This document shows, piece after piece, positions 1-64,000 of a DNA stretch of 64,000 nucleotides; position 1 is the first letter of the stretch, and every line of letters begins with the position of its first letter. This DNA is from Actinophytocola xanthii (GTDB lineage: Bacteria > Actinomycetota > Actinomycetes > Mycobacteriales > Pseudonocardiaceae), in contig NZ_MSIE01000030.1 in the NCBI RefSeq assembly GCF_001921205.1, positions 62,001 to 126,000 of the forward strand. Reading direction: 5' to 3'. Under the pieces are notes generated by a model, which was given only the letters and a program-made list of their open reading frames with translations, was not told the origin of the DNA and ran no database searches. The translations under genes were made by a program, and so were the position numbers.

Positions 1-2
1 GG

Positions 3-947
3 CGGATCACGGCGACCGACCTGTCGCCGCGGGCGCTCGCCCTGGCCCGGGGCACCGTCCACCTCAACGAGCTGGACGTGGAGCTGCTGCGGGGCGAGTG
101 GTTCGACCCGGTGGGGGAGCGCCGGTTCGACCAGATCGTGTGCAACCCGCCCTTCGTCGTCGGCCCGGCGCGGGTGGACTACGTCTACCGGGACGCGGGG
201 CTCGCCGGCGACGGCGCGAGCGAGCTGGTCGTGCGGCGGATGCCCGACCACCTCACCGAGGGCGGGGTCGGTCAGCTGCTCGCGTCCTGGCTGCACCGCA
301 GGGGCGAGGACTGGGCGGACCGGGTCGACTCCTGGCTGCCGCGGGGCGTGGACGCCTGGTTCGTCCAGCGCGACGTCGCCGACCCCGCCCTCTACGTCGG
401 GACCTGGCTGCGCGACGCCGGCATCGACCCCCGGTCGCCGGAGGGGCGCGCCCAGGCCGACGCCTGGCTGGACTGGTTCGCCGCCAACGACGTCGAGGGC
501 GTCGGCTTCGGCTACGTGACCCTGCGGCGCACCGACGAGACCCCGACCCGCGTCGTCTGCGAGGACCTGCGCCACGCCTACGACGACCCGCTGGGACCGG
601 AGACCGCGCGCTGGCTGGACAACGTCGCGTGGCTGCGCGGGAACGAGGGCGAGCTGGCCAGCACCCGCTTCACCGTGCCGCCGACGGTCCTGCTGGAGGA
701 GGTCCACGAGCCGGCCGAGACCGGCTGGGCTTCCCTCGTTCGCAGGCTGCACCGTACCGACGGCCCCGGCTGGCAACACGAGGTCGACGAGCCGACCGCG
801 CGCCTGGTCGCCGGCTGCCGGGGCGAGCTGCCCCTGGAGGACCTGCTGACCCTGCTCGAGCTCGCCTACGGTGAGCTCGACCGGTCCGCCGCGCTGCCGG
901 TCGTCCGCGATCTCGTGCTGCACGGCATGCTGGTCCCGTCCCCGTGA
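3..947 (+). CDS. SAM-dependent methyltransferase (5' end outside window)
   Basis: The gene enters from the left edge; the frame is open from base 3, so the N-terminus and the glycine-rich SAM loop are missing. The visible part starts with an ATDLSPRAL segment, typical of the acidic motif II region, followed by IVCNPPFVV. The (D/N)PP(F/Y) tetrad is the signature of methyltransferases acting on planar nitrogen (HemK/RsmC/TrmN6 group). The remaining ~250 residues are a less conserved C-terminal region with no membrane segments. It is translationally coupled to the next gene by a GTGA overlap. Protein, RNA or small-molecule substrate cannot be decided from this fragment. The class is secure; the substrate is not. 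Confidence 0.75.
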   Translation, partial: RITATDLSPRALALARGTVHLNELDVELLRGEWFDPVGERRFDQIVCNPPFVVGPARVDYVYRDAGLAGDGASELVVRRMPDHLTEGGVGQLLASWLHRRGEDWADRVDSWLPRGVDAWFVQRDVADPALYVGTWLRDAGIDPRSPEGRAQADAWLDWFAANDVEGVGFGYVTLRRTDETPTRVVCEDLRHAYDDPLGPETARWLDNVAWLRGNEGELASTRFTVPPTVLLEEVHEPAETGWASLVRRLHRTDGPGWQHEVDEPTARLVAGCRGELPLEDLLTLLELAYGELDRSAALPVVRDLVLHGMLVPSP

Positions 948-1474
948 GCGGCGAGCTCGAGCGGGCCGAGGCGCTGCTCGTCGAGACCGGGGCGGGCGAG
1001 CTCCCGCACCCGGGTGGGACGCTGCTGGCCCACCTGCGGCGGGTGCGGGAGCTGCTGGCGGAGTGGGGCGCGCCGGCGCCGGTCCAGCTCGCCGGCCTCT
1101 GCCACGCCGCCTACGGCACCGACGGCTTCGGCGTCGCGTTGCTCGATCTCGAGGAGCGGGCGCGGCTCGTCGAGGCCATCGGCCCGGCGGCGGAGTCGCT
1201 GGTGTACCTGTACGGCAGCTGCGACCGGTCGGCGGTCTACCCGCGGCTGGACCAGTCCGAGGTGGCGTTCACCGACCGGTTCACCGGGGCCACGACCGTG
1301 CCGGCCGAGTGGCTGGTCCGCGGCTTCGTCGAGATCACCGCGGCCAACGAGCTCGACGTCGTCACGCACAACGCCGAGCTGGCGGCCGAGCACGGGCCGG
1401 CCCTGCACGAGCTGATGCGCCGCGCACGCCGCCATCTGTCCCCGGCGGCCGCCGCTCGATGGGAAGCCACCTAG
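944..1474 (+). CDS. DUF6817-type HD-like protein
   Basis: This 176-residue soluble protein starts at a GTG that overlaps the methyltransferase stop. The N-terminal half has a spaced histidine pattern (HPGGTLLAHL, then GLCHAAYGTDGF) resembling the metal-binding helices of HD-domain hydrolases and matching the pattern I know for DUF6817. No signal peptide or membrane segment is present. Coupling to the methyltransferase suggests a shared process, but the substrate is unknown. The stop codon abuts the convergent debranching-enzyme gene with no terminator space between them. Confidence 0.65.
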   Translation: MSGELERAEALLVETGAGELPHPGGTLLAHLRRVRELLAEWGAPAPVQLAGLCHAAYGTDGFGVALLDLEERARLVEAIGPAAESLVYLYGSCDRSAVYPRLDQSEVAFTDRFTGATTVPAEWLVRGFVEITAANELDVVTHNAELAAEHGPALHELMRRARRHLSPAAAARWEAT

Positions 1475-3508
1475 CTAGAACCAGTCGGGGGGCAGGCCGG
1501 TGACGGTGGCGGTGTCGGCGGTGGCGGTGAGGTCGACGGTGACCGGGCCGAGGCCGAGGCCGGACAGGGTGATGCCGCCCCAGCTCGGCGGCAGGCGCGG
1601 GGTGGTGGACAGCGTCCGGCGCGGGACGTGCGGGTCGAGTCCCAGGAGCGCGCGGACCAGCAGCAGCGGGGCCGCGGCCGCCCACGCCTGGGGCGAACAC
1701 GACGTCGGGTAGGGCACCGGCGGGCTGAACTCCTCCCTGGCGAAGCCGCAGTACAGCTCCGGCAGCCGACCGCCGAACGCGGCGGCGGCGTCCAGGACGC
1801 CGCCGGCCAGCCGCTGGGCCAGCTCGACCGCCCCGGGCAGGTGGGCGTAGCGGAGCAGACCGGCGACGGCGATGGCGGTGTCGTGCGGCCAGACCGAGCC
1901 GTTGTGGTAGCTCATGGGGTTGTAGGCGCCCATCGACGCCGCGAGCGTGCGCAGGCCGTAGCCGGTGTCCATGTCCGGCTCGCCCAGCCGCTCGACCAGC
2001 ACGGCCGCGTGCTCGTCGGTGGCGATGCCCGTCCAGAGGCAGTGCGCCGCGTTGCTGGTCAACGCGTCCACCGGCCGCCTGTCGCCATCCAGGGCGATGG
2101 CGAACCAGCCTCGCTCGGGTAGCCAGAAGCTCTCGGCGAACCGCTGCCGCAGCCGCTCCGCCCGCTCGCGCAGCCGGGCCGCGCCGGCGGGGTCGTCGAA
2201 CCACTCGGCGAGCTCGGCTCGGCCGAGCAACGCGGCGTAAACGTAGCCCTGGACCTCGCAGAGCGCGATCGGAGGGATGGCCGACCGGCCGCCGGCGTCG
2301 TTCACGCCGTCGGCGCTGTCCTTCCAGCCCTGGTTGACCAGGCCGCGGTCGGTGACCCGCCGGTAGGCGACGAAACCGTCGCCGTGCCGGGCGGTCCAGG
2401 CCAGCGCCGCGTCGGCGGCCGGGAGGAGCGCGCGCACCGCCTCCTCGTCGGCGCCCCACCGCCAGCACTCGGCCAGCAGCATCACGAACAGCGGCGTCGC
2501 GTCGGCCGTGCCGTAGTAGCGGCTGCCGCCGAGCACGGCCGCGCTGTCCGGGCCCCGGCGCAGCTCGTGCATGATCCGGCCGGGCTCCTCCTCGCTCGCC
2601 GGGGCGACCGCGCGGCCCTGCGCCTCGGCCAGGACCCGCAGGGTGCCCAGGGCGAGACCGACGTCCAGCGGCAACGCCATCCACGCGGTCAGCAGGCTGT
2701 CCCGGCCGAACAGGGTCATGAACCAGGGCGCCCCGGCGGCCACGAAGGGCCGGCCGTGGGCCGGGTCGTGCATCAGCAGCGCACCCAGGTCGCTCACCGA
2801 ACGGCGCAGCACGCCGGTCAGGGCCGGGTCGCCCGCGGTCACCTCGGTGCACGCGGCCCGCCAGGCCCGGGCCCCGCCGGCCGGCCCGCGCCGGGCCGGG
2901 GCGTCCAGCGGCCGGGCGGTCACCTCGGTCGACCACCGGCTCCGTGCCGGCACCACCACCCGCCAGCTCAGTGTGCCCGGCAGCACGGCCGGCCCCGCGG
3001 TGGCACCGACCGCCACGCCCCGTGCGCCGTCCGGGTCACCCAGCAGCAGCTCGCCGCCGACCACGCGCGGCTCCGCGCCGCCGGGTCGGGCCCGGCCCTC
3101 CTTGACCGCGAACAGGTCGGCGAGGTCCGCCGCCACGGTCAGCTCCAGCCGCACCTCGGCCGGCTCGCGGCCCAGGTTGTGCACGGTGACGGTTTCGCGC
3201 AGACCGTCGTCGACGACCCGGTCGCGCACCAGGAGCAGCGTGCTGCCGGCGCGCAGGACGAAGCGGGCGCCGAACGCCTCCCGCGCCAGGACCGTCAACG
3301 CCTGGGCGGGGTGCCCGTCCAGGCGCAGCTCCCAACGCGAGAGCACCCGGGTGTCCCGGACGAACAGGCCGTGGGCGGCGCCGGGCGCGATGTCGCCGGT
3401 GGCGTCGGACAGGCAGAAGGTCCCGCCCGCGACGAGGGTGACCCCGGCGGTCCCGGTCGGGGCGGGTTCCCCGGCGTTGAACGGGTCGGGCGGGTGCGGG
3501 TCGGTCAT
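1475..3508 (-). CDS. Glycogen-debranching-type (amylo-alpha-1,6-glucosidase family) protein
   Basis: The protein has 677 residues. The N-terminal ~200 residues form the beta-sandwich found in actinobacterial debranching-like proteins (GDE_N_bis type: TFCLSDATGDIAPG, HGLFVRDTRVLS). The C-terminal ~400 residues form an (alpha/alpha)6 barrel related to GDE_C and GH15/GH63 enzymes. Conserved barrel stretches are PWFMTLFGRDSL, GWKDSADGVND and SYHNGSVWPHD. No signal peptide is seen, so it should act in the cytoplasm on alpha-glucan or an oligosaccharide. ATG at 3508 is preceded by GGAGG; the longer upstream frame is non-coding. It is divergent from the TPP enzyme across a 96-bp gap. Confidence 0.8.
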   Translation of the reverse strand: MTDPHPPDPFNAGEPAPTGTAGVTLVAGGTFCLSDATGDIAPGAAHGLFVRDTRVLSRWELRLDGHPAQALTVLAREAFGARFVLRAGSTLLLVRDRVVDDGLRETVTVHNLGREPAEVRLELTVAADLADLFAVKEGRARPGGAEPRVVGGELLLGDPDGARGVAVGATAGPAVLPGTLSWRVVVPARSRWSTEVTARPLDAPARRGPAGGARAWRAACTEVTAGDPALTGVLRRSVSDLGALLMHDPAHGRPFVAAGAPWFMTLFGRDSLLTAWMALPLDVGLALGTLRVLAEAQGRAVAPASEEEPGRIMHELRRGPDSAAVLGGSRYYGTADATPLFVMLLAECWRWGADEEAVRALLPAADAALAWTARHGDGFVAYRRVTDRGLVNQGWKDSADGVNDAGGRSAIPPIALCEVQGYVYAALLGRAELAEWFDDPAGAARLRERAERLRQRFAESFWLPERGWFAIALDGDRRPVDALTSNAAHCLWTGIATDEHAAVLVERLGEPDMDTGYGLRTLAASMGAYNPMSYHNGSVWPHDTAIAVAGLLRYAHLPGAVELAQRLAGGVLDAAAAFGGRLPELYCGFAREEFSPPVPYPTSCSPQAWAAAAPLLLVRALLGLDPHVPRRTLSTTPRLPPSWGGITLSGLGLGPVTVDLTATADTATVTGLPPDWF

Positions 3509-3604
3509 TCCTGGCCTCCGGCGCGGATGGTGGCGGCGCCCCGGGTTTGCCCCGCGTGTCGGTGGGAACGCCGGCAGGAAGATCGCCCGCGTCGAGGAGG
3601 AGCC

Positions 3605-5422
3605 ATGAGCGAAGGTAGTCCCACCGGCGGCACGGTCGCCGACGCCCTTGTGCACCGCCTGCGCTCCTGGGGCGTCGCGCGGGTGTTCGGCTATGCCGGG
3701 GACGGTGTCGACCCGGTGCTGGCCGCGCTGAACCGGGCCGGCGGCGACCCGGAGTTCGTTCCCACCCGGCACGAGGAGATGGCCGCGTTCATGGCCTCGG
3801 GCCACGCCAAGTACACCGGGACGCCCGGGGTGTGCCTCGCCACCCAGGGACCGGGCGCGATCCACCTGCTCGCCGGCCTCTACGACGCGAAGCTGGACCG
3901 CCGCCCGGTGGTGGCGCTGGTCGGACAGGTCGTCTCGACCGCGCTGGGCAGCGGTTACCTGCAGGAGGTCGACCTGCATGCGTTGTTCAAGGACGTGTGC
4001 GGGCAGTACCTGCAGACGGTGTTCCGGCCCGAGCAGCTGCCGATGGTGCTCGACAACGCCATGCGCACCGCCATCGCGACCAGCACGCCGACCTGCCTGA
4101 TCCTGCCGCACGACGTGCAGCGGGCGGACGCGCCCGGGGAGCTCCCGCACACCCACGGCGTGGTGCCGTCCTCGGTCACCGTCGGCCGGTCCCGGGTCGT
4201 GCCCACCGAGGACGACCTGCGCCGCGCCGCGTCCGTGCTCGACAGCGGTCACAAGGTGGCGCTGCTGGTCGGCCGGGGGGCGGTCGGTGCCGAACGCGAG
4301 GTCGAGGCGGTCGTCGACCGGCTGGGCGCCGGGGTCACCGTGTCGCTCGTGGGCAAGCCGGTGCTCTCCGAGGACGCGCCGTGGCACACCGGCGTCATGG
4401 GCCACCTGGGCACAACCGCGAGCGCGGAGCTGATGGCCGAGTGCGACACGCTGCTGATCGTGGGCTCCAACGACCCGTGGACCGAGTTCTACCCGAAGCC
4501 GGGGCAGGCCAGGGCCGTCCAGGTCGACATCGACGCCAAGGTCGTCGGCGCCAAGTACCCGGTCGAGGTGGCGCTGGTCGGGGACACCCGGGAGACCCTG
4601 CGCGAGCTGCTGGGCCACCTGTCGCGCAACCCGGACCGGACCTGGCAGGAGCGGGTGGCGCGCAGCGTCTCGGGCTGGCGGGAGCTTGCCGAGCGGCGCA
4701 CCGGGCACCCGGCCGAGCCGCTCAACCCCGAGCTCGTCGTCCGCCGCCTGTCCGACCACCTGCCCCCGGACGTGCGGGTCGCGGTCGACGTCGGCTCCTC
4801 GACCTACTGGTACGCGCGGCACCTGCGCCTGCCGCCCGGCGTGCCGGCGCACGTGTCGAGCTACCTCGCGGCGATGGGCTGTGCGCTGCCCTACGGGCTC
4901 GCGGCCAAGCTCGACGCGCCGGACCGCCCGGTCGTCGCGCTCGCCGGCGACGGGGCGATGCAGATGAGCGGGCTGCTCGAGCTGATCACCGTCGCCGACC
5001 GCTGGCGCTCCTGGGCCGATCCGCGGTTCGTCGTGCTGGTGCTGCACAACGGGGACCTCAACGAGGTCAGCTGGGAGCAGCGCGAGATGGAGGGCGACCC
5101 GCGCTTCGCCACCTCCCAGCGCGTGCCCGAGTTCCCCTACGCCAACTACGCCGAGCTGCTCGGCCTGCGCGGCATCCGGGTCGACTCGCCCGACGCGGTG
5201 GACAAGGCGTGGCAGGAGGCGTTCGACGCCGACCGCCCGGTCGTCGTCGAGGCGGTCGTCGACCCCGACGTCCCGCTGCTGGCGCCCCACCTGCCGGACG
5301 AGAAGGTCGACATGATCTACCGCGGACTGGCCGCCGAGCCCGACAGCGGAGCCGCCCGCGAGCAGGTCCTACGCCAGCGCTCCGACGAGGGCCACGACGA
5401 CCGCGGCCGCGGGTCGTCCTAG
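3605..5422 (+). CDS. Thiamine-pyrophosphate-dependent enzyme (pyruvate oxidase/acetolactate synthase fold)
   Basis: This 605-residue cytosolic protein shows the three TPP-fold domains in order. The Pyr domain has the catalytic glutamate in RHEEMAAFMASGHAKYTG. The central Rossmann-like domain is around residues 190-330. The PP domain has the TPP/Mg motif LAGDGAMQMSG followed ~25 residues later by LHNGDLN. The length fits pyruvate oxidase or acetolactate synthase relatives; decarboxylation of a 2-oxoacid is the expected chemistry. The exact substrate is unclear, since no partner subunit gene is adjacent. The start is ATG 3605 with a strong GAGGAGG site. The ORF is open far upstream, but that part is antisense to the debranching gene. 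Confidence 0.8.
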   Translation: MSEGSPTGGTVADALVHRLRSWGVARVFGYAGDGVDPVLAALNRAGGDPEFVPTRHEEMAAFMASGHAKYTGTPGVCLATQGPGAIHLLAGLYDAKLDRRPVVALVGQVVSTALGSGYLQEVDLHALFKDVCGQYLQTVFRPEQLPMVLDNAMRTAIATSTPTCLILPHDVQRADAPGELPHTHGVVPSSVTVGRSRVVPTEDDLRRAASVLDSGHKVALLVGRGAVGAEREVEAVVDRLGAGVTVSLVGKPVLSEDAPWHTGVMGHLGTTASAELMAECDTLLIVGSNDPWTEFYPKPGQARAVQVDIDAKVVGAKYPVEVALVGDTRETLRELLGHLSRNPDRTWQERVARSVSGWRELAERRTGHPAEPLNPELVVRRLSDHLPPDVRVAVDVGSSTYWYARHLRLPPGVPAHVSSYLAAMGCALPYGLAAKLDAPDRPVVALAGDGAMQMSGLLELITVADRWRSWADPRFVVLVLHNGDLNEVSWEQREMEGDPRFATSQRVPEFPYANYAELLGLRGIRVDSPDAVDKAWQEAFDADRPVVVEAVVDPDVPLLAPHLPDEKVDMIYRGLAAEPDSGAAREQVLRQRSDEGHDDRGRGSS

Positions 5423-5431
5423 GGAACGTCC

Positions 5432-6352
5432 TCAGCCGCCTCGGACGGCCTGCCAGGCGTCGCCGAGGATGGTGGGCAGGTCGGACCGGACGGGGTGCCA
5501 GCCGAGCTCGGTCCTCGCCCGGGTGGGGTCGGCGACCAGGACCGGGGGCTCGTCGGCGGCCGGCGCGAACCGTACGGGCACGGGGCCCGCGGTGACCTCC
5601 TCGGCGACGGCGAGGACGTCGCGGATCGTCGTGCGCCGGCCGCTGCCGACGGTGTAGGCGCGCCACCGGCCGGGCACGCAGGCGTCCAGGGCGCGCACGA
5701 ACGCGTCGGCCAGGTCGGCGACGTGCAGGAAGTCGCGCTCGGCCGACCCGTCGCCGTTGACCACCAGCTCCGGCGCATTGCCGGCCCGCACGGCGAGGAC
5801 CTTCGGGATGAGCCGGGTGAGCTCGGTGTCGGCCCGGCCGGCGGCGGCACCGGCGACGTTGAAGGCGCGCAGGCTGACCGCGCCGACGGCGCCGCTCGCC
5901 GCGAGGTCGGCCGCGGCGAGGTCGGCGGCCAGCTTGGTCGCCGCATACGGGTTCCGCGGGTCCGCCGGCTGGTCCTCGTCGACGGGTTGACGCCGCGGGC
6001 TGCCGTAGACGGCGGCGGTGGAGGACAGGACCAGGCGTGCGGGCTCCGCGCGGGTGCGCAGCGCGGACAGGACGTTGAGCGTGCCGACCAGGTTCGTCCG
6101 CCAGTACTCCAGCGGCTCGGCGAACGAGTCGCGGACCCGGACGAGCGCGGCGAGGTGACAGACCGCGTCGGCCCCGGCCGCGGCGGCCGCCACCGCGTCG
6201 GCATCGCGAACGTCGGCTCGGACGAGCCGGTCGGCCCCGGGCGGAGCATTCCCGCGCCGGCCGAGCGCGGTCACGGCGTGGCCACGCTCGGCCAGCGCCG
6301 CGACGACGGCGTACCCGACGAAGCCGGTCGCGCCGGTCACCAGAACTCGCAC
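5432..6352 (-). CDS. NAD-dependent epimerase/dehydratase (extended SDR)
   Basis: The protein has 306 residues. It begins with the Rossmann dinucleotide motif VTGATGFVG and has the extended-SDR active site, with Ser in LSSTAAVYG and the YxxxK of NPYAATK. A substrate-binding loop with [13 protein letters not shown] is typical of nucleotide-sugar epimerases such as GalE-like enzymes. GTG 6352 is chosen because the Rossmann strand must start there and AGGGG lies just upstream; an upstream start would add an implausible tail. Only 44 bp separate it from the divergent RNase Z gene. The sugar nucleotide acted on is not evident. Confidence 0.8.
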
Positions 6353-6396
6353 GGGTCCCCCTGGGGTCGGTGCACGATACGTGGGATTCTCTCGCG

Positions 6397-7329
6397 GTGT
6401 CCTCACGTGAGCTGGTCGTGCTCGGGACCGCGAGCCAGGCGCCCACCCGGTACCGCAACCAGAACGGGTACCTCCTGCGGTGGGACGCGGAGGGTCTGCT
6501 GTTCGACCCGGGCGAGGGCACCCAGCGCCAGATGCTGCTGGCCGGGGTGAGCGCGCGGGAGATCGACCGCGTCTGCCTCACGCACTTCCACGGTGACCAC
6601 TGCCTGGGCGTGCCGGGCGTGGTGCAGCGGCTCTCGCTGGACCGGGTGCCGCACGTCGTCGAGGCGCACTACCCGGCCTCGGGTGCCGAGTTCTTCCGGC
6701 GGTTGCGGTACGCGACCTCCTTCCACGAGGTGGCGGAGCTGCGTGAGGTGCCGGTGGAGCGGGACGGTCCGGTCGCGACCGGGGCGTTCGGGACGCTCGA
6801 GGCGCGCCGCCTGGACCACCGGGTCGACGCGTTCGGCTACCGGCTGGTCGAGCCGGACGGGCGGCGGATGCTCCCCGAGGCGCTGACGCGGCTGGGGGTG
6901 AGCGGCCCGGACGTGGGCGTGCTGCAGCGCGAGGGCGTTCTCGAGCACCGGGGCAGGTGGGTGGAGCTGGCCGAGGTGAGCGTGCCGCGGCCGGGACAGC
7001 GGTTCGCGTTCGTGATGGACACCCGGCTCTGCGACGCGGTGTACGCGCTCGCCGACGGGGTGGACCTGCTGGTGATCGAGTCGACCTTCCTCGACGAGGA
7101 CGCCGGGCTCGCCGCCGAGTACGGGCACCTCACCGCGGCGCAGGCGGCCCGGGTCGCCCGCGAGTGCGGGGTCCGCCGGCTCGTGCTGACCCACTTCTCG
7201 GCCCGCTACGCCGACCCCCGCGCGTTCCACGACGAGGCGGCCGGGATCTTCGACGGCGACGTCGTCGTGGCCGAGGACCTGGCCAGGGTCCCGGTCCCGC
7301 CGCGGGAGCACGCCGGTGTACCGGGGTAG
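6397..7329 (+). CDS. rnz: Ribonuclease Z
   Basis: This 310-residue metallo-beta-lactamase-fold nuclease should process the 3' ends of tRNA precursors. The zinc motif [11 protein letters not shown] (His63, His65, Asp67, His68) and the C-terminal THFSARY motif are both present. The N-terminus [10 protein letters not shown] with [10 protein letters not shown] is characteristic of the actinobacterial enzyme. GTG 6397 matches the usual start of the family; a GTG 27 bp upstream is possible. No Shine-Dalgarno is seen, so the message may be leaderless. It is a stand-alone housekeeping gene. Confidence 0.88.
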
Positions 7330-7377
7330 GTGCCAACCACCCGCCAGCCGCGTTCCCAACCTCACAGGACAGAACAC

Positions 7378-9000
7378 CTAGACCGCGAGCCAGACCGCCG
7401 TGTCCGGCGGCAGGGTGTCCCGGACCGGGGCGCTGGACAGCAGCACCTCCTCGTGCTCGGGCAGCGGCCAGGGGGTGGAGCCGAGGTTGACCGCGCACAG
7501 CAGACCCGGTTCCCGGCGGAAGGCGAGCACGCCGGGCGGGGTGTCCAGCCAGGACAGGTCGCCGTCGCCGAGGGCTTTGTGGTTGCGGCGCAGGGCGATC
7601 CCGGTGCGGTAGAGGGAGAGCATCGAGCCGGGGTCGGCGGCCTGGGCCGCCGCCGTCCGGTCGCGCCAGTGCTCGGGTTGCGGCAGCCAGGGCCGGGAGC
7701 CGTGGGGGGAGAAGCCGAACGGGGGAGCGTCGCCCTCCCACGGGATCGGCACCCGGCACCCGTCCCGGCCGCGCGCGGTGCGCCCGGAACGGTGCCAGGT
7801 CGGGTCCTGCAGCAGTTCCTCGGGCAGGTCCTCGACCTCCTCCAGACCGAGCTCCTCGCCCTGGTAGAGGTACACGCTGCCGGGCAGCGCCAGCATCAGC
7901 AGCACCGCGGCCCTGGCGCGGCGGGTGCCGAGCTCGAGGTCGGCCGGCTCCACCGGCTCGCTCTGCGGACCGGTACCCCGGGTGTCGGGGCGCCCGTAGC
8001 GGGTCACGTGGCGGGTCACGTCGTGGTTGGACAGCACCCAGGTGGCCGGTGCACCCACCGCGCCCAGCGCCGCGAGGCTCGAGTCGATCACCGCGCGGAA
8101 CCGGCCGGCGTCCCAGGGGCAGCGCAGGAAGTCGAAGTTGAACGCGGTGTGCAGCTCGTCCGGGCGCACGTACCGGGCCAACCGGTAGGGCGGGGCGACC
8201 CACGCCTCGGCGACGAAGATCCGGTCCGGGCCGTACTCCTGCGCCACCCGGCGCCAGGCGCGGTAGATCTCGTGCACCTCCGGCCGGTCCCAGTGCGGGT
8301 GGTCCGGCGGGTCCGGCGGCTCCATCAGGTCCTCGAGGTCGGCCCCCACGTCCGGCAGACCGTCCGCCTTGACCAGGCCGTGGGCGACGTCGATGCGGAA
8401 GCCGTCGACGCCGCGGTCCAGCCAGAACCGCAGGATGTCCTCGAACTCGGCACGCACCTCGGGGTGGTTCCAGTTCAGGTCGGGCTGCTCGGGGGCGAAC
8501 AGGTGCAGGTACCACTCCCCGTCGGCGGTCCTGGTCCACGCCGGACCGCCGAACACGCTGCGCCAGTCGTTGGGCGGCGTGCCGTCCGCGCCGCCCGGCC
8601 GGAAGACGTAGCGGTCGCGCTCGGGCGAGCCGGGGCCGGCCGCCAGCGCCCGGCGGAACCAGGGGTGCTGGTCGGAGGTGTGGTTGGGTACCAGGTCGAC
8701 GATCACCCGCAGCTCGTGCCGGTGCGCGTCCTCGAGCAGGGCCTCGGCGTCGGCGAGCGTGCCGAACAGCGGGTCGATGTCCCGGTAGTCGGCTACGTCG
8801 TAGCCGCCGTCGGCCATGGGCGAGCGGTACCACGGCGTGATCCACAGGGCGTCGGCTCCGAGGTCCCGCAGGTGGCCGAGCCGCGAGCGGATCCCGGCGA
8901 TGTCGCCGACACCGGACCCGTCGCGGTCGGCGAAGCTGCGGACGTAGACCTGGTATACAACGGCGTCGCGCCACCACGGGCTGTGCTGATCCACTCGCAT
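7378..9000 (-). CDS. GH13 alpha-glucosidase / alpha-amylase family protein
   Basis: The protein has 540 residues without a signal peptide and should cleave alpha-1,4 or alpha-1,6 gluco-oligosaccharides in the cytoplasm. All four GH13 regions are visible: DLVPNHTSD, GFRIDVAHG (nucleophile Asp204), FVAEAW (acid/base Glu265) and LSNHD (Asp327). The DLVPNHTSDQHPWF form of region I is that of oligo-1,6-/alpha-glucosidases rather than endo-amylases. Its GGGAGGT ribosome site lies across the stop codon of the upstream GNAT gene, so the aldolase-GNAT-GH13 genes form one coupled operon. The functional link among the three is not obvious. Confidence 0.85.
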   Translation of the reverse strand: MRVDQHSPWWRDAVVYQVYVRSFADRDGSGVGDIAGIRSRLGHLRDLGADALWITPWYRSPMADGGYDVADYRDIDPLFGTLADAEALLEDAHRHELRVIVDLVPNHTSDQHPWFRRALAAGPGSPERDRYVFRPGGADGTPPNDWRSVFGGPAWTRTADGEWYLHLFAPEQPDLNWNHPEVRAEFEDILRFWLDRGVDGFRIDVAHGLVKADGLPDVGADLEDLMEPPDPPDHPHWDRPEVHEIYRAWRRVAQEYGPDRIFVAEAWVAPPYRLARYVRPDELHTAFNFDFLRCPWDAGRFRAVIDSSLAALGAVGAPATWVLSNHDVTRHVTRYGRPDTRGTGPQSEPVEPADLELGTRRARAAVLLMLALPGSVYLYQGEELGLEEVEDLPEELLQDPTWHRSGRTARGRDGCRVPIPWEGDAPPFGFSPHGSRPWLPQPEHWRDRTAAAQAADPGSMLSLYRTGIALRRNHKALGDGDLSWLDTPPGVLAFRREPGLLCAVNLGSTPWPLPEHEEVLLSSAPVRDTLPPDTAVWLAV

Positions 9001-9002
9001 GG

Positions 9003-9557
9003 TTACCTCCCGGCGGCGCTGTCGAAACGCCCGGTGTGGGTCGGTGACAGGAACACGAGGACGTCGTTGTCCATGCCAGGCACGGCTTCCGGTTCCCACC
9101 AGCCTGCCCGGCGGTAGAACGCCACGGCGTCGTGCGCGTGTCGTGAGGTCAGCAGCCAGGCGTGCCCGTCCGGGGCCTCCGTCGTCAGCTCGGCGAGCAG
9201 CCGCCGGCCCAGGCCGGTGCCGCGTACCCGCTCGCGCACGCCGAGCTCGTCCACCTCGAGCGCGCCGACCAGGAGGTCGGCCACCCGCTCGGGCCCGAGC
9301 CGTGCCGTCACCCGGCCGTAGGCGCGATCGGTCCGGAAGGGAGCGCCGGTGATCCAGCCGGTCGCGAACCCGTCCACCGCACCGCTGTCCGAAAAGGACA
9401 GAATGGCGGTGAAGCCGGGCCGGTGCACGTCCCGCCGGAGCCGTTCCAGGATCGCCGCCCGGTCCCGGTGCTCCCACGGCGGCCCGCCGAACACGTCGAG
9501 AACGGCGTCGGTGAACGCGTCGGCGACCGCGAGCACCTCGGCCCCGGTGTACCTCAC
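9003..9557 (-). CDS. GNAT-family N-acetyltransferase
   Basis: This 184-residue single-domain acetyltransferase carries the acetyl-CoA pyrophosphate loop in motif A (RVRGTGLGRRLL, the R/Q-x-x-G-x-G/A pattern) and a C-terminal AVAFYRRAGWWEPE typical of motif B. GTG 9557 overlaps the aldolase stop (GTGA). TAA at 9003 ends it two bases before the GH13 start. The substrate is unknown; small-molecule amine acetylation is the default expectation. Confidence 0.8.
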   Translation of the reverse strand: MRYTGAEVLAVADAFTDAVLDVFGGPPWEHRDRAAILERLRRDVHRPGFTAILSFSDSGAVDGFATGWITGAPFRTDRAYGRVTARLGPERVADLLVGALEVDELGVRERVRGTGLGRRLLAELTTEAPDGHAWLLTSRHAHDAVAFYRRAGWWEPEAVPGMDNDVLVFLSPTHTGRFDSAAGR

Positions 9558-10630
9558 GCCGCCGCGATCCTGGTCGCCCGGTCGACGAGGTCGCGGACCA
9601 GGGCGGCCACCTCGGCCGGGGTGAACTCCATGCCGTTCTCGCCGACGGTCACCTCGAAGCTGCACCGCGCCGGGTCGGGGGCCGAGCGAACCCGGCCGAA
9701 CAGCTGGACCCCCTGCTCGGCGAGCAGTTCCTCGACGGCCGCCTCGACGGCGGCCTTGGCCGCCGGCAGGTGCACGTGGAACATCGGCGTCTGCGGCGGG
9801 GAGGGCACGGTGCGGGCGACCCCGTCGGCGTTGATCGCCTCGGCCAGCGCGACGGCGTGGTCGCGGAACGCCGGCATGCGGGGCAGCAGCTCGTCCAGGC
9901 CCAGCTCCGCGACCGCCGCCAGCGGCCAGGCGTCGACGATCGCCCCGCCGTGGCGCCGCCGCCACACGGCAGCGTGGCCGATGGTCTCCTCGTCCCCGGC
10001 CAGGATCGCCCCGCGGACACCCTGCAGGGCCTTGTAGAGGGAGACGTAGACCGTGTCGAACAGCGCGGCGATCTCGGCGAAGGGCCGTTCGTAGTAGGTC
10101 TGCGCCTCCCACAGCCGGGCACCGTCCAGATGGGTCGCGGCGCCCCGGGAACGCGCCCACTCGACCTGCTCGCCCAGCTCCGCCCACGTGGGCAGCCGGC
10201 CGCCGATGTCACGCTGGGGCAGCTCGAGCACCAGTGCCGCCGGCGGTTCGGTGACCGCGGCCAGGTCGGTCGTGGTGACCAGGTCGTTGTGGTCGCCGAC
10301 GATCTGGCAGGTGAGGCCGTGCAGGGCGTGGTAGCCCTGCTGCTCCCAGACCAGCAGGTGGCTCTGCGGGTGGGCGACGAAGCTCGACCGGCCGCGCCGT
10401 TCCGCGTGCACGCGCAGGGCGACCTGCTGGGCCATCGTGCCGCTCGGGAAGAACAGCGCCGCGGGCTTGCCGAGCAGGGCGGCCACCCTGGACTCGAGCC
10501 GGGCGACCGGGCCGTCGGGCCCGTCGGGCGGGGTGTCGGGCGGCAGGTGCTCCAGGAGGCGCTGGAGGACCTGGTGGGGCATCCGCCGCAGCGGCGCATG
10601 GAGGAACAGCGAACGACGGATCTCGGTCAT
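9554..10630 (-). CDS. PLP-dependent beta-eliminating lyase (threonine aldolase family)
   Basis: The protein has 358 residues with the fold-type I architecture of low-specificity threonine aldolases. FFPSGTMAQQVALR is the phosphate-cup region, ATHLDGARLW binds the cofactor ring nitrogen through Asp, and VYVSLYKALQGVRG holds the Schiff-base lysine in a YK form rather than the more usual SK. Expected chemistry is retro-aldol cleavage of L-threonine or a beta-hydroxy amino acid. It is the first gene of the coupled aldolase-GNAT-GH13 operon. A promoter placed so that the ATG is about +1 suggests a leaderless message. Confidence 0.78.
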   Translation of the reverse strand: MTEIRRSLFLHAPLRRMPHQVLQRLLEHLPPDTPPDGPDGPVARLESRVAALLGKPAALFFPSGTMAQQVALRVHAERRGRSSFVAHPQSHLLVWEQQGYHALHGLTCQIVGDHNDLVTTTDLAAVTEPPAALVLELPQRDIGGRLPTWAELGEQVEWARSRGAATHLDGARLWEAQTYYERPFAEIAALFDTVYVSLYKALQGVRGAILAGDEETIGHAAVWRRRHGGAIVDAWPLAAVAELGLDELLPRMPAFRDHAVALAEAINADGVARTVPSPPQTPMFHVHLPAAKAAVEAAVEELLAEQGVQLFGRVRSAPDPARCSFEVTVGENGMEFTPAEVAALVRDLVDRATRIAAA

Positions 10631-10636
10631 GGCCGA

Positions 10637-10669
10637 ACGCTAGCCGCTATTGCATAGAACTTGCAATAG
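10637..10669 (-). promoter_or_regulatory. Promoter with 8-bp inverted repeat ahead of the aldolase operon
   Basis: A perfect inverted repeat CTATTGCA (10647-10654), 7-nt spacer, TGCAATAG (10662-10669) lies 17 bp upstream of the aldolase start. On the minus strand a -35 TTGCAA (10661-10666) and a -10 TAGCGT (10637-10642), 18 bp apart, place +1 at or within a base of the ATG. The dyad covers the -35 and most of the spacer, the position expected of a repressor site. No cognate regulator is adjacent. Confidence 0.5.
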
Positions 10670-10675
10670 AGATGA

Positions 10676-12325
10676 TCACAGTTCCTCGTGGACGACGTGG
10701 CCGGGGATGCGGGCCTCGCCCACCGGGCGGCTCTGGTGCAACGCGAAGTCGCTCATGTCCCGCAGGACGAAGGTGGGCGCTCCCTCGGCCTTGGACAGCC
10801 GGACCCGGTGGAGGTCGGCGTCCCGTACGTCCTCCAGCACGACCGCGGGACGGGTGTCCGGACGCTCGAAGTGGACGTCCACATTGTCCATCCGAACGCC
10901 GGTCGCGTGGCGGACGTAGAAGGCCCATGCCGGCAGGATGCCGAACATCGACGGCTCGGGATAGGACTGCGGCCGGTCGGGGACCGCGTAGGGCTCGCGC
11001 GCTCCCGGCTCGGCGAAGAACGTGTTGATGAGGTCCAGCGGCTGCTCGGCCGCCTCGGTCATCGACAGGCCACCGCGCATGTGCACCCGCACGTTGCTGA
11101 TCCGGACGTCCTCGACGTCGTGGCCGGGCAGGCCGACGATCATCGAGGGGTAGCGGGGGTCCGCGTTGTGCACGGTCACGTCGCTGATGCTGACCCGCCG
11201 CAGCTTCCCGATCTCCCGCCCGGCGGGGCCGCGCATGCGTGCGCCGAGCCGGAGGAAGAACGGCGTGTTGGACACGTCCCGCATCGTGATGTTGCTGATG
11301 GTCACGTCCTCGAGCAGGCCGCCGTCGACGGTCTCCAGGGCCAGCCCCCGGCATCGCTCGAAGATCATGTTCGAGATCGCGATGTTCCGGAAGCCGCCGT
11401 TGGACTCCGTGCCGAACTTGATCCGCCCGGTCGGTCCGTCCCGGTCGGCGGCCAGGGGGTCCTCGCGGCCGAAGGTCCCTTCGACCAGCGTTCCGACGTC
11501 GTAGCCGCTCACCATGCTGTCGGCGATCGTCACGTTCTCGGTGGCCCGGGGGAAGCCGAGGGCGTAGGAGCTCTTGAGCACGATGGCGTCGTCGCCGTGG
11601 GTGTTGACCGTGCAGTGCGAGATCCGCACGTTGCGGCAGCAGTCCACGTTGATGCCGTCCCGGACCGTGTCGATCGTGACGTTGTGGATGGACAGGTTGT
11701 CCACCCCGGTGGGCAGGATCGAGAGGTGACCGCCTCGCACGATCGTGACGTCCCGGATCACCACGTTGCGGCAGAGCTTGAGCGCGATCGCCTTGTCGCC
11801 GGTTCCCGGCGGGCTCTCCGGGGTCATGTTTCGCACCAGCGCGGCGCCGTCGATCCGCCCCGGACCGCCGATCCCGATGTTCTCCAGGCCCTCGCCCCAG
11901 ATCAGGCTCGCCCGCCAGTGGCTGTGACCGAAGTCCTGGTAGGGGTTCCCGGCTCCCTCGCCCGGGGCGTCGAACCCCTTCCCGTCCCGCGGCTGCGCCG
12001 CCAGCAGCGTCGCGCCCCGGTCGAGGTGGAGCGTGACGTCGCTGCGCAGGCGGACCGAGTAGCTCGTGTAGGTCCCGGCGGGGAAGAACACGGTCCCCCC
12101 GTTCTTCGCCGCGGCGGCGATCGCCCGGTTGATGGCCGGCGAGTCGATCGTGCGGCCGTCGCCCTTCGCGCCGTACCGCCTGACGTCGAACACCGGCCCG
12201 GCCACGACACCCGCGGTGCTCGGGTCGGCGGACGCGGGAGTGGCGCCGGACATGGCCAGCCCCCCACCCGCGGCGCCGGCCGCGCCGAGCCGTAGGGCCG
12301 TTCGGCGGTTCGCTGCTGCGGACAT
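10676..12325 (-). CDS. Secreted GH28-type polygalacturonase/rhamnogalacturonan hydrolase
   Basis: The protein has 549 residues with a Tat signal (NRRTALRLG, then a hydrophobic stretch ending near ASA). DVRRYGAKGDG is the classic start of the right-handed beta-helix. The helix carries the GH28 catalytic region in variant form, DGINVD followed by HGDDAIVLKS, with the paired aspartates present. Repeated turns of N-x-x-I-x-x-x-T/V run through residue ~450. Expected action is hydrolysis of galacturonosyl linkages in pectin or rhamnogalacturonan outside the cell. Its ATG overlaps the TGA of the GH78 gene by one base (TGATG), so the two secreted enzymes are co-translated. Confidence 0.8.
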   Translation of the reverse strand: MSAAANRRTALRLGAAGAAGGGLAMSGATPASADPSTAGVVAGPVFDVRRYGAKGDGRTIDSPAINRAIAAAAKNGGTVFFPAGTYTSYSVRLRSDVTLHLDRGATLLAAQPRDGKGFDAPGEGAGNPYQDFGHSHWRASLIWGEGLENIGIGGPGRIDGAALVRNMTPESPPGTGDKAIALKLCRNVVIRDVTIVRGGHLSILPTGVDNLSIHNVTIDTVRDGINVDCCRNVRISHCTVNTHGDDAIVLKSSYALGFPRATENVTIADSMVSGYDVGTLVEGTFGREDPLAADRDGPTGRIKFGTESNGGFRNIAISNMIFERCRGLALETVDGGLLEDVTISNITMRDVSNTPFFLRLGARMRGPAGREIGKLRRVSISDVTVHNADPRYPSMIVGLPGHDVEDVRISNVRVHMRGGLSMTEAAEQPLDLINTFFAEPGAREPYAVPDRPQSYPEPSMFGILPAWAFYVRHATGVRMDNVDVHFERPDTRPAVVLEDVRDADLHRVRLSKAEGAPTFVLRDMSDFALHQSRPVGEARIPGHVVHEEL

Positions 12326-15300
12326 CACCGCTCCTCGAAGTGTGTGCGTCCAGATCCGACGGTGAAGACGACCCGACCGTCGCCGGAGTCGACGACGCGT
12401 GGCGCGCCGGCACCCCAGGCGCGGTACCCGCGGGGTGCGGCGGGGAGGACGACCGTCGCCGTCACGTTGACCGGCACCGACACCGCGAGCTCCAGCCCGT
12501 GCCCGCCGCGCTCCCAGTCGACGCCGACCGGGCCGCGCTCGGTCCACTCGGTACCGGCGGCGGCGCGCAGCCGGCTGACCGGCGGGGAGATCCGCACCGT
12601 GTCCGCTCCGGCACCGGTGACCTCGAGGCCGAGCAGCGACTCCAGCACCGCGCTGATGCCGGCGGCTCCCCAGCCGTGGGAGAAGCTCTCGCTGCTGTTC
12701 TGGTTCACCTCGGGCCCCGCGCACGGCGCCTGCGCGCAGCCGGGCGTCCACTGCTCCCACAGGAACGTCCCGCCCTCGGCGAGGACCTGGGCCGGGCCGT
12801 CGTCGGTGGGGTTGGTGAGCAGCCGCAGGATCGCGTCCGGCCGCCCGGTCCGGTGCAGCGCCGTGAGCAGCTGGCGCAGCGTCATCGGCCCCTGCCGCAC
12901 GCCGAGGCTCTCGACGTACTCGCCGAGGACGGGGTGGGCCGAGGCCGGTGCCACGCCGTAGGCGAGCGGGAAGCTCTGGGCGTGCTGCGAGTAGTGCGGA
13001 ATTCGCTCCCCTGTGGACAGTGCGAGACCGTCGGCGTAGAGACCGTTCGCCGGCTCGCGCAGCCGTTCGTTCATCGCGTCGGCGATGGTGTCCGCGCGGT
13101 CCCGGTACACCCGGGCACCGGCGTGGTCGCCGACGACCTCGGCCGCGTCCGCGACGGCCCGCATCGCACCGACGGCGAGCGCGTTGACCACGGTCCGGGA
13201 CCCGTTGTCGGTGACGACGCTGCCGTAGCGCATGGCCGCCGGCCAGTCGATGATCCCGTTCTCGTAGGGGCCGCTGCCGCCGGGGAGCCGGTGGACGAGG
13301 CCGGTGTCGTCCACGGCGGCCCAGACGTAGTCGGCGACCCGCCGCAGCGTCGGCAGGAGCCGTGCCACGAACTCGGAGTCCCCGGTGAGCCGGTGGTAGC
13401 GCATGATCCACTCGGGGAACATCTCGGTGTAGTCCGGGATGTCCCGGCGGCCGTCGCCGTTGGGGTAGACGGCGTTGAGCGCACCGCTGGGCCAGTAGCG
13501 GGCCTGCGAGTGCGCGAACTCGACGATGGCCTGCCGGGTGAGGCCGCGCTCGCCCAGCGCCTCCATCGTCGCGAACGAGATGTCGATGGCGTCCCCGAGG
13601 AACTGGCCCTTCTCCCGGGTGGGGGTGTCGAGGAAGACGTTCTGCGCCGAGTGCAGCGCGGAGTGGACCATCAGCCGGAACACCGCGTCCAGGGTGTCGT
13701 CGCTGCTGTCGAAGGTGGCGGCCTCGCCAGGGCGCACGTCGGTAGCCTGCGCCACGGCCGTGATCTGGTCGGCGGACAGGGTCTCGCCCGGGTCGTCGAT
13801 CTGCAGGTACCGCCAGCCCCAGTAGGTGAACGGCTCGGCCACCTGGCGCCCGTCCCGCTGCGTGTAGTGGAAGCGCAGGTCGCTGCCCTGGGTGTCGAGG
13901 CCGGAGGTGCCGGCCCGCGAGTTCTCCACCCAGGCGCCGGCGGCGTGCGCGCGGCGGAGCGGCGCGTCCACCCCGACGGTCCCCTGTGAACCGACCGAGA
14001 CCACCGTCCGCGACTCCGGCCAGCCGGGACCGTACCCGGCCGCCGGGGCGTCGACGACGAGCTCGTCGCCGACGTGCACGCCTGCCGTCGCGGCCAGCGA
14101 CACCTCCCGCGCACCAGCCGCGGCCGGTGCGGCGAGCGTGGTGTTGTTGCGCCGGTAGCTCGTGGTCATGCTGACCCGGTGCCCGGCCGTCCCGTCGCGG
14201 AAGCGCACGCTGGGCACGGCGGAGATCACCCGGCCCATGTCGGCGAAGACCGTCCCGTCCGGCAGCCGCCGGACCGAGACCGGGCGGACGGTCCACCGCC
14301 GCAGGTGGGCCTGTTGGGCCGCGAGGTCGGTGAAGGCGCAGGGGGCGGAGTCGCCCGGGTAGCCGGTACAGCTCGGGGGGGCGGGCCGCGGGTGGGGGCC
14401 GATCACCGAGGCGGGTGCCCAGCCCTGGCCGGTGTGCCCCGGCCGGTCCCAGCCCGGTGTCTCCCGGGTGGCGTCGATGTGCTCGACCCGGTCGCCCGCG
14501 TCGGAGTTGCGGTAGGTGAGCGTGCTGACGTCGTGCGAGGTGTCCCGAGCCACCTGCCACGAGTCGTCGGAGACCAGGACCTGCCGGGTGCCGTCGGTGT
14601 GCTCGACGACGACCTTGACCAGCAGCCCGGACGGGCCCTCCGGCGGCAGCGGTCCGGGTGCCCGGCCCTGGCAGCGGCAGGCCCAGTAGTGGTAGCGGAC
14701 GCCGACCGTCATCGCCCGGCCCGGCGCCAGCCGGGACAGCGCGGCCACGTCGTAGTAGCCCTCGCCGGGGTAGCCGTAGGAGGAGCCGCGGGCGACCGTG
14801 CGCCCGTCGACGTGCAGCTCCCAGTCGCCCATCGCGGCCACGTACGCGCGGGCCCGCACCACCGGGGCGACGCCGAGCCGGACCGTGCGCCGGGCCAGCG
14901 TCCACTCGTCGGCGGCGTCGTTGCCGGTCGTCACCCGCCGGATCCAGGACGCGCCGGACCAGTCGCGGGCACCGAGCCCGGTGTCGAAGGAGGCCGGGCG
15001 GGCGTAGGGCGAGGCCGCTCCGCGGCGGTCCCAGGTGCGCACGGTCCACCGGTAGGTGGTGCCGGGGGACAGCGGGGAACCCGCGTAGGCCACCCAGGAC
15101 TGGCGGGACGAGCGCACCCGGCCGCTGTCCCAGACCCGGTTCCGCCCGGTCGCGTCGGTCACCAGGAGCTGGTACGCGGTCTGCGCCTCGTTGCCGTCGC
15201 GGTCGCGGGGGAGCCAGCCGAAGCCGGGGCGACCGTCGACGGCGAGGGGGTCCACCCGGCCGTCCACGGTGAGCCTGGCGGGTGCGTCCGGCGGGCGGTT

Positions 15301-15390
15301 GCCCGACTCCGCCGCGGCCGAACCGGGCAGGAGGGTCAGGAGCACTGCCGCCAGCACCCCCACGACGCGCGGTCCTCGTCGACGGCGCAT
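12325..15390 (-). CDS. Secreted alpha-L-rhamnosidase (GH78)
   Basis: The protein has 1021 residues. A Sec signal occupies about residues 1-27 (four arginines, hydrophobic core, AAAES). Then come the N-terminal fibronectin-like domain (PGFGWLPRDRDGNEAQTAYQ), two beta-sandwich modules, the (alpha/alpha)6 catalytic barrel at ~560-880 and a C-terminal beta domain. The barrel holds the GH78 acid-rich motif in the form REKGQFLGDAIDIS and a WEQWTPG segment. It should release terminal L-rhamnose from rhamnogalacturonan or plant glycosides at the cell surface. It is translationally coupled to GH28 and preceded by a rhamnose-type operator half-site. It differs clearly from the second GH78 of this window, so the two are not recent duplicates. 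Confidence 0.85.
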   Translation of the reverse strand: MRRRRGPRVVGVLAAVLLTLLPGSAAAESGNRPPDAPARLTVDGRVDPLAVDGRPGFGWLPRDRDGNEAQTAYQLLVTDATGRNRVWDSGRVRSSRQSWVAYAGSPLSPGTTYRWTVRTWDRRGAASPYARPASFDTGLGARDWSGASWIRRVTTGNDAADEWTLARRTVRLGVAPVVRARAYVAAMGDWELHVDGRTVARGSSYGYPGEGYYDVAALSRLAPGRAMTVGVRYHYWACRCQGRAPGPLPPEGPSGLLVKVVVEHTDGTRQVLVSDDSWQVARDTSHDVSTLTYRNSDAGDRVEHIDATRETPGWDRPGHTGQGWAPASVIGPHPRPAPPSCTGYPGDSAPCAFTDLAAQQAHLRRWTVRPVSVRRLPDGTVFADMGRVISAVPSVRFRDGTAGHRVSMTTSYRRNNTTLAAPAAAGAREVSLAATAGVHVGDELVVDAPAAGYGPGWPESRTVVSVGSQGTVGVDAPLRRAHAAGAWVENSRAGTSGLDTQGSDLRFHYTQRDGRQVAEPFTYWGWRYLQIDDPGETLSADQITAVAQATDVRPGEAATFDSSDDTLDAVFRLMVHSALHSAQNVFLDTPTREKGQFLGDAIDISFATMEALGERGLTRQAIVEFAHSQARYWPSGALNAVYPNGDGRRDIPDYTEMFPEWIMRYHRLTGDSEFVARLLPTLRRVADYVWAAVDDTGLVHRLPGGSGPYENGIIDWPAAMRYGSVVTDNGSRTVVNALAVGAMRAVADAAEVVGDHAGARVYRDRADTIADAMNERLREPANGLYADGLALSTGERIPHYSQHAQSFPLAYGVAPASAHPVLGEYVESLGVRQGPMTLRQLLTALHRTGRPDAILRLLTNPTDDGPAQVLAEGGTFLWEQWTPGCAQAPCAGPEVNQNSSESFSHGWGAAGISAVLESLLGLEVTGAGADTVRISPPVSRLRAAAGTEWTERGPVGVDWERGGHGLELAVSVPVNVTATVVLPAAPRGYRAWGAGAPRVVDSGDGRVVFTVGSGRTHFEER

Positions 15391-15412
15391 GGCCGACCTC
15401 CCGCCCGTGGGA

Positions 15413-15468
15413 TTGAAACGATCAAACCCGGCTCATCGACGCTAGCGCGCTCGACTCGGCTCAGGCAA
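15413..15468 (-). promoter_or_regulatory. Promoter and degenerate TGAAAC operator for the GH78-GH28 operon
   Basis: On the minus strand -35 TTGCCT (15463-15468) and -10 TAGCGT (15439-15444) are 18 bp apart. Just downstream of the predicted start, 15413-15426 contains TTGAAACG followed by ATCAAA. One half matches the rha operator arm (TTGAAAC); the other half is degenerate. Its position relative to the promoter mirrors the better sites at 24073 and 37806. Confidence 0.45.
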
Positions 15469-15621
15469 GGGCTTTCCTCGCGCGGGCCGCCGACACGCGA
15501 CGCGGTGTGACTTCGACCGGGTGAATCGGGGTACACCGGGCCTGGCCACCGAGGTCGACCAGAACGTCAACGTCAGCTGATCGTGCCGGCGTGAGCCCGG
15601 CCCAGCCGGGTAACCCCAGGC

Positions 15622-15786
15622 ATGTCCGAACCAAGCAATGCACCCCCGGAGGCGCCCCACGCGCCGGGCACCCCCCGGCTGGAGGACCTCAACGTCGACG
15701 AGGACGGTCACGACGTCGAGCGGAAGAAGCCCGACGACGACCAGGACGTGCGTGAGGAGGCCGGCGAGGTCGAACCGCCGGACTGA
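15622..15786 (+). CDS. Small acidic hypothetical protein (54 aa)
   Basis: The ATG at 15622 opens a 54-residue frame rich in Asp, Glu and Pro (LEDLNVDEDGHDVERKK in the middle). Third codon positions are almost entirely G/C, and a strong hairpin follows 15 bp after the stop; both support a real gene. It has no membrane segment, cysteine or recognisable domain and looks intrinsically disordered. I do not know its function. It lies upstream of the hemerythrin gene but is separated from it by a terminator-like stem. Confidence 0.55.
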   Translation: MSEPSNAPPEAPHAPGTPRLEDLNVDEDGHDVERKKPDDDQDVREEAGEVEPPD

Positions 15787-15801
15787 CCGGCTGTGCCGCC
15801 G

Positions 15802-15837
15802 CCCCCGGTGGGCAGGTTTCGCCCTGCCCACCGGGGG
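15802..15837 (+). terminator. 15-bp hairpin terminator after the 54-aa gene
   Basis: A perfect 15-bp stem (15802-15816 with 15823-15837) and a 6-nt loop (TTTCGC) begin 15 bp after the stop codon. It lacks a U-run, as is usual for high-GC actinobacterial terminators. Confidence 0.6.
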
Positions 15838-15889
15838 TAGCCGCCAGCCCGAACGAGACAGGACGCGAGCCGAGAACAGAGGAGACGCC

Positions 15890-16468
15890 GTGTCGGACGA
15901 CAAGACCGACGAGACCACAACCGACACCAGCGAGGACGTCATCGACCTGCTGTGCCGGCAGCACGAGGAGATCCGCCGCCTGTTCGCCGACCTCGAGCAG
16001 GCCCCCGAGCAGGACCGTGAGTCGCTGTTCGCCGACCTCGTGCGCCTGCTGTCGGTGCACGAGACGGCCGAGCAGGAGCTCATCCACCCGGAGATCCGCG
16101 CGATGGAAGGCGGGGAGGAGGTCGTCGACGCCCGGCTCGCCGAGGAGAAGCGGGCTACCGAGCTGCTCGAGACCATGACCGACATCGGCCCCAAGGCCGA
16201 GGGGTTCGACACCCTGTTGATCCAGCTCCGCGAGGACGTGCTGGCCCATGCCGAGCACGAGGAGTCCGCGGAGTTCCCCATCCTGCGGCAGGGCAGGGAC
16301 CGCGACCGGCTCGTGTCGCTCGCCGGTGCCGTCCGCGCCGCGGAGCGGATCGCGCCCACCCGGCCGCACCCGAACGTGACGAGCCCGGCGGCCAACTTCC
16401 TGCTCGGCCCGCCGCTGGCCATCATGGACCGCGCCCGCGACGCCATCCGGGACGCCCTTCGCCGCTGA
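15890..16468 (+). CDS. Hemerythrin HHE-domain protein
   Basis: The protein has 192 residues with an HHE-type four-helix bundle. Metal-ligand candidates sit in RQHEEIRRLF, HETAEQELIHPEIR and HAEHEESAEFP, which together supply the His/Glu set of a di-iron site. The family binds O2 or NO or senses iron and oxygen. The ~45 C-terminal residues are a basic tail outside the bundle. GTG 15890 is used because GAGGAGA lies just upstream; no earlier start fits. It sits alone between two hairpins. Confidence 0.82.
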   Translation: MSDDKTDETTTDTSEDVIDLLCRQHEEIRRLFADLEQAPEQDRESLFADLVRLLSVHETAEQELIHPEIRAMEGGEEVVDARLAEEKRATELLETMTDIGPKAEGFDTLLIQLREDVLAHAEHEESAEFPILRQGRDRDRLVSLAGAVRAAERIAPTRPHPNVTSPAANFLLGPPLAIMDRARDAIRDALRR

Positions 16469-16475
16469 GCCGGCC

Positions 16476-16500
16476 CTCGCGCGGGTGACATCCGCGCGAG
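16476..16500 (+). terminator. Hairpin after the hemerythrin gene
   Basis: A 9-bp perfect stem, CTCGCGCGG / CCGCGCGAG, with a 7-nt loop starts 8 bp after the hemerythrin stop. No U-run follows. Confidence 0.5.
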
Positions 16501-16514
16501 AACCTCCGTAGCAT

Positions 16515-16548
16515 CCCGGCCGTGGCGCATCGCCGCGCCACGGCCGGG
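16515..16548 (+). other. 14-bp inverted repeat in the GH84 leader
   Basis: A perfect 14-bp stem (16515-16528 with 16535-16548, 6-nt loop) ends 2 bp before the GH84 Shine-Dalgarno run. A possible promoter (GTGACA 16485-16490, TAGCAT 16509-16514) would start transcription inside it. It could therefore be an operator at +1, a 5' structure, or a second terminator for the hemerythrin transcript. The sequence does not decide. Confidence 0.4.
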
Positions 16549-16564
16549 GACGAGGAGGAGACCC

Positions 16565-19369
16565 ATGCGCAGGGTGGCGACGGCCGTGCTGCTGTTCCTG
16601 CTGGTCCTGTCGGGACTGGCGGCTCCCGCTACGGCCACCCGCGAGGCGCCCGACCGCCTGCCCGTCGTCTCCCCGACCCCCCGCTCGATGACCTCCACCG
16701 GGGGAGAGGTCGTGGTCCCGCCCCGGGTGCGGCTGGTCACCGGGCGGCACAGCGACCCGGCCGCCGTCCGGGAGACCGCCGCGCTGCTGCGTTCCGCCGG
16801 TGCCACCCACGTCGTGCGCGACCAGGGACCGGCCGCCCGGCTGACCGTGTTTGTCGGCGGCCCGGCCGACCACCGGTCCGTACCGGGCGCCGACTCCTCC
16901 CGGGTCGCCCGCCTGCCGTCCGGGGGCTACCTGCTGGCCGCCGCGGGGAACCGGCGCGGGTGGATGCTCGTGGTGTCCGGGGTGGACGGTGCCGGCCAGT
17001 ACCACGCCGTCCAGACGCTGCGGCAGGTGATCCGGCCGCGGCCCGGCGCCGACGCGCTGCCCGGACTTGTCGTCCTGGACTGGCCCGAGCTGCCGTTCCG
17101 CGGGGTGGTCGAAGGGTTCTACGGAACGCCCTGGTCCCAGGCGGACCGGTTGCGCGCACTGGACTTCCAGGGCCGCAACAAGCTCAACACCTACGTGTAC
17201 GCGCCCAAGGACGACCCGTACCACCGCGAGCTCTGGCGCGACCCGTACCCCGCCGCCCGGCTCGGCGAGTTCGCCCAGCTGACCCGGCGCGCGGCGCGGC
17301 GGCATGTCGAATTCGTGTTCTCGCTGTCGCCCGGCGCGGACGTCTGCTACTCCGGCGACGACGACTTCCGCCTGCTCACCGCGAAGACCCAGGCGCTCTA
17401 CGACGTCGGGGTGCGGTCCTTCGCGTTGTTCTTCGACGACATCGCCGCCCAGCTGCACTGCCCGTCGGACCTCGAGCGGTTCGGTGGCGACGCCTCACCC
17501 GCGGCCGCCGCCCAGGCCCACCTGCTGGACCGGTTCGCCCGCGAGTTCCTGGCCCCCCGGCGCGGCACCGGCCCGTTGCTGACCGTGCCGACCGAGTACA
17601 ACGGAACCGCGGCGAGCGTCTACAAGGACCGGTTCGCCGCGCTGGTACCGCCGGCCGTGCATGTGATGTGGACCGGGCAGCAGGTCATCTCACCCACCAT
17701 CAGCGACGCGGACGTGGCCGCTGCCCGTGCCCGGTACGCGCACCCGCTCGTGTTGTGGGACAACTACCCCGTCAACGACGCCCAGCCGGACCGGCTCTAC
17801 CTCGGCCCGCTGACCGGCCGGGGACCGCGGCCCGCCGCCAGCGGCTCGGCGGGCCTGCTCGCCAACCCGATGGTGCAGGCCGAGCCGTCGCTGCCCGCGC
17901 TCACCACGGTCGCCGACTACGCCTGGAACCCCGCGGGCTACGACCCCGACCGCTCCTGGCGTCACGCGCTGCGGACGTTGGGCGGACGCCAGGTCGAGGC
18001 CCTGACCGCCTTCGCCGACGCCAACCGGGCCTCGCCGCTCGACCCGGCGTCCGCGCCGGAGCTCTCGGCACGCGTGGCCGCGTTCGAGACCGCGCTCGCG
18101 GCCGGCCGCCCCGGCAGCGCCGCCGCCCCGCTGGCCCGCTGGTTCACCGCGCTCGCCCGCGCGAGAACCGCGCTGGGCACGCTCTCCGGTGCGCTGGACG
18201 GAGGAGCGTTCGTCGCGGCCGCCGACCCGTGGCTGCGCAAGGCCGAGCACTACGGCACGGGTGGGGCGGCCGTCGTCGCGTCGCTGACCGCCGAGCACGT
18301 CGGCGATCTCACGACGGCCTGGCGGGAACGGGCCAGGTTCGAGCGGTCGCGGGCAGCCGCGGCGGAGATCCCGGTGACCGTGGCGCCCGGGGTCGTCGAC
18401 CCGTTCCTCGACCGGGCGGGTGCGGCCGGCCGGCTCGTCACGCTCGCCACGCCCGACCCGGGCACGGTGATCGCTCCCGGCAGCGACGTGACCCTGACCG
18501 CGGCCGTCCGGTCCGGCGACGTGCCGGTCACCGAGGTGCGCTACCTGGTCGGCGGTGAGGTGGTCGGGACGGCGACGAGCGCGCCGTACACCGCGGTGTG
18601 GCGTGCGGTGCCCCGGCGCCTCGCCCGGGTCGTCGTCGAGGTCACCGACGCCACCGGCGCCGTGGTGCGTTCGGCACCGGTCGACCTCACGATCGGTACC
18701 CCCGACCACGCGCTGCTGGTGTACGGGGACGACGGCAACCCCGGTACCGGCGGGCTCGCCCCCGGCGAGGAGGACGTCGCGGACCGGTTGGCGCACCTGG
18801 GGTTCGCCGTGGACCCGGTGCTCGCCACGGAGGCCGACCCGACCGACGCCGACGGCCGGGCGCTCGTGCTGGTCTCCTCCACGGTGGCCTCCGGCGACGT
18901 CGCCGCGAAGTTCCGGGACGTGGCCGTGCCGGCCATCGCCTGGGAGGCGTTCGTGTTCGACGACATGGGGCTGGCCGCCTCGGCGGGTGAGCAGTTCCGC
19001 GCGGACACCGTCGAGTTCGTCCGGCCGCCGACACCGCTGTCGGCCGGGTTGGCGGGGCCGGTCCGGGTCTACCGGCAGGAGGGCCGGGTCCGCTGGGCCG
19101 TGCCCGCGCCCGGCGCGATCGTCGCGGCGACCATGCCCGGCGACCCGAGCCGGGCGACGGTGTTCGGCTTCGAGCGGGGTGCCCCGCTGCTCAGCGGCCT
19201 GACCGCGCCGGCCCGCCGGGTCGGCCTCTACCTCGGGGACGAGGGGCTGCTGTCGGGGTTGGTCGCCGACGCGAGCGTGTCGGTGTTCGACGCCGCGGTG
19301 CGCTGGGCCGTGCGCCAGGACGACACCAGGGCGAAGGCCAGCAGCAGCTCGGCGATGTCGCCGCCGTAG
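16565..19369 (+). CDS. Secreted GH84-type beta-N-acetylglucosaminidase
   Basis: The protein has 934 residues with a Sec signal over residues 1-25 (cleavage near ATA). An N-terminal GH20b-like domain runs to ~170. The GH84 barrel begins at FRGVVEGFYGTPWS; NTYVYAPKDDPYHR and ALFFDDI follow, with the catalytic pair Asp291-Asp292 used in substrate-assisted cleavage. WDNYPVND is also characteristic. A helical domain follows, then a beta domain (~600-700) and a C-terminal ThuA/GATase-like module (LLVYGDDGN, LVLVSSTV). It should remove GlcNAc from glycans or wall material outside the cell. Its last 142 bp overlap the convergent membrane-protein gene. Confidence 0.85.
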   Translation: MRRVATAVLLFLLVLSGLAAPATATREAPDRLPVVSPTPRSMTSTGGEVVVPPRVRLVTGRHSDPAAVRETAALLRSAGATHVVRDQGPAARLTVFVGGPADHRSVPGADSSRVARLPSGGYLLAAAGNRRGWMLVVSGVDGAGQYHAVQTLRQVIRPRPGADALPGLVVLDWPELPFRGVVEGFYGTPWSQADRLRALDFQGRNKLNTYVYAPKDDPYHRELWRDPYPAARLGEFAQLTRRAARRHVEFVFSLSPGADVCYSGDDDFRLLTAKTQALYDVGVRSFALFFDDIAAQLHCPSDLERFGGDASPAAAAQAHLLDRFAREFLAPRRGTGPLLTVPTEYNGTAASVYKDRFAALVPPAVHVMWTGQQVISPTISDADVAAARARYAHPLVLWDNYPVNDAQPDRLYLGPLTGRGPRPAASGSAGLLANPMVQAEPSLPALTTVADYAWNPAGYDPDRSWRHALRTLGGRQVEALTAFADANRASPLDPASAPELSARVAAFETALAAGRPGSAAAPLARWFTALARARTALGTLSGALDGGAFVAAADPWLRKAEHYGTGGAAVVASLTAEHVGDLTTAWRERARFERSRAAAAEIPVTVAPGVVDPFLDRAGAAGRLVTLATPDPGTVIAPGSDVTLTAAVRSGDVPVTEVRYLVGGEVVGTATSAPYTAVWRAVPRRLARVVVEVTDATGAVVRSAPVDLTIGTPDHALLVYGDDGNPGTGGLAPGEEDVADRLAHLGFAVDPVLATEADPTDADGRALVLVSSTVASGDVAAKFRDVAVPAIAWEAFVFDDMGLAASAGEQFRADTVEFVRPPTPLSAGLAGPVRVYRQEGRVRWAVPAPGAIVAATMPGDPSRATVFGFERGAPLLSGLTAPARRVGLYLGDEGLLSGLVADASVSVFDAAVRWAVRQDDTRAKASSSSAMSPP

Positions 19370-20100
19370 TACATCAGCTCCGCCGCCCCGCGCAGCTGCT
19401 CGACCGGCACGCGGATGCCCAGCACCCCGGCGTACATCAGCTGGGACAGCACGGCGTGCACGGCGACGGCGATTCCGAGCAGCACCAGGCGGGTACGCAC
19501 CGACGGGCGGCGGGGCGCGGGGTCGGGACCGGCGATGACCCAGGCGAAGAGGTAGCCAGACAGCAGGAAGTGCAGGTGCACCAGGTGGTGGGTGAGCCCG
19601 TCACCGGCCGCCACGGCGTGCAGGGGTGTGGCGTAGAGCGCGACGAGCCCGCCCAGGTTGAGGCCGAGAATCGTCGCGGGGTGGGCGAGGACGTGGGCCG
19701 GGCCGCTGCGCAGCACCCGGCCGACGACCCGTCCCCAGCGGGTCGGGACGGCGCGCAGGAGCAGGGTGACCGGGGCACCGAGGGCCAGGCCCATCGGTGC
19801 CACCATCCCGATCAGCAGGTGCTGGAGCATGTGCCCGCGGAAGTCGTCCGGGGGGTAGGGAGAGGCCTGCGGGAGCACGGCGAGCGCGAGCAGGACGGCA
19901 CCGGCGAGGAAGCTCGCGGTGCGCCACCGGCTCCAGCCGCGGGCGTCGCGGTGCTGGCGCAGCGCCAGGACCAGGTAGCCGGCGGCGACCAGCGCGACCG
20001 CCAGGACTGGCGGCAGCCACCCGGACGCGGCGGCATGCGCCTCGTGCCCTCCTCCGCCGTGGCCGCCGTGCCCGCCCTGGGCGAGGTCGACGGTGCTCAC
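19228..20100 (-). CDS. CtaG-like (caa3-type cytochrome c oxidase assembly) membrane protein
   Basis: The protein has 290 residues with about seven membrane helices. Family marks include HMLQHLLIGMVAPMGLALG, HHLVHLHFLLSGYLFAW and YYGGDIAELLLAFAL. Histidines in the helices could bind copper. The N-terminus is His/Gly rich (HGGHGGGGHEAH), consistent with metal contact on the outer face. GTG 20100 overlaps the DUF2243 stop (GTGA). About 25 polar residues after the last helix lie in the stretch shared with the GH84 gene; many relatives end near that helix. Confidence 0.82.
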   Translation of the reverse strand: MSTVDLAQGGHGGHGGGGHEAHAAASGWLPPVLAVALVAAGYLVLALRQHRDARGWSRWRTASFLAGAVLLALAVLPQASPYPPDDFRGHMLQHLLIGMVAPMGLALGAPVTLLLRAVPTRWGRVVGRVLRSGPAHVLAHPATILGLNLGGLVALYATPLHAVAAGDGLTHHLVHLHFLLSGYLFAWVIAGPDPAPRRPSVRTRLVLLGIAVAVHAVLSQLMYAGVLGIRVPVEQLRGAAELMYYGGDIAELLLAFALVSSWRTAQRTAASNTDTLASATNPDSSPSSPR

Positions 20101-20639
20101 CGCCGCGGGTCGTCTGCGTCGGCCCGGACCGGCGCCGCCGTGCGCTGGAGGAGCCAGCCGCCGGCGACGAGCGCCGCGCCCAGGGCGAGGAAGCCGAGGT
20201 CCCACCACAGCTGATTCGGTCCGCCGCGCACGTGGTGGATACCGAGGAGGTGGTGGTCGACGACGCCTTCGACGAGGTTGAACAGCCCCCAACCGACCAG
20301 GACCCAGCCCCACAGGGCCGCAGAGCGCCAGACCGGCCCGCGCGAGGTCGACAGGCGCGAGTACAGCAGGGCCAGCCCGACGAGGACGCAGAGCCAGGTG
20401 AAGGTGTGGAACACGCCGTCCCACAGCGTGTTCATCCGCAGCCCGGGCACGGTGTCGGGGGAGTAGGTGGGCACGCCGACGTTGTCGGTGTCGCTGCTGC
20501 TGAGCAGGTGGTGCCACTGCAGGAGCTGGTGCAGCAGGACCCCGTCGACGAACCCGCCGAGCCCCAGCCCGAGAACCGTTCCCGGCAGGGCGATCGCGGG
20601 CGTGCCGGCGCGGGACCCGGTGGTGGTGCCGGTGGCCAT
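20097..20639 (-). CDS. DUF2243 membrane protein
   Basis: The protein has 180 residues and four hydrophobic helices. Histidine-rich motifs GFVDGVLLHQLLQWHHLL and DHHLLGIHHVR mark the DUF2243 family. Such proteins commonly sit next to CtaG-like genes, as here, where the genes overlap by 4 bp. A shared role in copper or haem-copper oxidase biogenesis is inferred. The ATG is preceded by GGAGGG. The ~258 bp upstream (20640-20897) hold no gene I can support. Confidence 0.8.
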   Translation of the reverse strand: MATGTTTGSRAGTPAIALPGTVLGLGLGGFVDGVLLHQLLQWHHLLSSSDTDNVGVPTYSPDTVPGLRMNTLWDGVFHTFTWLCVLVGLALLYSRLSTSRGPVWRSAALWGWVLVGWGLFNLVEGVVDHHLLGIHHVRGGPNQLWWDLGFLALGAALVAGGWLLQRTAAPVRADADDPRR

Positions 20640-20897
20640 GGGGCTCCCTCCGTCGCGCGTCGCCCAGCCGCGTACCCCGGGCTTGGGCGGCAAAACGCGG
20701 TCGGGAGGCGCACCCCGCAGCGGAGGTGACGCGGAAGGTGGCGTCGCTCGCGCAGGGTCCGCAACGCGACGGCGACCGCGCGACGGGACCCTCTGCCGGG
20801 CCGAGGGGACCTCCGGACGAGGCAAACACCACACCGAAGCCATACAACGCCCGCCTCCGACGAGGGGCCCGGGCGCGCGGCGGCGCGAGGGGGAGCG

Positions 20898-23800
20898 TCA
20901 GCGGGTGATCGACCCGGTGAACCACCAGCGCCCGCTGGGCACCTCGTACACGGTGAAGCCGGGTTCCCCGCGGAGGAGGCGGGCGCCGCGGGGGGCCCGG
21001 GCCGGGCGTTCGGCTGTCGGCACGTGTACCTCGGCGGTGGCCCCGAACGGGACCTCGACGGTCAGAGCCAGCAAGGAACCGGTCACCCGCCAGTCGACGG
21101 CGGCCCGGCCGCGCACGGTCTCCAGCGCGGTGCGTGCCCAGTCGACGCCCACGCGCGCGTCGGGTCGGACGGTGAACCGGCGGTACCCGGCGTCGCCGGG
21201 GCGCAGGCCGGCGACGTTCTCGTACAGCCACCGCACGACCGTGCCCTGGAAGTAGTGGTCGCGGGACCGGGAGTCCAGCGGCCACATCTCCCACATGGTG
21301 TCGGCGCCGCTCGCGAACCAGTAGCCCCAGCTCGGGTACGTGCGCTGGGTCGCGATCGCGTGTGCCACGTCTGCGTGCCCGTGCGCGGTCAGCACCGGCA
21401 GCAGCTCACTGGTGCCGAGGGCGCCGGTGTTGAGGTGGTTCCCGCGCGCGCGGACGTCGGCGACCAGGCCGGCCACCACGGAGGACACCGCCTCCGGCGG
21501 GACAAGGCCGAACGCCAGCGGTATCGCGTTCGAGGTCTGGCGGTAGTCGGGGTCGGCGTCGGTGCGGTAGACGCCGTCGCGCAGGAAGGTCGCGTTGAGC
21601 GCGTCGCGGCAGGTGGCCGCGACCTGCCGGTAGCGGGTGGCGACCTCGGTGTGCCCCAGCAGGTCCGCGAGCTCGGCGGTGGCGACCAGCGCGCGGTGCA
21701 GGTAGGCCGTCGCGGTGAGCCGGGTGTCCTCCGGCGGGTTGCCGCCGTAGCCGGGCGGGAGGTAGTCGCCGAGGGCGGTGTCGGCCAGCCCGTCCCGCAG
21801 CCGGCCGATCTCCCAGTCGAGGTAGCGGGTCAGCGCGGGCCAGTGCTCGGCGGCGACCCGGTCGTCGCCGTAGACCCGGTACATCTCGCGCAGCAGGAAC
21901 GGGTACACGGTCGTCCACTCGGGAGACGGCGCGGCCTCCTGGTAGCCCCACCCGCCGCTCGGCACGATCACCGGCAGCTGGCCGGCCTCGGTCTGGCTGT
22001 CGGCGAGGTCGCCGAGCCACTTCGTCAGGAAGCGGGCCACGCCCAGCGCGTAGGCCATGACCGGCGCGCCGAGCTGGGCGTCGCCGGTCCAGCCGTTCTT
22101 CTCGTACATCGGGGTGTCGGTCGGGATGCCGTGCAGGTTGTTGCGCAGCGTCCGGCGCATCGCGCGTTCGAGCTGCTCGTAGAACGGCTCCGAGCAGGCG
22201 AACGTCCCGGTGTCGGGGACCGCGCTGTGCACCACCCGGCCGAGCACCTCCTCCGGGCGAGGCCCGCTCACCTCGACATAGCGGAAACCCTTGTAGGAGA
22301 AGCGCGGCTCCCAGCTCTCGCGTCCGGTGCCGGCGCAGACGTACTCGTCGAGCTGGTGGCGTCCCGGCACGTGCCCGTTGCCGCCCTGCACGTGGCCGTC
22401 GCCGCCGAGCTTCTCGCCGTACTGCAACCGGACCACGGTGCCGGCCGGCGCGGTGACGGTCAGCCTCGCCCAGCCGGCCATCGTCCGTCCCATGTCGACG
22501 ATGTGGACGCCGGGGGAGAGCTCGGTCACCGAGACCGGGCGGACCGTCTCCACGACCTCGATCGGCTCGTGCTGCTGGGCCCGCAGCGTGCCCCGCGGCG
22601 CGTCGACGGCGACCGCGGGGTGCCAGACGGGGGTGCGTGTCGCGTCGAAGGTCTCCCCGGCGTAGAGGGAGTCCGAGCGGGTTGCGCTGTCGGCGACCTC
22701 CCAGTCGGTGTCCGAGCCGATCGTGGTGCGCGAGCCGTCCGGGTGGGTCAGGACGAGCTGGGCGAGCAGCCGGGGGTCGCCGTGCCAGCTCGCCCGGTGC
22801 CAGTTCCAGACGTTCGGCGTCGTCATGCCGTAGAAGCCGCGACCAAGGGCGACCTCGATCGAGTTGGCGCCGCGGGAGACCTGCCGGGTGACGTCGTGGG
22901 TCGCGTACAGGACGGTCCGCTCGTAGTCGGTGAACCCGGGGTCGAGCACCTGCCGTCCCACACGTCGCCCGTTCAGCTCGGCGTCGTAGTAGGCGAGCCC
23001 GGAGATGTACAGCCGCGCCGAGGTCACCGTCTTGTCCACTGTGAACCGTCTACGCAGGACCGGTGCGGGCTGGGTGGTCTCCACCGCGACCTGGGAGCCC
23101 CACGGCCCGCCGCCGTAGGCGGCGAGCACGGTCGCCGCGGTCCAGCCGGAGTCGTCGAACTCCGGTTGCTCCCAACCGTTCTGCTCGGTCTCGCTCACCC
23201 GCCAGCCCGGTCCCGTGACCACCTCCTGTCGCCCGTCGGCCAGCTCGACCACCAGCCGGACGAGCAGTCCGCCAGGGTTCACCGAGACGGTGCCGCGGTT
23301 GGTCGCCAGCGCGGCCAGCACGAGGTGGCCCTCGGCGTCCCGCACATGCTCGGTGACGTCGGCGAAACGTCCGAGCCTCCACCCGTCGACCTGCTCGGGG
23401 GCGTGCAGCACCCGCCGTCCGTTGAGGTACAGCGTGAAGTCGTCGTCGGCGGTGGCGACCAGGAGCGCCCTGGTCACCTCGGTGCCCACGTCCACGGTGT
23501 GTCGGAACCACCGCGGTCCGGTCGGCGCGCCGCTGGGGGTGGCCCCCGGTGACCAGATCCAGGAGGCGCCCTCGAAGCCGGGCGGTGCCTCCGCGGCCGG
23601 CGCCCCGATCCAGCGCGCGTTCCAGGGGGTGCCGAGGAAGCCGGTCTCCCACCAGCCGCGGGCGCTCCATCCCGACACGCGGCCGCGCTCGTCCCAGACG
23701 CGGACCCGCCAGGTGTAGCGGGTGTGCGGTCGCAGCGGCGGGCCGGCGTACGGAACGCCGATCGTGCGGTCGGAGTCGACCTTCCCGGAGTCCCACACGC

Positions 23801-24044
23801 CGTCGACCCGCACCTGGTAGGCGCTCTGCCGACTGCCCTCGTCGCTGGCCGCCTTCCAGGAGAGTCGGGGTGCGGCCACGTCGGTGCCGAGCAGCGTGGA
23901 CGCGTACTCGACGGTGGTCTCGCGCACCGTCGGTCCGCCACCCCCGGCCTCGGCCGACGCCGCCGCGACCTCACCCGTCCCCAAGCCGACCCCCGCGACG
24001 GCGGAACCCCACAGGAACGTCCGCCGCTTCACACCCTCGCCCAT
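20898..24044 (-). CDS. Tat-exported alpha-L-rhamnosidase (GH78)
   Basis: The protein has 1048 residues. A Tat signal, VKRRTFLWGS plus an Ala/Gly-rich core, covers about residues 1-32. The four-part GH78 architecture is visible: fibronectin-like domain (APRLSWKAASDEGSRQSAYQ), GH78 N domain with sugar-binding region, catalytic barrel with EKNGWTGDAQLG, and a C-terminal domain ending WFTGSITR. SWGYWFASGADTMWE lies near the barrel end. It should release rhamnose extracellularly. A perfect TGAAACGTTTCA operator lies at the promoter, placing it under the rhamnose regulator. ATG 24044 is preceded by GAAGGG; a GTG 12 bp later is an alternative. Confidence 0.87.
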   Translation of the reverse strand: MGEGVKRRTFLWGSAVAGVGLGTGEVAAASAEAGGGGPTVRETTVEYASTLLGTDVAAPRLSWKAASDEGSRQSAYQVRVDGVWDSGKVDSDRTIGVPYAGPPLRPHTRYTWRVRVWDERGRVSGWSARGWWETGFLGTPWNARWIGAPAAEAPPGFEGASWIWSPGATPSGAPTGPRWFRHTVDVGTEVTRALLVATADDDFTLYLNGRRVLHAPEQVDGWRLGRFADVTEHVRDAEGHLVLAALATNRGTVSVNPGGLLVRLVVELADGRQEVVTGPGWRVSETEQNGWEQPEFDDSGWTAATVLAAYGGGPWGSQVAVETTQPAPVLRRRFTVDKTVTSARLYISGLAYYDAELNGRRVGRQVLDPGFTDYERTVLYATHDVTRQVSRGANSIEVALGRGFYGMTTPNVWNWHRASWHGDPRLLAQLVLTHPDGSRTTIGSDTDWEVADSATRSDSLYAGETFDATRTPVWHPAVAVDAPRGTLRAQQHEPIEVVETVRPVSVTELSPGVHIVDMGRTMAGWARLTVTAPAGTVVRLQYGEKLGGDGHVQGGNGHVPGRHQLDEYVCAGTGRESWEPRFSYKGFRYVEVSGPRPEEVLGRVVHSAVPDTGTFACSEPFYEQLERAMRRTLRNNLHGIPTDTPMYEKNGWTGDAQLGAPVMAYALGVARFLTKWLGDLADSQTEAGQLPVIVPSGGWGYQEAAPSPEWTTVYPFLLREMYRVYGDDRVAAEHWPALTRYLDWEIGRLRDGLADTALGDYLPPGYGGNPPEDTRLTATAYLHRALVATAELADLLGHTEVATRYRQVAATCRDALNATFLRDGVYRTDADPDYRQTSNAIPLAFGLVPPEAVSSVVAGLVADVRARGNHLNTGALGTSELLPVLTAHGHADVAHAIATQRTYPSWGYWFASGADTMWEMWPLDSRSRDHYFQGTVVRWLYENVAGLRPGDAGYRRFTVRPDARVGVDWARTALETVRGRAAVDWRVTGSLLALTVEVPFGATAEVHVPTAERPARAPRGARLLRGEPGFTVYEVPSGRWWFTGSITR

Positions 24045-24072
24045 CCGCCGTGCCCTTCGTCGGATTACGTGG

Positions 24073-24117
24073 TGAAACGTTTCAACGGATCTTAGTCCGT
24101 GACCCCGTTGACGACAA
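24073..24117 (-). promoter_or_regulatory. Promoter and perfect 12-bp operator upstream of GH78
   Basis: On the minus strand -35 TTGTCG (24112-24117), a 17-bp spacer and -10 TAAGAT (24089-24094) are followed by the perfect palindrome TGAAACGTTTCA (24073-24084), which covers the expected start point. This is the best example of the site also found near 15413, 37806 and 37938. A LacI-family repressor is the expected ligand. Confidence 0.7.
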
Positions 24118-24132
24118 GTGGACCGGGGAGGG

Positions 24133-24468
24133 CTACCTCAGGGCGACGGTGAGGAGGACGGCGGCGTCGGTGAGGGCGATGAGGCCGTGCCGCTCGCTGG
24201 GGACGGAGGTGAGCTGGCCGGCCGCCAGGATGGCGCCGTCATCGTGGGTGTGGAGGCGGACGGTGCCGGTGACGACGAACAGGGTGGCCGCTGGTGGCGA
24301 GTCGTGTTCGGCCAGCTCCGCACCTTCGCTCAGCGCGATCAGGGTGGCGCGCTGCGACGTCCCGGTGACCAGGGTTCTCGACGCCCGTCGCGAGTGGTGC
24401 GTGCCGGCCTCGGCCAGCAGTTCGGCGGCCAGGGCGTCTACCTGGGTCACAGCGGGGTGGTCGGTCAT
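24133..24468 (-). CDS. Small cupin-domain protein
   Basis: This 111-residue protein has a single predicted cupin barrel: SEGAELAEHDSPPAATLFVVTG is the first motif and HTHDDGAILAAGQLTSVP the turn into the second. The usual metal-binding histidines are only partly kept. ATG 24468 overlaps the stop of the truncated narI frame (ATGA), so it was once co-translated with nitrate reductase. It now has no intact partner, and no promoter of its own is obvious. The function is unknown; a sensory or stabilising role near respiratory genes is inference. Confidence 0.65.
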   Translation of the reverse strand: MTDHPAVTQVDALAAELLAEAGTHHSRRASRTLVTGTSQRATLIALSEGAELAEHDSPPAATLFVVTGTVRLHTHDDGAILAAGQLTSVPSERHGLIALTDAAVLLTVALR

Positions 24469-24665
24469 GGGGTGCGCTCCCATCCTCGGCGAGGGGTTCG
24501 GTTGCCCAGCCGCTGCTCGCGGCTCCGGTAGACGATATAGGGCCGGGTCAGGTAGCCGAGTGGCATCGAGAACACGTGCACCAACCGGCTGAACGGCCAG
24601 AACGCGAACAGCGCCCAGGCCGCCAGGGCGTGCAGCTGGAACCCGAGCGGCGCGACGGGCGGTGG
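24465..24665 (-). pseudogene. narI: C-terminal remnant of respiratory nitrate reductase gamma subunit
   Basis: The frame ending at 24465 encodes about 60 residues that I recognise as the NarI C-terminus: APLGFQLHALAAWALF, WPFSRLVHVFS and GYLTRPYIVYRS. His in the HALAAW and LVHVFS segments corresponds to haem-ligand helices. The first four membrane helices are absent. The reading frame loses NarI character at about 24655-24665, just before the stop of the radical SAM gene at 24692. No narG, narH or narJ is in the window. It is best read as the scar of a deletion or replacement. Confidence 0.7.
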
Positions 24666-24691
24666 CCAGGCCCAGCATGCGCCGCCCGCCT

Positions 24692-26047
24692 TCACACGTT
24701 AGGGGCTAATGGCTCTGGAGTGCGCAGGCCGAGGGCGTGGCCGTAGCGGCTGAGCCGCATCGGCAGCGTCTGCTTGACCGACGGGCAGGCCGGCGTCCCC
24801 TCGCCCCAGACCAGGGGGCAGCTCCCACCGCAGATCGGGAAGATCGGGCAGGTCGGGCAGTAGGCCTCGGTGTCGCCGAGCAGGTGCTCGTTCCAGTCGT
24901 CGTAGCGACCGGGCGGGCGGATCCGCGGGGCCGGGAGCCGGGTCACATGACCCAGTGCCGTGTCCTCGCGGCCGGGCACCAGCGGCTGCTCGGTGCAGGA
25001 GTGCACCGCCCCGCCGGGGGCGATGACCTCGGCCCGCCGGTTCACCGCCACACACACCATGTGCTTGCGGGCGATGGGCAGCTCACTCCTGGTCAACCCG
25101 AACTCGGCGTAGGCGTCCAGCCACCGCCGTTCGATGTCGACGACGTCGGCCGGCGCGACCGCGTAGTCGGAGACGTCGTTGCCCCACTCGCGGACCAGCG
25201 CCGTGTAGAACCGGACCTTGGCGTCGGCCAGGCCGGCGTCGCGGGCGGCCCGCGCGAACTCGCGGTGCTCGTCCTGGTTCGCCCGACTGATGTTCGTGCG
25301 GATGCTGAACCGCAGCGCCGGCAGGTCGGTGGCGGCGCAGGCGGCCGCGATCGTCGAGGTGATGTGGTGGAAGCTGCCCCGGCCGCTCTTCAGCGGGCGT
25401 TGCGCGTCGTGCCGCGCCGGTGGCCCGTCCAGGGTGACCTCGAAGGAGGTGACCCGGCAGTCGCGGTGCAGCCGGCGGATCTTGTCCACGGTCAGCAGCG
25501 ACCCGTTGGTCACCATCTTGGCCGAGTAGGGGATGCCAGCGAACTCGCACACCGGGATGATGTCCGCCGACAGGTCGAGGATCTGGGCGTAGCCCATCAT
25601 CGGTTCGGCGCCGAACCAGCAGACGCCGACGCCGGTCGTCGCGGGGTCCTGCGCGGCCGCCGACAGCCGCGCCTTGACCGCGTCGCGGTGCTGCTCCCGT
25701 CTCGGCAGCCGGACGTGGTTCTGGCCGCAGTAGCCGCACCCCATGTTGCAGTACGCCGCGGGCATCAGGACGAACATGCGGTCGGTGTTGGCCGCGATCC
25801 GAGCGCGGTTCTCCTCGACGATCTCGCTGAACTCGTCCCGGGAGTCGGCGACGAGAATCCCGGCGGCGGCCATTTCGGCTCGTTCGTTCTCGGCGAGCAG
25901 GGCCGGCCGGTGCAGCAGGCGGTCGAGCACGTCGGTGCCGAGCAGGTAGACCTGACCCGAGGCGGTATGCAGCACGACGCGGACCCGCCTGCCGCCGTCG
26001 TCCATAAGCGTCTCGTCGGACAGGACCAGAAACTGACTCGCTCGCAT
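24692..26047 (-). CDS. Radical SAM/SPASM peptide-modifying enzyme
   Basis: The protein has 451 residues. Residues 1-85 are an N-terminal domain without cysteine, possibly a peptide-recognition module. The radical SAM cluster motif CNMGCGYC (Cys100, 104, 107) starts the barrel; CWFGAEPMM is the SAM-contacting GGEP-like strand. A SPASM-type tail supplies Cys332, 351, 397, 400, 406, 410 and 421, the last five in a C-x2-C-x5-C-x3-C-x10-C pattern able to hold auxiliary 4Fe-4S clusters. The gene directly follows a Cys-rich peptide gene on the same strand, the usual layout of RiPP maturases. The bond formed (thioether, cyclophane or other) cannot be read from sequence. Confidence 0.82.
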   Translation of the reverse strand: MRASQFLVLSDETLMDDGGRRVRVVLHTASGQVYLLGTDVLDRLLHRPALLAENERAEMAAAGILVADSRDEFSEIVEENRARIAANTDRMFVLMPAAYCNMGCGYCGQNHVRLPRREQHRDAVKARLSAAAQDPATTGVGVCWFGAEPMMGYAQILDLSADIIPVCEFAGIPYSAKMVTNGSLLTVDKIRRLHRDCRVTSFEVTLDGPPARHDAQRPLKSGRGSFHHITSTIAAACAATDLPALRFSIRTNISRANQDEHREFARAARDAGLADAKVRFYTALVREWGNDVSDYAVAPADVVDIERRWLDAYAEFGLTRSELPIARKHMVCVAVNRRAEVIAPGGAVHSCTEQPLVPGREDTALGHVTRLPAPRIRPPGRYDDWNEHLLGDTEAYCPTCPIFPICGGSCPLVWGEGTPACPSVKQTLPMRLSRYGHALGLRTPEPLAPNV

Positions 26048-26076
26048 GAGAGGCCCCCTGCCTCGTGTCGTGGGCC

Positions 26077-26115
26077 GGTGTGGGGCGCGGTCGTCCGACG
26101 TCGGCGCCCCACACC
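26077..26115 (-). terminator. Hairpin between precursor and radical SAM genes (probable attenuator)
   Basis: A perfect 12-bp inverted repeat (GGTGTGGGGCGC 26077-26088 with its complement at 26104-26115) and a 15-nt loop begin 5 bp after the precursor stop. In RiPP operons such a partial terminator would keep peptide message in excess over enzyme message. Confidence 0.55.
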
Positions 26116-26120
26116 AGGAC

Positions 26121-26345
26121 TCAGCAGCAACTGTCGTTGTTGGACTGTTGACAACAACCCCAGTTGGTCATCGCGACGTAGTCGCTCGACCCGGGTGTCA
26201 CGTTGGCGAGCACGCTCGAGCCGGCGGTGGTCGTCGACTCCGCGCTGGCCGTACCGGCGGTCAACATCGGTGCGACGGCGAGCGCGCCGGCCACGGCGGT
26301 GGTCGCGGCGAAGCGTTTGATGAACGTGTTCCGATCTTCGTTCAT
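26121..26345 (-). CDS. Cys-rich precursor peptide (putative RiPP substrate)
   Basis: The 74 residues start at ATG 26345 with a strong GGGAGGG ribosome site. Residues 1-35 look like a Sec signal: basic FIKRF, a hydrophobic run ALAVAPMLTA and a TASA-ES cleavage site. Residues 36-60 are Ser/Thr/Gly rich. The tail NWGCC-QQSNNDS-CC ends the protein with two vicinal cysteine pairs (Cys64-65 and Cys73-74) after a Trp. All four cysteines are in the last 11 residues, as expected of a modified core. It resembles no RiPP family I can name. The signal peptide and lack of a transporter gene suggest Sec export after or without modification. Confidence 0.7.
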   Translation of the reverse strand: MNEDRNTFIKRFAATTAVAGALAVAPMLTAGTASAESTTTAGSSVLANVTPGSSDYVAMTNWGCCQQSNNDSCC

Positions 26346-26404
26346 CGAGTTCCCTCCCTTCCCTTCTTCGGGTGGACATGTGGGAGGGATGGAACTCAGT
26401 TCGA

Positions 26405-26432
26405 CTGGACGGCCACTGGACATCGCCTGGAC
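26405..26432 (-). promoter_or_regulatory. Three 11-bp-spaced direct repeats upstream of the peptide gene
   Basis: On the minus strand GTCCAG occurs three times at exactly 11-bp intervals (plus-strand CTGGAC at 26405, 26416 and 26427), 60-87 bp before the precursor ATG. One repeat per helical turn is the layout of activator sites such as SARP boxes (heptamers with 4-bp spacers). A convincing -10 is not seen; TTCCAT at about the right distance is the best candidate. Confidence 0.45.
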
Positions 26433-26454
26433 ATGGCTTGCCGGCGAGCGGTGT

Positions 26455-27936
26455 TCAGGGGCGGGGCCAGATGTCGAGGGAGGCGTAGTGGCGTTCGGCC
26501 GCGTCCCAGCTGGGTGCGGCGGGGGTGGGCAGGTAGGTACGGGTGTCCAGGGAGCGGGCGACCAGCTCCCGCATCGCCCACCGGTCGGGGAGGTCGGCGC
26601 CCAGGGCTCGGGCCTGGACCAGGACGTTGCCCAGCGCGGCCGACTCGACGGGGCCGGCGACCACCGGCAGGCCGCAGGCGTCCGCGGTCAGCGCGCAGAG
26701 CAGCTCGTTGTGGGTCCCGCCGCCGACGAGGTGCACGACCTCCAGGGGGCGGTCGGTCAGCTCGGCGAGGCCGCGGACCGCCCGGCGGTAGGCCATCGCG
26801 AGGCTCTCCAGTACACACCGGACCGTCTCGCCCGGCGTCGCCGGCGGGCGCTGGCCGGTGGCGGTGCAGGCCTCGGCGATCCGGGCCGGCATGTCGCCGG
26901 GCGGGAGGAACTCGGGCGCGTCGATGTCGACCAGCGGGCCGAAGGCGGGTGCCGCGGCCGCCGCGGCCAGCGCCGCCGGCAGGTCCACGGTGTTGCCGGC
27001 GGCCGCCCAGGTGCGCAGCGTCTCCGACAGCACCCACAGCCCCATGACGTTGCGCAGCAGCCGGACCGTGCCGTCCACCCCGGCCTCGTTGCTGAACCCG
27101 GCCAGCCTGGCTGGCTCGGTGAGCAGCGGCTCGGTCAGCTCCACCCCGACCAGCGACCAGGTTCCGGAGGAGATGAAGGCGAACGCGCTGTCCCGCCCGG
27201 CCGGCACGCCGAGCACGGCCGAGGCGGTGTCGTGCGAGCCCACCGCCACGACCGGCACCGGCGCCGCGGCGCCGATCTCCTCGGTCACCTCCGGCGTGGT
27301 CCGGCCGACCAGTTCGCCGGGGGAGCGCAGCGGCGGCAGCAGCCGGGGTGGGATGCCGACCCGTTCGGCGAGCCTGGTATCCCACTCCCGGCTCGTCGCG
27401 TCCAGCAGCCCGGTCGTGGAGGCGTTGGTCCGTTCGACGCCCACCGCGCCGGTCAACCAGTAGCCGAGCAGGTCGGGCAGCAGCAGCATCGTCTCCGCCG
27501 CTGCCAGCCGTGGACTGTCGCGTTCGGACACCAGCTGGTAGATCGTGTTGAACGGAAGCTCGCGCAGCCCGGTCACCCGGTACAGCTCCGCCGCGGACAC
27601 CGTGGCGTGCAGGGCGTCGGCCACCCCGTCGGTGCGGGAGTCCCGGTAGCAGACGGGGTTCCCGAGCAGCGTGCCCTCGGCGTCGAGCAGACCGTAGTCG
27701 ACGGCCCAGGAGTCGATCCCGATCCCGTCCACCGCTCCGGCGGCGCGCAGCCCCGCCAGCACCTCGCGGTGGATGCCGAGCACGTCCCAGAACAGGGTGC
27801 CGCCGGCCCGCACCGGCCCGTTGGGGAAGCGGTGCACCTCCTCCAGGCGCACTCCCGCCGGGCCCACCTCGCCGACCACGACCCGGCCGCTGGTCGCCCC
27901 GAGGTCGACGGCGGCCAGGCGCAGCGCGGCCGTCAC
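26455..27936 (-). CDS. rhaB: Rhamnulokinase
   Basis: The protein has 493 residues of the FGGY sugar-kinase family, phosphorylating L-rhamnulose to rhamnulose-1-phosphate with ATP. The N-terminal phosphate loop AAVDLGATSGRVVVG, the GIDSWAVDYGLLD strand with its catalytic Asp, the SSGTWSLVGVE adenosine region and the late VVHLVGGGTHNELLC motif are all typical of RhaB. GTG 27936 overlaps the stop of the upstream isomerase-like gene. It is the last gene of the rha operon; a 109-bp gap separates it from the peptide gene. Confidence 0.9.
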   Translation of the reverse strand: MTAALRLAAVDLGATSGRVVVGEVGPAGVRLEEVHRFPNGPVRAGGTLFWDVLGIHREVLAGLRAAGAVDGIGIDSWAVDYGLLDAEGTLLGNPVCYRDSRTDGVADALHATVSAAELYRVTGLRELPFNTIYQLVSERDSPRLAAAETMLLLPDLLGYWLTGAVGVERTNASTTGLLDATSREWDTRLAERVGIPPRLLPPLRSPGELVGRTTPEVTEEIGAAAPVPVVAVGSHDTASAVLGVPAGRDSAFAFISSGTWSLVGVELTEPLLTEPARLAGFSNEAGVDGTVRLLRNVMGLWVLSETLRTWAAAGNTVDLPAALAAAAAAPAFGPLVDIDAPEFLPPGDMPARIAEACTATGQRPPATPGETVRCVLESLAMAYRRAVRGLAELTDRPLEVVHLVGGGTHNELLCALTADACGLPVVAGPVESAALGNVLVQARALGADLPDRWAMRELVARSLDTRTYLPTPAAPSWDAAERHYASLDIWPRP

Positions 27937-29384
27937 GGCGCGACGACCGTGAGCTCCAGCCCGAGCAGGTCGGCGACCGCGGTCAGCTCGCCGACGCGGT
28001 GGCCGGTGCCCAGGGCCCAGTGGTGGCCCACACCCGAGGCCGACCATGCGTCGGTCCACTCGCCCGGGTCGCAGCCGAAGTCGACCCGCGAGGTGGTGTT
28101 GCCGATCCCCAGCAGCGGTCCGGGGACGACGGTGCCCTCGGCGGCGATCATCGTGAACGTGCCGTCGGCGCGCTGACCGAGGCCGAACGCGGTGACCGGC
28201 CCGTGCGCGACGTCGAACTCGACCGACACGCCCCAGCCGCGCTTGCCGTGCAGGACGTCGAGCCCGCGCAGCAGCGGCCGGCCCTGGCTGATCGCCAGGT
28301 GGGCCGGTCCGTCGTGGCCCATCTCGACGACGTTGTCGCGGAAGTTGAGCGCCTGGAACTCGGTGAACGAGCCACCGGCGCCGAGCCGGTCCAGGACCAG
28401 CATCGCGAGCGAGGTACGCAGCTCGAACTCGCCGCAGGCGGGGATGCCGCGCGCGGTGAGCAGCGACGCGCCCAGGATCAGGCCGGCGCCGACCCGCTCG
28501 TGGGTCTCCCCGTCGAGCCCGCGGTGGTAGTAGGCGAGCGAGTCCAGCCCGAAGTCCTCGACCAGCCGGTCCAGTGCGACCGAGACCCGGCAGGCCCAGC
28601 TCAGGTCCTCCTCGACGACGGAGGCGTCGAGGGTGAACAGCTCCCGCGCGAGGTCCACCCTGGCCGCGGTCTGCGCCTCGGTCGCCTTCTCGGCGCGGAC
28701 CCGGACGTCGTCGATCTCGAGGATCTCGACGTGCCCGCCGAACTGGGCGGTGACCAGCGTGGGGTCGGTGGCGACGTCCATCATGCCGGGGTAGAGGTGG
28801 CCGAGCAGCCCGTGCCGGCCGTGGCGCAGGGCGGCACGGACGCCGGCCGCCCGCACCCACCGCTCGATCCGCGCCCAGGCCCGCTCGTCCTCGAGGTAGC
28901 CCGACACCGACCGGAACTCCACGCCGCAGCGGCGGAACGCGTTGGCCATCTCCGGCAGTGGACAGGCACCGCAGTAGGCGAGCCAGGCGCCGGTGTCGAA
29001 CGTGGCGTGGTCCATCGCCTCGCTGGGCTGCAGGTTGATCAGCAGCACCGGCGCACCCGAGCGCTGGGCGACCGGCGCCAGCATCGAAGCGGTCATGTAG
29101 GTGGTGAGGAAGCCGACGATCAGGTCGCAGTCGGCGGCCCGCAGCCGCTCGGCGGCCGCCGCACCGTCGCGCTCGTCGGAGATGAACCCGACGTCGACGA
29201 CCTCGCAGGAAAGCCCGCCGAGCCGGGCCGAGACCCGTTCGGCCGAGCGGCGCAGCTGGGGGAGCAGGTCGGGGAACTGGGGCCAGTAGGCGCCGAGACC
29301 GCCGGCGACCAGGCCGACCCGCGTCCTGCGCGGGGTGATCCTGGCGAGGGCGGCCGACGCCGGCCGGTCGAGCGTGTCGGTCAT
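27933..29384 (-). CDS. L-fucose/L-arabinose isomerase-like protein
   Basis: The protein has 483 residues resembling the araA/fucI-related family: VGLVAGGLGAYWPQFP at the start, GFLTTYMTASM and NLQPSEAMDHATFDTG in the first Rossmann-like domain, and FDVAHGPVTAFGLGQ near the end. Candidate metal ligands include Glu and Asp in GLDGETHE and the late HH of GVGHHWALG. It lies inside the rha operon although a dedicated rhamnose isomerase is also present. It may isomerise a related 6-deoxy sugar or a non-canonical anomer. ATG 29384 follows GGAAGGAG. Confidence 0.7.
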   Translation of the reverse strand: MTDTLDRPASAALARITPRRTRVGLVAGGLGAYWPQFPDLLPQLRRSAERVSARLGGLSCEVVDVGFISDERDGAAAAERLRAADCDLIVGFLTTYMTASMLAPVAQRSGAPVLLINLQPSEAMDHATFDTGAWLAYCGACPLPEMANAFRRCGVEFRSVSGYLEDERAWARIERWVRAAGVRAALRHGRHGLLGHLYPGMMDVATDPTLVTAQFGGHVEILEIDDVRVRAEKATEAQTAARVDLARELFTLDASVVEEDLSWACRVSVALDRLVEDFGLDSLAYYHRGLDGETHERVGAGLILGASLLTARGIPACGEFELRTSLAMLVLDRLGAGGSFTEFQALNFRDNVVEMGHDGPAHLAISQGRPLLRGLDVLHGKRGWGVSVEFDVAHGPVTAFGLGQRADGTFTMIAAEGTVVPGPLLGIGNTTSRVDFGCDPGEWTDAWSASGVGHHWALGTGHRVGELTAVADLLGLELTVVAP

Positions 29385-29406
29385 GACACTCCTTCCGGAA
29401 GGGGGT

Positions 29407-31443
29407 TCAGCGCAGGAACGCGGCGGCCACGCCCCCGTCGACCGGGACGTGCAGCCCGGTGGTCAACACGAGGTCCCCGGCGGTGAGCGCGACGACCGCG
29501 GCCGCCACGTGCTCGGGGAGGACCTCCCGCTTGAGCAGGGTGCGCTTGGCGTAGAAGGCACCCAGCTCGGACTCGGGCACGCCGTAGACGGCGGCGCGCT
29601 GCGCCCCCCAGCCCTTGGCGAAGATCCCCGAGCCCCGCACGACGCCGTCGGGGTTGATCCCGTTGACGCGGATGCCGTGCTCGCCGAGCTCCGCGGCGAG
29701 CAGCCGGACCTGGTGTGCCTGGTCGGCCTTGGCCGCGCCGTAGGCGAGGTTGTTGGGTCCGGCGAACACCGCGTTCTTCGAGGAGATGTAGACGATGTCG
29801 CCGCCCATGCCCTGCTCGACCATCACCCGCGCGGCGGCCTGGGAGACCAGGAAGGAGCCCTTGGCCATCACGTCGTGCTGGAGGTCCCAGTCCCGCTCGG
29901 TGGTCTCCAGCAGCGACTTCGAGATCGACAGGCCGGCGTTGTTGACCACCAGGTCGAGCCCGCCGAACGCCAGCGCGGCCGCGGCGACCGCCTCCCGGAC
30001 GGCCTCGGCGTCGGTGACGTCGGCGGTGACCGCGAGGGCCCGGTCGGCCGACCCGATGCCCTCGGCGACGGCCTTCGCCGCCTCGGTGTCGAGGTCGGCG
30101 ACGACCACGCAGGCACCCTCGGCGCCGAGACGCTCGGCCACCGCGCGGCCGATGCCCGAGCCGGCACCGGTCACCAGTGCGACGCGCCCGGCCAGCGGTG
30201 CCGGGGCCGGCATGCGTCGCAGCTTCGCCTCCTCCAGCGCCCAGTACTCGATGCGGAACTTCTCCCGCTCGTCGATCGGCTGGTACCGCGACACCGACTC
30301 GGCGCCGCGCATCACGTTGATCGCGTTGACGTAGAACTCGCCGGCGACCCGCGCGGTCTGCTTGTTCCGCCCGAAGGAGAACATGCCCACCCCCGGCACC
30401 AGCACGATCGCCGGGTCCGCACCGCGCATTGGCGGGCTGTCCGGCTCGGCGTGCCGCTCATAGTAGGCCCGGTACTCCGCGCGGTAGGCCTCGTGCAGCT
30501 CCCGCAGGCGGGCCGCGACCTCCTCGACCGGTGCCGTCGCCGGCAGGTCCACCACCAGCGGGCGCACCTTGGTCCGCAGGAAGTGGTCCGGGCAGGACGT
30601 GCCGAGCGCCGCGAGCGGGCCGAGCTTCTCCCTGGCCAGGAAGTCGAGCACGACCTCGCTGTCGGTGAAGTGGCCGACCTGGCGGCTGTCGGTCGAGGCG
30701 AGCCCGCGGATCACCGGTGCCAGCTCCGCGGCCCTGGCCCGGCGCTCCCGCGTCGGCAGCGCCTCGAACCCGGGGACGACGGGCCCGAAGGGCTCGGCCG
30801 CGCCGCGCTCGGCGAGGAAGCGCTCCGCGGTGCGGATGATGTCCAGCGAGTTGGCTTCGCACTCGGCGGAGGTGTCGCCCCACGCGGTGATCCCGTGCCC
30901 GCCGAGGATGACCCCGATCGCCTGGGGGTTGGCGGCCTTGACCGCGGCGATGTCCAGCCCGAGCTGGAAACCGGGGCGGCGCCAGTCGACCCAGGCGACG
31001 CGGTCGCCGAAGCACTCCCGCGTCAGCGCCCTGCCGTCGGCCGCGGTCGCGAGCGCGATGCCCGAGTCCGGGTGCAGGTGGTCGACGTGGGTCGCGTCGA
31101 CCAGGCCGTGCATGGCCGTGTCGATCGACGGCGCCGCGCCGCCCCTGCCGTGCAGGCAGTAGTCGAACGCGGCGACCATCTCGTCCTCGCGCTCCACACC
31201 GGGGTAGACGTCGGTGAGCGCGCGCAGCCGGTCCAGCCGCAGCACGGCGAGCCCGGCCTCGGTCAGCGTGCCGAGGTCACCGCCCGACCCCTTCACCCAC
31301 AGCAGCTCGACCGGCTTGTCGGTGACCGGGTCGGTCGCCGTGCCCTTCGCGGAGGTGTTGCCGCCGGCGAAGTTCGTGTTGCGCGGGTCGGCGCCCAGCG
31401 CGTTGCTCCTGGCCACCAGTTCGGCCGCGGGTTCGGTGCTCAT
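29407..31443 (-). CDS. rhaEW: Bifunctional rhamnulose-1-phosphate aldolase / lactaldehyde dehydrogenase
   Basis: This 678-residue fusion has two parts. The N-terminal ~400 residues are a class II (zinc) aldolase of the fuculose/ribulose-phosphate type, with NTNFAGGNTSAKG for phosphate binding and HVDHLHPDSG plus GGHGITAWG for metal ligands. The C-terminal ~260 residues are a short-chain dehydrogenase with VTGAGSGIG and the YGAAK catalytic pair (preceded by SSKNAVF). By analogy with Bacillus subtilis RhaEW it would split rhamnulose-1-phosphate to DHAP and L-lactaldehyde and oxidise the latter. ATG 31443 is preceded by AGAGGG. Confidence 0.88.
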   Translation of the reverse strand: MSTEPAAELVARSNALGADPRNTNFAGGNTSAKGTATDPVTDKPVELLWVKGSGGDLGTLTEAGLAVLRLDRLRALTDVYPGVEREDEMVAAFDYCLHGRGGAAPSIDTAMHGLVDATHVDHLHPDSGIALATAADGRALTRECFGDRVAWVDWRRPGFQLGLDIAAVKAANPQAIGVILGGHGITAWGDTSAECEANSLDIIRTAERFLAERGAAEPFGPVVPGFEALPTRERRARAAELAPVIRGLASTDSRQVGHFTDSEVVLDFLAREKLGPLAALGTSCPDHFLRTKVRPLVVDLPATAPVEEVAARLRELHEAYRAEYRAYYERHAEPDSPPMRGADPAIVLVPGVGMFSFGRNKQTARVAGEFYVNAINVMRGAESVSRYQPIDEREKFRIEYWALEEAKLRRMPAPAPLAGRVALVTGAGSGIGRAVAERLGAEGACVVVADLDTEAAKAVAEGIGSADRALAVTADVTDAEAVREAVAAAALAFGGLDLVVNNAGLSISKSLLETTERDWDLQHDVMAKGSFLVSQAAARVMVEQGMGGDIVYISSKNAVFAGPNNLAYGAAKADQAHQVRLLAAELGEHGIRVNGINPDGVVRGSGIFAKGWGAQRAAVYGVPESELGAFYAKRTLLKREVLPEHVAAAVVALTAGDLVLTTGLHVPVDGGVAAAFLR

Positions 31444-31476
31444 GTCCCTCTTGTTCCTTGCTCCGGTATGGACGAA

Positions 31477-32643
31477 CTACGCGCCCCAGCCCGCCTGGGC
31501 TCCCTCGGCGCGCTCCTCCTCGATCCTGCGCTGGTACCCGCTGCGCCGGTAGGCGCCGACCGGGTCGGGGTCGAGCCCGGCGTCGGCGCGGACCTCGGCC
31601 AGCAGCGGTCGGACGTCGGTGTTGTAGGCGTCCATCAGCACAGCGTTGGCCTCCAGCACGTCCCCCGCCCGCTGGGCGGTGGCGAGCGCGTCCCGGTCGA
31701 CGAGCAGCGCCTTGGCCGTCGCCTCCTGCACGTTCATCACCGACCGGATCACGGCCGGGATCTTCTGCTCGATGTTGTGGCACTGGTCGAGCATGAACGC
31801 GATCCCGTAGGACGGGTCGAGCGCGTCCGCGCGGACGATCTCGTACATGATCCGGAACAGCTGGAACGGGTCGGCCGCGCCGACCATCAGGTCGTCGTCG
31901 GCGTAGAAGCGCGAGTTGAAGTCGAACGCGCCCAACCTGTTCTGGCGCAGCAGGAACGCCACTATGAACTCGATGTTCGTGCCGGGGGCGTGGTGGCCGG
32001 TGTCGATGCAGACCGTCGCCTTCGGACCGAGTTCGACGCAGTGCGCGTAGGACGTCCCCCAGTCCGGGATGTCGGTGGCGTAGAACGCCGGCTCGAACAG
32101 CTTGTACTCCAACAGGATCCGCTGCTCGTCGCCGAGCCGGTCGTAGGTCTCGCGCAGGGCGGCGGCGAGCCGGTCCTGGCGTTCGCGCAGGTCGTCCTGG
32201 CCGGGGTAGTTGATGCCGTCGGAGAACCAGAGCTTCAGGTCCCGCGATCCGGTGGCGTCCATGACGCCGATCGCGTCGAGCAGGTGGTCGGTCGCCTTGC
32301 GCCGGATGCCGGGGTCGGGGTTGGTGACCGAGCCGAGCTTGTAGTCGTCGTCCTGGAAGACGTTGGTGTTGATGGCGCCGATCCGCACGCCCAGGTCCTC
32401 GGCGTACCTGGTCAGCGCGCCGTAGTCGTCCACCCGGTCCCACGGGATGTGCAGCGCGACCGTTGGCGCGACACCGGTGTACTTGTGGACGGTCGCCGCG
32501 TCGGCGATCTTCTCCTCGGGCGAGCGCGGCACACCGGGCTGGGCGAACACCTTGAACCGGGTGCCGGAGTTCCCGTACGCCCAGGAGGGGGTCTCGATCG
32601 CCTGGCTCGCCAGGGATCGCTTCACAGCGGACAGGTCTGTCAC
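31477..32643 (-). CDS. rhaI: L-rhamnose isomerase (RhaI type)
   Basis: The protein has 388 residues with the TIM-barrel fold and metal residues of the Pseudomonas/actinobacterial RhaI group, distinct from E. coli RhaA. Conserved stretches are ALHIPWDRVDD, INTNVFQDDDYKLGS, LEYKLFEPAFYATD, CIDTGHHAPGTNIE and GAFDFNSRFYADDD. It converts L-rhamnose to L-rhamnulose. GTG 32643 lies 4 bp after the rhaM stop with no strong ribosome site, so translation is probably coupled. Confidence 0.9.
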   Translation of the reverse strand: MTDLSAVKRSLASQAIETPSWAYGNSGTRFKVFAQPGVPRSPEEKIADAATVHKYTGVAPTVALHIPWDRVDDYGALTRYAEDLGVRIGAINTNVFQDDDYKLGSVTNPDPGIRRKATDHLLDAIGVMDATGSRDLKLWFSDGINYPGQDDLRERQDRLAAALRETYDRLGDEQRILLEYKLFEPAFYATDIPDWGTSYAHCVELGPKATVCIDTGHHAPGTNIEFIVAFLLRQNRLGAFDFNSRFYADDDLMVGAADPFQLFRIMYEIVRADALDPSYGIAFMLDQCHNIEQKIPAVIRSVMNVQEATAKALLVDRDALATAQRAGDVLEANAVLMDAYNTDVRPLLAEVRADAGLDPDPVGAYRRSGYQRRIEEERAEGAQAGWGA

Positions 32644-32647
32644 GGGA

Positions 32648-33013
32648 TCACGCCGTTTCGTCGTCTGGTCGGTGGGAGGATCTGGCGAGCTGCTCGTCCA
32701 GGTTGAACACCGGGGTCAGCAGGCGGAAGCCCTCGTCGGGCGGACGCCCGTCGATGCCGGCGAAGAACTCGGCCATCTCGGCCTGCCATCGCCGGTTCAC
32801 GTCGGTCGCGGCCATCGCCGCCTGGGCCGCCTCGAGCGAGTCGGCCTCGACGTACCCGATCAGCAGGCCGTCCTCGTCGACGAACAGCGAGTAGTTGCGC
32901 CAGCCCGCGTCGCGCAGGGCGGTGAGCATCTCCGGCCACACCGCCCGGTGCCGTTCGGTGTACTCGGCCAACCGGTCGGGTCGGACCTGGAGGCGGAAGC
33001 AGTACCGAGCCAT
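32648..33013 (-). CDS. rhaM: L-rhamnose mutarotase
   Basis: The protein has 121 residues with the dimeric ferredoxin-like fold of RhaM. RLQVRPDRLAEYTERHRAVW supplies the active-site histidine and WRNYSLFVDEDGLLIGYVE the conserved Tyr. It interconverts alpha and beta anomers of L-rhamnose so that RhaI receives its preferred form. ATG 33013 follows GAAGGA. It is the first catabolic gene after the transporter genes, separated from them by a hairpin. Confidence 0.88.
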   Translation of the reverse strand: MARYCFRLQVRPDRLAEYTERHRAVWPEMLTALRDAGWRNYSLFVDEDGLLIGYVEADSLEAAQAAMAATDVNRRWQAEMAEFFAGIDGRPPDEGFRLLTPVFNLDEQLARSSHRPDDETA

Positions 33014-33026
33014 GGAGGGTCCTTCC

Positions 33027-33057
33027 CGGGGCGGCCGGGGTTCACCCGGCCGCCCCG
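33027..33057 (-). terminator. 13-bp hairpin between rhaS and rhaM
   Basis: A perfect 13-bp stem (33027-33039 with 33045-33057) and a 5-nt loop lie between the binding-protein stop and the rhaM ribosome site. No second operator follows it, so it more likely attenuates read-through or stabilises the binding-protein message than ends the operon. Confidence 0.55.
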
Positions 33058-33074
33058 CTCTCCCTTGGAAGGGA

Positions 33075-34157
33075 CTAGAAGTCGAAGTCGTCGATGTTGT
33101 TCGCGTCGAACACGGTCGGCGGGCCGAGGACGATCTCACCGTCCGCGCCGATCTCGTACTCGCCGAGCTTGCCCGCCTCGAACTTCTCGCCCTCCTTGCC
33201 GGTGATCTGACCGGAGACAAGCGCGACGCCGGCGTAGGCGGCCAGGTAGCCGATGTCGGCCGGGTTCCACAGCGCGAACTCCTTGACCGTGCCGTCCTTG
33301 ATGTACTCCCGCATCTGGTTCGGCGTACCGAGGCCGGTGATCGCGACCTTGCCCTTGTAGTTGGAGGAGCTGACGTAGCGGGAGGCCGCGGCGATGCCGA
33401 CGGTGGTCGGCGAGACGATCACCTTGAGGTTCGGGTAGGACTGCAGCAGGCCCTGGGCCTCCTGGAAGGACTTCTGGTCCTCGTCGTTCCCGTAGGCGAT
33501 CTTCACCAGCTTCAGGTCCTTGTTCTCCGGCTTCGCCAGCTCGGTCTTCATCACGTCGATCCAGGCGTTCTGGTTGGTGGCGTTCGCGGTCGCCGAGAGG
33601 ATCGCGATCTCGCCCGAGCCGCCGGCGAGCTTGCTCGCCATCTCGACGAGCTTCTCGCCGATGCCCTGGGTCGTGGCCTGGTTGATGAACACGTCGCGGC
33701 AGTCCTTGGCCGCGTCCGAGTCGAACGCGACGACCTTGATGCCGGAGCTGCGGGCCTGGTTGAGCGACGGGCAGACCGCGTTCGGGTCGTTGGCGGCGAT
33801 GCCGATGACGTCCTGCTGCTGCTGGATCAGCGTGTTGATGTAGCTGACCTGGGAGGACGCGCTGGCGTCGTTCGGGCCGACGAGCTTGTACTCGCCCTTG
33901 AGCTCACCCAGCGCCTCCTCACCCCCGCTGACCTCGATGTCGCTGTAGGGGTTGTTGAGCTGCTTGGGCAGGAACGCCATCTTGACGCCCTCCTGCAGCT
34001 CGGCCTCGGGGTCGGCGGTCCCGGTTGCCTGCGAGCCGCCGCCCTGGTCGTCGGAGGAGTCGTTCTTGGTCGTCCCACCGCACGCGGTGAGCGCGACGGC
34101 CAGTGAGGCCGCCGACAGGAGTGCGGTGAGGACGCGAGTGGTCCGGAATCGGGACAT
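33075..34157 (-). CDS. rhaS: Rhamnose ABC transporter substrate-binding lipoprotein
   Basis: The protein has 360 residues with a lipoprotein signal (basic SRFRTTR, hydrophobic core, lipobox LTAC with Cys26). A Gly/Ser/Asp-rich linker precedes the periplasmic-binding-protein type 1 fold. AFLPKQLNNPYSDIEVSGG and VIGIAANDPNAVCPSLNQA are close to rhamnose-binding RhaS proteins. It captures L-rhamnose at the membrane for the RhaP/Q/T importer. ATG 34157 is preceded by AAAGGCGA; the longer upstream frame is not coding. Confidence 0.87.
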   Translation of the reverse strand: MSRFRTTRVLTALLSAASLAVALTACGGTTKNDSSDDQGGGSQATGTADPEAELQEGVKMAFLPKQLNNPYSDIEVSGGEEALGELKGEYKLVGPNDASASSQVSYINTLIQQQQDVIGIAANDPNAVCPSLNQARSSGIKVVAFDSDAAKDCRDVFINQATTQGIGEKLVEMASKLAGGSGEIAILSATANATNQNAWIDVMKTELAKPENKDLKLVKIAYGNDEDQKSFQEAQGLLQSYPNLKVIVSPTTVGIAAASRYVSSSNYKGKVAITGLGTPNQMREYIKDGTVKEFALWNPADIGYLAAYAGVALVSGQITGKEGEKFEAGKLGEYEIGADGEIVLGPPTVFDANNIDDFDF

Positions 34158-34204
34158 CGATGTCGCCTTTCTCGACGCGGGGACGTCTGGGGGATCGGTC
34201 AGGG

Positions 34205-35239
34205 TCAGGGCGCTGGAGGAGTCGCTGGTTGGGGGATCGGGGTTCGCCGCAGCCGCCTGCGTTGCGCGGCGGTGCGGACCGAGCGGCTGATGTTGGGCAG
34301 CAGCACGGAGACGATCAGGAGTGCGCCGGTCACGATGTTGAGCGCCTCGTTGGTCACGTCCTCGAGGCGCAGCGCGTTCTGCAGGGTCGCCAGCAGCAGC
34401 ACGCCGGCGAGCACGCCGGGCATGGTGCCCCTGCCGCCGAAGATCGACACGCCGCCGAGGAGCACAGCGGCGACGACGGCGAGCTCCAGTCCGAGGCCGT
34501 TGTCCGCCCGGGCGCTGGAGTAACGCAGGGTCCACAGCACACCGGCAAGACCGGCGACCGCGCCGCTCGCCACGAACAGCCAGAACTTCAGCCGGTCCAC
34601 CCGGACGCCGGAGAACCGGGCGGCCTGCTCGCCGGCACCGGCCGCGAACACGGCCCGGCCGACCGGGGTCGCATGCAGGACCACGGTGAAGACCGCGGCG
34701 AGGAGCAGCAGGGGGAGCAGGACGTTGGGTATCGCGGTGTCTGCGACGGTCCCGGTGACCCACGTGGTGAACACCACCGGGAAGTCGGCCACCGCCGACT
34801 CACCGAGCACGACCAGCGCGAGCCCGCGGAACAGGGCGAGCGTGCCGATCGTGACCGCCAGCGAGGGCAGCCTGAACACGGTCACGAACACCCCGTTCAC
34901 CGCACCGAGCACCGCGCCGAGCAGGACGCACAGCGGAATGATCGTCTCGATCGCCATCCCGCTGTTCCACAGCGAGCCCATCACCGCGGAGGTGAGGCCG
35001 AGCGTGCTGGCCACCGACAGGTCGATCTCGCCGGTCACGATGATCAGCGTCATCGGCAGCGCCAGCAGCGCGATCGGCAGCAGGTCCAGCACCATGAAGG
35101 TGACGTTGTTGCTGGTGCCGAACCCGTCCACAGCGGCGGCGGCGACGACCAGGGCCACCACCGCCACCAGGATGACGGCACCGTCCCAGCTGGCCAGCCG
35201 GGTGAACGACCCGCGCAGGCGGTTCTCGCTACCGGACAT
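34205..35239 (-). CDS. rhaQ: Rhamnose ABC transporter permease
   Basis: This 344-residue RbsC-type permease has about nine hydrophobic segments. LIIVTGEIDLSVAS and LGGVSIFGGRGTMPGVLAG are the characteristic loop and coupling-helix regions of the sugar CUT2 family. Its ATG lies 11 bp inside the preceding permease gene, so the two are co-translated. The P/Q letter assignment is by gene order only. Confidence 0.85.
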   Translation of the reverse strand: MSGSENRLRGSFTRLASWDGAVILVAVVALVVAAAAVDGFGTSNNVTFMVLDLLPIALLALPMTLIIVTGEIDLSVASTLGLTSAVMGSLWNSGMAIETIIPLCVLLGAVLGAVNGVFVTVFRLPSLAVTIGTLALFRGLALVVLGESAVADFPVVFTTWVTGTVADTAIPNVLLPLLLLAAVFTVVLHATPVGRAVFAAGAGEQAARFSGVRVDRLKFWLFVASGAVAGLAGVLWTLRYSSARADNGLGLELAVVAAVLLGGVSIFGGRGTMPGVLAGVLLLATLQNALRLEDVTNEALNIVTGALLIVSVLLPNISRSVRTAAQRRRLRRTPIPQPATPPAP

Positions 35240-36278
35240 GGGAGTTCCTCTTCTTCAGCGCTCGGGCGGTGCGTGCGGCGACCAGCCGGTCCACCCCGAT
35301 GGCGAACAGGATCAGCGCGCCGACGATGGCGTTCTGCCAGAACTGGTTGATGTCGAGTACGGCCAGGGAGTTGCCGATGACGGTGAGCAGCAGCGCGCCG
35401 AGCGCCGCTCCCCAGACGGTGCCGCTGCCGCCGAACACGGCGACGCCGCCGACCACTGCCGCGGCGACGACCTCGAGCTCGTCGCCGGTGCCCGCGGCCG
35501 CGTCGATCGTGCCGAACCGGATCGCGAACAGCACGCCGGCGAGCCCGGCGAGCGCACCGCTGACCGTGAAGGCGCCGAGGAGGTTGCGGCCGACACTGAT
35601 CCCCGCGAGCATCGCGGCCTCCGGGTTGGAGCCCATCGCGTACAGTTCGCGGCCCACCCGGTAGTTCCGCAGCAACACCCCGGCCGCCACGGTGACCAGC
35701 AGCGCGATGAGCACCAGCCACGGCACGCCGAGCAGGGTCTCGTTGGCGAACGACAGGAACGAGCGCGGCAGCTCGTCCGCGGTGATCTGCTGACCGCCCG
35801 CCCAGAGGTAGGTCACGCCGCGGAACATGTAGAGCGTGCCGAGGGTGACCACCAGCGCCGGCACCTGCCCGTAGCGGACCAGCACCGCGTTCACCATCCC
35901 GCAGACCCCGCCGATCGCCATGCCCAGCAGCAGCGCGAACGGCAGCGGCAGCCCGGGGTTGTCCTGGACCACCGTCCCGACCGCGAACGCGGTCAGGCCG
36001 AGCACCGAGCCGACCGAGAGGTCGATGTTGCGGGTGACGATCACGATCGTCTGGCCGACCGCGAGCACGGCCAGGATCGACGCGCCGAGCAGGATGTCCC
36101 GCACGCTCTGGGCGGACAGGAACCGCGGGTTGGCGATCGTGGTGTACGCGACGAGGATGGCGAGAGCCACCACGATTCCCAGCTCGCGCGCCCGCAGGAC
36201 CGCGGCCAGCGGATTACGCCCCGAGGACCCGGACGAGGAGGCGGCACTGCCCGCGGGGCGGGTGCGCACCGTGCTCAT
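35229..36278 (-). CDS. rhaP: Rhamnose ABC transporter permease
   Basis: This 349-residue CUT2 permease is paired with the next gene to form a heterodimeric channel. [18 protein letters not shown] and [20 protein letters not shown] match the same loops as its partner. A Ser/Gly-rich ~28-residue cytoplasmic head precedes the first helix. ATG 36278 follows AGGAGG and overlaps the ATPase stop (ATGA). Confidence 0.86.
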
Positions 36279-37786
36279 GTGTTGGCCTCCTGACCCATGG
36301 CTGCGAACATGATCGACTCCTCGGTCGCCCGCGGGCGGGGGATGTCCGCGGCGATCCGCCCCTCGCGCATGACCAGCACGCGGTCGGCCATGCCGAGCAC
36401 CTCGGGCAGCTCGGAGGACACCATCAGCACCGCGACACCCTCCGCGGCGAGCGTGGACATCAACCGGTGCACCTCGGCCTTGGTCCCCACGTCGATGCCG
36501 CGGGTTGGCTCGTCGACGATGAGCACGCGCGGGGACGTGGACAGCCACTTGGCCAGCACGACCTTCTGCTGGTTGCCGCCCGAGAGCGTGCCGACCGGGT
36601 CGGTGAGCCGGCCGTACCTGGTCCGCAGCCGCTCGGTCCACCGACCGGCCTCACGGCGCTCCCCGCCGCCGCCCAGCAGGCCGAGCCTGGCGAGCGCGCC
36701 CGCGCGGGGGAGCGTGACGTTGCGCTGGATCGACAGGTCCATCACCAGGCCCTGCTGGCGCCGGTCCTCGGGAACGAGCGCCATCCCGGCGGCCATCGCC
36801 GACCTCGGGTCGCCCGGCCGTACCCGTTTTCCGTTCACCCGGACAGCTCCCGAGTCCCGTCCGTCCACACCAAACACCGCTTGTACCACTTCGGACCGTC
36901 CGGATCCGACCAGACCGGCGAGCGCGACGATCTCCCCCGCGCGAACGGTGAACGACACGTCGCGGAAGACGCCCTCCCTGGACAGGTCCTCGACCTCGAG
37001 CACGACGGCGCCCGGTTCGACGTCCTGCTTGGGAAACAGCGCGTCGAGGTCGCGGCCGACCATGCGACGGACCATCTCGTCCACGGTGAGGTCGCGGACG
37101 AGGTCGGTGGAGACGTGCGCGCCGTCGCGCATGATGGTCACCCGCTCGCAGAGCTCGGTGATCTCCTCGAAGCGGTGGGAGATGAACAGGACGGCAGCGC
37201 CCTCGTCGCGCAACGTCCGCACCACGGCGAACAACCGCTCGACCTCCACAGCGGACAGAGCGGCGGTCGGCTCGTCCATGATCAGCACGCTGGCACTGCC
37301 GCCGATCGCCTTGGCGATCTCGACGATCTGCTGGTCGGCGATCGACAGGCCGCGGGCGGGCCGCTCCGGGTCGATGCGCACGCCGAGCCGGGAGAACAGC
37401 TCGGCCGCCTCGCGGCGGACCCGGCCCCGGTCGATGGCGCCGAACCGCCCGCGCGGCTGACGGCCCATCGCGATGTTCTCGGCGACGGACAGATCGGGGA
37501 ACAGGGTGGGTTCCTGGTAGATCACCGCGATCCCGGCCGCCTTGGCGTCGGCGGGGCCGGCGAACGCGGCCTCCTCGCCGGACACGAGCAGCGTGCCGGT
37601 GTCCGGTTGGTGCACACCGGCCAGCATCTTCACGATCGTCGACTTGCCGGCGCCGTTCTCGCCGACCAGCGCGTGGACCTCGCCGGGGTACAGCGGGAAG
37701 GAGCAGCCGCGGACGGCAGCCACGGCGCTGAAGGACTTGGCGACGTCGCGAACCTCCAGCAGCGGAGTGGCGTCCTGCCGCGTCAT
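36275..37786 (-). CDS. rhaT: Rhamnose ABC transporter ATP-binding protein (two NBDs)
   Basis: The protein has 503 residues with tandem ATPase domains, as in RbsA/XylG. NBD1 has an intact Walker A (GENGAGKST), a [14 protein letters not shown] signature region and Walker [16 protein letters not shown]2 has a degenerate Walker A (GLVGSGRSE) but a clear [15 protein letters not shown] and [12 protein letters not shown], the usual asymmetry. It energises rhamnose import. ATG 37786 follows GGGAGGTG. It is the first gene downstream of the main rha operator. Confidence 0.88.
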
Positions 37787-37805
37787 CGCGGCACCTCCCG
37801 GTGAA

Positions 37806-37861
37806 TGAAAGGTTTCAATTGAGCTGTCCGGAACGTATATGTCCCCCGTCACAACCGTCAA
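37806..37861 (-). promoter_or_regulatory. Main rha operon promoter and operator
   Basis: On the minus strand -35 TTGACG (37856-37861), 16 bp, -10 TATACG (37834-37839). The operator TGAAAGGTTTCA (37806-37817), with perfect TGAAA/TTTCA arms around a GG centre, lies about 10-20 bp after the start point. A roadblock or initiation repressor at this place would control the whole transport and catabolic block. It shares arms with the site upstream of the GH78 at 24073. Confidence 0.7.
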
Positions 37862-37937
37862 GACACGGGCGGCTAACGGTTGCGTTGTACCAGCTCTACC
37901 GATTCCCGATCACGCAACGCTAGACTTCGGCCGGTCT

Positions 37938-37950
37938 GCGTAACGTTTCA
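37938..37950 (+). promoter_or_regulatory. Operator-like site in front of the LacI gene
   Basis: GCGTAACGTTTCA (37938-37950), followed by ACG, matches the rha palindrome over its right half, with two mismatches in the left arm. It sits 18 bp before the regulator start and downstream of a TAGACT -10-like hexamer (37921-37926). Autoregulation is likely. Confidence 0.5.
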
Positions 37951-37967
37951 ACGAGGGGCGGCGGGAG

Positions 37968-38996
37968 ATGGTGGCGTCCGGCGAGCACCGCGCGGTGAGC
38001 GTGCGGGATGTCGCCGCGCTGGCCAAGGTGTCGCTCGGCACGGTCTCGAACGTGCTGAACCACCCGGAGGCGGTCAGCGCCGCCACCCAGGCCAGGGTGC
38101 AGGCGGCGATGGCGGAGCTGGGGTTCGTGCGCAACGAGTCGGCCCGGCAGCTGCGGGCGGGTCGCAGCCGGACCCTCGGCTACGTGATGCTCGACGGGAG
38201 CAACCCGTTCTTCACCGACGTCGCGCGGGGCATCGAGGAGGAGGCCGAGGCCAACGACCTGTCGCTGTACATGTGCAACAGCGACAACCGCGCCGAGCGG
38301 GAGCTGTCCTACCTGAGCAGGCTGGAGCAGCAGCGGGTGCAGGGCATCCTGATCACTCCGTCCGACGCGAACGCCCCGATCCTGGACGAGCTGCCCCGGC
38401 GCGGCACCCCGCTGGTGATCGTCGACCGCACGCGCGAGGCGGACACCCACTGCTCGGTGGCCGTGGACGACGTGCTGGGCGGGGAGCTGGCGGTGGACCA
38501 CCTCGTCGAGCTGGGGCACGAACGGATTGCGTTCGTCGGCGGACCGACCTCCATCGGCCAGGTCCGCGAACGCCGGGAGGGGGCGTTCAAGGCGCTCGCC
38601 AAGGCCGGGCTCGACCCGGACCGGCTCGTCGAGGTCGAGACGAACGGGCTGACGGTCGCCGAGGGGCGCGGCGCGGGGGAGCGGCTGGCCGGCCTGCCCG
38701 TCCGCGGCCGGCCCAGCGCGGTGTTCTGCGCCAACGACCTGCTCGCGCTCGGCCTGCTCCAGCAGTGCGTCAGCATGCGGATCCGGGTGCCCGAGGACCT
38801 CGCGATCGTGGGGTACGACGACATCGAGTTCGCCAGCGCCGCCGCGGTCCCGCTGACCTCGGTCCGCCAGCCCCGCCGCCAGCTCGGGCGCACCGCCGCG
38901 GCGCTGCTGCTGCGCGAGACGCGCGACCGGGACCACCGCCACGAGAAGGTGCTGTTCACCCCCGAACTGGTAGTCCGCAGGTCGACCCGGAGCTAG
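37968..38996 (+). CDS. LacI-family regulator (probable rhamnose regulon repressor)
   Basis: The protein has 342 residues. The helix-turn-helix SVRDVAALAKVSLGTVSNVLN is near the N-terminus and the hinge helix follows at ARQLRAG. The sugar-binding core has LDGSNPFFTDVARGI, VDDVLGGELAVDHLVELGH and VGYDDIEFASAA. It is divergent from rhaT, and the TGAAACGTTTCA-type sites in this window flank or precede rha functions, so L-rhamnose or a derivative is the expected inducer. ATG 37968 is used with GAGGGG 9 bp upstream; a GTG three bases later is possible. Confidence 0.82.
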   Translation: MVASGEHRAVSVRDVAALAKVSLGTVSNVLNHPEAVSAATQARVQAAMAELGFVRNESARQLRAGRSRTLGYVMLDGSNPFFTDVARGIEEEAEANDLSLYMCNSDNRAERELSYLSRLEQQRVQGILITPSDANAPILDELPRRGTPLVIVDRTREADTHCSVAVDDVLGGELAVDHLVELGHERIAFVGGPTSIGQVRERREGAFKALAKAGLDPDRLVEVETNGLTVAEGRGAGERLAGLPVRGRPSAVFCANDLLALGLLQQCVSMRIRVPEDLAIVGYDDIEFASAAAVPLTSVRQPRRQLGRTAAALLLRETRDRDHRHEKVLFTPELVVRRSTRS

Positions 38997-39012
38997 GTAC
39001 AGCTAGGGCGCG

Positions 39013-39822
39013 TCACTGGCCGCCGAGGCGCGCGGCCAGCCGCTGCGCCTCGAGCCGGGTGAACCCGTCCGTGCCACCGGAGATCGTTGTCGTCCCGCCG
39101 GTCACGGCCTCCCTGATCTCCGGCGCGGAGACCACCTCGGTGTCCACCAGGAACGCCACCTGCCGCCCCACGGCGTCGGCGGTGAAGTCCGCCCAGACCG
39201 TGCTCCCGGTGGACGTGAACGTCACGTCGACCACGTAGCCGGTGCCGCTCTCCTCCCGCCTTGCCTCGGCGCGGGCGATCTCCTCACCGGTCAGCAGCAC
39301 CGGCTCGAGGACGTAGACCACCGCGTCGTCCTGGTCGCAGGCCACCAGCGGGAGGGCGGGGTCGTCCTGGCCCCGCAGGGGGTCCTGGGCGGCGCAGTCC
39401 ATCGCGTCGGCGGCGGCCTGGACGGCGAGGAGGTCGTCGACGTCGAACCGCTGCCGCGAGGGCTCGGCCGGTGCGGTGCCAATGGGTGACGGCGTCGCTG
39501 AGGCCGACGCCGATGCCGATGCCGATGCCGACGCTGAGGCCGACGCGGAGGTTGATGGCGTGGCGGAGGCCGATGCGGAGGCTGATGGCGTGGCGGAGGG
39601 TGGAGCCGTCGGATATGGAGCCGGCGGGTACGTCGAGGACGGCGGGGCCGCCTGGTCGGCGGGGACGGTGTGGAGCACCGGGCGGAACCGCACCGAGGCG
39701 GGCTCCGGGGCCTCCTCCGCCTCCCCGCGCCGGTCGACGGTACAGGCGGTCAGGCCGGCGACCAGGCCCGCGAGCACGGTCGCCGCCAGCAGCCGGCGTA
39801 CCGGTGGTGTCGTTCCGGTCAT
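39013..39822 (-). CDS. Lipoprotein with SecD P1-head-like domain
   Basis: The protein has 269 residues. A lipoprotein signal (VRRLLAATVLAG, lipobox LTAC with Cys27) precedes a ~70-residue Pro/Ser/Ala linker of alternating Ser-Ala. The C-terminal ~100 residues resemble the periplasmic P1 head of the SecD translocase subunit (VAFLVDTEVVSAPEIREAV, then GFTRLEAQRLAARL). The SecD transmembrane bundle is absent. It would be an extracytoplasmic, membrane-anchored protein of unknown function. A role aiding secretion or folding is only inference. It converges with the LacI gene across 16 bp. Confidence 0.72.
   Translation of the reverse strand: MTGTTPPVRRLLAATVLAGLVAGLTACTVDRRGEAEEAPEPASVRFRPVLHTVPADQAAPPSSTYPPAPYPTAPPSATPSASASASATPSTSASASASASASASASASATPSPIGTAPAEPSRQRFDVDDLLAVQAAADAMDCAAQDPLRGQDDPALPLVACDQDDAVVYVLEPVLLTGEEIARAEARREESGTGYVVDVTFTSTGSTVWADFTADAVGRQVAFLVDTEVVSAPEIREAVTGGTTTISGGTDGFTRLEAQRLAARLGGQ
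39540..39599. repeat. Tandem 30-bp repeat inside the lipoprotein linker
   Basis: Two adjacent 30-bp units (39540-39569 and 39570-39599) differ at two positions and encode Ser-Ala/Thr-Pro linker. Shorter 6-bp GCCGAT-like iterations continue to about 39494. Copy number probably varies between strains. Confidence 0.7.
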
Positions 39823-39925
39823 GTCACATCCCCAGGTTCGCGGTGTCCTCACCCCCGCATGCCTGGGAAACGTAACGGCGTGGCGGCCGATCCGCGACTG
39901 CCGGACGGGGGACGGCCGCGAGGAC

Positions 39926-39963
39926 GCCGTCACCGGCGGTGCGAGGAGGTCACCGGTGACGGC
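39926..39963 (-). terminator. 11-bp hairpin downstream of the CBM42-GH43 gene
   Basis: GCCGTCACCGG (39926-39936) pairs perfectly with 39953-39963 around a 16-nt loop, 68 bp beyond the GH43 stop and ~100 bp upstream of the lipoprotein start. It could end the GH43 transcript. Confidence 0.35.
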
Positions 39964-40030
39964 GGCCCGCGGGCCGCGCCACCCCGACGGGTGGCGTTGT
40001 CCGATCATGGGGTACCAGGCGAGGGCCGCC

Positions 40031-41407
40031 TCAGTAGCCGATACGGAACGTCGCGTCGGCCCGGTCGGTGGCGGTGCTGACCGGGTCGACGCGGAGCAGG
40101 TAGCCCGCGTGCCGGAGGTGGCGGTCGGGGAGGTTGTGCGAGCGGAACGAGGTCCATGCCGCGTCGGCCAGGCCGGCGACGCGGTGGAAGGTGGCGTCGG
40201 CGGCGAAGCCCGTGCTGCCGTCGTTCGCGGCGAGGCCGACCGCGTAGTTGGCGTGGCGGAGGTAGCGGTCGGGGTAGTTGACCGAGCGGAAGGAGACCCC
40301 CGCCGGGTCGGCCAGCCCGGGGACCAGGCGCCACTGGGAGTCCTGGTACGGGTCGAACGGGTAGGGGTCGATCCGCCCGACGTTGTCGGCGTGGCGGACC
40401 AGCCGGTCGGGGAAGTTGAACGACTTGACCCGGTTCCAGTCCGGTGCGCCCCAGCGGGACAGCAGGGCGGCGTGTTCGGCCGCGGTGATCGGGCAGATCG
40501 TGGGGTGCTTGGCGTTGAGCGGCTGGGTGTACTGCGCCTTGGTCAGCGCGCTCCAGGCGTCCTGGCTGATGTCACCGCTGCGCCAGGCGTACAGCTCGCC
40601 GTTGACCGGGGAGTACGAGTCGCCCCACAGGAACCACTCGTTGCGGTCGTTGGCCTTGACGATGATCGGCGCCTCGATCCCGCCGCTGACCACCCCGCCG
40701 GTGTAGGTGGTGAAGCTGCGCGGGTTGAGCGTGCTCGAGCGGGCACCGTAGAGCCGGCCGTCGACGAAGCTCTTGTAGTACAGGTAGTTCACGCCGTTTC
40801 CGAGGTGGACCGTCCCGTCCAGGACGTTGAACCCGGGGTCGAAGAAGAGCTGTGGGCTGCCGACCGAGACGAAGTCGGTGGTGTAGTTCACCCAGAACCC
40901 GTCGCGTCCACCGCTGTTGGCCGAGTAGATGATGCCGTAGCTGCCCCGTGCTGCGTCCCAGAACGCTTCGGGAGCCCAGGTGTGGGTGGGCATGGTGTGC
41001 ATCCGCAGTCTCCGGTACCCGGTGAACGAGCGCAGGTCCGCGGAGTCCCAGGCGTGGATGTACTGGTTCTGCTGGGTGAAGTCCGTGCCGTTGAGATCGG
41101 TGGCCAGGACCACGAACCCGCCGGTCTGCTTGCGCATGATGAACGGGTCACGCAGCCCGCCGGTGCCGGCCGTGGGGGTCGCGACGGGGTTGTTCCCGTT
41201 CAGCGGGGTCCAGTTCAGACCGTCGGTGCTGATCGCGAGGTGCAGTGCGTAACGGTCGCCCAGCCGGTTGGGCGACTCGGTGAAGTAGCCCATGACGTAG
41301 GCGGCGTCGCCGGGTGCGGCCGCGGCCGTCCCGTTCCCGACACCGGCCCGGGCCAGTGCCGCGGTGGCCAGCCCGCCGGCCAGCAGGGTGCGTCGTCGCA
41401 GCTGCAT
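40031..41407 (-). CDS. Tat-secreted GH43 arabinosidase with AbfB (CBM42) domain
   Basis: The protein has 458 residues. A Tat signal (QLRRRTLLAGG, cleavage near AAA-APG) precedes a five-bladed propeller at about 35-310, with GLRDPFIMRK carrying the GH43 base Asp, THTWAPEAFWD and SGGIEAPIIVK with the acid Glu. The C-terminal ~130 residues are an AbfB beta-trefoil: three repeats of S-(F/V)-x-x-P-D-R-x-x-R-H mark arabinofuranose-binding CBM42. It should act on arabinan or arabinoxylan side chains outside the cell. It follows the second GH43 on the same strand after 107 bp. Confidence 0.85.
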   Translation of the reverse strand: MQLRRRTLLAGGLATAALARAGVGNGTAAAAPGDAAYVMGYFTESPNRLGDRYALHLAISTDGLNWTPLNGNNPVATPTAGTGGLRDPFIMRKQTGGFVVLATDLNGTDFTQQNQYIHAWDSADLRSFTGYRRLRMHTMPTHTWAPEAFWDAARGSYGIIYSANSGGRDGFWVNYTTDFVSVGSPQLFFDPGFNVLDGTVHLGNGVNYLYYKSFVDGRLYGARSSTLNPRSFTTYTGGVVSGGIEAPIIVKANDRNEWFLWGDSYSPVNGELYAWRSGDISQDAWSALTKAQYTQPLNAKHPTICPITAAEHAALLSRWGAPDWNRVKSFNFPDRLVRHADNVGRIDPYPFDPYQDSQWRLVPGLADPAGVSFRSVNYPDRYLRHANYAVGLAANDGSTGFAADATFHRVAGLADAAWTSFRSHNLPDRHLRHAGYLLRVDPVSTATDRADATFRIGY

Positions 41408-41514
41408 GTGTCGTCCAGTCTTCGCTCGTGGTTCGGGACGGAGGGGTGACGGGCGAGGGCGGCCCGGAGGAAGCCGCCCCCGCCCCCCGCGGGGCGCCGT
41501 TGACCCGCGGACGA

Positions 41515-42606
41515 TCAGCCGGCGGGCTCGCCCGAGGGCGCCGCCAGCGGCGTGCCGAGCCGGACCGGGGTACCGAAGTTGGGCGTGCCGTCGGCATTCC
41601 AGGTGAACCGCTGGGCCCGGGTGGACCTGTTCATGTCGCAGCCGCCGCTCGCCGAGTCGTTGGCGTGGTAGACGATCCAGTCCTCCGTGCCGTCCGGCGA
41701 GGTGAAGAAGCCGTTGTGGCCGGGCGCGAACACCCCGTTGGCGTCGTTGCGTTGGAACACCGGGTTGGGCGACTTGGTCCAGTGCGCCCGGTTGAGCGGG
41801 TCGCTGCCGGTGAGCGTGAGCAGGCCCAGCTTGTAGTCCGGGCCCCAGCAGGCGCTGGCCGAGTACACCAGCATCGTGCGTCCGTTGTGGTACAGCGGCT
41901 CGGCGCCCTCGTTGACCGGGGCGGTCTGCCGCTCCCAGGCAAGGGTGGGCTGGCTGATCGTCCGGCGCGCGCCGCTGATCGTGTACGGGTTGCTCAGCGG
42001 GGTGATCGTGAGGCTCTGCGTGCCGTCCATGGCGCTGCCGAGCAGGTACAGCGCTCCGTTGTGCCTCAGGATGCTCGGGTCCAGCTCCCAGGTGTTCCCG
42101 AGGTCGGCCTTGAAGTGGTACGGGCCCATCGGGTTGGTGCCGTCGCTCTCCAGCACGTGCAGCCGTTGGGTGGGGTTGTAGTCCTGGACGTTCTGCCCCG
42201 CGACGTAGTACAGGTACCAGCGCCCGTTGATCAGGTGGAACTCCGGTGCCCACATGTTGCAGCACCCGTTGGGCCGGCCGGACAGGTTGAACACCACGGT
42301 GTCCTGCGCGGCGGCCAGGCCGCCGAGCGTGCGCGACCGGCGCATGGTGATCGTGGAGTTCCAGGTCGTCGTGGCCAGGTAGTAGTACCCGTTGTAGTGC
42401 TGGAGCCACGGATCCGGGCCGTTGCGCTTGATGGGGTTGGTGAACGTGGCGGCGGCCACTCGGTCATCGTCGCCGACGGTGCCGGCGGCCGCGCTGGCCG
42501 CCGCCGGTAGGGTCGGGGCGAGCGTGGCGACAAGCGCGGTCACCACCGCGGCGAGCTCGACGCGGCGGCGGGCGGGTGAACGCCGGCGCCCGTTGGTAGA
42601 GATCAT
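41515..42606 (-). CDS. Secreted GH43 exo-alpha-1,5-L-arabinofuranosidase-like enzyme
   Basis: The protein has 363 residues. A long signal peptide (about 1-40, arginine-rich head, AASAAAG) is followed by a GH43 propeller. FTNPIKRNGPDPWLQHYNG holds the catalytic base Asp, GCCNMWAPEFHLINGRWYLYY is the second blade, TWELDPSIL supplies the pKa modulator and APVNEGAEPLY the acid Glu. This pattern is that of subfamily 26, known from Streptomyces exo-1,5-arabinofuranosidase; the CBM42 found in some relatives is absent here. ATG 42606 has GGGAGGAAACC upstream. Confidence 0.84.
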   Translation of the reverse strand: MISTNGRRRSPARRRVELAAVVTALVATLAPTLPAAASAAAGTVGDDDRVAAATFTNPIKRNGPDPWLQHYNGYYYLATTTWNSTITMRRSRTLGGLAAAQDTVVFNLSGRPNGCCNMWAPEFHLINGRWYLYYVAGQNVQDYNPTQRLHVLESDGTNPMGPYHFKADLGNTWELDPSILRHNGALYLLGSAMDGTQSLTITPLSNPYTISGARRTISQPTLAWERQTAPVNEGAEPLYHNGRTMLVYSASACWGPDYKLGLLTLTGSDPLNRAHWTKSPNPVFQRNDANGVFAPGHNGFFTSPDGTEDWIVYHANDSASGGCDMNRSTRAQRFTWNADGTPNFGTPVRLGTPLAAPSGEPAG

Positions 42607-42791
42607 GGTTTCCTCCCTGCGACGCTGCACGGGACGGGGTTCGATCGCCTCGACCCGCGGCGCGACCGCGCGGCGCTGTCCGAAGTGGATCCGCAGGGCA
42701 GCGTGCGCGGCTCGGTGCACCGGTTGGGAACGAGGAGCGGGGCCGCGGGAGCAGGGGGTTGGACGGCGGCCTGATCGACTTTCCAACTCTG

Positions 42792-42826
42792 GTGTTAACG
42801 CTAACACGCGATTCCCGGCGCGACAA
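42792..42826 (-). promoter_or_regulatory. Promoter with GTGTTAACGCTAACAC operator for the GH43 pair
   Basis: The palindrome GTGTTAACGCTAACAC (42792-42807, arms GTGTTA/TAACAC) overlaps a -10 TAGCGT (42798-42803). Its -35, TTGTCG (42821-42826), is 17 bp away on the minus strand. The site has the shape of a LacI-family box but differs from the rha and galactan boxes. It lies in the 449-bp divergent region 42607-43055, which holds no gene; the rest of that region is leader. Confidence 0.6.
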
Positions 42827-42945
42827 CCGAAAGTTTTCGACGTCCGGCAGTTTTCCTCCACTGCGGCAACAATCGCTGTTCGGGAGGTAGCTGTTCGGCT
42901 GTTAGCGACAACAAGATCCCTTGTGGTGCTTGCCCTTTCCGGGTC

Positions 42946-42994
42946 TTGTCCGGCTCGTCTTCCGTGCGCTACGGTGCGCTGGGAGCGCTCCCAC
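42946..42994 (+). promoter_or_regulatory. CebR-type box at the endo-arabinanase promoter
   Basis: TGGGAGCGCTCCCA (42981-42994) is a perfect 14-bp palindrome identical to the Streptomyces CebR operator that controls cello-oligosaccharide use. It lies just after a TTGTCC (42946-42951) / TACGGT (42971-42976) promoter-like pair with 19-bp spacing, at about the start point, 62 bp before the start codon of the GH43 gene. Confidence 0.65.
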
Positions 42995-43055
42995 AGTTCC
43001 GCCGCACTGTCGGCATTTCGTCCACAGTGGCGGATTCAGGAATCGAGGACAGCCA

Positions 43056-44015
43056 ATGCGTGCCTTGGCAAGAAGCGCACTCGTTCTGGCGACGGTCGCG
43101 GCCGTCGTGACCGGCACCGCGGCACCGGCGGCGGCCTACCCGCCGCCCGGTGTCGTCACCGGCGACGTCGGCGTGCACGACCCGAGCGTGGTCAAACGCC
43201 CCGGCGGTGGGTACCTGGTGGCGCACACCGGGGCCAACATCGCCCTGAAGACCTCCCAGGACCGGACGGCCTTCCGCAACGCGGGCGCGGTCTTCCCGGG
43301 CGGCGCTCCGTGGACGACCACCTACACCGGCGGCGACCGCAACCTCTGGGCACCCGACCTGTCCTACCGCAACGGCCAGTACTACCTGTACTACTCCGCC
43401 TCGACGTTCGGTTCCAACCGCTCGGCGATCTTCCTCGCGACCAGCACGAGCGGCGACTCCGGCACGTGGACCAACCAGGGCCTGGTCATCGAGTCGCGGA
43501 CCTCGGACAACTTCAACGCGATCGACCCGGACCTGTTCGTCGACGGTCAGGGGCGGTGGTGGCTGAGCTTCGGCTCGTTCTGGTCCGGGATCAAGATGGT
43601 CGCGCTGAACCCGTCCACCGGCAAGCGCGCCGACAGCACGATCCACTCCATCGCCGGTCGCGGCGGCGGGGCGATCGAGGCGCCGAACATCGTCGCACGG
43701 GGCGGCTACTACTACCTGTTCGTCTCCTTCGACCGCTGCTGCCAGGGCGCGTCGAGCACGTACCGGGTGATGGTGGGGCGCGCGACGAGCGTCACCGGCC
43801 CGTACTACGACCGCTCCGGGCAGGCGATGAACTCCGGCGGCGGAACGGAGATCCTGGCCGGCCAGGGCAGCATCCACGGTCCCGGCCACCAGGACGTGTT
43901 CAGCGACACCGACCACGACATCATCGTCTACCACTACTACGCCGACAACGGAGCCTCGCTGCTCGGCATCAACTGGCTCGGCTGGGACTCGGCCGGCTGG
44001 CCGTACGTCCACTGA
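43056..44015 (+). CDS. Secreted endo-1,5-alpha-L-arabinanase-like GH43
   Basis: The protein has 319 residues with a Sec signal (1-27, APAAAYP). VHDPSVVKRPGG carries the catalytic base, NLWAPDLSYRNGQYYLYYS the second blade, NAIDPDLFVDGQGRWWLSFG the modulating Asp and GGGAIEAPNIVARGGYYYLF the acid Glu. The order and length fit GH43 endo-arabinanases (subfamily 5 type). It should cut the backbone of pectic arabinan to oligosaccharides. ATG 43056 follows GAGGA. It is divergent from the two other GH43 genes and has its own CebR-like box. Confidence 0.86.
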   Translation: MRALARSALVLATVAAVVTGTAAPAAAYPPPGVVTGDVGVHDPSVVKRPGGGYLVAHTGANIALKTSQDRTAFRNAGAVFPGGAPWTTTYTGGDRNLWAPDLSYRNGQYYLYYSASTFGSNRSAIFLATSTSGDSGTWTNQGLVIESRTSDNFNAIDPDLFVDGQGRWWLSFGSFWSGIKMVALNPSTGKRADSTIHSIAGRGGGAIEAPNIVARGGYYYLFVSFDRCCQGASSTYRVMVGRATSVTGPYYDRSGQAMNSGGGTEILAGQGSIHGPGHQDVFSDTDHDIIVYHYYADNGASLLGINWLGWDSAGWPYVH

Positions 44016-44025
44016 GGAGCAACGC

Positions 44026-45072
44026 TCAGGGACCGCCGGGATCGGTGCGCAGCAGCCCGTAGAGCACCGCGTCCCGGCGGCGCCCGCCCCGCACGCGCGC
44101 GCCCCGGACCGTCCCGTCGCGCCGGAAGCCGGCCCGCTCGAGTGCGCGCCGGGCGGCGAGGTCCTCGGCGTCGACCGCCGCCTCGACCCGGTCCAGTTCG
44201 GTGGTGGCGAACAGGTGCTCGGCCAGCAGGCGAGCCGCCGTGCTGCCGACGCCGCGGCCACGCGCGTGGGGCACCACCTCGACGCCGAGGTGCCAGGCGC
44301 AGCAGCCGAAGGTGCCGCCGTGGTCCACCGCGCGCCAGCTCACCGCGCCGAGCAGGCTGCCGCTCGCCGCGCCCAGCAGCGCGCCGCGGTACACCGGCTG
44401 GGCGACCAGCGGCAGCCGCTGGTCCGGGTCGGGCGCGAGCGCGTCGTCGGCGTCCCGGACCGCCGCCGCGACCGCCAGGTGGTCGTCGGGCAGTGCGCGC
44501 GCGAGCACCACCTCGTCGCGCCGGGCGAGCACCTCCCGCTCGCCGTCGAGAGCCGGCAGGTCGGTGCGCAGCACGCTGAAGCAGACCATGTCCCAGAACC
44601 GGTCGTCGCGCCGCAGGACGCCGCGCACGACGCCTTCGCGGGTGAACCCCGCCTTCTCCAGCGAGCGCCAGCCGCCGACGTTGTCGATCGCGGTGATGGC
44701 CTGGACCCGGTCGAGTTCGGTCGTGTCGAACAGGTAGCGGGCCAGCAGGCGGCCGGCCGCCGCACCGAGCCCCCGCCGGCGAACCGACCGGACGAGGTCG
44801 ATGCCCATGTTCCAGGCGGTTCCGGTGAGCGTGGCCATGTGTGGGACGGCCCGCCAGCTCATCACGCCGAGCAGCTCGCCCGTGCCCGCGTCCAGCAGCG
44901 CGGCCCAGGACCTCGTGACCCGGAAGGGCAGCGTGGGGTCGTCGGTGCCCAGGTTCAGGCTGCGGTCGCCGCCGGCCTCGACCCGCTCCAGGTCCCCCTC
45001 GGCCAGCTCCGCGATGGCGATCCGACCGTCGCTGGCCAGGATCTCGCGACCGGACAGTGCGGTTCCGGTCAT
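44026..45072 (-). CDS. Tandem-domain GNAT acetyltransferase
   Basis: The 348 residues hold two RimJ/RimL-like GNAT domains of about equal length. Motif A appears twice, as RSVRRRGLGAAAGRLLARYLF and HARGRGVGSTAARLLAEHLF, each followed by TTELDRV-x-A and a conserved LE(K/R)AGF. The repeat suggests an internal duplication within the gene. It overlaps the upstream CoA-ligase gene by ATGA. Acyl-CoA made by that ligase could be a donor, but this is inference. Confidence 0.8.
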   Translation of the reverse strand: MTGTALSGREILASDGRIAIAELAEGDLERVEAGGDRSLNLGTDDPTLPFRVTRSWAALLDAGTGELLGVMSWRAVPHMATLTGTAWNMGIDLVRSVRRRGLGAAAGRLLARYLFDTTELDRVQAITAIDNVGGWRSLEKAGFTREGVVRGVLRRDDRFWDMVCFSVLRTDLPALDGEREVLARRDEVVLARALPDDHLAVAAAVRDADDALAPDPDQRLPLVAQPVYRGALLGAASGSLLGAVSWRAVDHGGTFGCCAWHLGVEVVPHARGRGVGSTAARLLAEHLFATTELDRVEAAVDAEDLAARRALERAGFRRDGTVRGARVRGGRRRDAVLYGLLRTDPGGP

Positions 45073-46301
45073 GGCTCGCGGTGGTCGAACACGCGGCGGG
45101 TCTTGCGCTCGCTGCGGGGCAGCGTGCCCGGTGCGACGAGGTCGACCTCGATCCGCAGGCCGGTCCTGGCCCGCAGCCGGTGTTCGAGCTCCTCGCGCAG
45201 CCCGGGGCGGTCGACCGCCTCCACCCGGACCGTGAGCGTGTCCCGACCGTCGGCCTGCCGGTGCACGTGCGCCTGGAACTCGGGGCCGGCGTCCGGGAGG
45301 TCGGCGAGCACGGTGTCCACCTGCATCGGCAGGAAGGCGACCCCGCGCACCTTGATCTGGTCGTCAGAGCGGCCGAGGATCCGTCCGATCCGCGGGTAGC
45401 GGCTGCCGCACGGGCACGGGTCCGGGTACAGGTAGGACAGGTCCCGGGTGCGGTAGCGGATGAGCGGCGTGGCCTCCTTGGTCAGCGTGGTCACCACGAT
45501 CTCGCCCACCGCGCCGGGCGGGAGCGGTTCCAGCGTCTCCGGGTCGACGATCTCCATGTGGTAGTAGTCGTCCCAGACGTGGATCCCGTCGTGGTGGCCG
45601 CACTCGATGCCGGTTCCCGGGCCCCACAGCTCGGTCAGCCCGTAGACGTCGAAGGTCTCCACGCCCAGCAGCGACTCGATGCGGGCGCGCATGGCCTCAC
45701 CCCAGCGTTCCGACCCGGTGACCACCGTCCGCAGCGCGAGCCCGGGGCGCAGGTCGCGCCGGTCGACGAGCTCGGCGATCAGGAGCGCGAACGAGGAGGT
45801 CGCGCAGAGCGCCGTCGTACCGAGCTCGCGCATCATCTCCAGCTGCATCTCGGTGTTGCCCGGCCCCGTGGGCACGGCCATCGCACCGATCCGTTCGGCG
45901 GCCGTCTGGAAGCCGACGCCCGCCGTCCAGAGCCCGTAGCCCACCGCGATCTGCACCCGGTCCCGCGCGGTGAGGCCGGCGAAGCGGTAACACCGGGCGA
46001 ACATCTCCGCCCAGTCCGCCAGGTCCCGTTCGGTGTAGGCGCAGATGGTCCGCCGCCCGGTGGTTCCGGAGGAGGAGTGCACCCGCACGATCCGCTCGGC
46101 CGGCACCGCGGCGTAGTCCAGCGGCGCGGTGTCCCGGAGTTCCTCCTTGGTGGTGAACGGAAGTTGGGCCAGGTCCTCCGGCTCGCCTATCCGGTCCGGC
46201 CCCATCCCGGCCGCACCGAGTTTCTCCCGCAGGTAGGCCGATCCGGACATCGCCCGGTCGACCGCCGTACGCAGTGCCGTCGGGTCCAGCGTCGCAGTCA
46301 T
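45069..46301 (-). CDS. Phenylacetate-CoA ligase-family adenylating enzyme
   Basis: The 410 residues align with PaaK-type AMP-forming ligases: VHSSSGTTGRRT is the nucleotide loop, FDVYGLTELWGPG the core motif, and TRDLSYLYPDPCPCG with its cysteines resembles the PaaK RTRD region. GRSDDQIKVRGV precedes the C-terminal lid. The family activates aryl or acyl acids to CoA thioesters. No phenylacetate-oxygenase genes are nearby, so the substrate is probably different. It is coupled to the tandem GNAT gene. Confidence 0.8.
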   Translation of the reverse strand: MTATLDPTALRTAVDRAMSGSAYLREKLGAAGMGPDRIGEPEDLAQLPFTTKEELRDTAPLDYAAVPAERIVRVHSSSGTTGRRTICAYTERDLADWAEMFARCYRFAGLTARDRVQIAVGYGLWTAGVGFQTAAERIGAMAVPTGPGNTEMQLEMMRELGTTALCATSSFALLIAELVDRRDLRPGLALRTVVTGSERWGEAMRARIESLLGVETFDVYGLTELWGPGTGIECGHHDGIHVWDDYYHMEIVDPETLEPLPPGAVGEIVVTTLTKEATPLIRYRTRDLSYLYPDPCPCGSRYPRIGRILGRSDDQIKVRGVAFLPMQVDTVLADLPDAGPEFQAHVHRQADGRDTLTVRVEAVDRPGLREELEHRLRARTGLRIEVDLVAPGTLPRSERKTRRVFDHREP

Positions 46302-46376
46302 CGATCACCCCAGTCGCCGATTCGCTGCTGCTTTTCTTACCGCAAGATCAGCAGTTGCGTTGCGGCAGTTTCCGGA

Positions 46377-46946
46377 TCAGTCTGCTCGGCGCCCCCGGGC
46401 TGCTGTGGCTGCTGACCCGGTGCTGGGCGGCGCGGGGTCGGCCGAGTGGTCGAGGCCGAGCCAGGACAGGATCGTCGCCGCCTTGTCCTCGCCGAGGAGG
46501 CGCAGTCCCATGAAGTTGTCGCCCGCGTTGAACCCGGGCAGGGCCCAGACGGCCTCGTAGGGGACGTCGCTGGCCCGGTAGTGCCGGAAGCTGACGACGT
46601 TGCTCCACAGGCACTTCGCCGGGTCCGGCGTCCAGAGCCGCCGGGCCAGCTCGGGGTTGCGCAGCACGCACCCGATCTCGCCGACCGCCCGGACGCGTTT
46701 GCCCCCGGTGAGCAGCACGACGTCCCCGGCGCCCAGCCGGTCGAGCTTCCGGTCGTGCTTGTCGGTGGTGCCCCAGAACCGGGCCCGGCCTCCGGGGTGC
46801 GCGGCCTCCAGCGCCGTCCGCTCGTCGTCGGTCAGGACCTCGGCGCACCTGGGGTCGCGGAACGGCACCAGCCGGTCCAGGGTGTCCGCCCAGTGGCGCC
46901 GCGCCTCGGGCGTGCCGTAGGAGGGTTGGATCACGACATGGCGCAC
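46377..46946 (-). CDS. Hypothetical protein with possible EVE/PUA-like fold
   Basis: The protein has 189 residues. The middle shows GRARFWGTTDKHDRKLDRLG, LTGGKRVRAVGEIGCVLRN and AKCLWSNVVSFRHY. This strand pattern with conserved Trp and Tyr resembles PUA/EVE-type domains that bind modified bases, but I do not recognise a named family. The last ~30 residues are low-complexity and basic. GTG 46946 is the first plausible start. It lies 75 bp upstream of the ligase gene on the same strand and is divergent from the acylase gene. Confidence 0.55.
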   Translation of the reverse strand: MRHVVIQPSYGTPEARRHWADTLDRLVPFRDPRCAEVLTDDERTALEAAHPGGRARFWGTTDKHDRKLDRLGAGDVVLLTGGKRVRAVGEIGCVLRNPELARRLWTPDPAKCLWSNVVSFRHYRASDVPYEAVWALPGFNAGDNFMGLRLLGEDKAATILSWLGLDHSADPAPPSTGSAATAARGRRAD

Positions 46947-46958
46947 CCGGACATGGTG

Positions 46959-46974
46959 TCAGGGACATCCCTGA
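46959..46974. promoter_or_regulatory. 16-bp palindrome in the divergent acylase promoter region
   Basis: TCAGGGACATCCCTGA has perfect 7-bp arms around a CA centre. It lies in the 62-bp gap between divergent starts at 46946 and 47009, so one regulator (TetR or MarR size) could control both genes. No regulator is adjacent. Confidence 0.5.
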
Positions 46975-47008
46975 TCCGCTCGCCGCCGGTAGGCGGTAGG
47001 AAGATGCC

Positions 47009-49492
47009 ATGCACAGGGGCATGTTTCGACTACGACGCGTCACGACATTCGCCGCGGCCGCGGCGACCGTGCTGGCGACGGTCGCCGGCGCCGCCTCGGC
47101 CGCGCCGGCCGTGAGCTCCCGCGGTGACCGCGGGCTCTCCGCCACGATCAGGTACACCGAGTACGGCGTGCCGCACATCTCCGCGCGGGACTTCACCGGC
47201 CTCGGCTTCGGCTTCGGGTTCGCCACGGCCAGGGACAACGTCTGCGTCCTGGCCGACATGTACCTGACCGTCCGCGGCGAGCGGTCCCGGTACCTGGGCG
47301 CCGACGCGCCGGGCAACAGCGCGCTGGGCTCCGCGCGCACGAGCCTGAGCAGCGACGTGTACTTCCGCTCGGTCATCGACTCCGGTGTGGTGGAGCGGGC
47401 ACTGGCCGCGCCGCCGCCGCACGGCCCGCGGGCCGAGGTCCGCGAGCTCGTCCGCGGCTACGTCGCCGGGTACAACCGCTACCTGCGGGAGAACGGCGAG
47501 GACATCGCCGACCCGGCCTGTGCCGACGCGGACTGGGTGCGCCCGATCGGCGAGATCGACGTGTACCGCCACTTCCACGCGGTGGCGACGCTCGGGGGTG
47601 CCGGCCGGATGGTCGACGCGCTCACCGCCGCGGCCCCGCCCGCTCCCGGCACCCCCGCCGCCGCTCCCGATGCCGCCGCTCCCGATGCCGCCGCTCCGGA
47701 TGCCGCTGTCCCCGATGCCGCAGCGCGGGTGCGTGCCGCCCTCGACGAAGGGCTCGGCACCGGCGACATGGGCAGCAACGCGATCGCCGTCGGGTCGGCG
47801 GGCACCGACGGCCGCGGCGGGGTGCTGCTCGGCAACCCGCACTACCCCTGGCACGGCGGGCGGCGGTTCTGGCAGTCGCACCTGACCGTGCCGGGCCGGC
47901 TCGATGTGAGCGGCGGAAGCCTGCTCGGTCTCCCGCTGGTGCAGATCGGCTTCAACGCCGACGTCGCGTGGAGCCACACCGTCGCCACCCCGATCACGTT
48001 CGGTCTCCACGAGCTCGACCTCGTGCCCGGCTCACCGACGACCTACCTGGTCGACGGGCGTCCCGAGCGGATGACCAGCCGGCAGGTCGCCGTCCCGGTC
48101 CGGGCGGCCGACGGTTCGCTCTCGACGGTGCGGCGCACGCTCTACTCGACCCGCTACGGCCCGATGGTCTCCCCGGCGCTCGGCCTCCCGCTGTCCTGGA
48201 CGGCCACCACCGCCTACGCCCTCCGCGACGCCAACCTCGGCAACCTGCGCGGCCTGAACACGTGGTTCGACCTCGGCCGGGCCCGGAGCACCCGGGACGT
48301 GCTCGGCGCGCTGTCCCGCACCCAGGGCGCCCCCTGGGTGAACACGATCGCGACCGACCGCTCCGGCAACGCGCTCTACGCCGACGTCCAGGTCGTGCCG
48401 CACGTGACCGACGAGCTGGCCAGGGAGTGCGACACGCCGCTGGGCTCGTCGGTGTTCCCCCGCACCGGGCTGCCCATCCTCGACGGCTCCCGCGGCGAGT
48501 GCGTCTGGGGCCGGGACCGGGACGCGGTCGTGCCCGGGATCTTCGGCGCGGCCAGGATGCCCGTTCTCAACCGGACCGACTACGTGGCGAACTCCAACGA
48601 CAGCGCCTGGCTGACCAACCCGCACCAGCCGATCACCGGATACCCGCGGATCATGGGCACCGTCGGCACCGAGCGCGACCCGCGTACCCGGATGGCCATC
48701 ACCGCGCTCGAGGAACAGCTGGCCGGCGGCGGAGTCACCCACCGCTCCATGCGTGACCTGCTGTTCGACAACCGCAGCTTCGTCGGCGAGCAGGCGGCCG
48801 CCGCCTCCGCGGCCATGTGCGCCGCCTTCCCCGACGGCCGCGCGCCCACCTCGGACGGCGGGACCGTCGCGGTCGGCGACGCGTGCGAGGCGCTGGCCGC
48901 CTGGGACCGCCGGATGGACACCGACAGCCGCGGCGCCCTGCTGTTCGAGCGGTACTGGCTGCGGGTGGCCGAGATCGAGGATCCCTGGCGGGTGCCGTTC
49001 GACCCGGCCGACCCGGTCGGCACGCCGAACACGCTCGACACGGACGACCCGGCGGTCCGGCAGGCGCTCGGGGACGCCGTCGCGGAGCTGCGCGCCGCCG
49101 GGCTGGCCCCGAGCGACCCGCTCGGCCGCGGCCACTACGTCGTGCGGGGCGGCCGGACGATCCCGGTCTCGGGCGGACACGGCGTGCAGGGTGTCCTGAA
49201 CATGATCGTCACCACCTGGGATCCGGCGCGGGGCGCGACCGAGGTCGTGCACGGGTCGAGCCACGTCCAGGTGGTCTCGTTCGACGGCGGCCGATGCCCA
49301 CGGGCGAGCACGCTGCTCACCTACTCCCAGTCCAGCGACCCCACCTCGCGCCACCACGCCGACCAGACCCGGCTGTTCTCGGCGCAGCGGTGGGTTCCGT
49401 CCCGGTTCTGCGAACGCGACATCGAGGCGGCACCGGGTCTGCGGGTCGTGCGACTGCACGAGCGGCGGCCTGCCGACGGACGGGCCGGGTAG
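47009..49492 (+). CDS. Secreted penicillin-acylase-family (Ntn) amidohydrolase
   Basis: The 827-residue proenzyme has a Sec signal (1-32). The alpha chain carries YTEYGVPHISARDFTGLGFGFG and ARDNVCVLAD. Processing should occur at Gly255-Ser256 in DMGSNAIAVG, freeing the nucleophilic Ser. The beta chain then has LLGNPHYPWHG, YVANSNDSAW and a late GGRCPRASTLL. The layout is that of AHL-acylase/QuiP-PvdQ and aculeacin-acylase relatives, which cleave N-acyl amides. A PDAA repeat lies just before the processing site. ATG 47009 follows AGGAAG. Confidence 0.82.
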   Translation: MHRGMFRLRRVTTFAAAAATVLATVAGAASAAPAVSSRGDRGLSATIRYTEYGVPHISARDFTGLGFGFGFATARDNVCVLADMYLTVRGERSRYLGADAPGNSALGSARTSLSSDVYFRSVIDSGVVERALAAPPPHGPRAEVRELVRGYVAGYNRYLRENGEDIADPACADADWVRPIGEIDVYRHFHAVATLGGAGRMVDALTAAAPPAPGTPAAAPDAAAPDAAAPDAAVPDAAARVRAALDEGLGTGDMGSNAIAVGSAGTDGRGGVLLGNPHYPWHGGRRFWQSHLTVPGRLDVSGGSLLGLPLVQIGFNADVAWSHTVATPITFGLHELDLVPGSPTTYLVDGRPERMTSRQVAVPVRAADGSLSTVRRTLYSTRYGPMVSPALGLPLSWTATTAYALRDANLGNLRGLNTWFDLGRARSTRDVLGALSRTQGAPWVNTIATDRSGNALYADVQVVPHVTDELARECDTPLGSSVFPRTGLPILDGSRGECVWGRDRDAVVPGIFGAARMPVLNRTDYVANSNDSAWLTNPHQPITGYPRIMGTVGTERDPRTRMAITALEEQLAGGGVTHRSMRDLLFDNRSFVGEQAAAASAAMCAAFPDGRAPTSDGGTVAVGDACEALAAWDRRMDTDSRGALLFERYWLRVAEIEDPWRVPFDPADPVGTPNTLDTDDPAVRQALGDAVAELRAAGLAPSDPLGRGHYVVRGGRTIPVSGGHGVQGVLNMIVTTWDPARGATEVVHGSSHVQVVSFDGGRCPRASTLLTYSQSSDPTSRHHADQTRLFSAQRWVPSRFCERDIEAAPGLRVVRLHERRPADGRAG
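47663..47722 (+). repeat. Four 15-bp repeats encoding APDAA before the acylase processing site
   Basis: Four 15-bp units (47663, 47678, 47693, 47708) encode APDAA, APDAA, APDAA, VPDAA (residues 219-238), in the segment likely lost as the spacer peptide on maturation. The first two units are identical at DNA level. Confidence 0.75.
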
Positions 49493-49494
49493 TA

Positions 49495-49546
49495 ACGAGC
49501 GCGGGCAGGCCCGGGCCGTCAGGGGCCCGGGCCTGCCCGCGCTCGT
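49495..49546. terminator. 23-bp perfect hairpin after the acylase gene
   Basis: A 23-bp perfect stem (49495-49517 with 49524-49546) and a 6-nt loop start 2 bp after the TAG. It is the strongest terminator-like structure in the window. The region 49547-49738 beyond it holds only the leader of the next gene. Confidence 0.8.
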
Positions 49547-49738
49547 GCGTCGCGGTGACTACCGCCACACCAGCGCTCCCGCCCGCCACGACGCCCGAGG
49601 TCCACGGCGCCGTCTGGGCTAAAGTGCGGACGTGGGGCCGGAAACGACTGGCCGGCCACGCACCGGGCTGGGGCCGCCCCGCGTGCATCCTGGTTCGTGT
49701 CCGTCCCCGTGCGGGGCGGTTCTCCTGGGTTGGAGCGT

Positions 49739-50536
49739 GTGGGTTTGAGCGAGGTTGAGCGGCGTGAGGTGACGCCGGGCGCCGCGGACGTGCTGTTCGA
49801 TGGCGAATCGCTGGCTCGGCAGTTCGTCCTGCTGACCAGGGCGCTGCTCGAGTCGGGTTCGGTCGCCGCGGTGCTCGAGCGCGTGGTGTTCGCCGCGCGT
49901 GCGCTGGTGCCGGGGGCGGACCTGGTGAGCGTGACGTTGCGCAGCGACGACGAGGCGTTCCACACCCCGGTGTGGACCGACCGGGTGGCCGACGACCTGG
50001 ACCAGCTCCAGTACCGTTTCGGCGAGGGTGCCTGCGTGGAGGCGGCGCGGCCCGGTGGCCCGGGGATGGCGCTGAGCGACGACCTCGGGACCGACGACCG
50101 GTGGCCGCGGTTCGGCCGGGCCGCGGCGGAGGTGGGGTTCCGGTCGCTGGTGTCGACGGCCTTGCTGCCCGACGCGGTACGCCCGCGGCTGTCCGGGGCC
50201 CTCAACGTCTACTCCCGCCAGCGGAACGCCTTCGCCACCGAGGACCGGGACGTGCTGCTGCTGCTGGCCACCCACGCCTCGCTGGCCCTCGCCACCACCC
50301 GGGCAGTGCGCAGGGGAGAGCTGGAGGCGGAGCAGCTGCGTCGGGCCATCGACAGCCGGGACCTGATCGGGCAGGCCAAGGGCGTCCTGATGGCACGTCG
50401 GGGGATCAGCGCCGAGGAGGCGTTCGACCTGCTCCGGCGGACCTCCCAGGACATGAACCTCAAACTCCGCGAGCTCGCCCAGACCGTCGTCGGGCGGCGC
50501 GAGGAGCTGGACCTGCCGGACCTCGGCGGTCGGTGA
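49739..50536 (+). CDS. GAF-ANTAR antitermination regulator
   Basis: The protein has 265 residues. A GAF sensor domain (about 40-175) has LQYRFGEGACVEA and SALLPD-like strands typical of actinobacterial GAF-ANTAR proteins. The C-terminal ANTAR RNA-binding three-helix domain has RDLIGQAKGVLMARRGISAEEAFDLLRR with the conserved aromatic replaced by Phe. Such proteins bind dual hexaloop RNA hairpins to prevent termination. GTG 49739 is tentative; TTG 49745 has better spacing to GGAG, and a GTG at 49697 is also open. Confidence 0.8.
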   Translation: MGLSEVERREVTPGAADVLFDGESLARQFVLLTRALLESGSVAAVLERVVFAARALVPGADLVSVTLRSDDEAFHTPVWTDRVADDLDQLQYRFGEGACVEAARPGGPGMALSDDLGTDDRWPRFGRAAAEVGFRSLVSTALLPDAVRPRLSGALNVYSRQRNAFATEDRDVLLLLATHASLALATTRAVRRGELEAEQLRRAIDSRDLIGQAKGVLMARRGISAEEAFDLLRRTSQDMNLKLRELAQTVVGRREELDLPDLGGR

Positions 50537-50600
50537 GGTGAACCACGGCGGCCCTCGCCCGGCCGCCGTGGTCGGTGTCGGGTGGGCGTGGAGGTGCGGG

Positions 50601-51314
50601 GTGGCGGACAGCAGGCGGCAGGCCCGTCTGTGGCGGCTGGTCGCCGACCGCGCCGACCAGCGCACGTTCACCGGGTGGGCCGGGGTGGTCTGCCAGGTCG
50701 TCGCCGAGCAGGTCGGTGTCGACGCCACCTCGATCGCCGTGCGGTCCTCCACCCACACCGAGGAGCTGGTGGCGGTCAGCGGGCCGTGGGCCGGACAGCT
50801 CGAGGAGCTGCAGTACACCGCGGGTGAGGGCCCCGGCGTGGACGCCTACCAGAGCGGGGTTCCGGTGCTGGTGCCCGACCTCGCCGCGGCCGGGCACCGC
50901 TGGCCGGGGTTCGCCGAGCTGACCGCGGGCCGGGTCGGCGCGGTGTTCGCCTTCCCCCTGCGCGAGGGGGCCGCGCCGCTCGGGACGTTGGAGCTCTACC
51001 GCCGCCGCCGGGGCCCGCTCTCGCTCGACCAGCTGGCCGACGCGGCGGCCCTGGCCGACCTGGCCGCCACCGCGCTGGTGGTCGACACCGGCGACGGGGT
51101 GGCCGAGTCGGCTCCCTGGGCCAGGGCGGACGCACCCGGCCACTACGACGACGTGAACGTGGCCACCGGCATGCTGGCCGCCGAGCTGGACATCGACGTC
51201 GAGGACGCGTTCCTGCGCCTGCGCGCCCACGCGTTCAGCCACGACCAGCCGTTGCTCGAGGTCGCCCGCGCCGTGCTGGGCCGGCGGCTGGGCGCCGAGG
51301 CGTTCCGGGACTGA
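50601..51314 (+). CDS. Second GAF-ANTAR regulator
   Basis: This 237-residue protein has the same domain order as its neighbour but low sequence identity. GAF spans about 10-160 (LQYTAGEGPGVDAY, PLREGAAPLGTLELYR) and ANTAR follows with NVATGMLAAELDIDVEDAFLRLRAHAF. The ANTAR core lacks the usual QAKG, having VATGML instead. GTG 50601 is chosen because GGAGG lies 6 bp upstream; a GTG at 50538 is in frame but has no ribosome site. It may have arisen by an old duplication. Confidence 0.78.
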   Translation: MADSRRQARLWRLVADRADQRTFTGWAGVVCQVVAEQVGVDATSIAVRSSTHTEELVAVSGPWAGQLEELQYTAGEGPGVDAYQSGVPVLVPDLAAAGHRWPGFAELTAGRVGAVFAFPLREGAAPLGTLELYRRRRGPLSLDQLADAAALADLAATALVVDTGDGVAESAPWARADAPGHYDDVNVATGMLAAELDIDVEDAFLRLRAHAFSHDQPLLEVARAVLGRRLGAEAFRD

Positions 51315-51321
51315 GCGGCGC

Positions 51322-51492
51322 TCACCCGGCCGCGGTGACGACGACCAGCAGCAGCGTCGACAGCACGATCTCGAGGATGCCCACCTGCTTGGGCCGCAGG
51401 TCGCGCCCGGGCAGCAGCCACGCCCGCAGCAGCGCGAGCGCGAAGAACACGCCGAAGGCCGGGCTGGGGTCGTACTTGGCCTGTCCCGACAA
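51322..51492 (-). CDS. Small membrane protein or C-terminal fragment of one
   Basis: The minus-strand frame ending at 51322 has uniform G/C third positions and encodes about 56 residues. They are KYDPSPAFGVFFALALL, a polar loop (LLPGRDLRPKQ), then a second hydrophobic segment ending VVVTAAG. The only nearby start is TTG 51492 without a ribosome site. Upstream the codon pattern shifts frame, so this may be the 3' remnant of a larger transporter. I do not recognise the family. Confidence 0.4.
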   Translation of the reverse strand: MSGQAKYDPSPAFGVFFALALLRAWLLPGRDLRPKQVGILEIVLSTLLLVVVTAAG

Positions 51493-51551
51493 CGCCGCCA
51501 GCGGCGGGCTGGGGCGCGAAGACCGCGATCGAGGGCTGGTGAGGACGTGCC

Positions 51552-51692
51552 CTAGCGGCCGGAGTTCGAGAACACCGGTTGCGGGGCGGGCTGAGGCGCG
51601 GAGTCGGGGTGGGTGTCGGGCACCGTGGCAGCCGTACTGGGGTGGCTGAAGACGGTGGGGTGCGGGTGGAGGAGGACTGCTGAGTCGGTCAT
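51552..51692 (-). CDS. 46-residue His/Pro-rich peptide ORF
   Basis: ATG 51692 is preceded by AGGAC at a normal distance and encodes MTDSAVLLHPHPTVF, then Pro/Gln/His-rich sequence to a TAG at 51552. No signal peptide or domain is present. It lies 38 bp downstream of the DUF6292 gene on the same strand. A real small gene is possible but not proven. Confidence 0.35.
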   Translation of the reverse strand: MTDSAVLLHPHPTVFSHPSTAATVPDTHPDSAPQPAPQPVFSNSGR

Positions 51693-51730
51693 GGACGTCC
51701 TGACGGATCGATGGGTGGGGTGGGGTGGCC

Positions 51731-52228
51731 TCATCGCGGAGAGGAGCAGCGCTCCATCCGCTCGATCAGGCCGGGTCGGTCGACCGGTCGCGGCAGGGCG
51801 ACCAGGCGCCGGGCGCCCGGGTGGGCGATGGCGTCGGTGACGAAGCGGGCGACGGTGTGCGGCGGGGGAACGGGGTCGCCGCCGAGGCGGGCGATCAGCA
51901 CCGGTGTCGCGGTGGGGGCGGTCTCCACCGCCACGGACCAGCCCTGGCCCTCGCTCCAGAGCAGCATCAGGTCCTGTTCCGGCCGCTCCGGGTGGCGCCG
52001 GCTCAGGGCGAGGTAGGCGGTGGCCGTGTCGGTCACCTCGCACATCGTGGCGTCGTGTGGGACGCCGACGGCGTCGGCGACCGCGTGGACGTAGGACTGG
52101 AGGGCCAGCGCGAGCGGGCGCAGGTCGTCGGCCGCGGCGCGCTCCTCGGTGAGGGTCGAACGCAGCGCCCTGGCGTGGGGAATGCCACCGGGATCGTGGC
52201 GTGGTCGGTCGGGTCTGACCGGGATCAT
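51731..52228 (-). CDS. DUF6292 family protein
   Basis: The protein has 165 residues. The block VHAVADAVGVPHDATMCEVTDTATAYLALS and DLMLLWSEGQGWSVAVET matches the DUF6292 family as I know it from Pseudonocardiales. No catalytic residues or membrane segments are evident. The function is unknown. ATG 52228 is preceded by CGGAG. Its presence supports the taxonomic guess. Confidence 0.7.
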   Translation of the reverse strand: MIPVRPDRPRHDPGGIPHARALRSTLTEERAAADDLRPLALALQSYVHAVADAVGVPHDATMCEVTDTATAYLALSRRHPERPEQDLMLLWSEGQGWSVAVETAPTATPVLIARLGGDPVPPPHTVARFVTDAIAHPGARRLVALPRPVDRPGLIERMERCSSPR

Positions 52229-52542
52229 GCAACTCCGTTCTGTGCGGTTGCGCCGGGTACCGCCGGTGACGGACGTCGAGGCAGCGCCCGTGGTCGGGCG
52301 GTCGACGGCAGCGTCGGAAGGTGGTGACGGCGGGCGGTCACGGCCGAACTCCTGCCGGAAACCCGCGGACAACCGGGCGGTTCGCCGGTGCTCCCATCCC
52401 CGATCAAGAGCTGACCGGGCTGAACTGCTGGGGACCGCGCCGACCGAGTGTCGGCACCTGCCGTCCCCAACGAGGTCACTCTACCGCACGTCGCCTGTAC
52501 CGTGGGGTGGACGAACGTCGTTCGGTCTGGTCTGGTGTGGCC
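52229..52542. other. Intergenic region, 314 bp
   Basis: This divergent region lies between the DUF6292 gene and a 75-residue ORF. I see no gene. It contains a 13-bp odd palindrome, CGAACGTCGTTCG (52512-52524), 18 bp upstream of the next start, which may be an operator, and a TGTACC -10-like hexamer just before it. Confidence 0.5.
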
Positions 52543-52770
52543 ATGGCGGATGAACAGGGCGGTCCCTCGCTCAACCCGACGCTGGACGACTGGCTCCACG
52601 CCCGCGAGGAGACGCGACGCCACCTGAGGTCCGCGGTGACGCCGGTGGACGCCGCGTGGGTTCAGCGCCTGTCGGACCTGCTGGAGACGGAACGGTCCTG
52701 GCAGGACCAGTACACCGACCTGATCGCGCTCGGCATCCAGGACGGCCGTTTCCCGCCTTCCAACCGCTGA
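52543..52770 (+). CDS. Small hypothetical protein (75 aa)
   Basis: ATG 52543 (or GTG 52537) opens a 75-residue soluble frame with heptad-like leucines: PTLDDWLHAREETRRHL and VQRLSDLLETERSWQDQY. It is predicted to be two amphipathic helices. Third positions are G/C rich. I do not recognise it. No good ribosome site is visible, so it may be leaderless. Confidence 0.5.
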   Translation: MADEQGGPSLNPTLDDWLHAREETRRHLRSAVTPVDAAWVQRLSDLLETERSWQDQYTDLIALGIQDGRFPPSNR

Positions 52771-52951
52771 GCCGCGCCGCCGAGACCGGCCGGCCCGCGT
52801 TCCATGCCGTACAGTTGGTTGTGCGGGAAGCGATGTGCATGCCGGTGTGTGGAGACTCGGCCTCGCTCCCAACCCAGCGGTTCATCCGGATCGGTGATCC
52901 GGTGCCACCCCTCCCTGACTGTGGCCGATGCCGCCGGCGTCTTCTTTCGGC

Positions 52952-52970
52952 GTACCGGGTCTCCCGGTAC
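52952..52970. promoter_or_regulatory. 8-bp-arm inverted repeat ahead of the desaturase gene
   Basis: GTACCGGG-TCT-CCCGGTAC is a perfect inverted repeat 88 bp upstream of the desaturase start. A second, 6-bp one, CCGGAT-CGGTG-ATCCGG, lies at 52886-52902. Either may be a lipid-responsive operator; the sequence does not identify the regulator. Confidence 0.4.
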
Positions 52971-53057
52971 CAGGCCCACATGCCGCGCTCGCCCCGCCCT
53001 TTTCTTCGGCGACGTCCTTCAGCGCCTCCTTCCTTCAGCGACAACAAAAGGTCTTTC

Positions 53058-54023
53058 ATGACGACAGCCGCACCGGCCCGCCCGGCCGAGCCCGCCCGTC
53101 CCGAACCCAAACCGATCCTCTCCGGCCAGGTCGGCCGGACCGAGCTGCTGACCATCCGCGCGTTCCTGATCATTCCCCTGCTCGCCCTGGTGGCCGCCGT
53201 GCCGTTGGTCTGGGGATGGGGCATCGGGTGGGTCGACATCATCGTCGCCGCCGTGTTCTACACCCTGTCCACGCTCGGGGTGACCGTCGGCTACCACCGC
53301 TACTTCACCCACGGCTCCTTCAAGGCGAACCGGGCACTGCGGATCGCGCTCGCGATCGCCGGCGGTCTGGCGGCCCAGGGCTCGGTGATCGGCTGGGTGG
53401 CCGACCACCGACGCCACCACGCCTTCTCCGACCGGGAGGGCGACCCGCACTCGCCGTGGCTGTTCGGCACCTCGCCCATCGCCCTGGCCAAGGGTTTCTG
53501 GCACGCGCACATGGGGTGGCTGTTCGGCCGGGACAAGACCAACATCGACCGCTTCGCCCCGGATCTGGCCGCCGACCGGGACCTCCTGCTGGTGGACCGG
53601 CTGTTCCCGCTGTGGGTGTCGCTGAGCGTGCTCCTGCCCGCGGTGCTGGGCGGCGTGCTGACGCTCTCCTGGTGGGGCGCGTTGACCGGTTTCCTCTGGG
53701 CAGGGCTGGCTCGGATCGCGTTCCAGCACCACATCACCTGGTCGGTGAACTCGATCTGTCACATGATCGGCGACCGGCCGTTCGCCAGCCGGGACAAGTC
53801 CGCCAACTTCTGGCCGCTGGCGATCCTGTCCATGGGCGAGTCATGGCACAACTCGCACCACGCCGATCCCACCTCCGCCCGGCACGGCGTCGGTCGGGGC
53901 CAGATCGACATCTCGGCACGGCTGATCTGGGTCTTCGAGAAGCTCGGCTGGGCGTGGAAGGTCCGGTGGCCCACGCCGCAGCGCTTGGCCCGCCTCGCCG
54001 TACCGGCGGGTGCACCGCGATGA
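53058..54023 (+). CDS. Acyl-CoA (delta-9 type) fatty acid desaturase
   Basis: The protein is a 321-residue membrane di-iron desaturase. The three histidine boxes are present: HRYFTH (His80-85), HRRHH (117-121) and HNSHH near residue 266. The VGYHRYFTHGSF and WVADHRRHHAFSD contexts are those of stearoyl-CoA desaturases. Four membrane helices frame the boxes. It introduces a cis double bond into acyl chains to adjust membrane fluidity. ATG 53058 follows AAAAGG. The next gene overlaps it by ATGA. Confidence 0.87.
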   Translation: MTTAAPARPAEPARPEPKPILSGQVGRTELLTIRAFLIIPLLALVAAVPLVWGWGIGWVDIIVAAVFYTLSTLGVTVGYHRYFTHGSFKANRALRIALAIAGGLAAQGSVIGWVADHRRHHAFSDREGDPHSPWLFGTSPIALAKGFWHAHMGWLFGRDKTNIDRFAPDLAADRDLLLVDRLFPLWVSLSVLLPAVLGGVLTLSWWGALTGFLWAGLARIAFQHHITWSVNSICHMIGDRPFASRDKSANFWPLAILSMGESWHNSHHADPTSARHGVGRGQIDISARLIWVFEKLGWAWKVRWPTPQRLARLAVPAGAPR

Positions 54024-54331
54024 GCGAGACGGTGGGAACCTCACCGGAGAAGAGCACCAACCAGCTGGAGGTGTGGCGGCAGCTGCTCGAGGTCCTCCAG
54101 CGGCTCGACGACGTCTGGGGGAACACGCAGACCGCCGGCTCACACTCGGCGCTCTCCGCCCAGCTGCCGGCCAACCTGGCCTCCGCGCTGGCCAAGGCCG
54201 CCGGGCGGGGGGTGGGCACCATAGCCGGGATCACCCAGGTTCTCGCGCACCAGCTCGACAGCGGCGACGCGTTCCGGTCCTCGGCACTCGCCCTGTCGAA
54301 CGTCGTCGACGGCTGGCCTGGGGGGCACTGA
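54020..54331 (+). CDS. Hypothetical protein coupled to the desaturase
   Basis: This 103-residue protein starts on the desaturase stop (ATGA). The sequence is helical and soluble (QLEVWRQLLEVLQRLDDVW, AKAAGRGVGTIAGITQVL) with no cysteine or known domain. Coupling suggests it assists or regulates the desaturase or partners a membrane step. No function can be assigned. Confidence 0.55.
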   Translation: MSETVGTSPEKSTNQLEVWRQLLEVLQRLDDVWGNTQTAGSHSALSAQLPANLASALAKAAGRGVGTIAGITQVLAHQLDSGDAFRSSALALSNVVDGWPGGH

Positions 54332-54349
54332 GCGGATTTCGCGGCGTGG

Positions 54350-55165
54350 TCAGGTGTTGGTGAGCACCCACCAGGCGACGAGGACGCCGCCCGAGTTCGT
54401 GGCGAGGTGCACCAGCATCGGCGAGAGCAGGCCGCCTCCGGTGTGCCGCCACCAGTGCAGGACCACCCCGGCCACCGCCGCGCCGAGCATCGCGAGCACG
54501 GAGACGACCACCAGCGGCACACCGGCGAAGGCGCGCCCGACGGCGGCGTTCTCCACCAGCGCCAGCGAGGGGAAGGCGTGCCAGAGCCCGAACAGGGCCG
54601 CGGTGAGCAGGACGGGTCGCCACCGCCACCGGTCGGCACCGGCGCCGAGCAGGGCGGGGAGCACCCCGCGAAACGCGACCTCCTCGAGCAGCACCGTGCC
54701 GATCGGGATGCGGACCAGGGTTACCCAGAGCAGGGTGCCGACGGTGGAGGTGTCCACCCGGCCGTCCCGGAACAGGTCGCGAAGCCCCGGCACGGCGAGT
54801 GCCACCCCGAAGGCGAGCCCGATCACCCCCAGTCCCACGAGCCCGAACACCGCGGCCCGCCCCAGCAGCCGCCGGTCGAACCCGATGGCGCGCGACCGCA
54901 GCCCCGCCCAGCGCGCGACCGCGACCAGAGCGCCCGCCACGACCAGCCCGCAGACCGGATAGGCCCATCCCGGCAACACGAGGTTCACCAGCGTGGTCGA
55001 GCCGACCAACAACACCAGCGCGACGAGCGTCGCCGTGGTCCGCCTGCGCGTCCACCCCTGGGCGGCCAGTCCCACCACCGCCGGGACGGCGGCACGACCG
55101 ACGCCCGCCGCCGCGTGCGGCGCATGTGGACGGACTGAGTTGTCGGTCCCGGTCGCCTCGGCCAT
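54350..55165 (-). CDS. CPBP-family intramembrane metalloprotease
   Basis: The protein has 271 residues with about eight hydrophobic helices. The ABI/CPBP (Rce1-like) motifs are EEVAFRG (Glu161, Glu162, Arg166) and FGLWHAF with His196; a third HxxxN-like region is HLATNSG. It would cleave membrane peptides or prenylated substrates. In bacteria the family also modifies bacteriocin-type peptides, but no such gene adjoins it. ATG 55165 is the first reasonable start. Confidence 0.82.
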   Translation of the reverse strand: MAEATGTDNSVRPHAPHAAAGVGRAAVPAVVGLAAQGWTRRRTTATLVALVLLVGSTTLVNLVLPGWAYPVCGLVVAGALVAVARWAGLRSRAIGFDRRLLGRAAVFGLVGLGVIGLAFGVALAVPGLRDLFRDGRVDTSTVGTLLWVTLVRIPIGTVLLEEVAFRGVLPALLGAGADRWRWRPVLLTAALFGLWHAFPSLALVENAAVGRAFAGVPLVVVSVLAMLGAAVAGVVLHWWRHTGGGLLSPMLVHLATNSGGVLVAWWVLTNT

Positions 55166-55244
55166 GACCCGGCCGAGCCTACCTGCGGTTTCCGGGGGGC
55201 GCCCGAGGATCTTGGCGGTCTCCGGCCGGTCGGCCCGGGAAGCG

Positions 55245-56099
55245 TCAGGTGTGGAGGAGGCGCTTGGGGTGCATGCCGTCCACCATTCCGACGAACGGTG
55301 GATGGATGCTGTAGCCGAGCATCCGGCGGATGTCCTCGGAGACGGCGCGGACCGTCTCGCGGTGGGTGGACAGGGTGAAGGCCTCCTGGGGGCGTAGCCA
55401 GGGTTCGCAGTACTGCGCGGTGACGGCGAGGCGGGCCCGGTCGGAGCGGTTGGCGCCGCCGCCGTGCCACAGGGTGCCGACGAAGAACACACACGACCCG
55501 GGCGGCATCACGGCGGTGCGCCGGGCGTCGTGGTCGGCCGGCCTGCGGTCGGTGTCCCAGCGGTGGCTGCCCGGCAGGACCACGGTCGCGCCGTTCTCCT
55601 CGGTGAAGGCGTCGATCGCCCACACGGTCGCCGCGCTCAGCGGCGGCCTCGGCCGTGGCACGGGGTAGATCGCGTCGTCGGGGTGCAGGAGCTGGGCCGT
55701 CTCGCCGGGGTTGATGTTGATGACCTGTAGCTGGGACAGCAGGTAGTTGGGCTGGAACAGCCGGTCCAGCAGGGCCAGCACCCGCGGGTGGTCGACGAGG
55801 CCGTCGCATCCGCGGGTCTTGTTGAGCACGCTGTAGACACGCTGGGTGCGTTCGCCCTCGAAGGTGTTGCGGCCGGTCCTGTCCAGCAACGGGGTCACGG
55901 CCTCCCGGATCCGCTCGCATTCCGCCGGGCCGATCAGGCTCTCCAGGACGACGTATCCGTGGCGTCGCACCGCGGCGAGGTCGGCGTCGACGACAGCGGG
56001 GTCCACAGTGGAGCCCGCGCTCCGGGTGACCCGGTGCCGCGCGGCCAGGTCCCGGCCAAGGTCCTCCAGCCCGACGATCGCTTGCGGTTCTTCTGACAT
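55245..56099 (-). CDS. Phytanoyl-CoA dioxygenase-family Fe(II)/2-oxoglutarate oxygenase
   Basis: The protein has 284 residues with the double-stranded beta-helix of the PhyH family. The metal triad is His139 and Asp141 in LLHPDDAIYP and His212 in GTLWHGGGANRS; Arg in RARLAVTAQY should bind 2-oxoglutarate. It hydroxylates an unknown small molecule, as relatives do in secondary metabolism or ectoine synthesis. ATG 56099 follows GGAG. It lies 35 bp downstream of the TetR gene in the same direction and is probably controlled by it. Confidence 0.82.
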   Translation of the reverse strand: MSEEPQAIVGLEDLGRDLAARHRVTRSAGSTVDPAVVDADLAAVRRHGYVVLESLIGPAECERIREAVTPLLDRTGRNTFEGERTQRVYSVLNKTRGCDGLVDHPRVLALLDRLFQPNYLLSQLQVININPGETAQLLHPDDAIYPVPRPRPPLSAATVWAIDAFTEENGATVVLPGSHRWDTDRRPADHDARRTAVMPPGSCVFFVGTLWHGGGANRSDRARLAVTAQYCEPWLRPQEAFTLSTHRETVRAVSEDIRRMLGYSIHPPFVGMVDGMHPKRLLHT

Positions 56100-56134
56100 G
56101 GCAAAGCTCCGTGTTCTCCAGGAGGCCTGGGTGT

Positions 56135-56728
56135 TCAGGAGGGCAGGCCCACGGTGCCGCGGACGGCCGTCCACAGCTCGGTGATGACCTTCTCGGCGGA
56201 CGGACGGGGGGTTCTGCTGAGCGCGACCGAGAGCATGGTGTTGGTGCCGCCGAGGGTCGCGGCGGCCAGGAGTTCGGGGTCGCGGTCGTCCGGCAGCTCG
56301 CCGGCGCGTTGCGCCTGGGCGATGTTGCGGGCCCCCAGCTCGATCAACAGGTGCAGGTGACGGGTGTTCGCGGCGGCGACCTCCGCGTCACCCACCAGCC
56401 CACCCAGCACCAGGGGCGCCAACGGCTCGGCATACAGCGCGGTCACCCAGTCGCGGACTCGCCGGCGCTCACGGTCGGCCCAGGTCGCGGCGTCGTACAC
56501 GCGCAACGCGGCGGCCTGGCCCAACCGCTCGTAGAAGGCGTCCAGGACCGCGATCAGCAGGCCGCTGCGCGTGGCGAAGTACCGGTAGGGCAGGCCCACG
56601 CTCACGCCGGCCCGGCGTGCCACCGCGGCCACCTCCAGCTCGCCGGTCTCGGCCAGCTCGTCGGTGGCGGCCCGCAGGAGCCGGTCCCTGGCCAGGGCGG
56701 CGCGGGACGCCTTCGGGGTGGTGGTCAC
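56135..56728 (-). CDS. TetR-family repressor
   Basis: The protein has 197 residues. The DNA-binding head has EVAAVARRAGVSVGLPYRYFATRSGLLIAVL; the ligand domain follows, with LGGLVGDAEVAAANTRHL. A perfect odd palindrome overlaps its own promoter, so it is likely autorepressed and co-regulates the downstream dioxygenase. GTG 56728 has no ribosome site, and the promoter predicts a leaderless transcript starting at the GTG. Confidence 0.85.
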   Translation of the reverse strand: MTTTPKASRAALARDRLLRAATDELAETGELEVAAVARRAGVSVGLPYRYFATRSGLLIAVLDAFYERLGQAAALRVYDAATWADRERRRVRDWVTALYAEPLAPLVLGGLVGDAEVAAANTRHLHLLIELGARNIAQAQRAGELPDDRDPELLAAATLGGTNTMLSVALSRTPRPSAEKVITELWTAVRGTVGLPS

Positions 56729-56735
56729 GGGAGAA

Positions 56736-56764
56736 ACTTAAGTTGAGTTCAACTCAATTGTCAA
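56736..56764 (-). promoter_or_regulatory. TetR promoter with operator filling the spacer
   Basis: On the minus strand -35 TTGACA (56759-56764), 17 bp, -10 TTAAGT (56736-56741), and the GTG start 7 bp later. The palindrome TTGAGTT-C-AACTCAA (56743-56757) fills the spacer exactly. The -35 overlaps the stop codon of the GH42 gene. Confidence 0.7.
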
Positions 56765-58740
56765 CCGGCGCTCTCGGTGCGCAGGACGCGGACGTCGAGT
56801 GCCGGGACCACGAGCCGGCCGGAGCAGGGGGTGTCGGTGAGCAGTTCGGTGCCGGTCGCGGCCAGCTCGACGTCGGTCCCGGTGTGGTTGACCGCGATGA
56901 GGTGGTCGCCGCGGCGGACGAGCTCGAGGCCGGGTGGCACGTCCTGGCGCGGTGAGATGCCGGCGTCGGCGCAGGCGCCGGTCAGGATCGGGTCGAGGTG
57001 CTCGCCGCGCAGCCGGGTCGAGACGTACCAGGCGACACCGGCGCCGAAGGCATGGCGGGTCACCGCGGGCGAGCCCGCGGCTGGTCCGTCTACATAGGAG
57101 TAGACGGTCTCCGCGCCGCGCGGGTGGAGCAGCTCGGTCCACACGTCGGCCACGGCGCCGTTGTCCAGGGTGACCGACTCGCCGGCGTGCAGTGGGCGGA
57201 ACTCCTCGACGGTCAGCCCCAGCACCTCGCGCAGCGCTCCCGGGTACGGTCCGGGGTGGACCCTGTCGTTCGCGTCGACGATGCCGGAGAAGTACGAGAC
57301 CACAAGGGTTCCGCCGTCCTCGACGTAACGGCTCAGCGACGCCGCTGCCTCGGCGGTGACCAGGTACAGGCTGGGCACGACGAGCAGCGGCAGGGTGGTC
57401 TCCGCGCCGCCGGGGCGGACGAAGTCGACGGTCAGGTTCGCCCGCCACAACCGGTCGTAGTACGCCTCGACCCGCTCCCGGTAGTCCAGGTCCGCCGACG
57501 GCCGCCCGGCGAGCTCGACGGCCCACCAGGACTCCCAGTCCCACACCATCCCGACGTCGGCGGCGACCCGGGAGCCGCGCACCTCGGACAGGGCACCGAG
57601 CGCGGCGCCGAGCGCGACGACGTCGCGCCAGACGCCGGTGTCGGTGCCGCCCTGCGGCAGCATCGCCGAGTGGAACTTCTCCATCCCGAACCGGGACGCC
57701 CGCCACTGGAAGAACATGACCGCGTCGGCGCCCCGGGCGAGGTGGGTCAGGCTGTTGCGCCGTAGCTCGCCAGGTCCCTTCGCCAGGTTGCGCTGCTGCC
57801 AGTTGACCGCGCTCGTCGAGTGTTCCAGCAGCATCCACGGCGCACCGCCGGCGACCGACCGGGTGAGGTCGGCCGCCATCGCCAGCTCCACATGGTTGTC
57901 GGTGCGCTCCGCGCGCAGGTAGTGGTCGTTGGCGACCACGTCGACCTCGCTCGCCCAGCGCCAGTAGTCGATGGTCTTGCAGGTCGGCACCATAAAGTTC
58001 GTGGTGACCGGGACACCGGGGGACAGGCGGCGCAGGATGTCCCGCTCGGCGCGGAAGTTGGCCAGGTGCTCGTCGGCCGAGAAGCGCATGAAGTCCAGTC
58101 GCTGAGCCGGGTTCTCCCCGGCCGGGGTCGGGCCTGGTACGCCGATCTCCGCCCAGTCCCCGTAGCGCTGGCTCCAGAACGTGGTTCCCCAGGCGGCGTT
58201 GAGCGCGTCGAGGTCCCCGTACCGCTCCCGCAGCCAGTCCCGGAACGCCGCCGCGGACACCGGGCAGTGGCAGTACGGGTTGGCGCCGCCGTACTCGTTG
58301 TGCGCGTGCCAGAGCACGATCGCGGGATGACCGGCGTACCGCCGGGCCAGCTCCTCGGTGATCCGCGCGGCGGCGGTGCGGTAGGCGGGGGAGCTCGGGC
58401 AGAACGACTGGCGCGACCCGATCGCGAACACCTCGCCCGCCTCGCCGACCAGCCGGCTGTCCGGGTGCCGGCGGCTGAACCAGGGCGGCGGCGCCGCGGT
58501 CGGGGTGGCCAGGTCCACCGCGATCCCACCCTCGGCGAGCAGGTCGAGGACGTGGTCGAGCCAACCGAACCGGAGCTCGCCGGGGGCCGGTTCGAGCTCC
58601 GCCCAGGCGAACACGCCCACCGTCACGAGGTTCACGCCGGCCTCGCGCATGAGCGCCACGTCCTCGACCCACACTTCCGGCGGCCACTGTTCGGGGTTGT
58701 AGTCGCCGCCGAAGGCGATCCGGTCGAGCCGCGGGAGCAT
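56761..58740 (-). CDS. GH42 beta-galactosidase
   Basis: This 659-residue cytoplasmic enzyme has three domains: the catalytic TIM barrel (1-390), the trimerisation domain (~390-590) and a C-terminal beta domain. FGGDYNPEQWP opens the barrel; HAHNEYGG holds acid/base Glu149 and PWMLLEHS nucleophile Glu306. Cys114, Cys157 and Cys159 match the zinc-cluster cysteines of the family. It would hydrolyse imported galacto-oligosaccharides from galactan. ATG 58740 has GGAGGAC upstream. It is divergent from the importer and shares its operator region. Confidence 0.88.
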   Translation of the reverse strand: MLPRLDRIAFGGDYNPEQWPPEVWVEDVALMREAGVNLVTVGVFAWAELEPAPGELRFGWLDHVLDLLAEGGIAVDLATPTAAPPPWFSRRHPDSRLVGEAGEVFAIGSRQSFCPSSPAYRTAAARITEELARRYAGHPAIVLWHAHNEYGGANPYCHCPVSAAAFRDWLRERYGDLDALNAAWGTTFWSQRYGDWAEIGVPGPTPAGENPAQRLDFMRFSADEHLANFRAERDILRRLSPGVPVTTNFMVPTCKTIDYWRWASEVDVVANDHYLRAERTDNHVELAMAADLTRSVAGGAPWMLLEHSTSAVNWQQRNLAKGPGELRRNSLTHLARGADAVMFFQWRASRFGMEKFHSAMLPQGGTDTGVWRDVVALGAALGALSEVRGSRVAADVGMVWDWESWWAVELAGRPSADLDYRERVEAYYDRLWRANLTVDFVRPGGAETTLPLLVVPSLYLVTAEAAASLSRYVEDGGTLVVSYFSGIVDANDRVHPGPYPGALREVLGLTVEEFRPLHAGESVTLDNGAVADVWTELLHPRGAETVYSYVDGPAAGSPAVTRHAFGAGVAWYVSTRLRGEHLDPILTGACADAGISPRQDVPPGLELVRRGDHLIAVNHTGTDVELAATGTELLTDTPCSGRLVVPALDVRVLRTESAG

Positions 58741-58758
58741 GCGTCCTCCGCTCCGACC

Positions 58759-58770
58759 GTGAGCGCTCAC
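58759..58770. promoter_or_regulatory. Perfect GTGAGCGCTCAC operator near GH42
   Basis: A 12-bp perfect palindrome 19 bp upstream of the GH42 start, with LacI-family character (central CG, GAGCGCTC core). The LacI gene at 61933 is the likely source of its repressor. Confidence 0.65.
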
Positions 58771-58806
58771 AGTCGCGATCGTGTCGGCACATCAGCAAGT
58801 CAGCCA

Positions 58807-58849
58807 TTGACAGCGTGTCACGGCACGGCAAAGACTGGAAGCGCTCACA
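58807..58849 (+). promoter_or_regulatory. Importer promoter with second galactan operator
   Basis: -35 TTGACA (58807-58812), 18 bp, -10 AAGACT (58831-58836), then TGGAAGCGCTCACA (58836-58849) over the start point. This is a near-palindrome sharing the GCGCTCAC half with the site at 58759. Binding here would block initiation of the transport operon. Confidence 0.6.
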
Positions 58850-58893
58850 GTTTTCGTACCTCAAGGCGCGACGCAGCGAAACGAGGCCGTGTG

Positions 58894-60186
58894 ATGCGAT
58901 CCCTGCTCCGTCCGATCCCGCTCCTGCTGGCCGTCGCGAGCCTGCTCGCGGCCTGCACCTCCGAGGGCTCGTCCGACGGACCCGGTGGCCGGGTCGAGCT
59001 CTCCTTCTGGACCTGGGCGACCAACGTCGAACGGGTCGTCGACATCTGGAACCGCGAGCACCCGGACGTCCACGTCACGGTCAGCCGCCAGACGATGGGC
59101 GACGAGCTGGTCACCAAGGTGCTCACCGCCGCCGAGGCGGGGAACCCGCCCGACCTGCTCCAGGCCGAGTACCAGGCACTGCCCACCTTCGTCAGCAACG
59201 ACGCCCTCGCCGACATCGGCGAGCACGTCGGCGAAGTGCGGGAGGAGTTCGCCGAGGAGACCTGGGAGCAGGTCACGCTCGGCACCGACGGCGTCTACGC
59301 GGTCCCGCAGGACACCGGCCCGATGATGCTCTACTACCGCGCCGACCTGTTCGACCGGTACGGCCTGCGCGTGCCGACGACGTGGACCGAGTTCGCCCAG
59401 GTGGCCCGGGACCTGCGGGCGAAGACCCGGTCCAGCTACCTGACCACGTTCTCCAGCAACGATCCCGGCTGGTTCGCCGGCCTCGCGCAGCAGGCGGGCG
59501 CCCAGTGGTGGGGTGTGGACGGGGAGAGCTGGACGGTCGGCATCGACGACGAGCCGACGCGGGAGGTGGCCGACTTCTGGGGCGGTCTGGTCTCCGAGGG
59601 GGTGGTGGACGACCAGGCGATGTACACCCCGCAGTGGAACAAGGCGTTGGGCGACGGCACGTTGCTCGCCTGGCCGAGCGCGATCTGGGCGCCCGCGGTG
59701 CTGGAGAGCGTCGCCGCCGGGACCAGGGGCAAGTGGGCCATGGCTCCGCTGCCGACCTGGAATCCCGGTGAGGAACGCACCGGGAACTGGGGCGGCTCCT
59801 CGACCGCCGTGTCCGCCGGCTCCGAGCACGTCGAGGCCGCCGCGGACTTCGCGCTCTGGCTCAACACCGACCCCGCCGCCACCCGGGCCCTGGTCACCGA
59901 GGGCTCGCTCTACCCCGCGGCCAGGGACGCGCAGTCCGGTCCGGCGCTGGACCAGCCGCCGGCGTTCCTCCCCGGACAGTCCACTTTCTACACCGAGGCC
60001 AAGGCCATCGCGGACACCGCGGCGAGGTGGACCTGGGGTCCGAACGTGAACGTCGCCTACCAGGCCTACCGCGACGCGTTCGGCGCGGCGATCACCGAGG
60101 GCTCGCGGTTCTCCGCGGCGGTCGGCGTCATGCACGAGAGAACGGTCGCGGACATGCGCAGGAACGGCTTCACGGTGCGGGGCTAG
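58894..60186 (+). CDS. Sugar ABC transporter substrate-binding lipoprotein
   Basis: The 430-residue lipoprotein has a signal ending in the lipobox LAAC. The fold is the family 1 oligosaccharide-binding type: VELSFWTWATNVERVVDIWN, GNPPDLLQAEYQALPTF, YAVPQDTGPMMLYYR. Solvent-exposed Trp residues (QWWGVDG, NWGGSS) fit carbohydrate stacking. It should bind galacto-oligosaccharides released by GH53. ATG 58894 has ACGAGG 7 bp upstream. The next gene starts 3 bp after its stop. Confidence 0.85.
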   Translation: MRSLLRPIPLLLAVASLLAACTSEGSSDGPGGRVELSFWTWATNVERVVDIWNREHPDVHVTVSRQTMGDELVTKVLTAAEAGNPPDLLQAEYQALPTFVSNDALADIGEHVGEVREEFAEETWEQVTLGTDGVYAVPQDTGPMMLYYRADLFDRYGLRVPTTWTEFAQVARDLRAKTRSSYLTTFSSNDPGWFAGLAQQAGAQWWGVDGESWTVGIDDEPTREVADFWGGLVSEGVVDDQAMYTPQWNKALGDGTLLAWPSAIWAPAVLESVAAGTRGKWAMAPLPTWNPGEERTGNWGGSSTAVSAGSEHVEAAADFALWLNTDPAATRALVTEGSLYPAARDAQSGPALDQPPAFLPGQSTFYTEAKAIADTAARWTWGPNVNVAYQAYRDAFGAAITEGSRFSAAVGVMHERTVADMRRNGFTVRG

Positions 60187-60188
60187 CG

Positions 60189-61094
60189 GTGGCGCGGCGC
60201 GGTGACCGGGGCGCCGCCCGGCCGGGACCCGCCCTGGTTCCCTACCTGTTCCTCGCCCCGGCGATCGTGCTGTTCACGTTGTTCGTGCTGGTGCCGATCG
60301 GGTACACGGCCTACCTGAGCCTGCACCGGGTCCGGGTCAGCGGGCTCGGGCTCGGGCGGGGTTCCCGGACCCAGGTCTTCGCCGGGCTCGACACCTACCG
60401 ACAGGCACTCGGCGACCCCGAGCTCTGGCGGGGCGCGCTGCGGGTACTCGGCTACGGCGCGCTCCTGGTGCCGACGATGCTGGGCCTCGCGCTGCTGTTC
60501 GCGCTCCTGCTGGACCGGCCCCGGGTTCGCCTCGCCCGCTTCAGCCGCATCTCCATCTTCCTGCCCTACGCCGTGCCGGGCGTGGTGGCGAGCGTGCTGT
60601 GGGGGTTCCTCTACCTGCCGGCGCTGACACCGCTGCCGGTCCCGGAGGGGCTGCTCGGGCCTGGCCTGCTGTTCGCGGTGGCCAACATCGGGCTGTGGGG
60701 CGGGGTCGGGTTCAACATGCTGGTGATCCTCACCGCCCTGCGCGCGGTCCCGCCCGAGGTCACGGAGTCGGCGCGGCTGGACGGCGCGTCCGAGCTGCAG
60801 ATCGCGCTGCGGGTGAAGACCCCGCTCGTCACACCGGCGCTGATCATGGCAGGGCTGTTCACGCTGATCGCCACGTTGCAGGTGTACACGGAGCCGACCA
60901 CCCTGGCGCCGCTGACCAACGCCCTGCCCTCGACCTGGACGCCGCTGATGAAGGTCTACAACGACGCGTTCGTCCGGGACGACATCCACTCCGCCGCCGC
61001 GACCTCGGTCGTGCTGGCCGCGATCACCCTCACCTTCTCCCTGGTCTTCCTCCGCGTCGTGGCCGGCCGGGCGTTCGCCGGGGAGCGAAGCTGA
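60189..61094 (+). CDS. Sugar ABC transporter permease (MalF type)
   Basis: This 301-residue permease has six membrane helices. The EAA coupling loop is ESARLDGASELQIALRVKTPLVTPAL. The N-terminal LFLAPAIVLFTLFVLVPIGYTAYLS is typical of CUT1 sugar permeases. GTG 60189 lies almost on the preceding stop. No ATPase gene is in the operon, so a shared MsiK-like ATPase encoded elsewhere is expected, as in other actinobacteria. Confidence 0.85.
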   Translation: MARRGDRGAARPGPALVPYLFLAPAIVLFTLFVLVPIGYTAYLSLHRVRVSGLGLGRGSRTQVFAGLDTYRQALGDPELWRGALRVLGYGALLVPTMLGLALLFALLLDRPRVRLARFSRISIFLPYAVPGVVASVLWGFLYLPALTPLPVPEGLLGPGLLFAVANIGLWGGVGFNMLVILTALRAVPPEVTESARLDGASELQIALRVKTPLVTPALIMAGLFTLIATLQVYTEPTTLAPLTNALPSTWTPLMKVYNDAFVRDDIHSAAATSVVLAAITLTFSLVFLRVVAGRAFAGERS

Positions 61095-61936
61095 TGGCCG
61101 CCGCGCCGGTCCGCGCCGCGCGGCTCCCCTCGCTCGTCCTGCTGGTCGGTGCCGCGTACTGCCTGCTGCCGGTGGCCTGGGTGCTGGTCGCCGCGACCAA
61201 GACCAGCTCGGAGCTGTTCAGCACGTCCACCTTCGTGCCGGGTGGCGCGCTGGCCGGCAACATCGCCGAGCTGGCCGCCTACCGCGCGGGGCTGTTCTGG
61301 CGCTGGGCGGCCAACAGCGCGCTCTACGCCGGGGTGGGGGCGGCGCTGTCGGCGGCGTTGTCCGGGCTCTCCGGCTACGCGCTGGCCAAGTACTCCTTCC
61401 CGGGCCGCACGGTGATCTTCAACGTCCTGCTCGCCGGCGTGCTCGTGCCCGGCGTGGTCCTGGCCGTGCCCCAGTACCTGTTGCTGGCCCGGATGGGGCT
61501 CGCCGACACCTACGCCTCGGTCCTGCTGCCCAGCATCGTGAGCCCGTTCGGCATCTACCTGGCCCGGGTGTACTCCGCCGCCGCCGTGCCCGACGCGGTC
61601 GTCGAGTCGGCCCGCACCGACGGCGCGGGGGAGCTGCGGATCTTCCTCCGGGTGGCACTGCCGATGATGGTGCCGGGGCTGGTGACCGTGTTCCTGTTCC
61701 AGTTCGTCGGCATCTGGAACAACTTCCTGCTGCCGTACATCATGCTGGGCGACGACCGGAAGTTCCCGCTGACCGTCGGGCTGGTCACCATGCTCAAGCA
61801 GGGCAACTCCCAGCCCGCGCTCTACAACCTCGTCATCACCGGCGCGCTGCTGTCGGTGCTGCCCCTGGTCGCGTTGTTCCTCGCGCTCCAGCGGTACTGG
61901 CGGCTCGACCTGATGACGGGAGCGGTGCGGGGATGA
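61094..61936 (+). CDS. Sugar ABC transporter permease (MalG type)
   Basis: This 280-residue partner permease has six helices, and its EAA loop is ESARTDGAGELRIFLRVALPMMVPG. FQFVGIWNNFLLPYIML before the last helices is the usual MalG region. ATG 61094 overlaps the preceding stop by one base (TGATG), showing tight coupling. Confidence 0.86.
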   Translation: MAAAPVRAARLPSLVLLVGAAYCLLPVAWVLVAATKTSSELFSTSTFVPGGALAGNIAELAAYRAGLFWRWAANSALYAGVGAALSAALSGLSGYALAKYSFPGRTVIFNVLLAGVLVPGVVLAVPQYLLLARMGLADTYASVLLPSIVSPFGIYLARVYSAAAVPDAVVESARTDGAGELRIFLRVALPMMVPGLVTVFLFQFVGIWNNFLLPYIMLGDDRKFPLTVGLVTMLKQGNSQPALYNLVITGALLSVLPLVALFLALQRYWRLDLMTGAVRG

Positions 61937-62940
61937 CCGGGGCGAGGCGCAGACGACCCACGATGGACGACGTCGCCGACGTCGCCGGGGTCTCCCGCGG
62001 CACGGTCTCCCGGGCGCTCAACGGCGGCCACCACGTGAGCGGACCGGCGCGTGCGGCGATCGACCGGGCGGTCCGCCGGACGGGCTACGTGATCAACCCG
62101 CACGCGCGCAGCCTCGCCACCCGGCGCTCGATGTCGGTGGCGTTCATCCTCTCCGAGCCCCAGGACCGGCTGTTCGAGGACCCGAACTTCAACATCCTGC
62201 TGCACGGCTGCACCCAGGCGCTGGCCGCGAACGACATCACGGTGCTGCTCACCCTCGCCGGGACGCCGGCCGACCGCGCTCGGGTGAGCCGCTTCGTGAC
62301 CTCGGGACACGTCGACGGCGCGCTGCTGGTCTCCACCCACACCGGCAGCCCGCTGGTCGACGAGCTGGTCGACCAGCAGGTCCCGGTGGTCGCCTGCGGT
62401 CGCCCGGCGGGCCACGAGCACCGGATCTCCTATGTCGCCTCCGACGACCGGGCGGGGGCGCGGCAGATGGTCGAGCACCTGGTCCGGCGCGGGTACCGGC
62501 GGATCGGGATGATCACCGGACCGGCGGACACCCCGGGCGGGGTGGACCGGTTGGCCGGCTACCGCGACGTGCTCGGGGAGGTCGACCCGCGGCTGGTCGT
62601 GGCCGGCGACTACACCCAGGCCAGCGGCGTGGCCGCGATGGAGCGGCTGCTCGCCGGGGCGCCCGACGTCGACGCGGTGTTCGTCGCCTCCGACCTCACC
62701 GCGGCGGGTGCGCTCGCGGCGCTGCGCCGGGCCGGGCGGCGGGTGCCGGAGGACGTCGCGGTGGCGGGGTTCGACGACTCGCGGATCGCCGCCGCCTGCG
62801 ACCCGCCGCTCACCACGATCCGCCAGCCGTGGGCCCGGATCAGCACCGAGATGGTGCGACTGCTGCTGCGGCTCCTCGACGGCGAGGAGAACGCGGCGAT
62901 GATCCTGCCGACGGAGCTGGTGGTCAGAGAGTCAGCGTAG
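61933..62940 (+). CDS. LacI-family regulator of the galactan locus
   Basis: The protein has 335 residues. The helix-turn-helix is TMDDVADVAGVSRGTVSRALNGG and the hinge ends at ARSLATRRS. The core has ILSEPQDRLFEDPNFNILLHG, VASDDRAGARQMVEHL and VAGFDDSRIAAACDPPLTTIRQP. It overlaps the permease by ATGA, so it is made with the importer. The GTGAGCGCTCAC and TGGAAGCGCTCACA sites upstream of the operon are its likely targets, with a galacto-oligosaccharide as inducer. Confidence 0.83.
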   Translation: MTGARRRRPTMDDVADVAGVSRGTVSRALNGGHHVSGPARAAIDRAVRRTGYVINPHARSLATRRSMSVAFILSEPQDRLFEDPNFNILLHGCTQALAANDITVLLTLAGTPADRARVSRFVTSGHVDGALLVSTHTGSPLVDELVDQQVPVVACGRPAGHEHRISYVASDDRAGARQMVEHLVRRGYRRIGMITGPADTPGGVDRLAGYRDVLGEVDPRLVVAGDYTQASGVAAMERLLAGAPDVDAVFVASDLTAAGALAALRRAGRRVPEDVAVAGFDDSRIAAACDPPLTTIRQPWARISTEMVRLLLRLLDGEENAAMILPTELVVRESA

Positions 62941-62965
62941 CAATCCGTCCACAAAGGAGTGAACT

Positions 62966-64000
62966 GTGCGCCGCCGAACCCTTCTCGCCGCCCCACTCGC
63001 CGCCACCGCCGCCTCCCTCGCGGCCCGGGTGCCCGCCGCCGCCGCGGTGGGTCCGCGCATCCGGGGCGCCGACATCTCCTTCACCCTCCAGCACGAGGCG
63101 ATCGGCACGACCTACCGTGACGGGGGGAGTGCCGCCCCGGTCGAGCGGATCCTCGCCGGACGCGGGGCCAACTACGTCCGCCTGCGCGTCTGGACCGCCC
63201 CGCCGGCCGGCTACAGCGACCTCGCCGACGCCCTGACCCTCGCCCGCCGCGCCCACCAGGCCGGCCTGCGGGTGCTGCTGAACCTGCACTACGCCGACTT
63301 CTGGGCCGACCCCGGCAAACAGCCGGTGCCGGCGGCCTGGGCCGGGCAGGACCTGAACACGCTCGCCGCAACCGTGCGCGCCTACACGCGAGACGCCGTC
63401 GCCGCGTTCGAGCGCCAGGGCACCCCGGTGGCGATGGTGCAGGTCGGCAACGAGATCACGGGCGGCATGCTGTTCCCGCTCGGCGAGGTCTACCGCGACG
63501 ACGGCGAGCACTGGTCGGAGTTCGCGACGCTGCTCAGGGCGGGGATCGAGGGCGTGTACGCCGGCCAGGGCGGGAACCGGCCGTTGGTGATGGTGCACAT
63601 CGACCGGGGCGGGGACAACGCCGGCTCGCGCTACTTCTTCGACCACGTACTCGCCCAGGGCGTCTCGTTCGACGTGATCGGCCTGTCGTACTACCCGTTC
63701 TGGCACGGCGACATCGCCGCCCTGCGCGCCAACCTCGACGACCTGTCCACGCGGTACCGCAAGGACCTCGTCGTCGTGGAGACGTCCTACCCCTGGACCC
63801 TGGCCAACGGCGACAGCCTCGGAAACTTCGTGACCAGTGCGGGTCAGCTGCCCGACGGCGGTGCCTACCCGGCGACCCCGGCCGGCCAGGCTGCCTACTT
63901 CGAGCGGCTGCGGGAGGTGCTGGCCGCCGTGCCGGGCGGCCGGGGTGCGGGGTTCTTCGCCTGGGAGCCGGAGTGGCTGCCGGGTGTGGGCTGGGCGCCC
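62966..64000 (+). CDS. Secreted endo-beta-1,4-galactanase, GH53 (3' end outside window)
   Basis: 345 codons are present before the window ends. A Tat-like signal (VRRRTLLAAP, cleavage near AAAAVG) precedes the barrel. GH53 marks are GADISFTLQHEAIG, LRVLLNLHYADFW, VQVGNEITGG with acid/base Glu163, and VVVETSYPWT with nucleophile Glu272. It should cut beta-1,4-galactan side chains of pectin. GTG 62966 follows AAAGGAGT at ideal spacing, 26 bp after the LacI stop, so it is probably in the same operon. Confidence 0.87.
   Translation, partial: MRRRTLLAAPLAATAASLAARVPAAAAVGPRIRGADISFTLQHEAIGTTYRDGGSAAPVERILAGRGANYVRLRVWTAPPAGYSDLADALTLARRAHQAGLRVLLNLHYADFWADPGKQPVPAAWAGQDLNTLAATVRAYTRDAVAAFERQGTPVAMVQVGNEITGGMLFPLGEVYRDDGEHWSEFATLLRAGIEGVYAGQGGNRPLVMVHIDRGGDNAGSRYFFDHVLAQGVSFDVIGLSYYPFWHGDIAALRANLDDLSTRYRKDLVVVETSYPWTLANGDSLGNFVTSAGQLPDGGAYPATPAGQAAYFERLREVLAAVPGGRGAGFFAWEPEWLPGVGWAP

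Follow-up and report, generated by a model that had tools for sequence, protein, structure and literature searches.

A conserved radical SAM/SPASM enzyme and cysteine-rich peptide pair in Actinophytocola xanthii with a signal-peptide-like leader and two NxxC sites, a putative two-gene thioether RiPP system

The DNA analyzed here, called the window, is a stretch of 64,000 nucleotides from Actinophytocola xanthii. It contains a gene for a small cysteine-rich peptide directly upstream of a gene for a radical SAM/SPASM enzyme. The locus is made up of the following features (numbers such as L002 denote enzyme loci of the family in other genomes):

24692..26047, minus strand: radical SAM/SPASM maturase of 451 amino acids, assigned by open reading frame, Pfam and NCBIfam models, structure model, and Foldseek
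24785..25054, minus strand: SPASM region of the maturase, residues 332–421, with seven cysteines (TIGR04085 above cut-off and cysteine spacing)
25778..26047, minus strand: N-terminal RRE-like domain of the maturase, residues 1–90 (beta-beta-beta-alpha-alpha-alpha order in the AlphaFold model and CteB match)
26075..26117, minus strand: intergenic RNA hairpin, located after the precursor stop and before the enzyme start, with a stem of 14 bp (shuffle z -2.81)
26121..26345, minus strand: precursor peptide gene, 74 amino acids, an open reading frame with homologues beside the orthologous enzyme in L002, L003, and L004
26124..26165, minus strand: core N61–C74 with two NxxC sites (motif count and invariant alignment columns)
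26193..26219, minus strand: conserved segment S43–P51 (SSVLANVTP) in an alignment of four peptides, a putative enzyme-recognition strand
26241..26345, minus strand: signal-peptide-like leader, residues 1–35, ending between TASA and ES (basic n-region, hydrophobic stretch, A-x-A)
26405..26433, minus strand: three TGTCCAG/CGTCCAG heptamers in 11-bp steps upstream of the precursor gene, SARP-operator-like

The precursor peptide reads MNEDRNTFIKRF...TASA-ES...NWGCCQQSNNDSCC, and all four of its cysteines lie in the final 11 residues. A sequence-only reading of this DNA had described them as CC, seven residues, CC, which was confirmed in the window peptide. It had also reported the 74-residue peptide next to a 451-residue enzyme with CNMGCGYC and seven cysteines in the SPASM region, and open reading frames and family models agree.

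Cysteines 100, 104, and 107 of the maturase form the CxxxCxxC cluster site (CNMGCGYC). The model search proposed by the sequence-only reading placed Radical_SAM (PF04055) and the SPASM model TIGR04085 (29.4 bits, cut-off 27) above their cut-offs and the specific maturase models below theirs. The seven C-terminal cysteines (332, 351, 397, 400, 406, 410, and 421), unchanged in all 19 enzymes aligned, have a spacing that we take to be that of the SPASM motif. TIGR04463 (rSAM_vs_C_rich) was the top full-length NCBIfam model (E 1.1e-46). Membership in that family was rejected, as 159.5 bits were reached against a cut-off of 525; the enzymes of L002, L004, L014, L032, and L011 missed this cut-off too. 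Unlike in the window, the enzyme of a TIGR04463 relative from Methylomagnum (L013) adjoins a long protein with a cysteine at every fifth position. The models for SCIFF (33.6 bits, cut-off 425), Clo7bot, CefB, geopeptide, FlmE/OhkG, PapB, DynA, QhpD, FxsB, GrrM, AmcB, and YhhB all scored far under cut-off. Within its own genome, at E 0.001, the maturase matched only itself.

The AlphaFold model of the maturase had a mean pLDDT of 81.9 and a pTM of 0.82, with block means of 85–96 across residues 1–90 and values below 50 in the active-site loop (residues 98–115). Foldseek returned the CteB chains 5why and 5wgg as best matches over the whole length (E ~1e-12, 14–15% identity, TM by query 0.48–0.62). 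The closest solved fold is therefore that of the SCIFF maturase CteB (thermocellin), which combines RRE, radical SAM, and SPASM domains and, according to the available text of PMC8326336, holds the leader as a strand in its N-terminal RRE. The low identity to CteB and the poor SCIFF score set the window enzyme apart from SCIFF maturases.

A scan of genome contigs yielded close relatives in Actinomadura spongiicola (L002), A. pelletieri (L003), and Amycolatopsis xylanica (L004), so that the same adjacent pair, which the sequence-only reading had suggested looking for in other genomes, is found in three more species. Their enzymes are ~62–71% identical to that of the window (best segments 71, 71, and 63%, respectively). 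Directly upstream of each lies a small gene with a cysteine-containing tail, whose peptide is 47, 44, and 36% identical to the window peptide. The pair was thus adjacent in all four loci with an enzyme at least 62% identical. L004 carries two precursors in tandem, the second detected at E 2.4e-9. It was the only precursor homologue beyond the adjacent genes in the five genomes searched, all other matches having E ≥0.0029. The precursor profile matched the window peptide, itself a row of that profile, with E 1.1e-36. Pairwise substitution rates (dN 0.043 and dS 0.112 within Actinomadura, dN 0.38 and dS 1.25 for the window against A. spongiicola) indicate that the peptide gene is evolving as coding sequence.

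Flanks of the four loci were compared by blastp using open reading frames of at least 40 amino acids (~6 kb for L002–L004, ~10 kb for the window; L002 against L003 was left out, as they share flanks). Above 60 bits, only the enzyme, frames within the enzyme gene, and the peptide were common, the peptide passing this threshold only for L003 against the window. The neighbors of the pair differ in each of the three genera. The view of a precursor/maturase unit lacking a shared transporter or protease is borne out here, as the flank comparison of three genera yields the pair only. The pair is rare and patchily distributed. Within the family, 7 of the 200 genomes searched matched at E 1e-20 or better (the own genome, five at 38–39%, and one at 28% identity), as did 2 of 65 genomes in the genus of L003 and 1 of 80 in that of L004.

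Because both genes are adjacent in two Actinomadura species and in Amycolatopsis xylanica, they are, judged by gene order, not a chance pair of open reading frames, and precursor and enzyme almost certainly form a real conserved pair. It is very improbable that an unmodified secreted cysteine-rich peptide merely neighbors an unrelated orphan maturase. The four C-terminal cysteines could make two disulfides, but the pair is kept in four genomes and three genera amid different surroundings, Amycolatopsis has two precursors, and a hairpin separates the genes in all four loci.

In the four-peptide alignment, from which the second L004 peptide was left out, V45, L46, V49, T50, and P51 are invariant, and that second peptide has VLKNIT in the corresponding segment. 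Further invariant columns are C64, C65, N70, C73, C74, and the alanines of the cleavage site. Conservation of WGCC and of the terminal CC had been expected for a modified core; the four cysteines are indeed invariant, but the tryptophan varies. It is replaced by valine in both Actinomadura peptides, and Amycolatopsis has no tryptophan, so WGCC does not stand as the core motif. The loop between the CC pairs varies as well (seven residues in the window, nine in L002, eight in L003), with the pairs kept. Each CC pair of the window peptide follows an NxxC site, namely N61-W-G-C64 then C65 and N70-D-S-C73 then C74. The sequence-only reading had overlooked NxxC and could assign the core to no named class. 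As both CC pairs follow NxxC and NxxC precursors are common in the enzyme family, the core now matches a class type, NxxC/ranthipeptide.

Precursor candidates were sought in a first set of 20 enzyme loci (the window, L002–L009, L011, L012, L014–L016, and L032–L037). Candidates were present at 14 loci, giving 17 peptides, and all 17 contain NxxC. Asparagine stands at position -3 of 26 of their 39 cysteines; the next highest count was 16 at -4, which stems partly from the second cysteine of CC. At the remaining six loci (L005–L009 and L037) no convincing precursor was seen by eye among small open reading frames within 700 bases having cysteine in the last 12 residues, a criterion that misses precursors with internal cysteines as in L012. 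The candidates for L011 and L016 were chosen partly by eye. Shuffling the window tail produced NxxC in 46% of cases, and 1398 of 20000 shuffles contained it twice; among 80 background small open reading frames whose tail has both N and C, 15 had NxxC. Because its Asn-rich tail makes a chance NxxC fairly likely in the window peptide alone, the case for NxxC rests on the family.

As candidates were in part picked by eye and chance NxxC is frequent in single shuffled tails, the rule was tested on new loci. A family search gave 26 matches in 295 genomes, three of them already known, leaving 23 new loci, which are related rather than independent draws and have approximate enzyme starts. Frames ending between 450 bases before and 60 bases after the enzyme start contained NxxC in their last 15 residues at 16 of the 23 loci on the same strand; on the opposite strand, the count was 2 of 23. 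Other same-strand patterns occurred at 1 (NC), 1 (NxC), 2 (NxxxC), 0 (NxxxxC), and 3 (CxxN) loci, and the controls AxxC, TxxC, and GxxC at 7, 5, and 4. A stricter rule (ATG, GTG, or TTG start; 20–130 amino acids) recovered 14 of 22 loci, L073 not being recognized; L052 and L067 were added afterwards. L064 and L069 have DGGC instead of NxxC, and neither type of peptide was present in the stretch examined at L068 and L070–L073.

In a tree built from 43 enzymes, the clade around the window enzyme (4 rows, support 100/100) joins 16 rows of one other family in the order (20 rows, 98/97); NxxC occurs in 18 of these 20 rows and DxxC in two. Deeper joins are uncertain owing to long branches. Counted against the preferred reading are the distant sister clades (L005–L009; L037, L068, and L070–L073), which had no convincing NxxC peptide in the examined stretch. 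Overall, NxxC is likely to be the modified site.

The streptococcal NxxcA/NxxcB systems (ranthipeptide type) resemble the window pair, as far as the available descriptions go, in having asparagine at -3 of the modified cysteine, a radical SAM/SPASM enzyme, and a small precursor. NxxcB links cysteine to the beta-carbon of the upstream asparagine (Cys23 to Asn20; available text of PMC8326336 and PMC13361665), and freyrasin likewise contains Cys-Asp beta bonds (PMC8326336, PMC13361665, and PMC11002830, as far as available). Unlike NxxcA/NxxcB, the present precursors carry a signal-like leader and two NxxC sites each with a second cysteine, and the hosts are actinobacteria; the streptococcal clusters are linked to an Rgg/SHP quorum-sensing gene. 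The NxxcB precedent and the CteB-like fold point to an NxxC/ranthipeptide-type thioether, ranthipeptides being the class in which cysteine sulfur is attached to a beta or gamma carbon.

Aroma-sacti systems (NF045560) share the NxxC tails, and the enzymes of L032–L036 are 37–40% identical to that of the window. Their precursors differ, having a leader without signal build and S8 protease and MFS genes nearby. The aroma-sacti model (cut-off 30 bits) did not match the peptides of the window and L002 or either L004 peptide, and the window peptide drew a single model match, to an iron oxidase family (E 0.021, 15.1 bits, cut-off 100).

A sactipeptide-like product of the same pair and export, with sulfur on the alpha-carbon of asparagine or another residue, is the strongest competitor to a beta-thioether, though a rather unlikely one. 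Both bond types are made by SPASM enzymes (PMC8326336, available text). NCBIfam labels the sister precursors aroma-sacti (two of two tested), that is, alpha-carbon, and a weak StsA sactipeptide match occurred among the sister loci (27.1 bits, cut-off 75). However, the NxxC spacing is that of the beta-thioether NxxcA. Moreover, the models of the non-alpha thioether formers PapB (freyrasin ranthipeptide; 57.2 bits) and QhpD (55.4 bits) outscore that of the sactipeptide enzyme RumMC (28.7 bits) on the window enzyme, and likewise on every enzyme matched by the three models, bits of different models being only roughly comparable. TIGR03906 is presumably the QhpD model. TIGR04463, CefB, Clo7bot, geopeptide, and FlmE/OhkG in turn outscore PapB. 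As the dynobactin cyclophane former DynA reaches 57.1 bits and SCIFF 33.6, this ranking is weak evidence.

The similar DynA and PapB scores also bear on a different modification of the NxxC region (epimerization, or an Asn-side-chain or C–C crosslink), with the cysteines as metal or disulfide ligands. The CC pairs do look like metal-ligand or disulfide pairs, and radical SAM/SPASM enzymes have many outcomes. Yet the Asn-Cys spacing is constant over otherwise unrelated tails and the closest solved fold, CteB, is a thioether former, which makes such a modification improbable.

The N-terminal signal-peptide build with a TASA-ES site, as given in the sequence-only reading, recurs throughout the close relatives: by rule-based features, the leader of each of the five precursors at the four close loci starts with basic residues, continues into a hydrophobic stretch, and closes with A-x-A (TASA, AASA, VASA, AASA, and VANA). 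The position of A-x-A is constant in all five, whereas the hydrophobic stretch drifts. The best 15-residue Kyte-Doolittle means were 1.71 (window), 1.45 (L002), 1.44 (L003), and 1.96 (L004 P2). Because 11 of 191 background open reading frames reach 1.5, leader hydropathy is supportive, not decisive, and the modest Actinomadura values (1.44–1.45) were counted against the preferred reading. As the Amycolatopsis leaders have RR and the others KR, the Tat route is also possible.

Signal-like leaders were recognized by eye in L014, L015, L052–L055, L057, L059, and L063 as well, those of L014 and L015 having no basic residue ahead of the hydrophobic stretch. A single origin of these leaders, likely in the first tree, was unsupported in the larger one, in which LLQH-type leaders fall between them; they may have arisen twice or been lost in part of the family.

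Neighborhoods were compared for 19 loci (4 window-type, 6 other signal-leader, 5 LLQH, and 4 aroma-sacti) using GC3-filtered open reading frames of at least 90 amino acids, up to 6 kb for L002–L004, with one member per cluster searched against Pfam. A gene cluster identified as S8 peptidase by its L085 member was present in 4/4 aroma-sacti, 3/5 LLQH, and 0/10 signal-leader loci, and an MFS cluster, identified likewise, in 4/4 aroma-sacti and 0/10 signal-leader loci. An ABC-ATPase-like gene (by sequence) lies ~4 kb downstream in L077, one of the ten signal-leader loci, and at other distances in 3/5 LLQH loci. In L004, a gene for a membrane dipeptidase (M19) lies ~1.5 kb downstream.

These genes near L077 and L004, the L014/L015 leaders without a basic residue, and the non-secretory leaders with nearby S8 protease or MFS genes elsewhere in the family would fit an ordinary hydrophobic RiPP leader exported without Sec, its transporter and protease encoded elsewhere in the genome. 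We regard this as unlikely, since A-x-A is fixed in five of five close precursors despite the drifting hydrophobic stretch, and no transporter or protease gene common to the window-type loci was found in the compared neighborhoods. Export by Sec and signal peptidase is, from the leader build, the likely route.

The signal-like build of the leader stands, but the unusualness of a secretory signal in a RiPP had been overstated. Precedents are bufferins and other MNIO substrates, with a Sec-type signal on a cysteine-containing precursor (PMC12452194), and DAG-RiPPs, with a lipoprotein signal on such a precursor (PMC12636315), both as described in the available text. Bufferins have an MNIO (DUF692) enzyme and a DUF2063 partner, and systems of this type modify by a multinuclear iron oxidase, in contrast to the radical SAM enzyme here. 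According to the accessible part of PMC12452194, Sec signals are rare in RiPP precursors, and Sec use in the natural host is proven only for bufferins. A literature search, mostly confined to papers outside subscription, found nothing on TIGR04463 or aroma-sacti and, by title and abstract, no radical SAM RiPP with a Sec signal peptide.

A hairpin follows the precursor stop in all ten first-set gaps that were folded (the window, L002–L004, L011, L015, L032, and L034–L036; L012, L014, L016, and L033 were left out), with longest stems of 12–14 bp. Shuffle z-scores in the four close loci were -2.3 to -2.95. Stems of at least 13 bp occurred in 6, 16, and 43 of 2000 random windows of 66, 76, and 130 bases, which are not intergenic controls; the L011 and L015 gaps have 126–140 bases. 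Among 18 later precursor-bearing loci, 11 gaps were long enough to fold (stems of 10–15 bp), and at seven LLQH-type loci the genes overlap or nearly abut, leaving no room for a hairpin. In Amycolatopsis, the hairpin comes after the second precursor instead of separating the first from it. We read the hairpin as a putative partial terminator that would hold the precursor in excess.

The heptamer array upstream of the precursor gene resembles SARP operators (PMC5930380, available text). A pattern built from the site itself matched once in the window, in 0 of 100 shuffles, and nowhere else in the own genome. In L004, a BTAD/SARP gene is oriented divergently from the precursors. An operator common to all relatives was rejected, the window heptamers being absent from the L002–L004 promoters. 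From translations of the open reading frames, we read one side of the pair as a probable rhamnose operon. The other flank is a narI stub that matches only profile positions 173–217. The assembly (97.7% complete, 204 contigs) yields no further NarI match, which suggests that the pair was inserted into a lost nar locus.

From the conserved pair, leader build, NxxC sites, hairpin, and domain layout found in the sequences, we infer the following about the bond and the carbon involved, the succession of steps, export, and product function. The precursor would consist of a secretory signal (residues 1–35), a short hydrophobic segment (43–51), and, at the C-terminus, a core bearing both NxxC sites. 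By analogy with CteB, S43–P51 would be the leader strand, probably bound by the maturase through its RRE-like domain. The cytoplasmic maturase would then take a hydrogen from the asparagine side chain and link the cysteine sulfur there. The linked carbon would most likely be Asn C-beta, as for NxxcB, although we give this placement an even chance only. Two four-residue rings (N61–C64 and N70–C73) would result, and C65 and C74 would stay thiols or pair as one disulfide. The modified peptide would leave by the general secretory route and be cut after A35 by signal peptidase I. With a recognition target and a signal peptide on one precursor, export before modification must be avoided, a demand that was counted against this reading. 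The hairpin would keep precursor output above enzyme output. Once secreted, the product might serve as a thiol peptide or bind metal, or it might inhibit growth.

In our assessment, the locus probably encodes a compact two-gene thioether RiPP system, in which general secretion and signal peptidase replace an own transporter and protease. As these host functions would serve, the unit would need no dedicated transporter or leader peptidase. More tentatively, the window-type loci may form a secretory branch of radical SAM RiPPs with a bipartite leader (signal plus recognition strand), host export and cleavage, a duplicated NxxC-C, two Asn-Cys rings, and two spare thiols, maybe metal-binding. Aroma-sacti, LLQH-type, and other relatives with non-secretory leaders would then belong to the same largely actinobacterial family of NxxC-modifying enzymes. 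Each part has precedents; their combination was not met in the literature searched. If true, a two-gene system makes, exports, and trims a stapled peptide via host machinery, which would be useful in engineering secreted thioether peptides. Scattered, mostly actinobacterial precursors would be united by one core rule, asparagine (sometimes aspartate) at -3 of cysteine, and their chemistry would thereby become directly testable.

Two plasmid-borne loci carried related genes, with the predicted modification site NxxC (Asn three residues before Cys) at different places in the precursor:

L011, 4735–9520: Streptomyces plasmid variant with genes for precursor, maturase, methyltransferase, SagB/ThcOx-type dehydrogenase and an MFS protein
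L012, 4671–8596: Rhizobium etli plasmid relative

The Streptomyces precursor (33 aa), accompanied by a related enzyme as maturase, bears NGNC at its C-terminal end. In the Rhizobium etli precursor (77 aa) the motif, NSGC, is internal, and a gene for a JmjC-domain protein lies downstream. At two further loci (L064 and L069), adjoining close enzyme relatives, the precursor tails read DGGC in place of NxxC, a natural Asn-to-Asp exchange at the predicted acceptor.

Immediately downstream of the maturase gene in the window, a remnant was found that is the sole NarI match across the whole assembly:

24465–24695, minus strand: NarI C-terminal stub, profile positions 173–217 only

The aroma-sacti loci (precursor family NF045560) shared a recurring gene set, exemplified by L085:

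L085, 10054–17367: MFS protein, AAA/guanylate cyclase protein, S8 protease, GAF protein and a 323-aa protein without Pfam match

Members of this set were each present in three or all four of the four aroma-sacti loci and, apart from the MFS gene, were also found near 3/5 LLQH-type loci. Inspection by eye of the promoter stretches upstream of the aroma-sacti precursors in L035 and L036 revealed CTTAAG-centred palindromes (TTCTTAAGAA-like), with more than one copy in L035. These palindromes are probably operators of another regulator.

A further group of genes was located approximately 2–9 kb from a signal-leader NxxC pair:

L074 (genome G482), 937–7854: YcaO, Lant_dehydr_C/nitroreductase fusion and two proteins without Pfam match

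Relatives of these proteins were present in three to five of six such signal-leader neighbourhoods, and the L074 neighbourhood is possibly a hybrid RiPP cluster.
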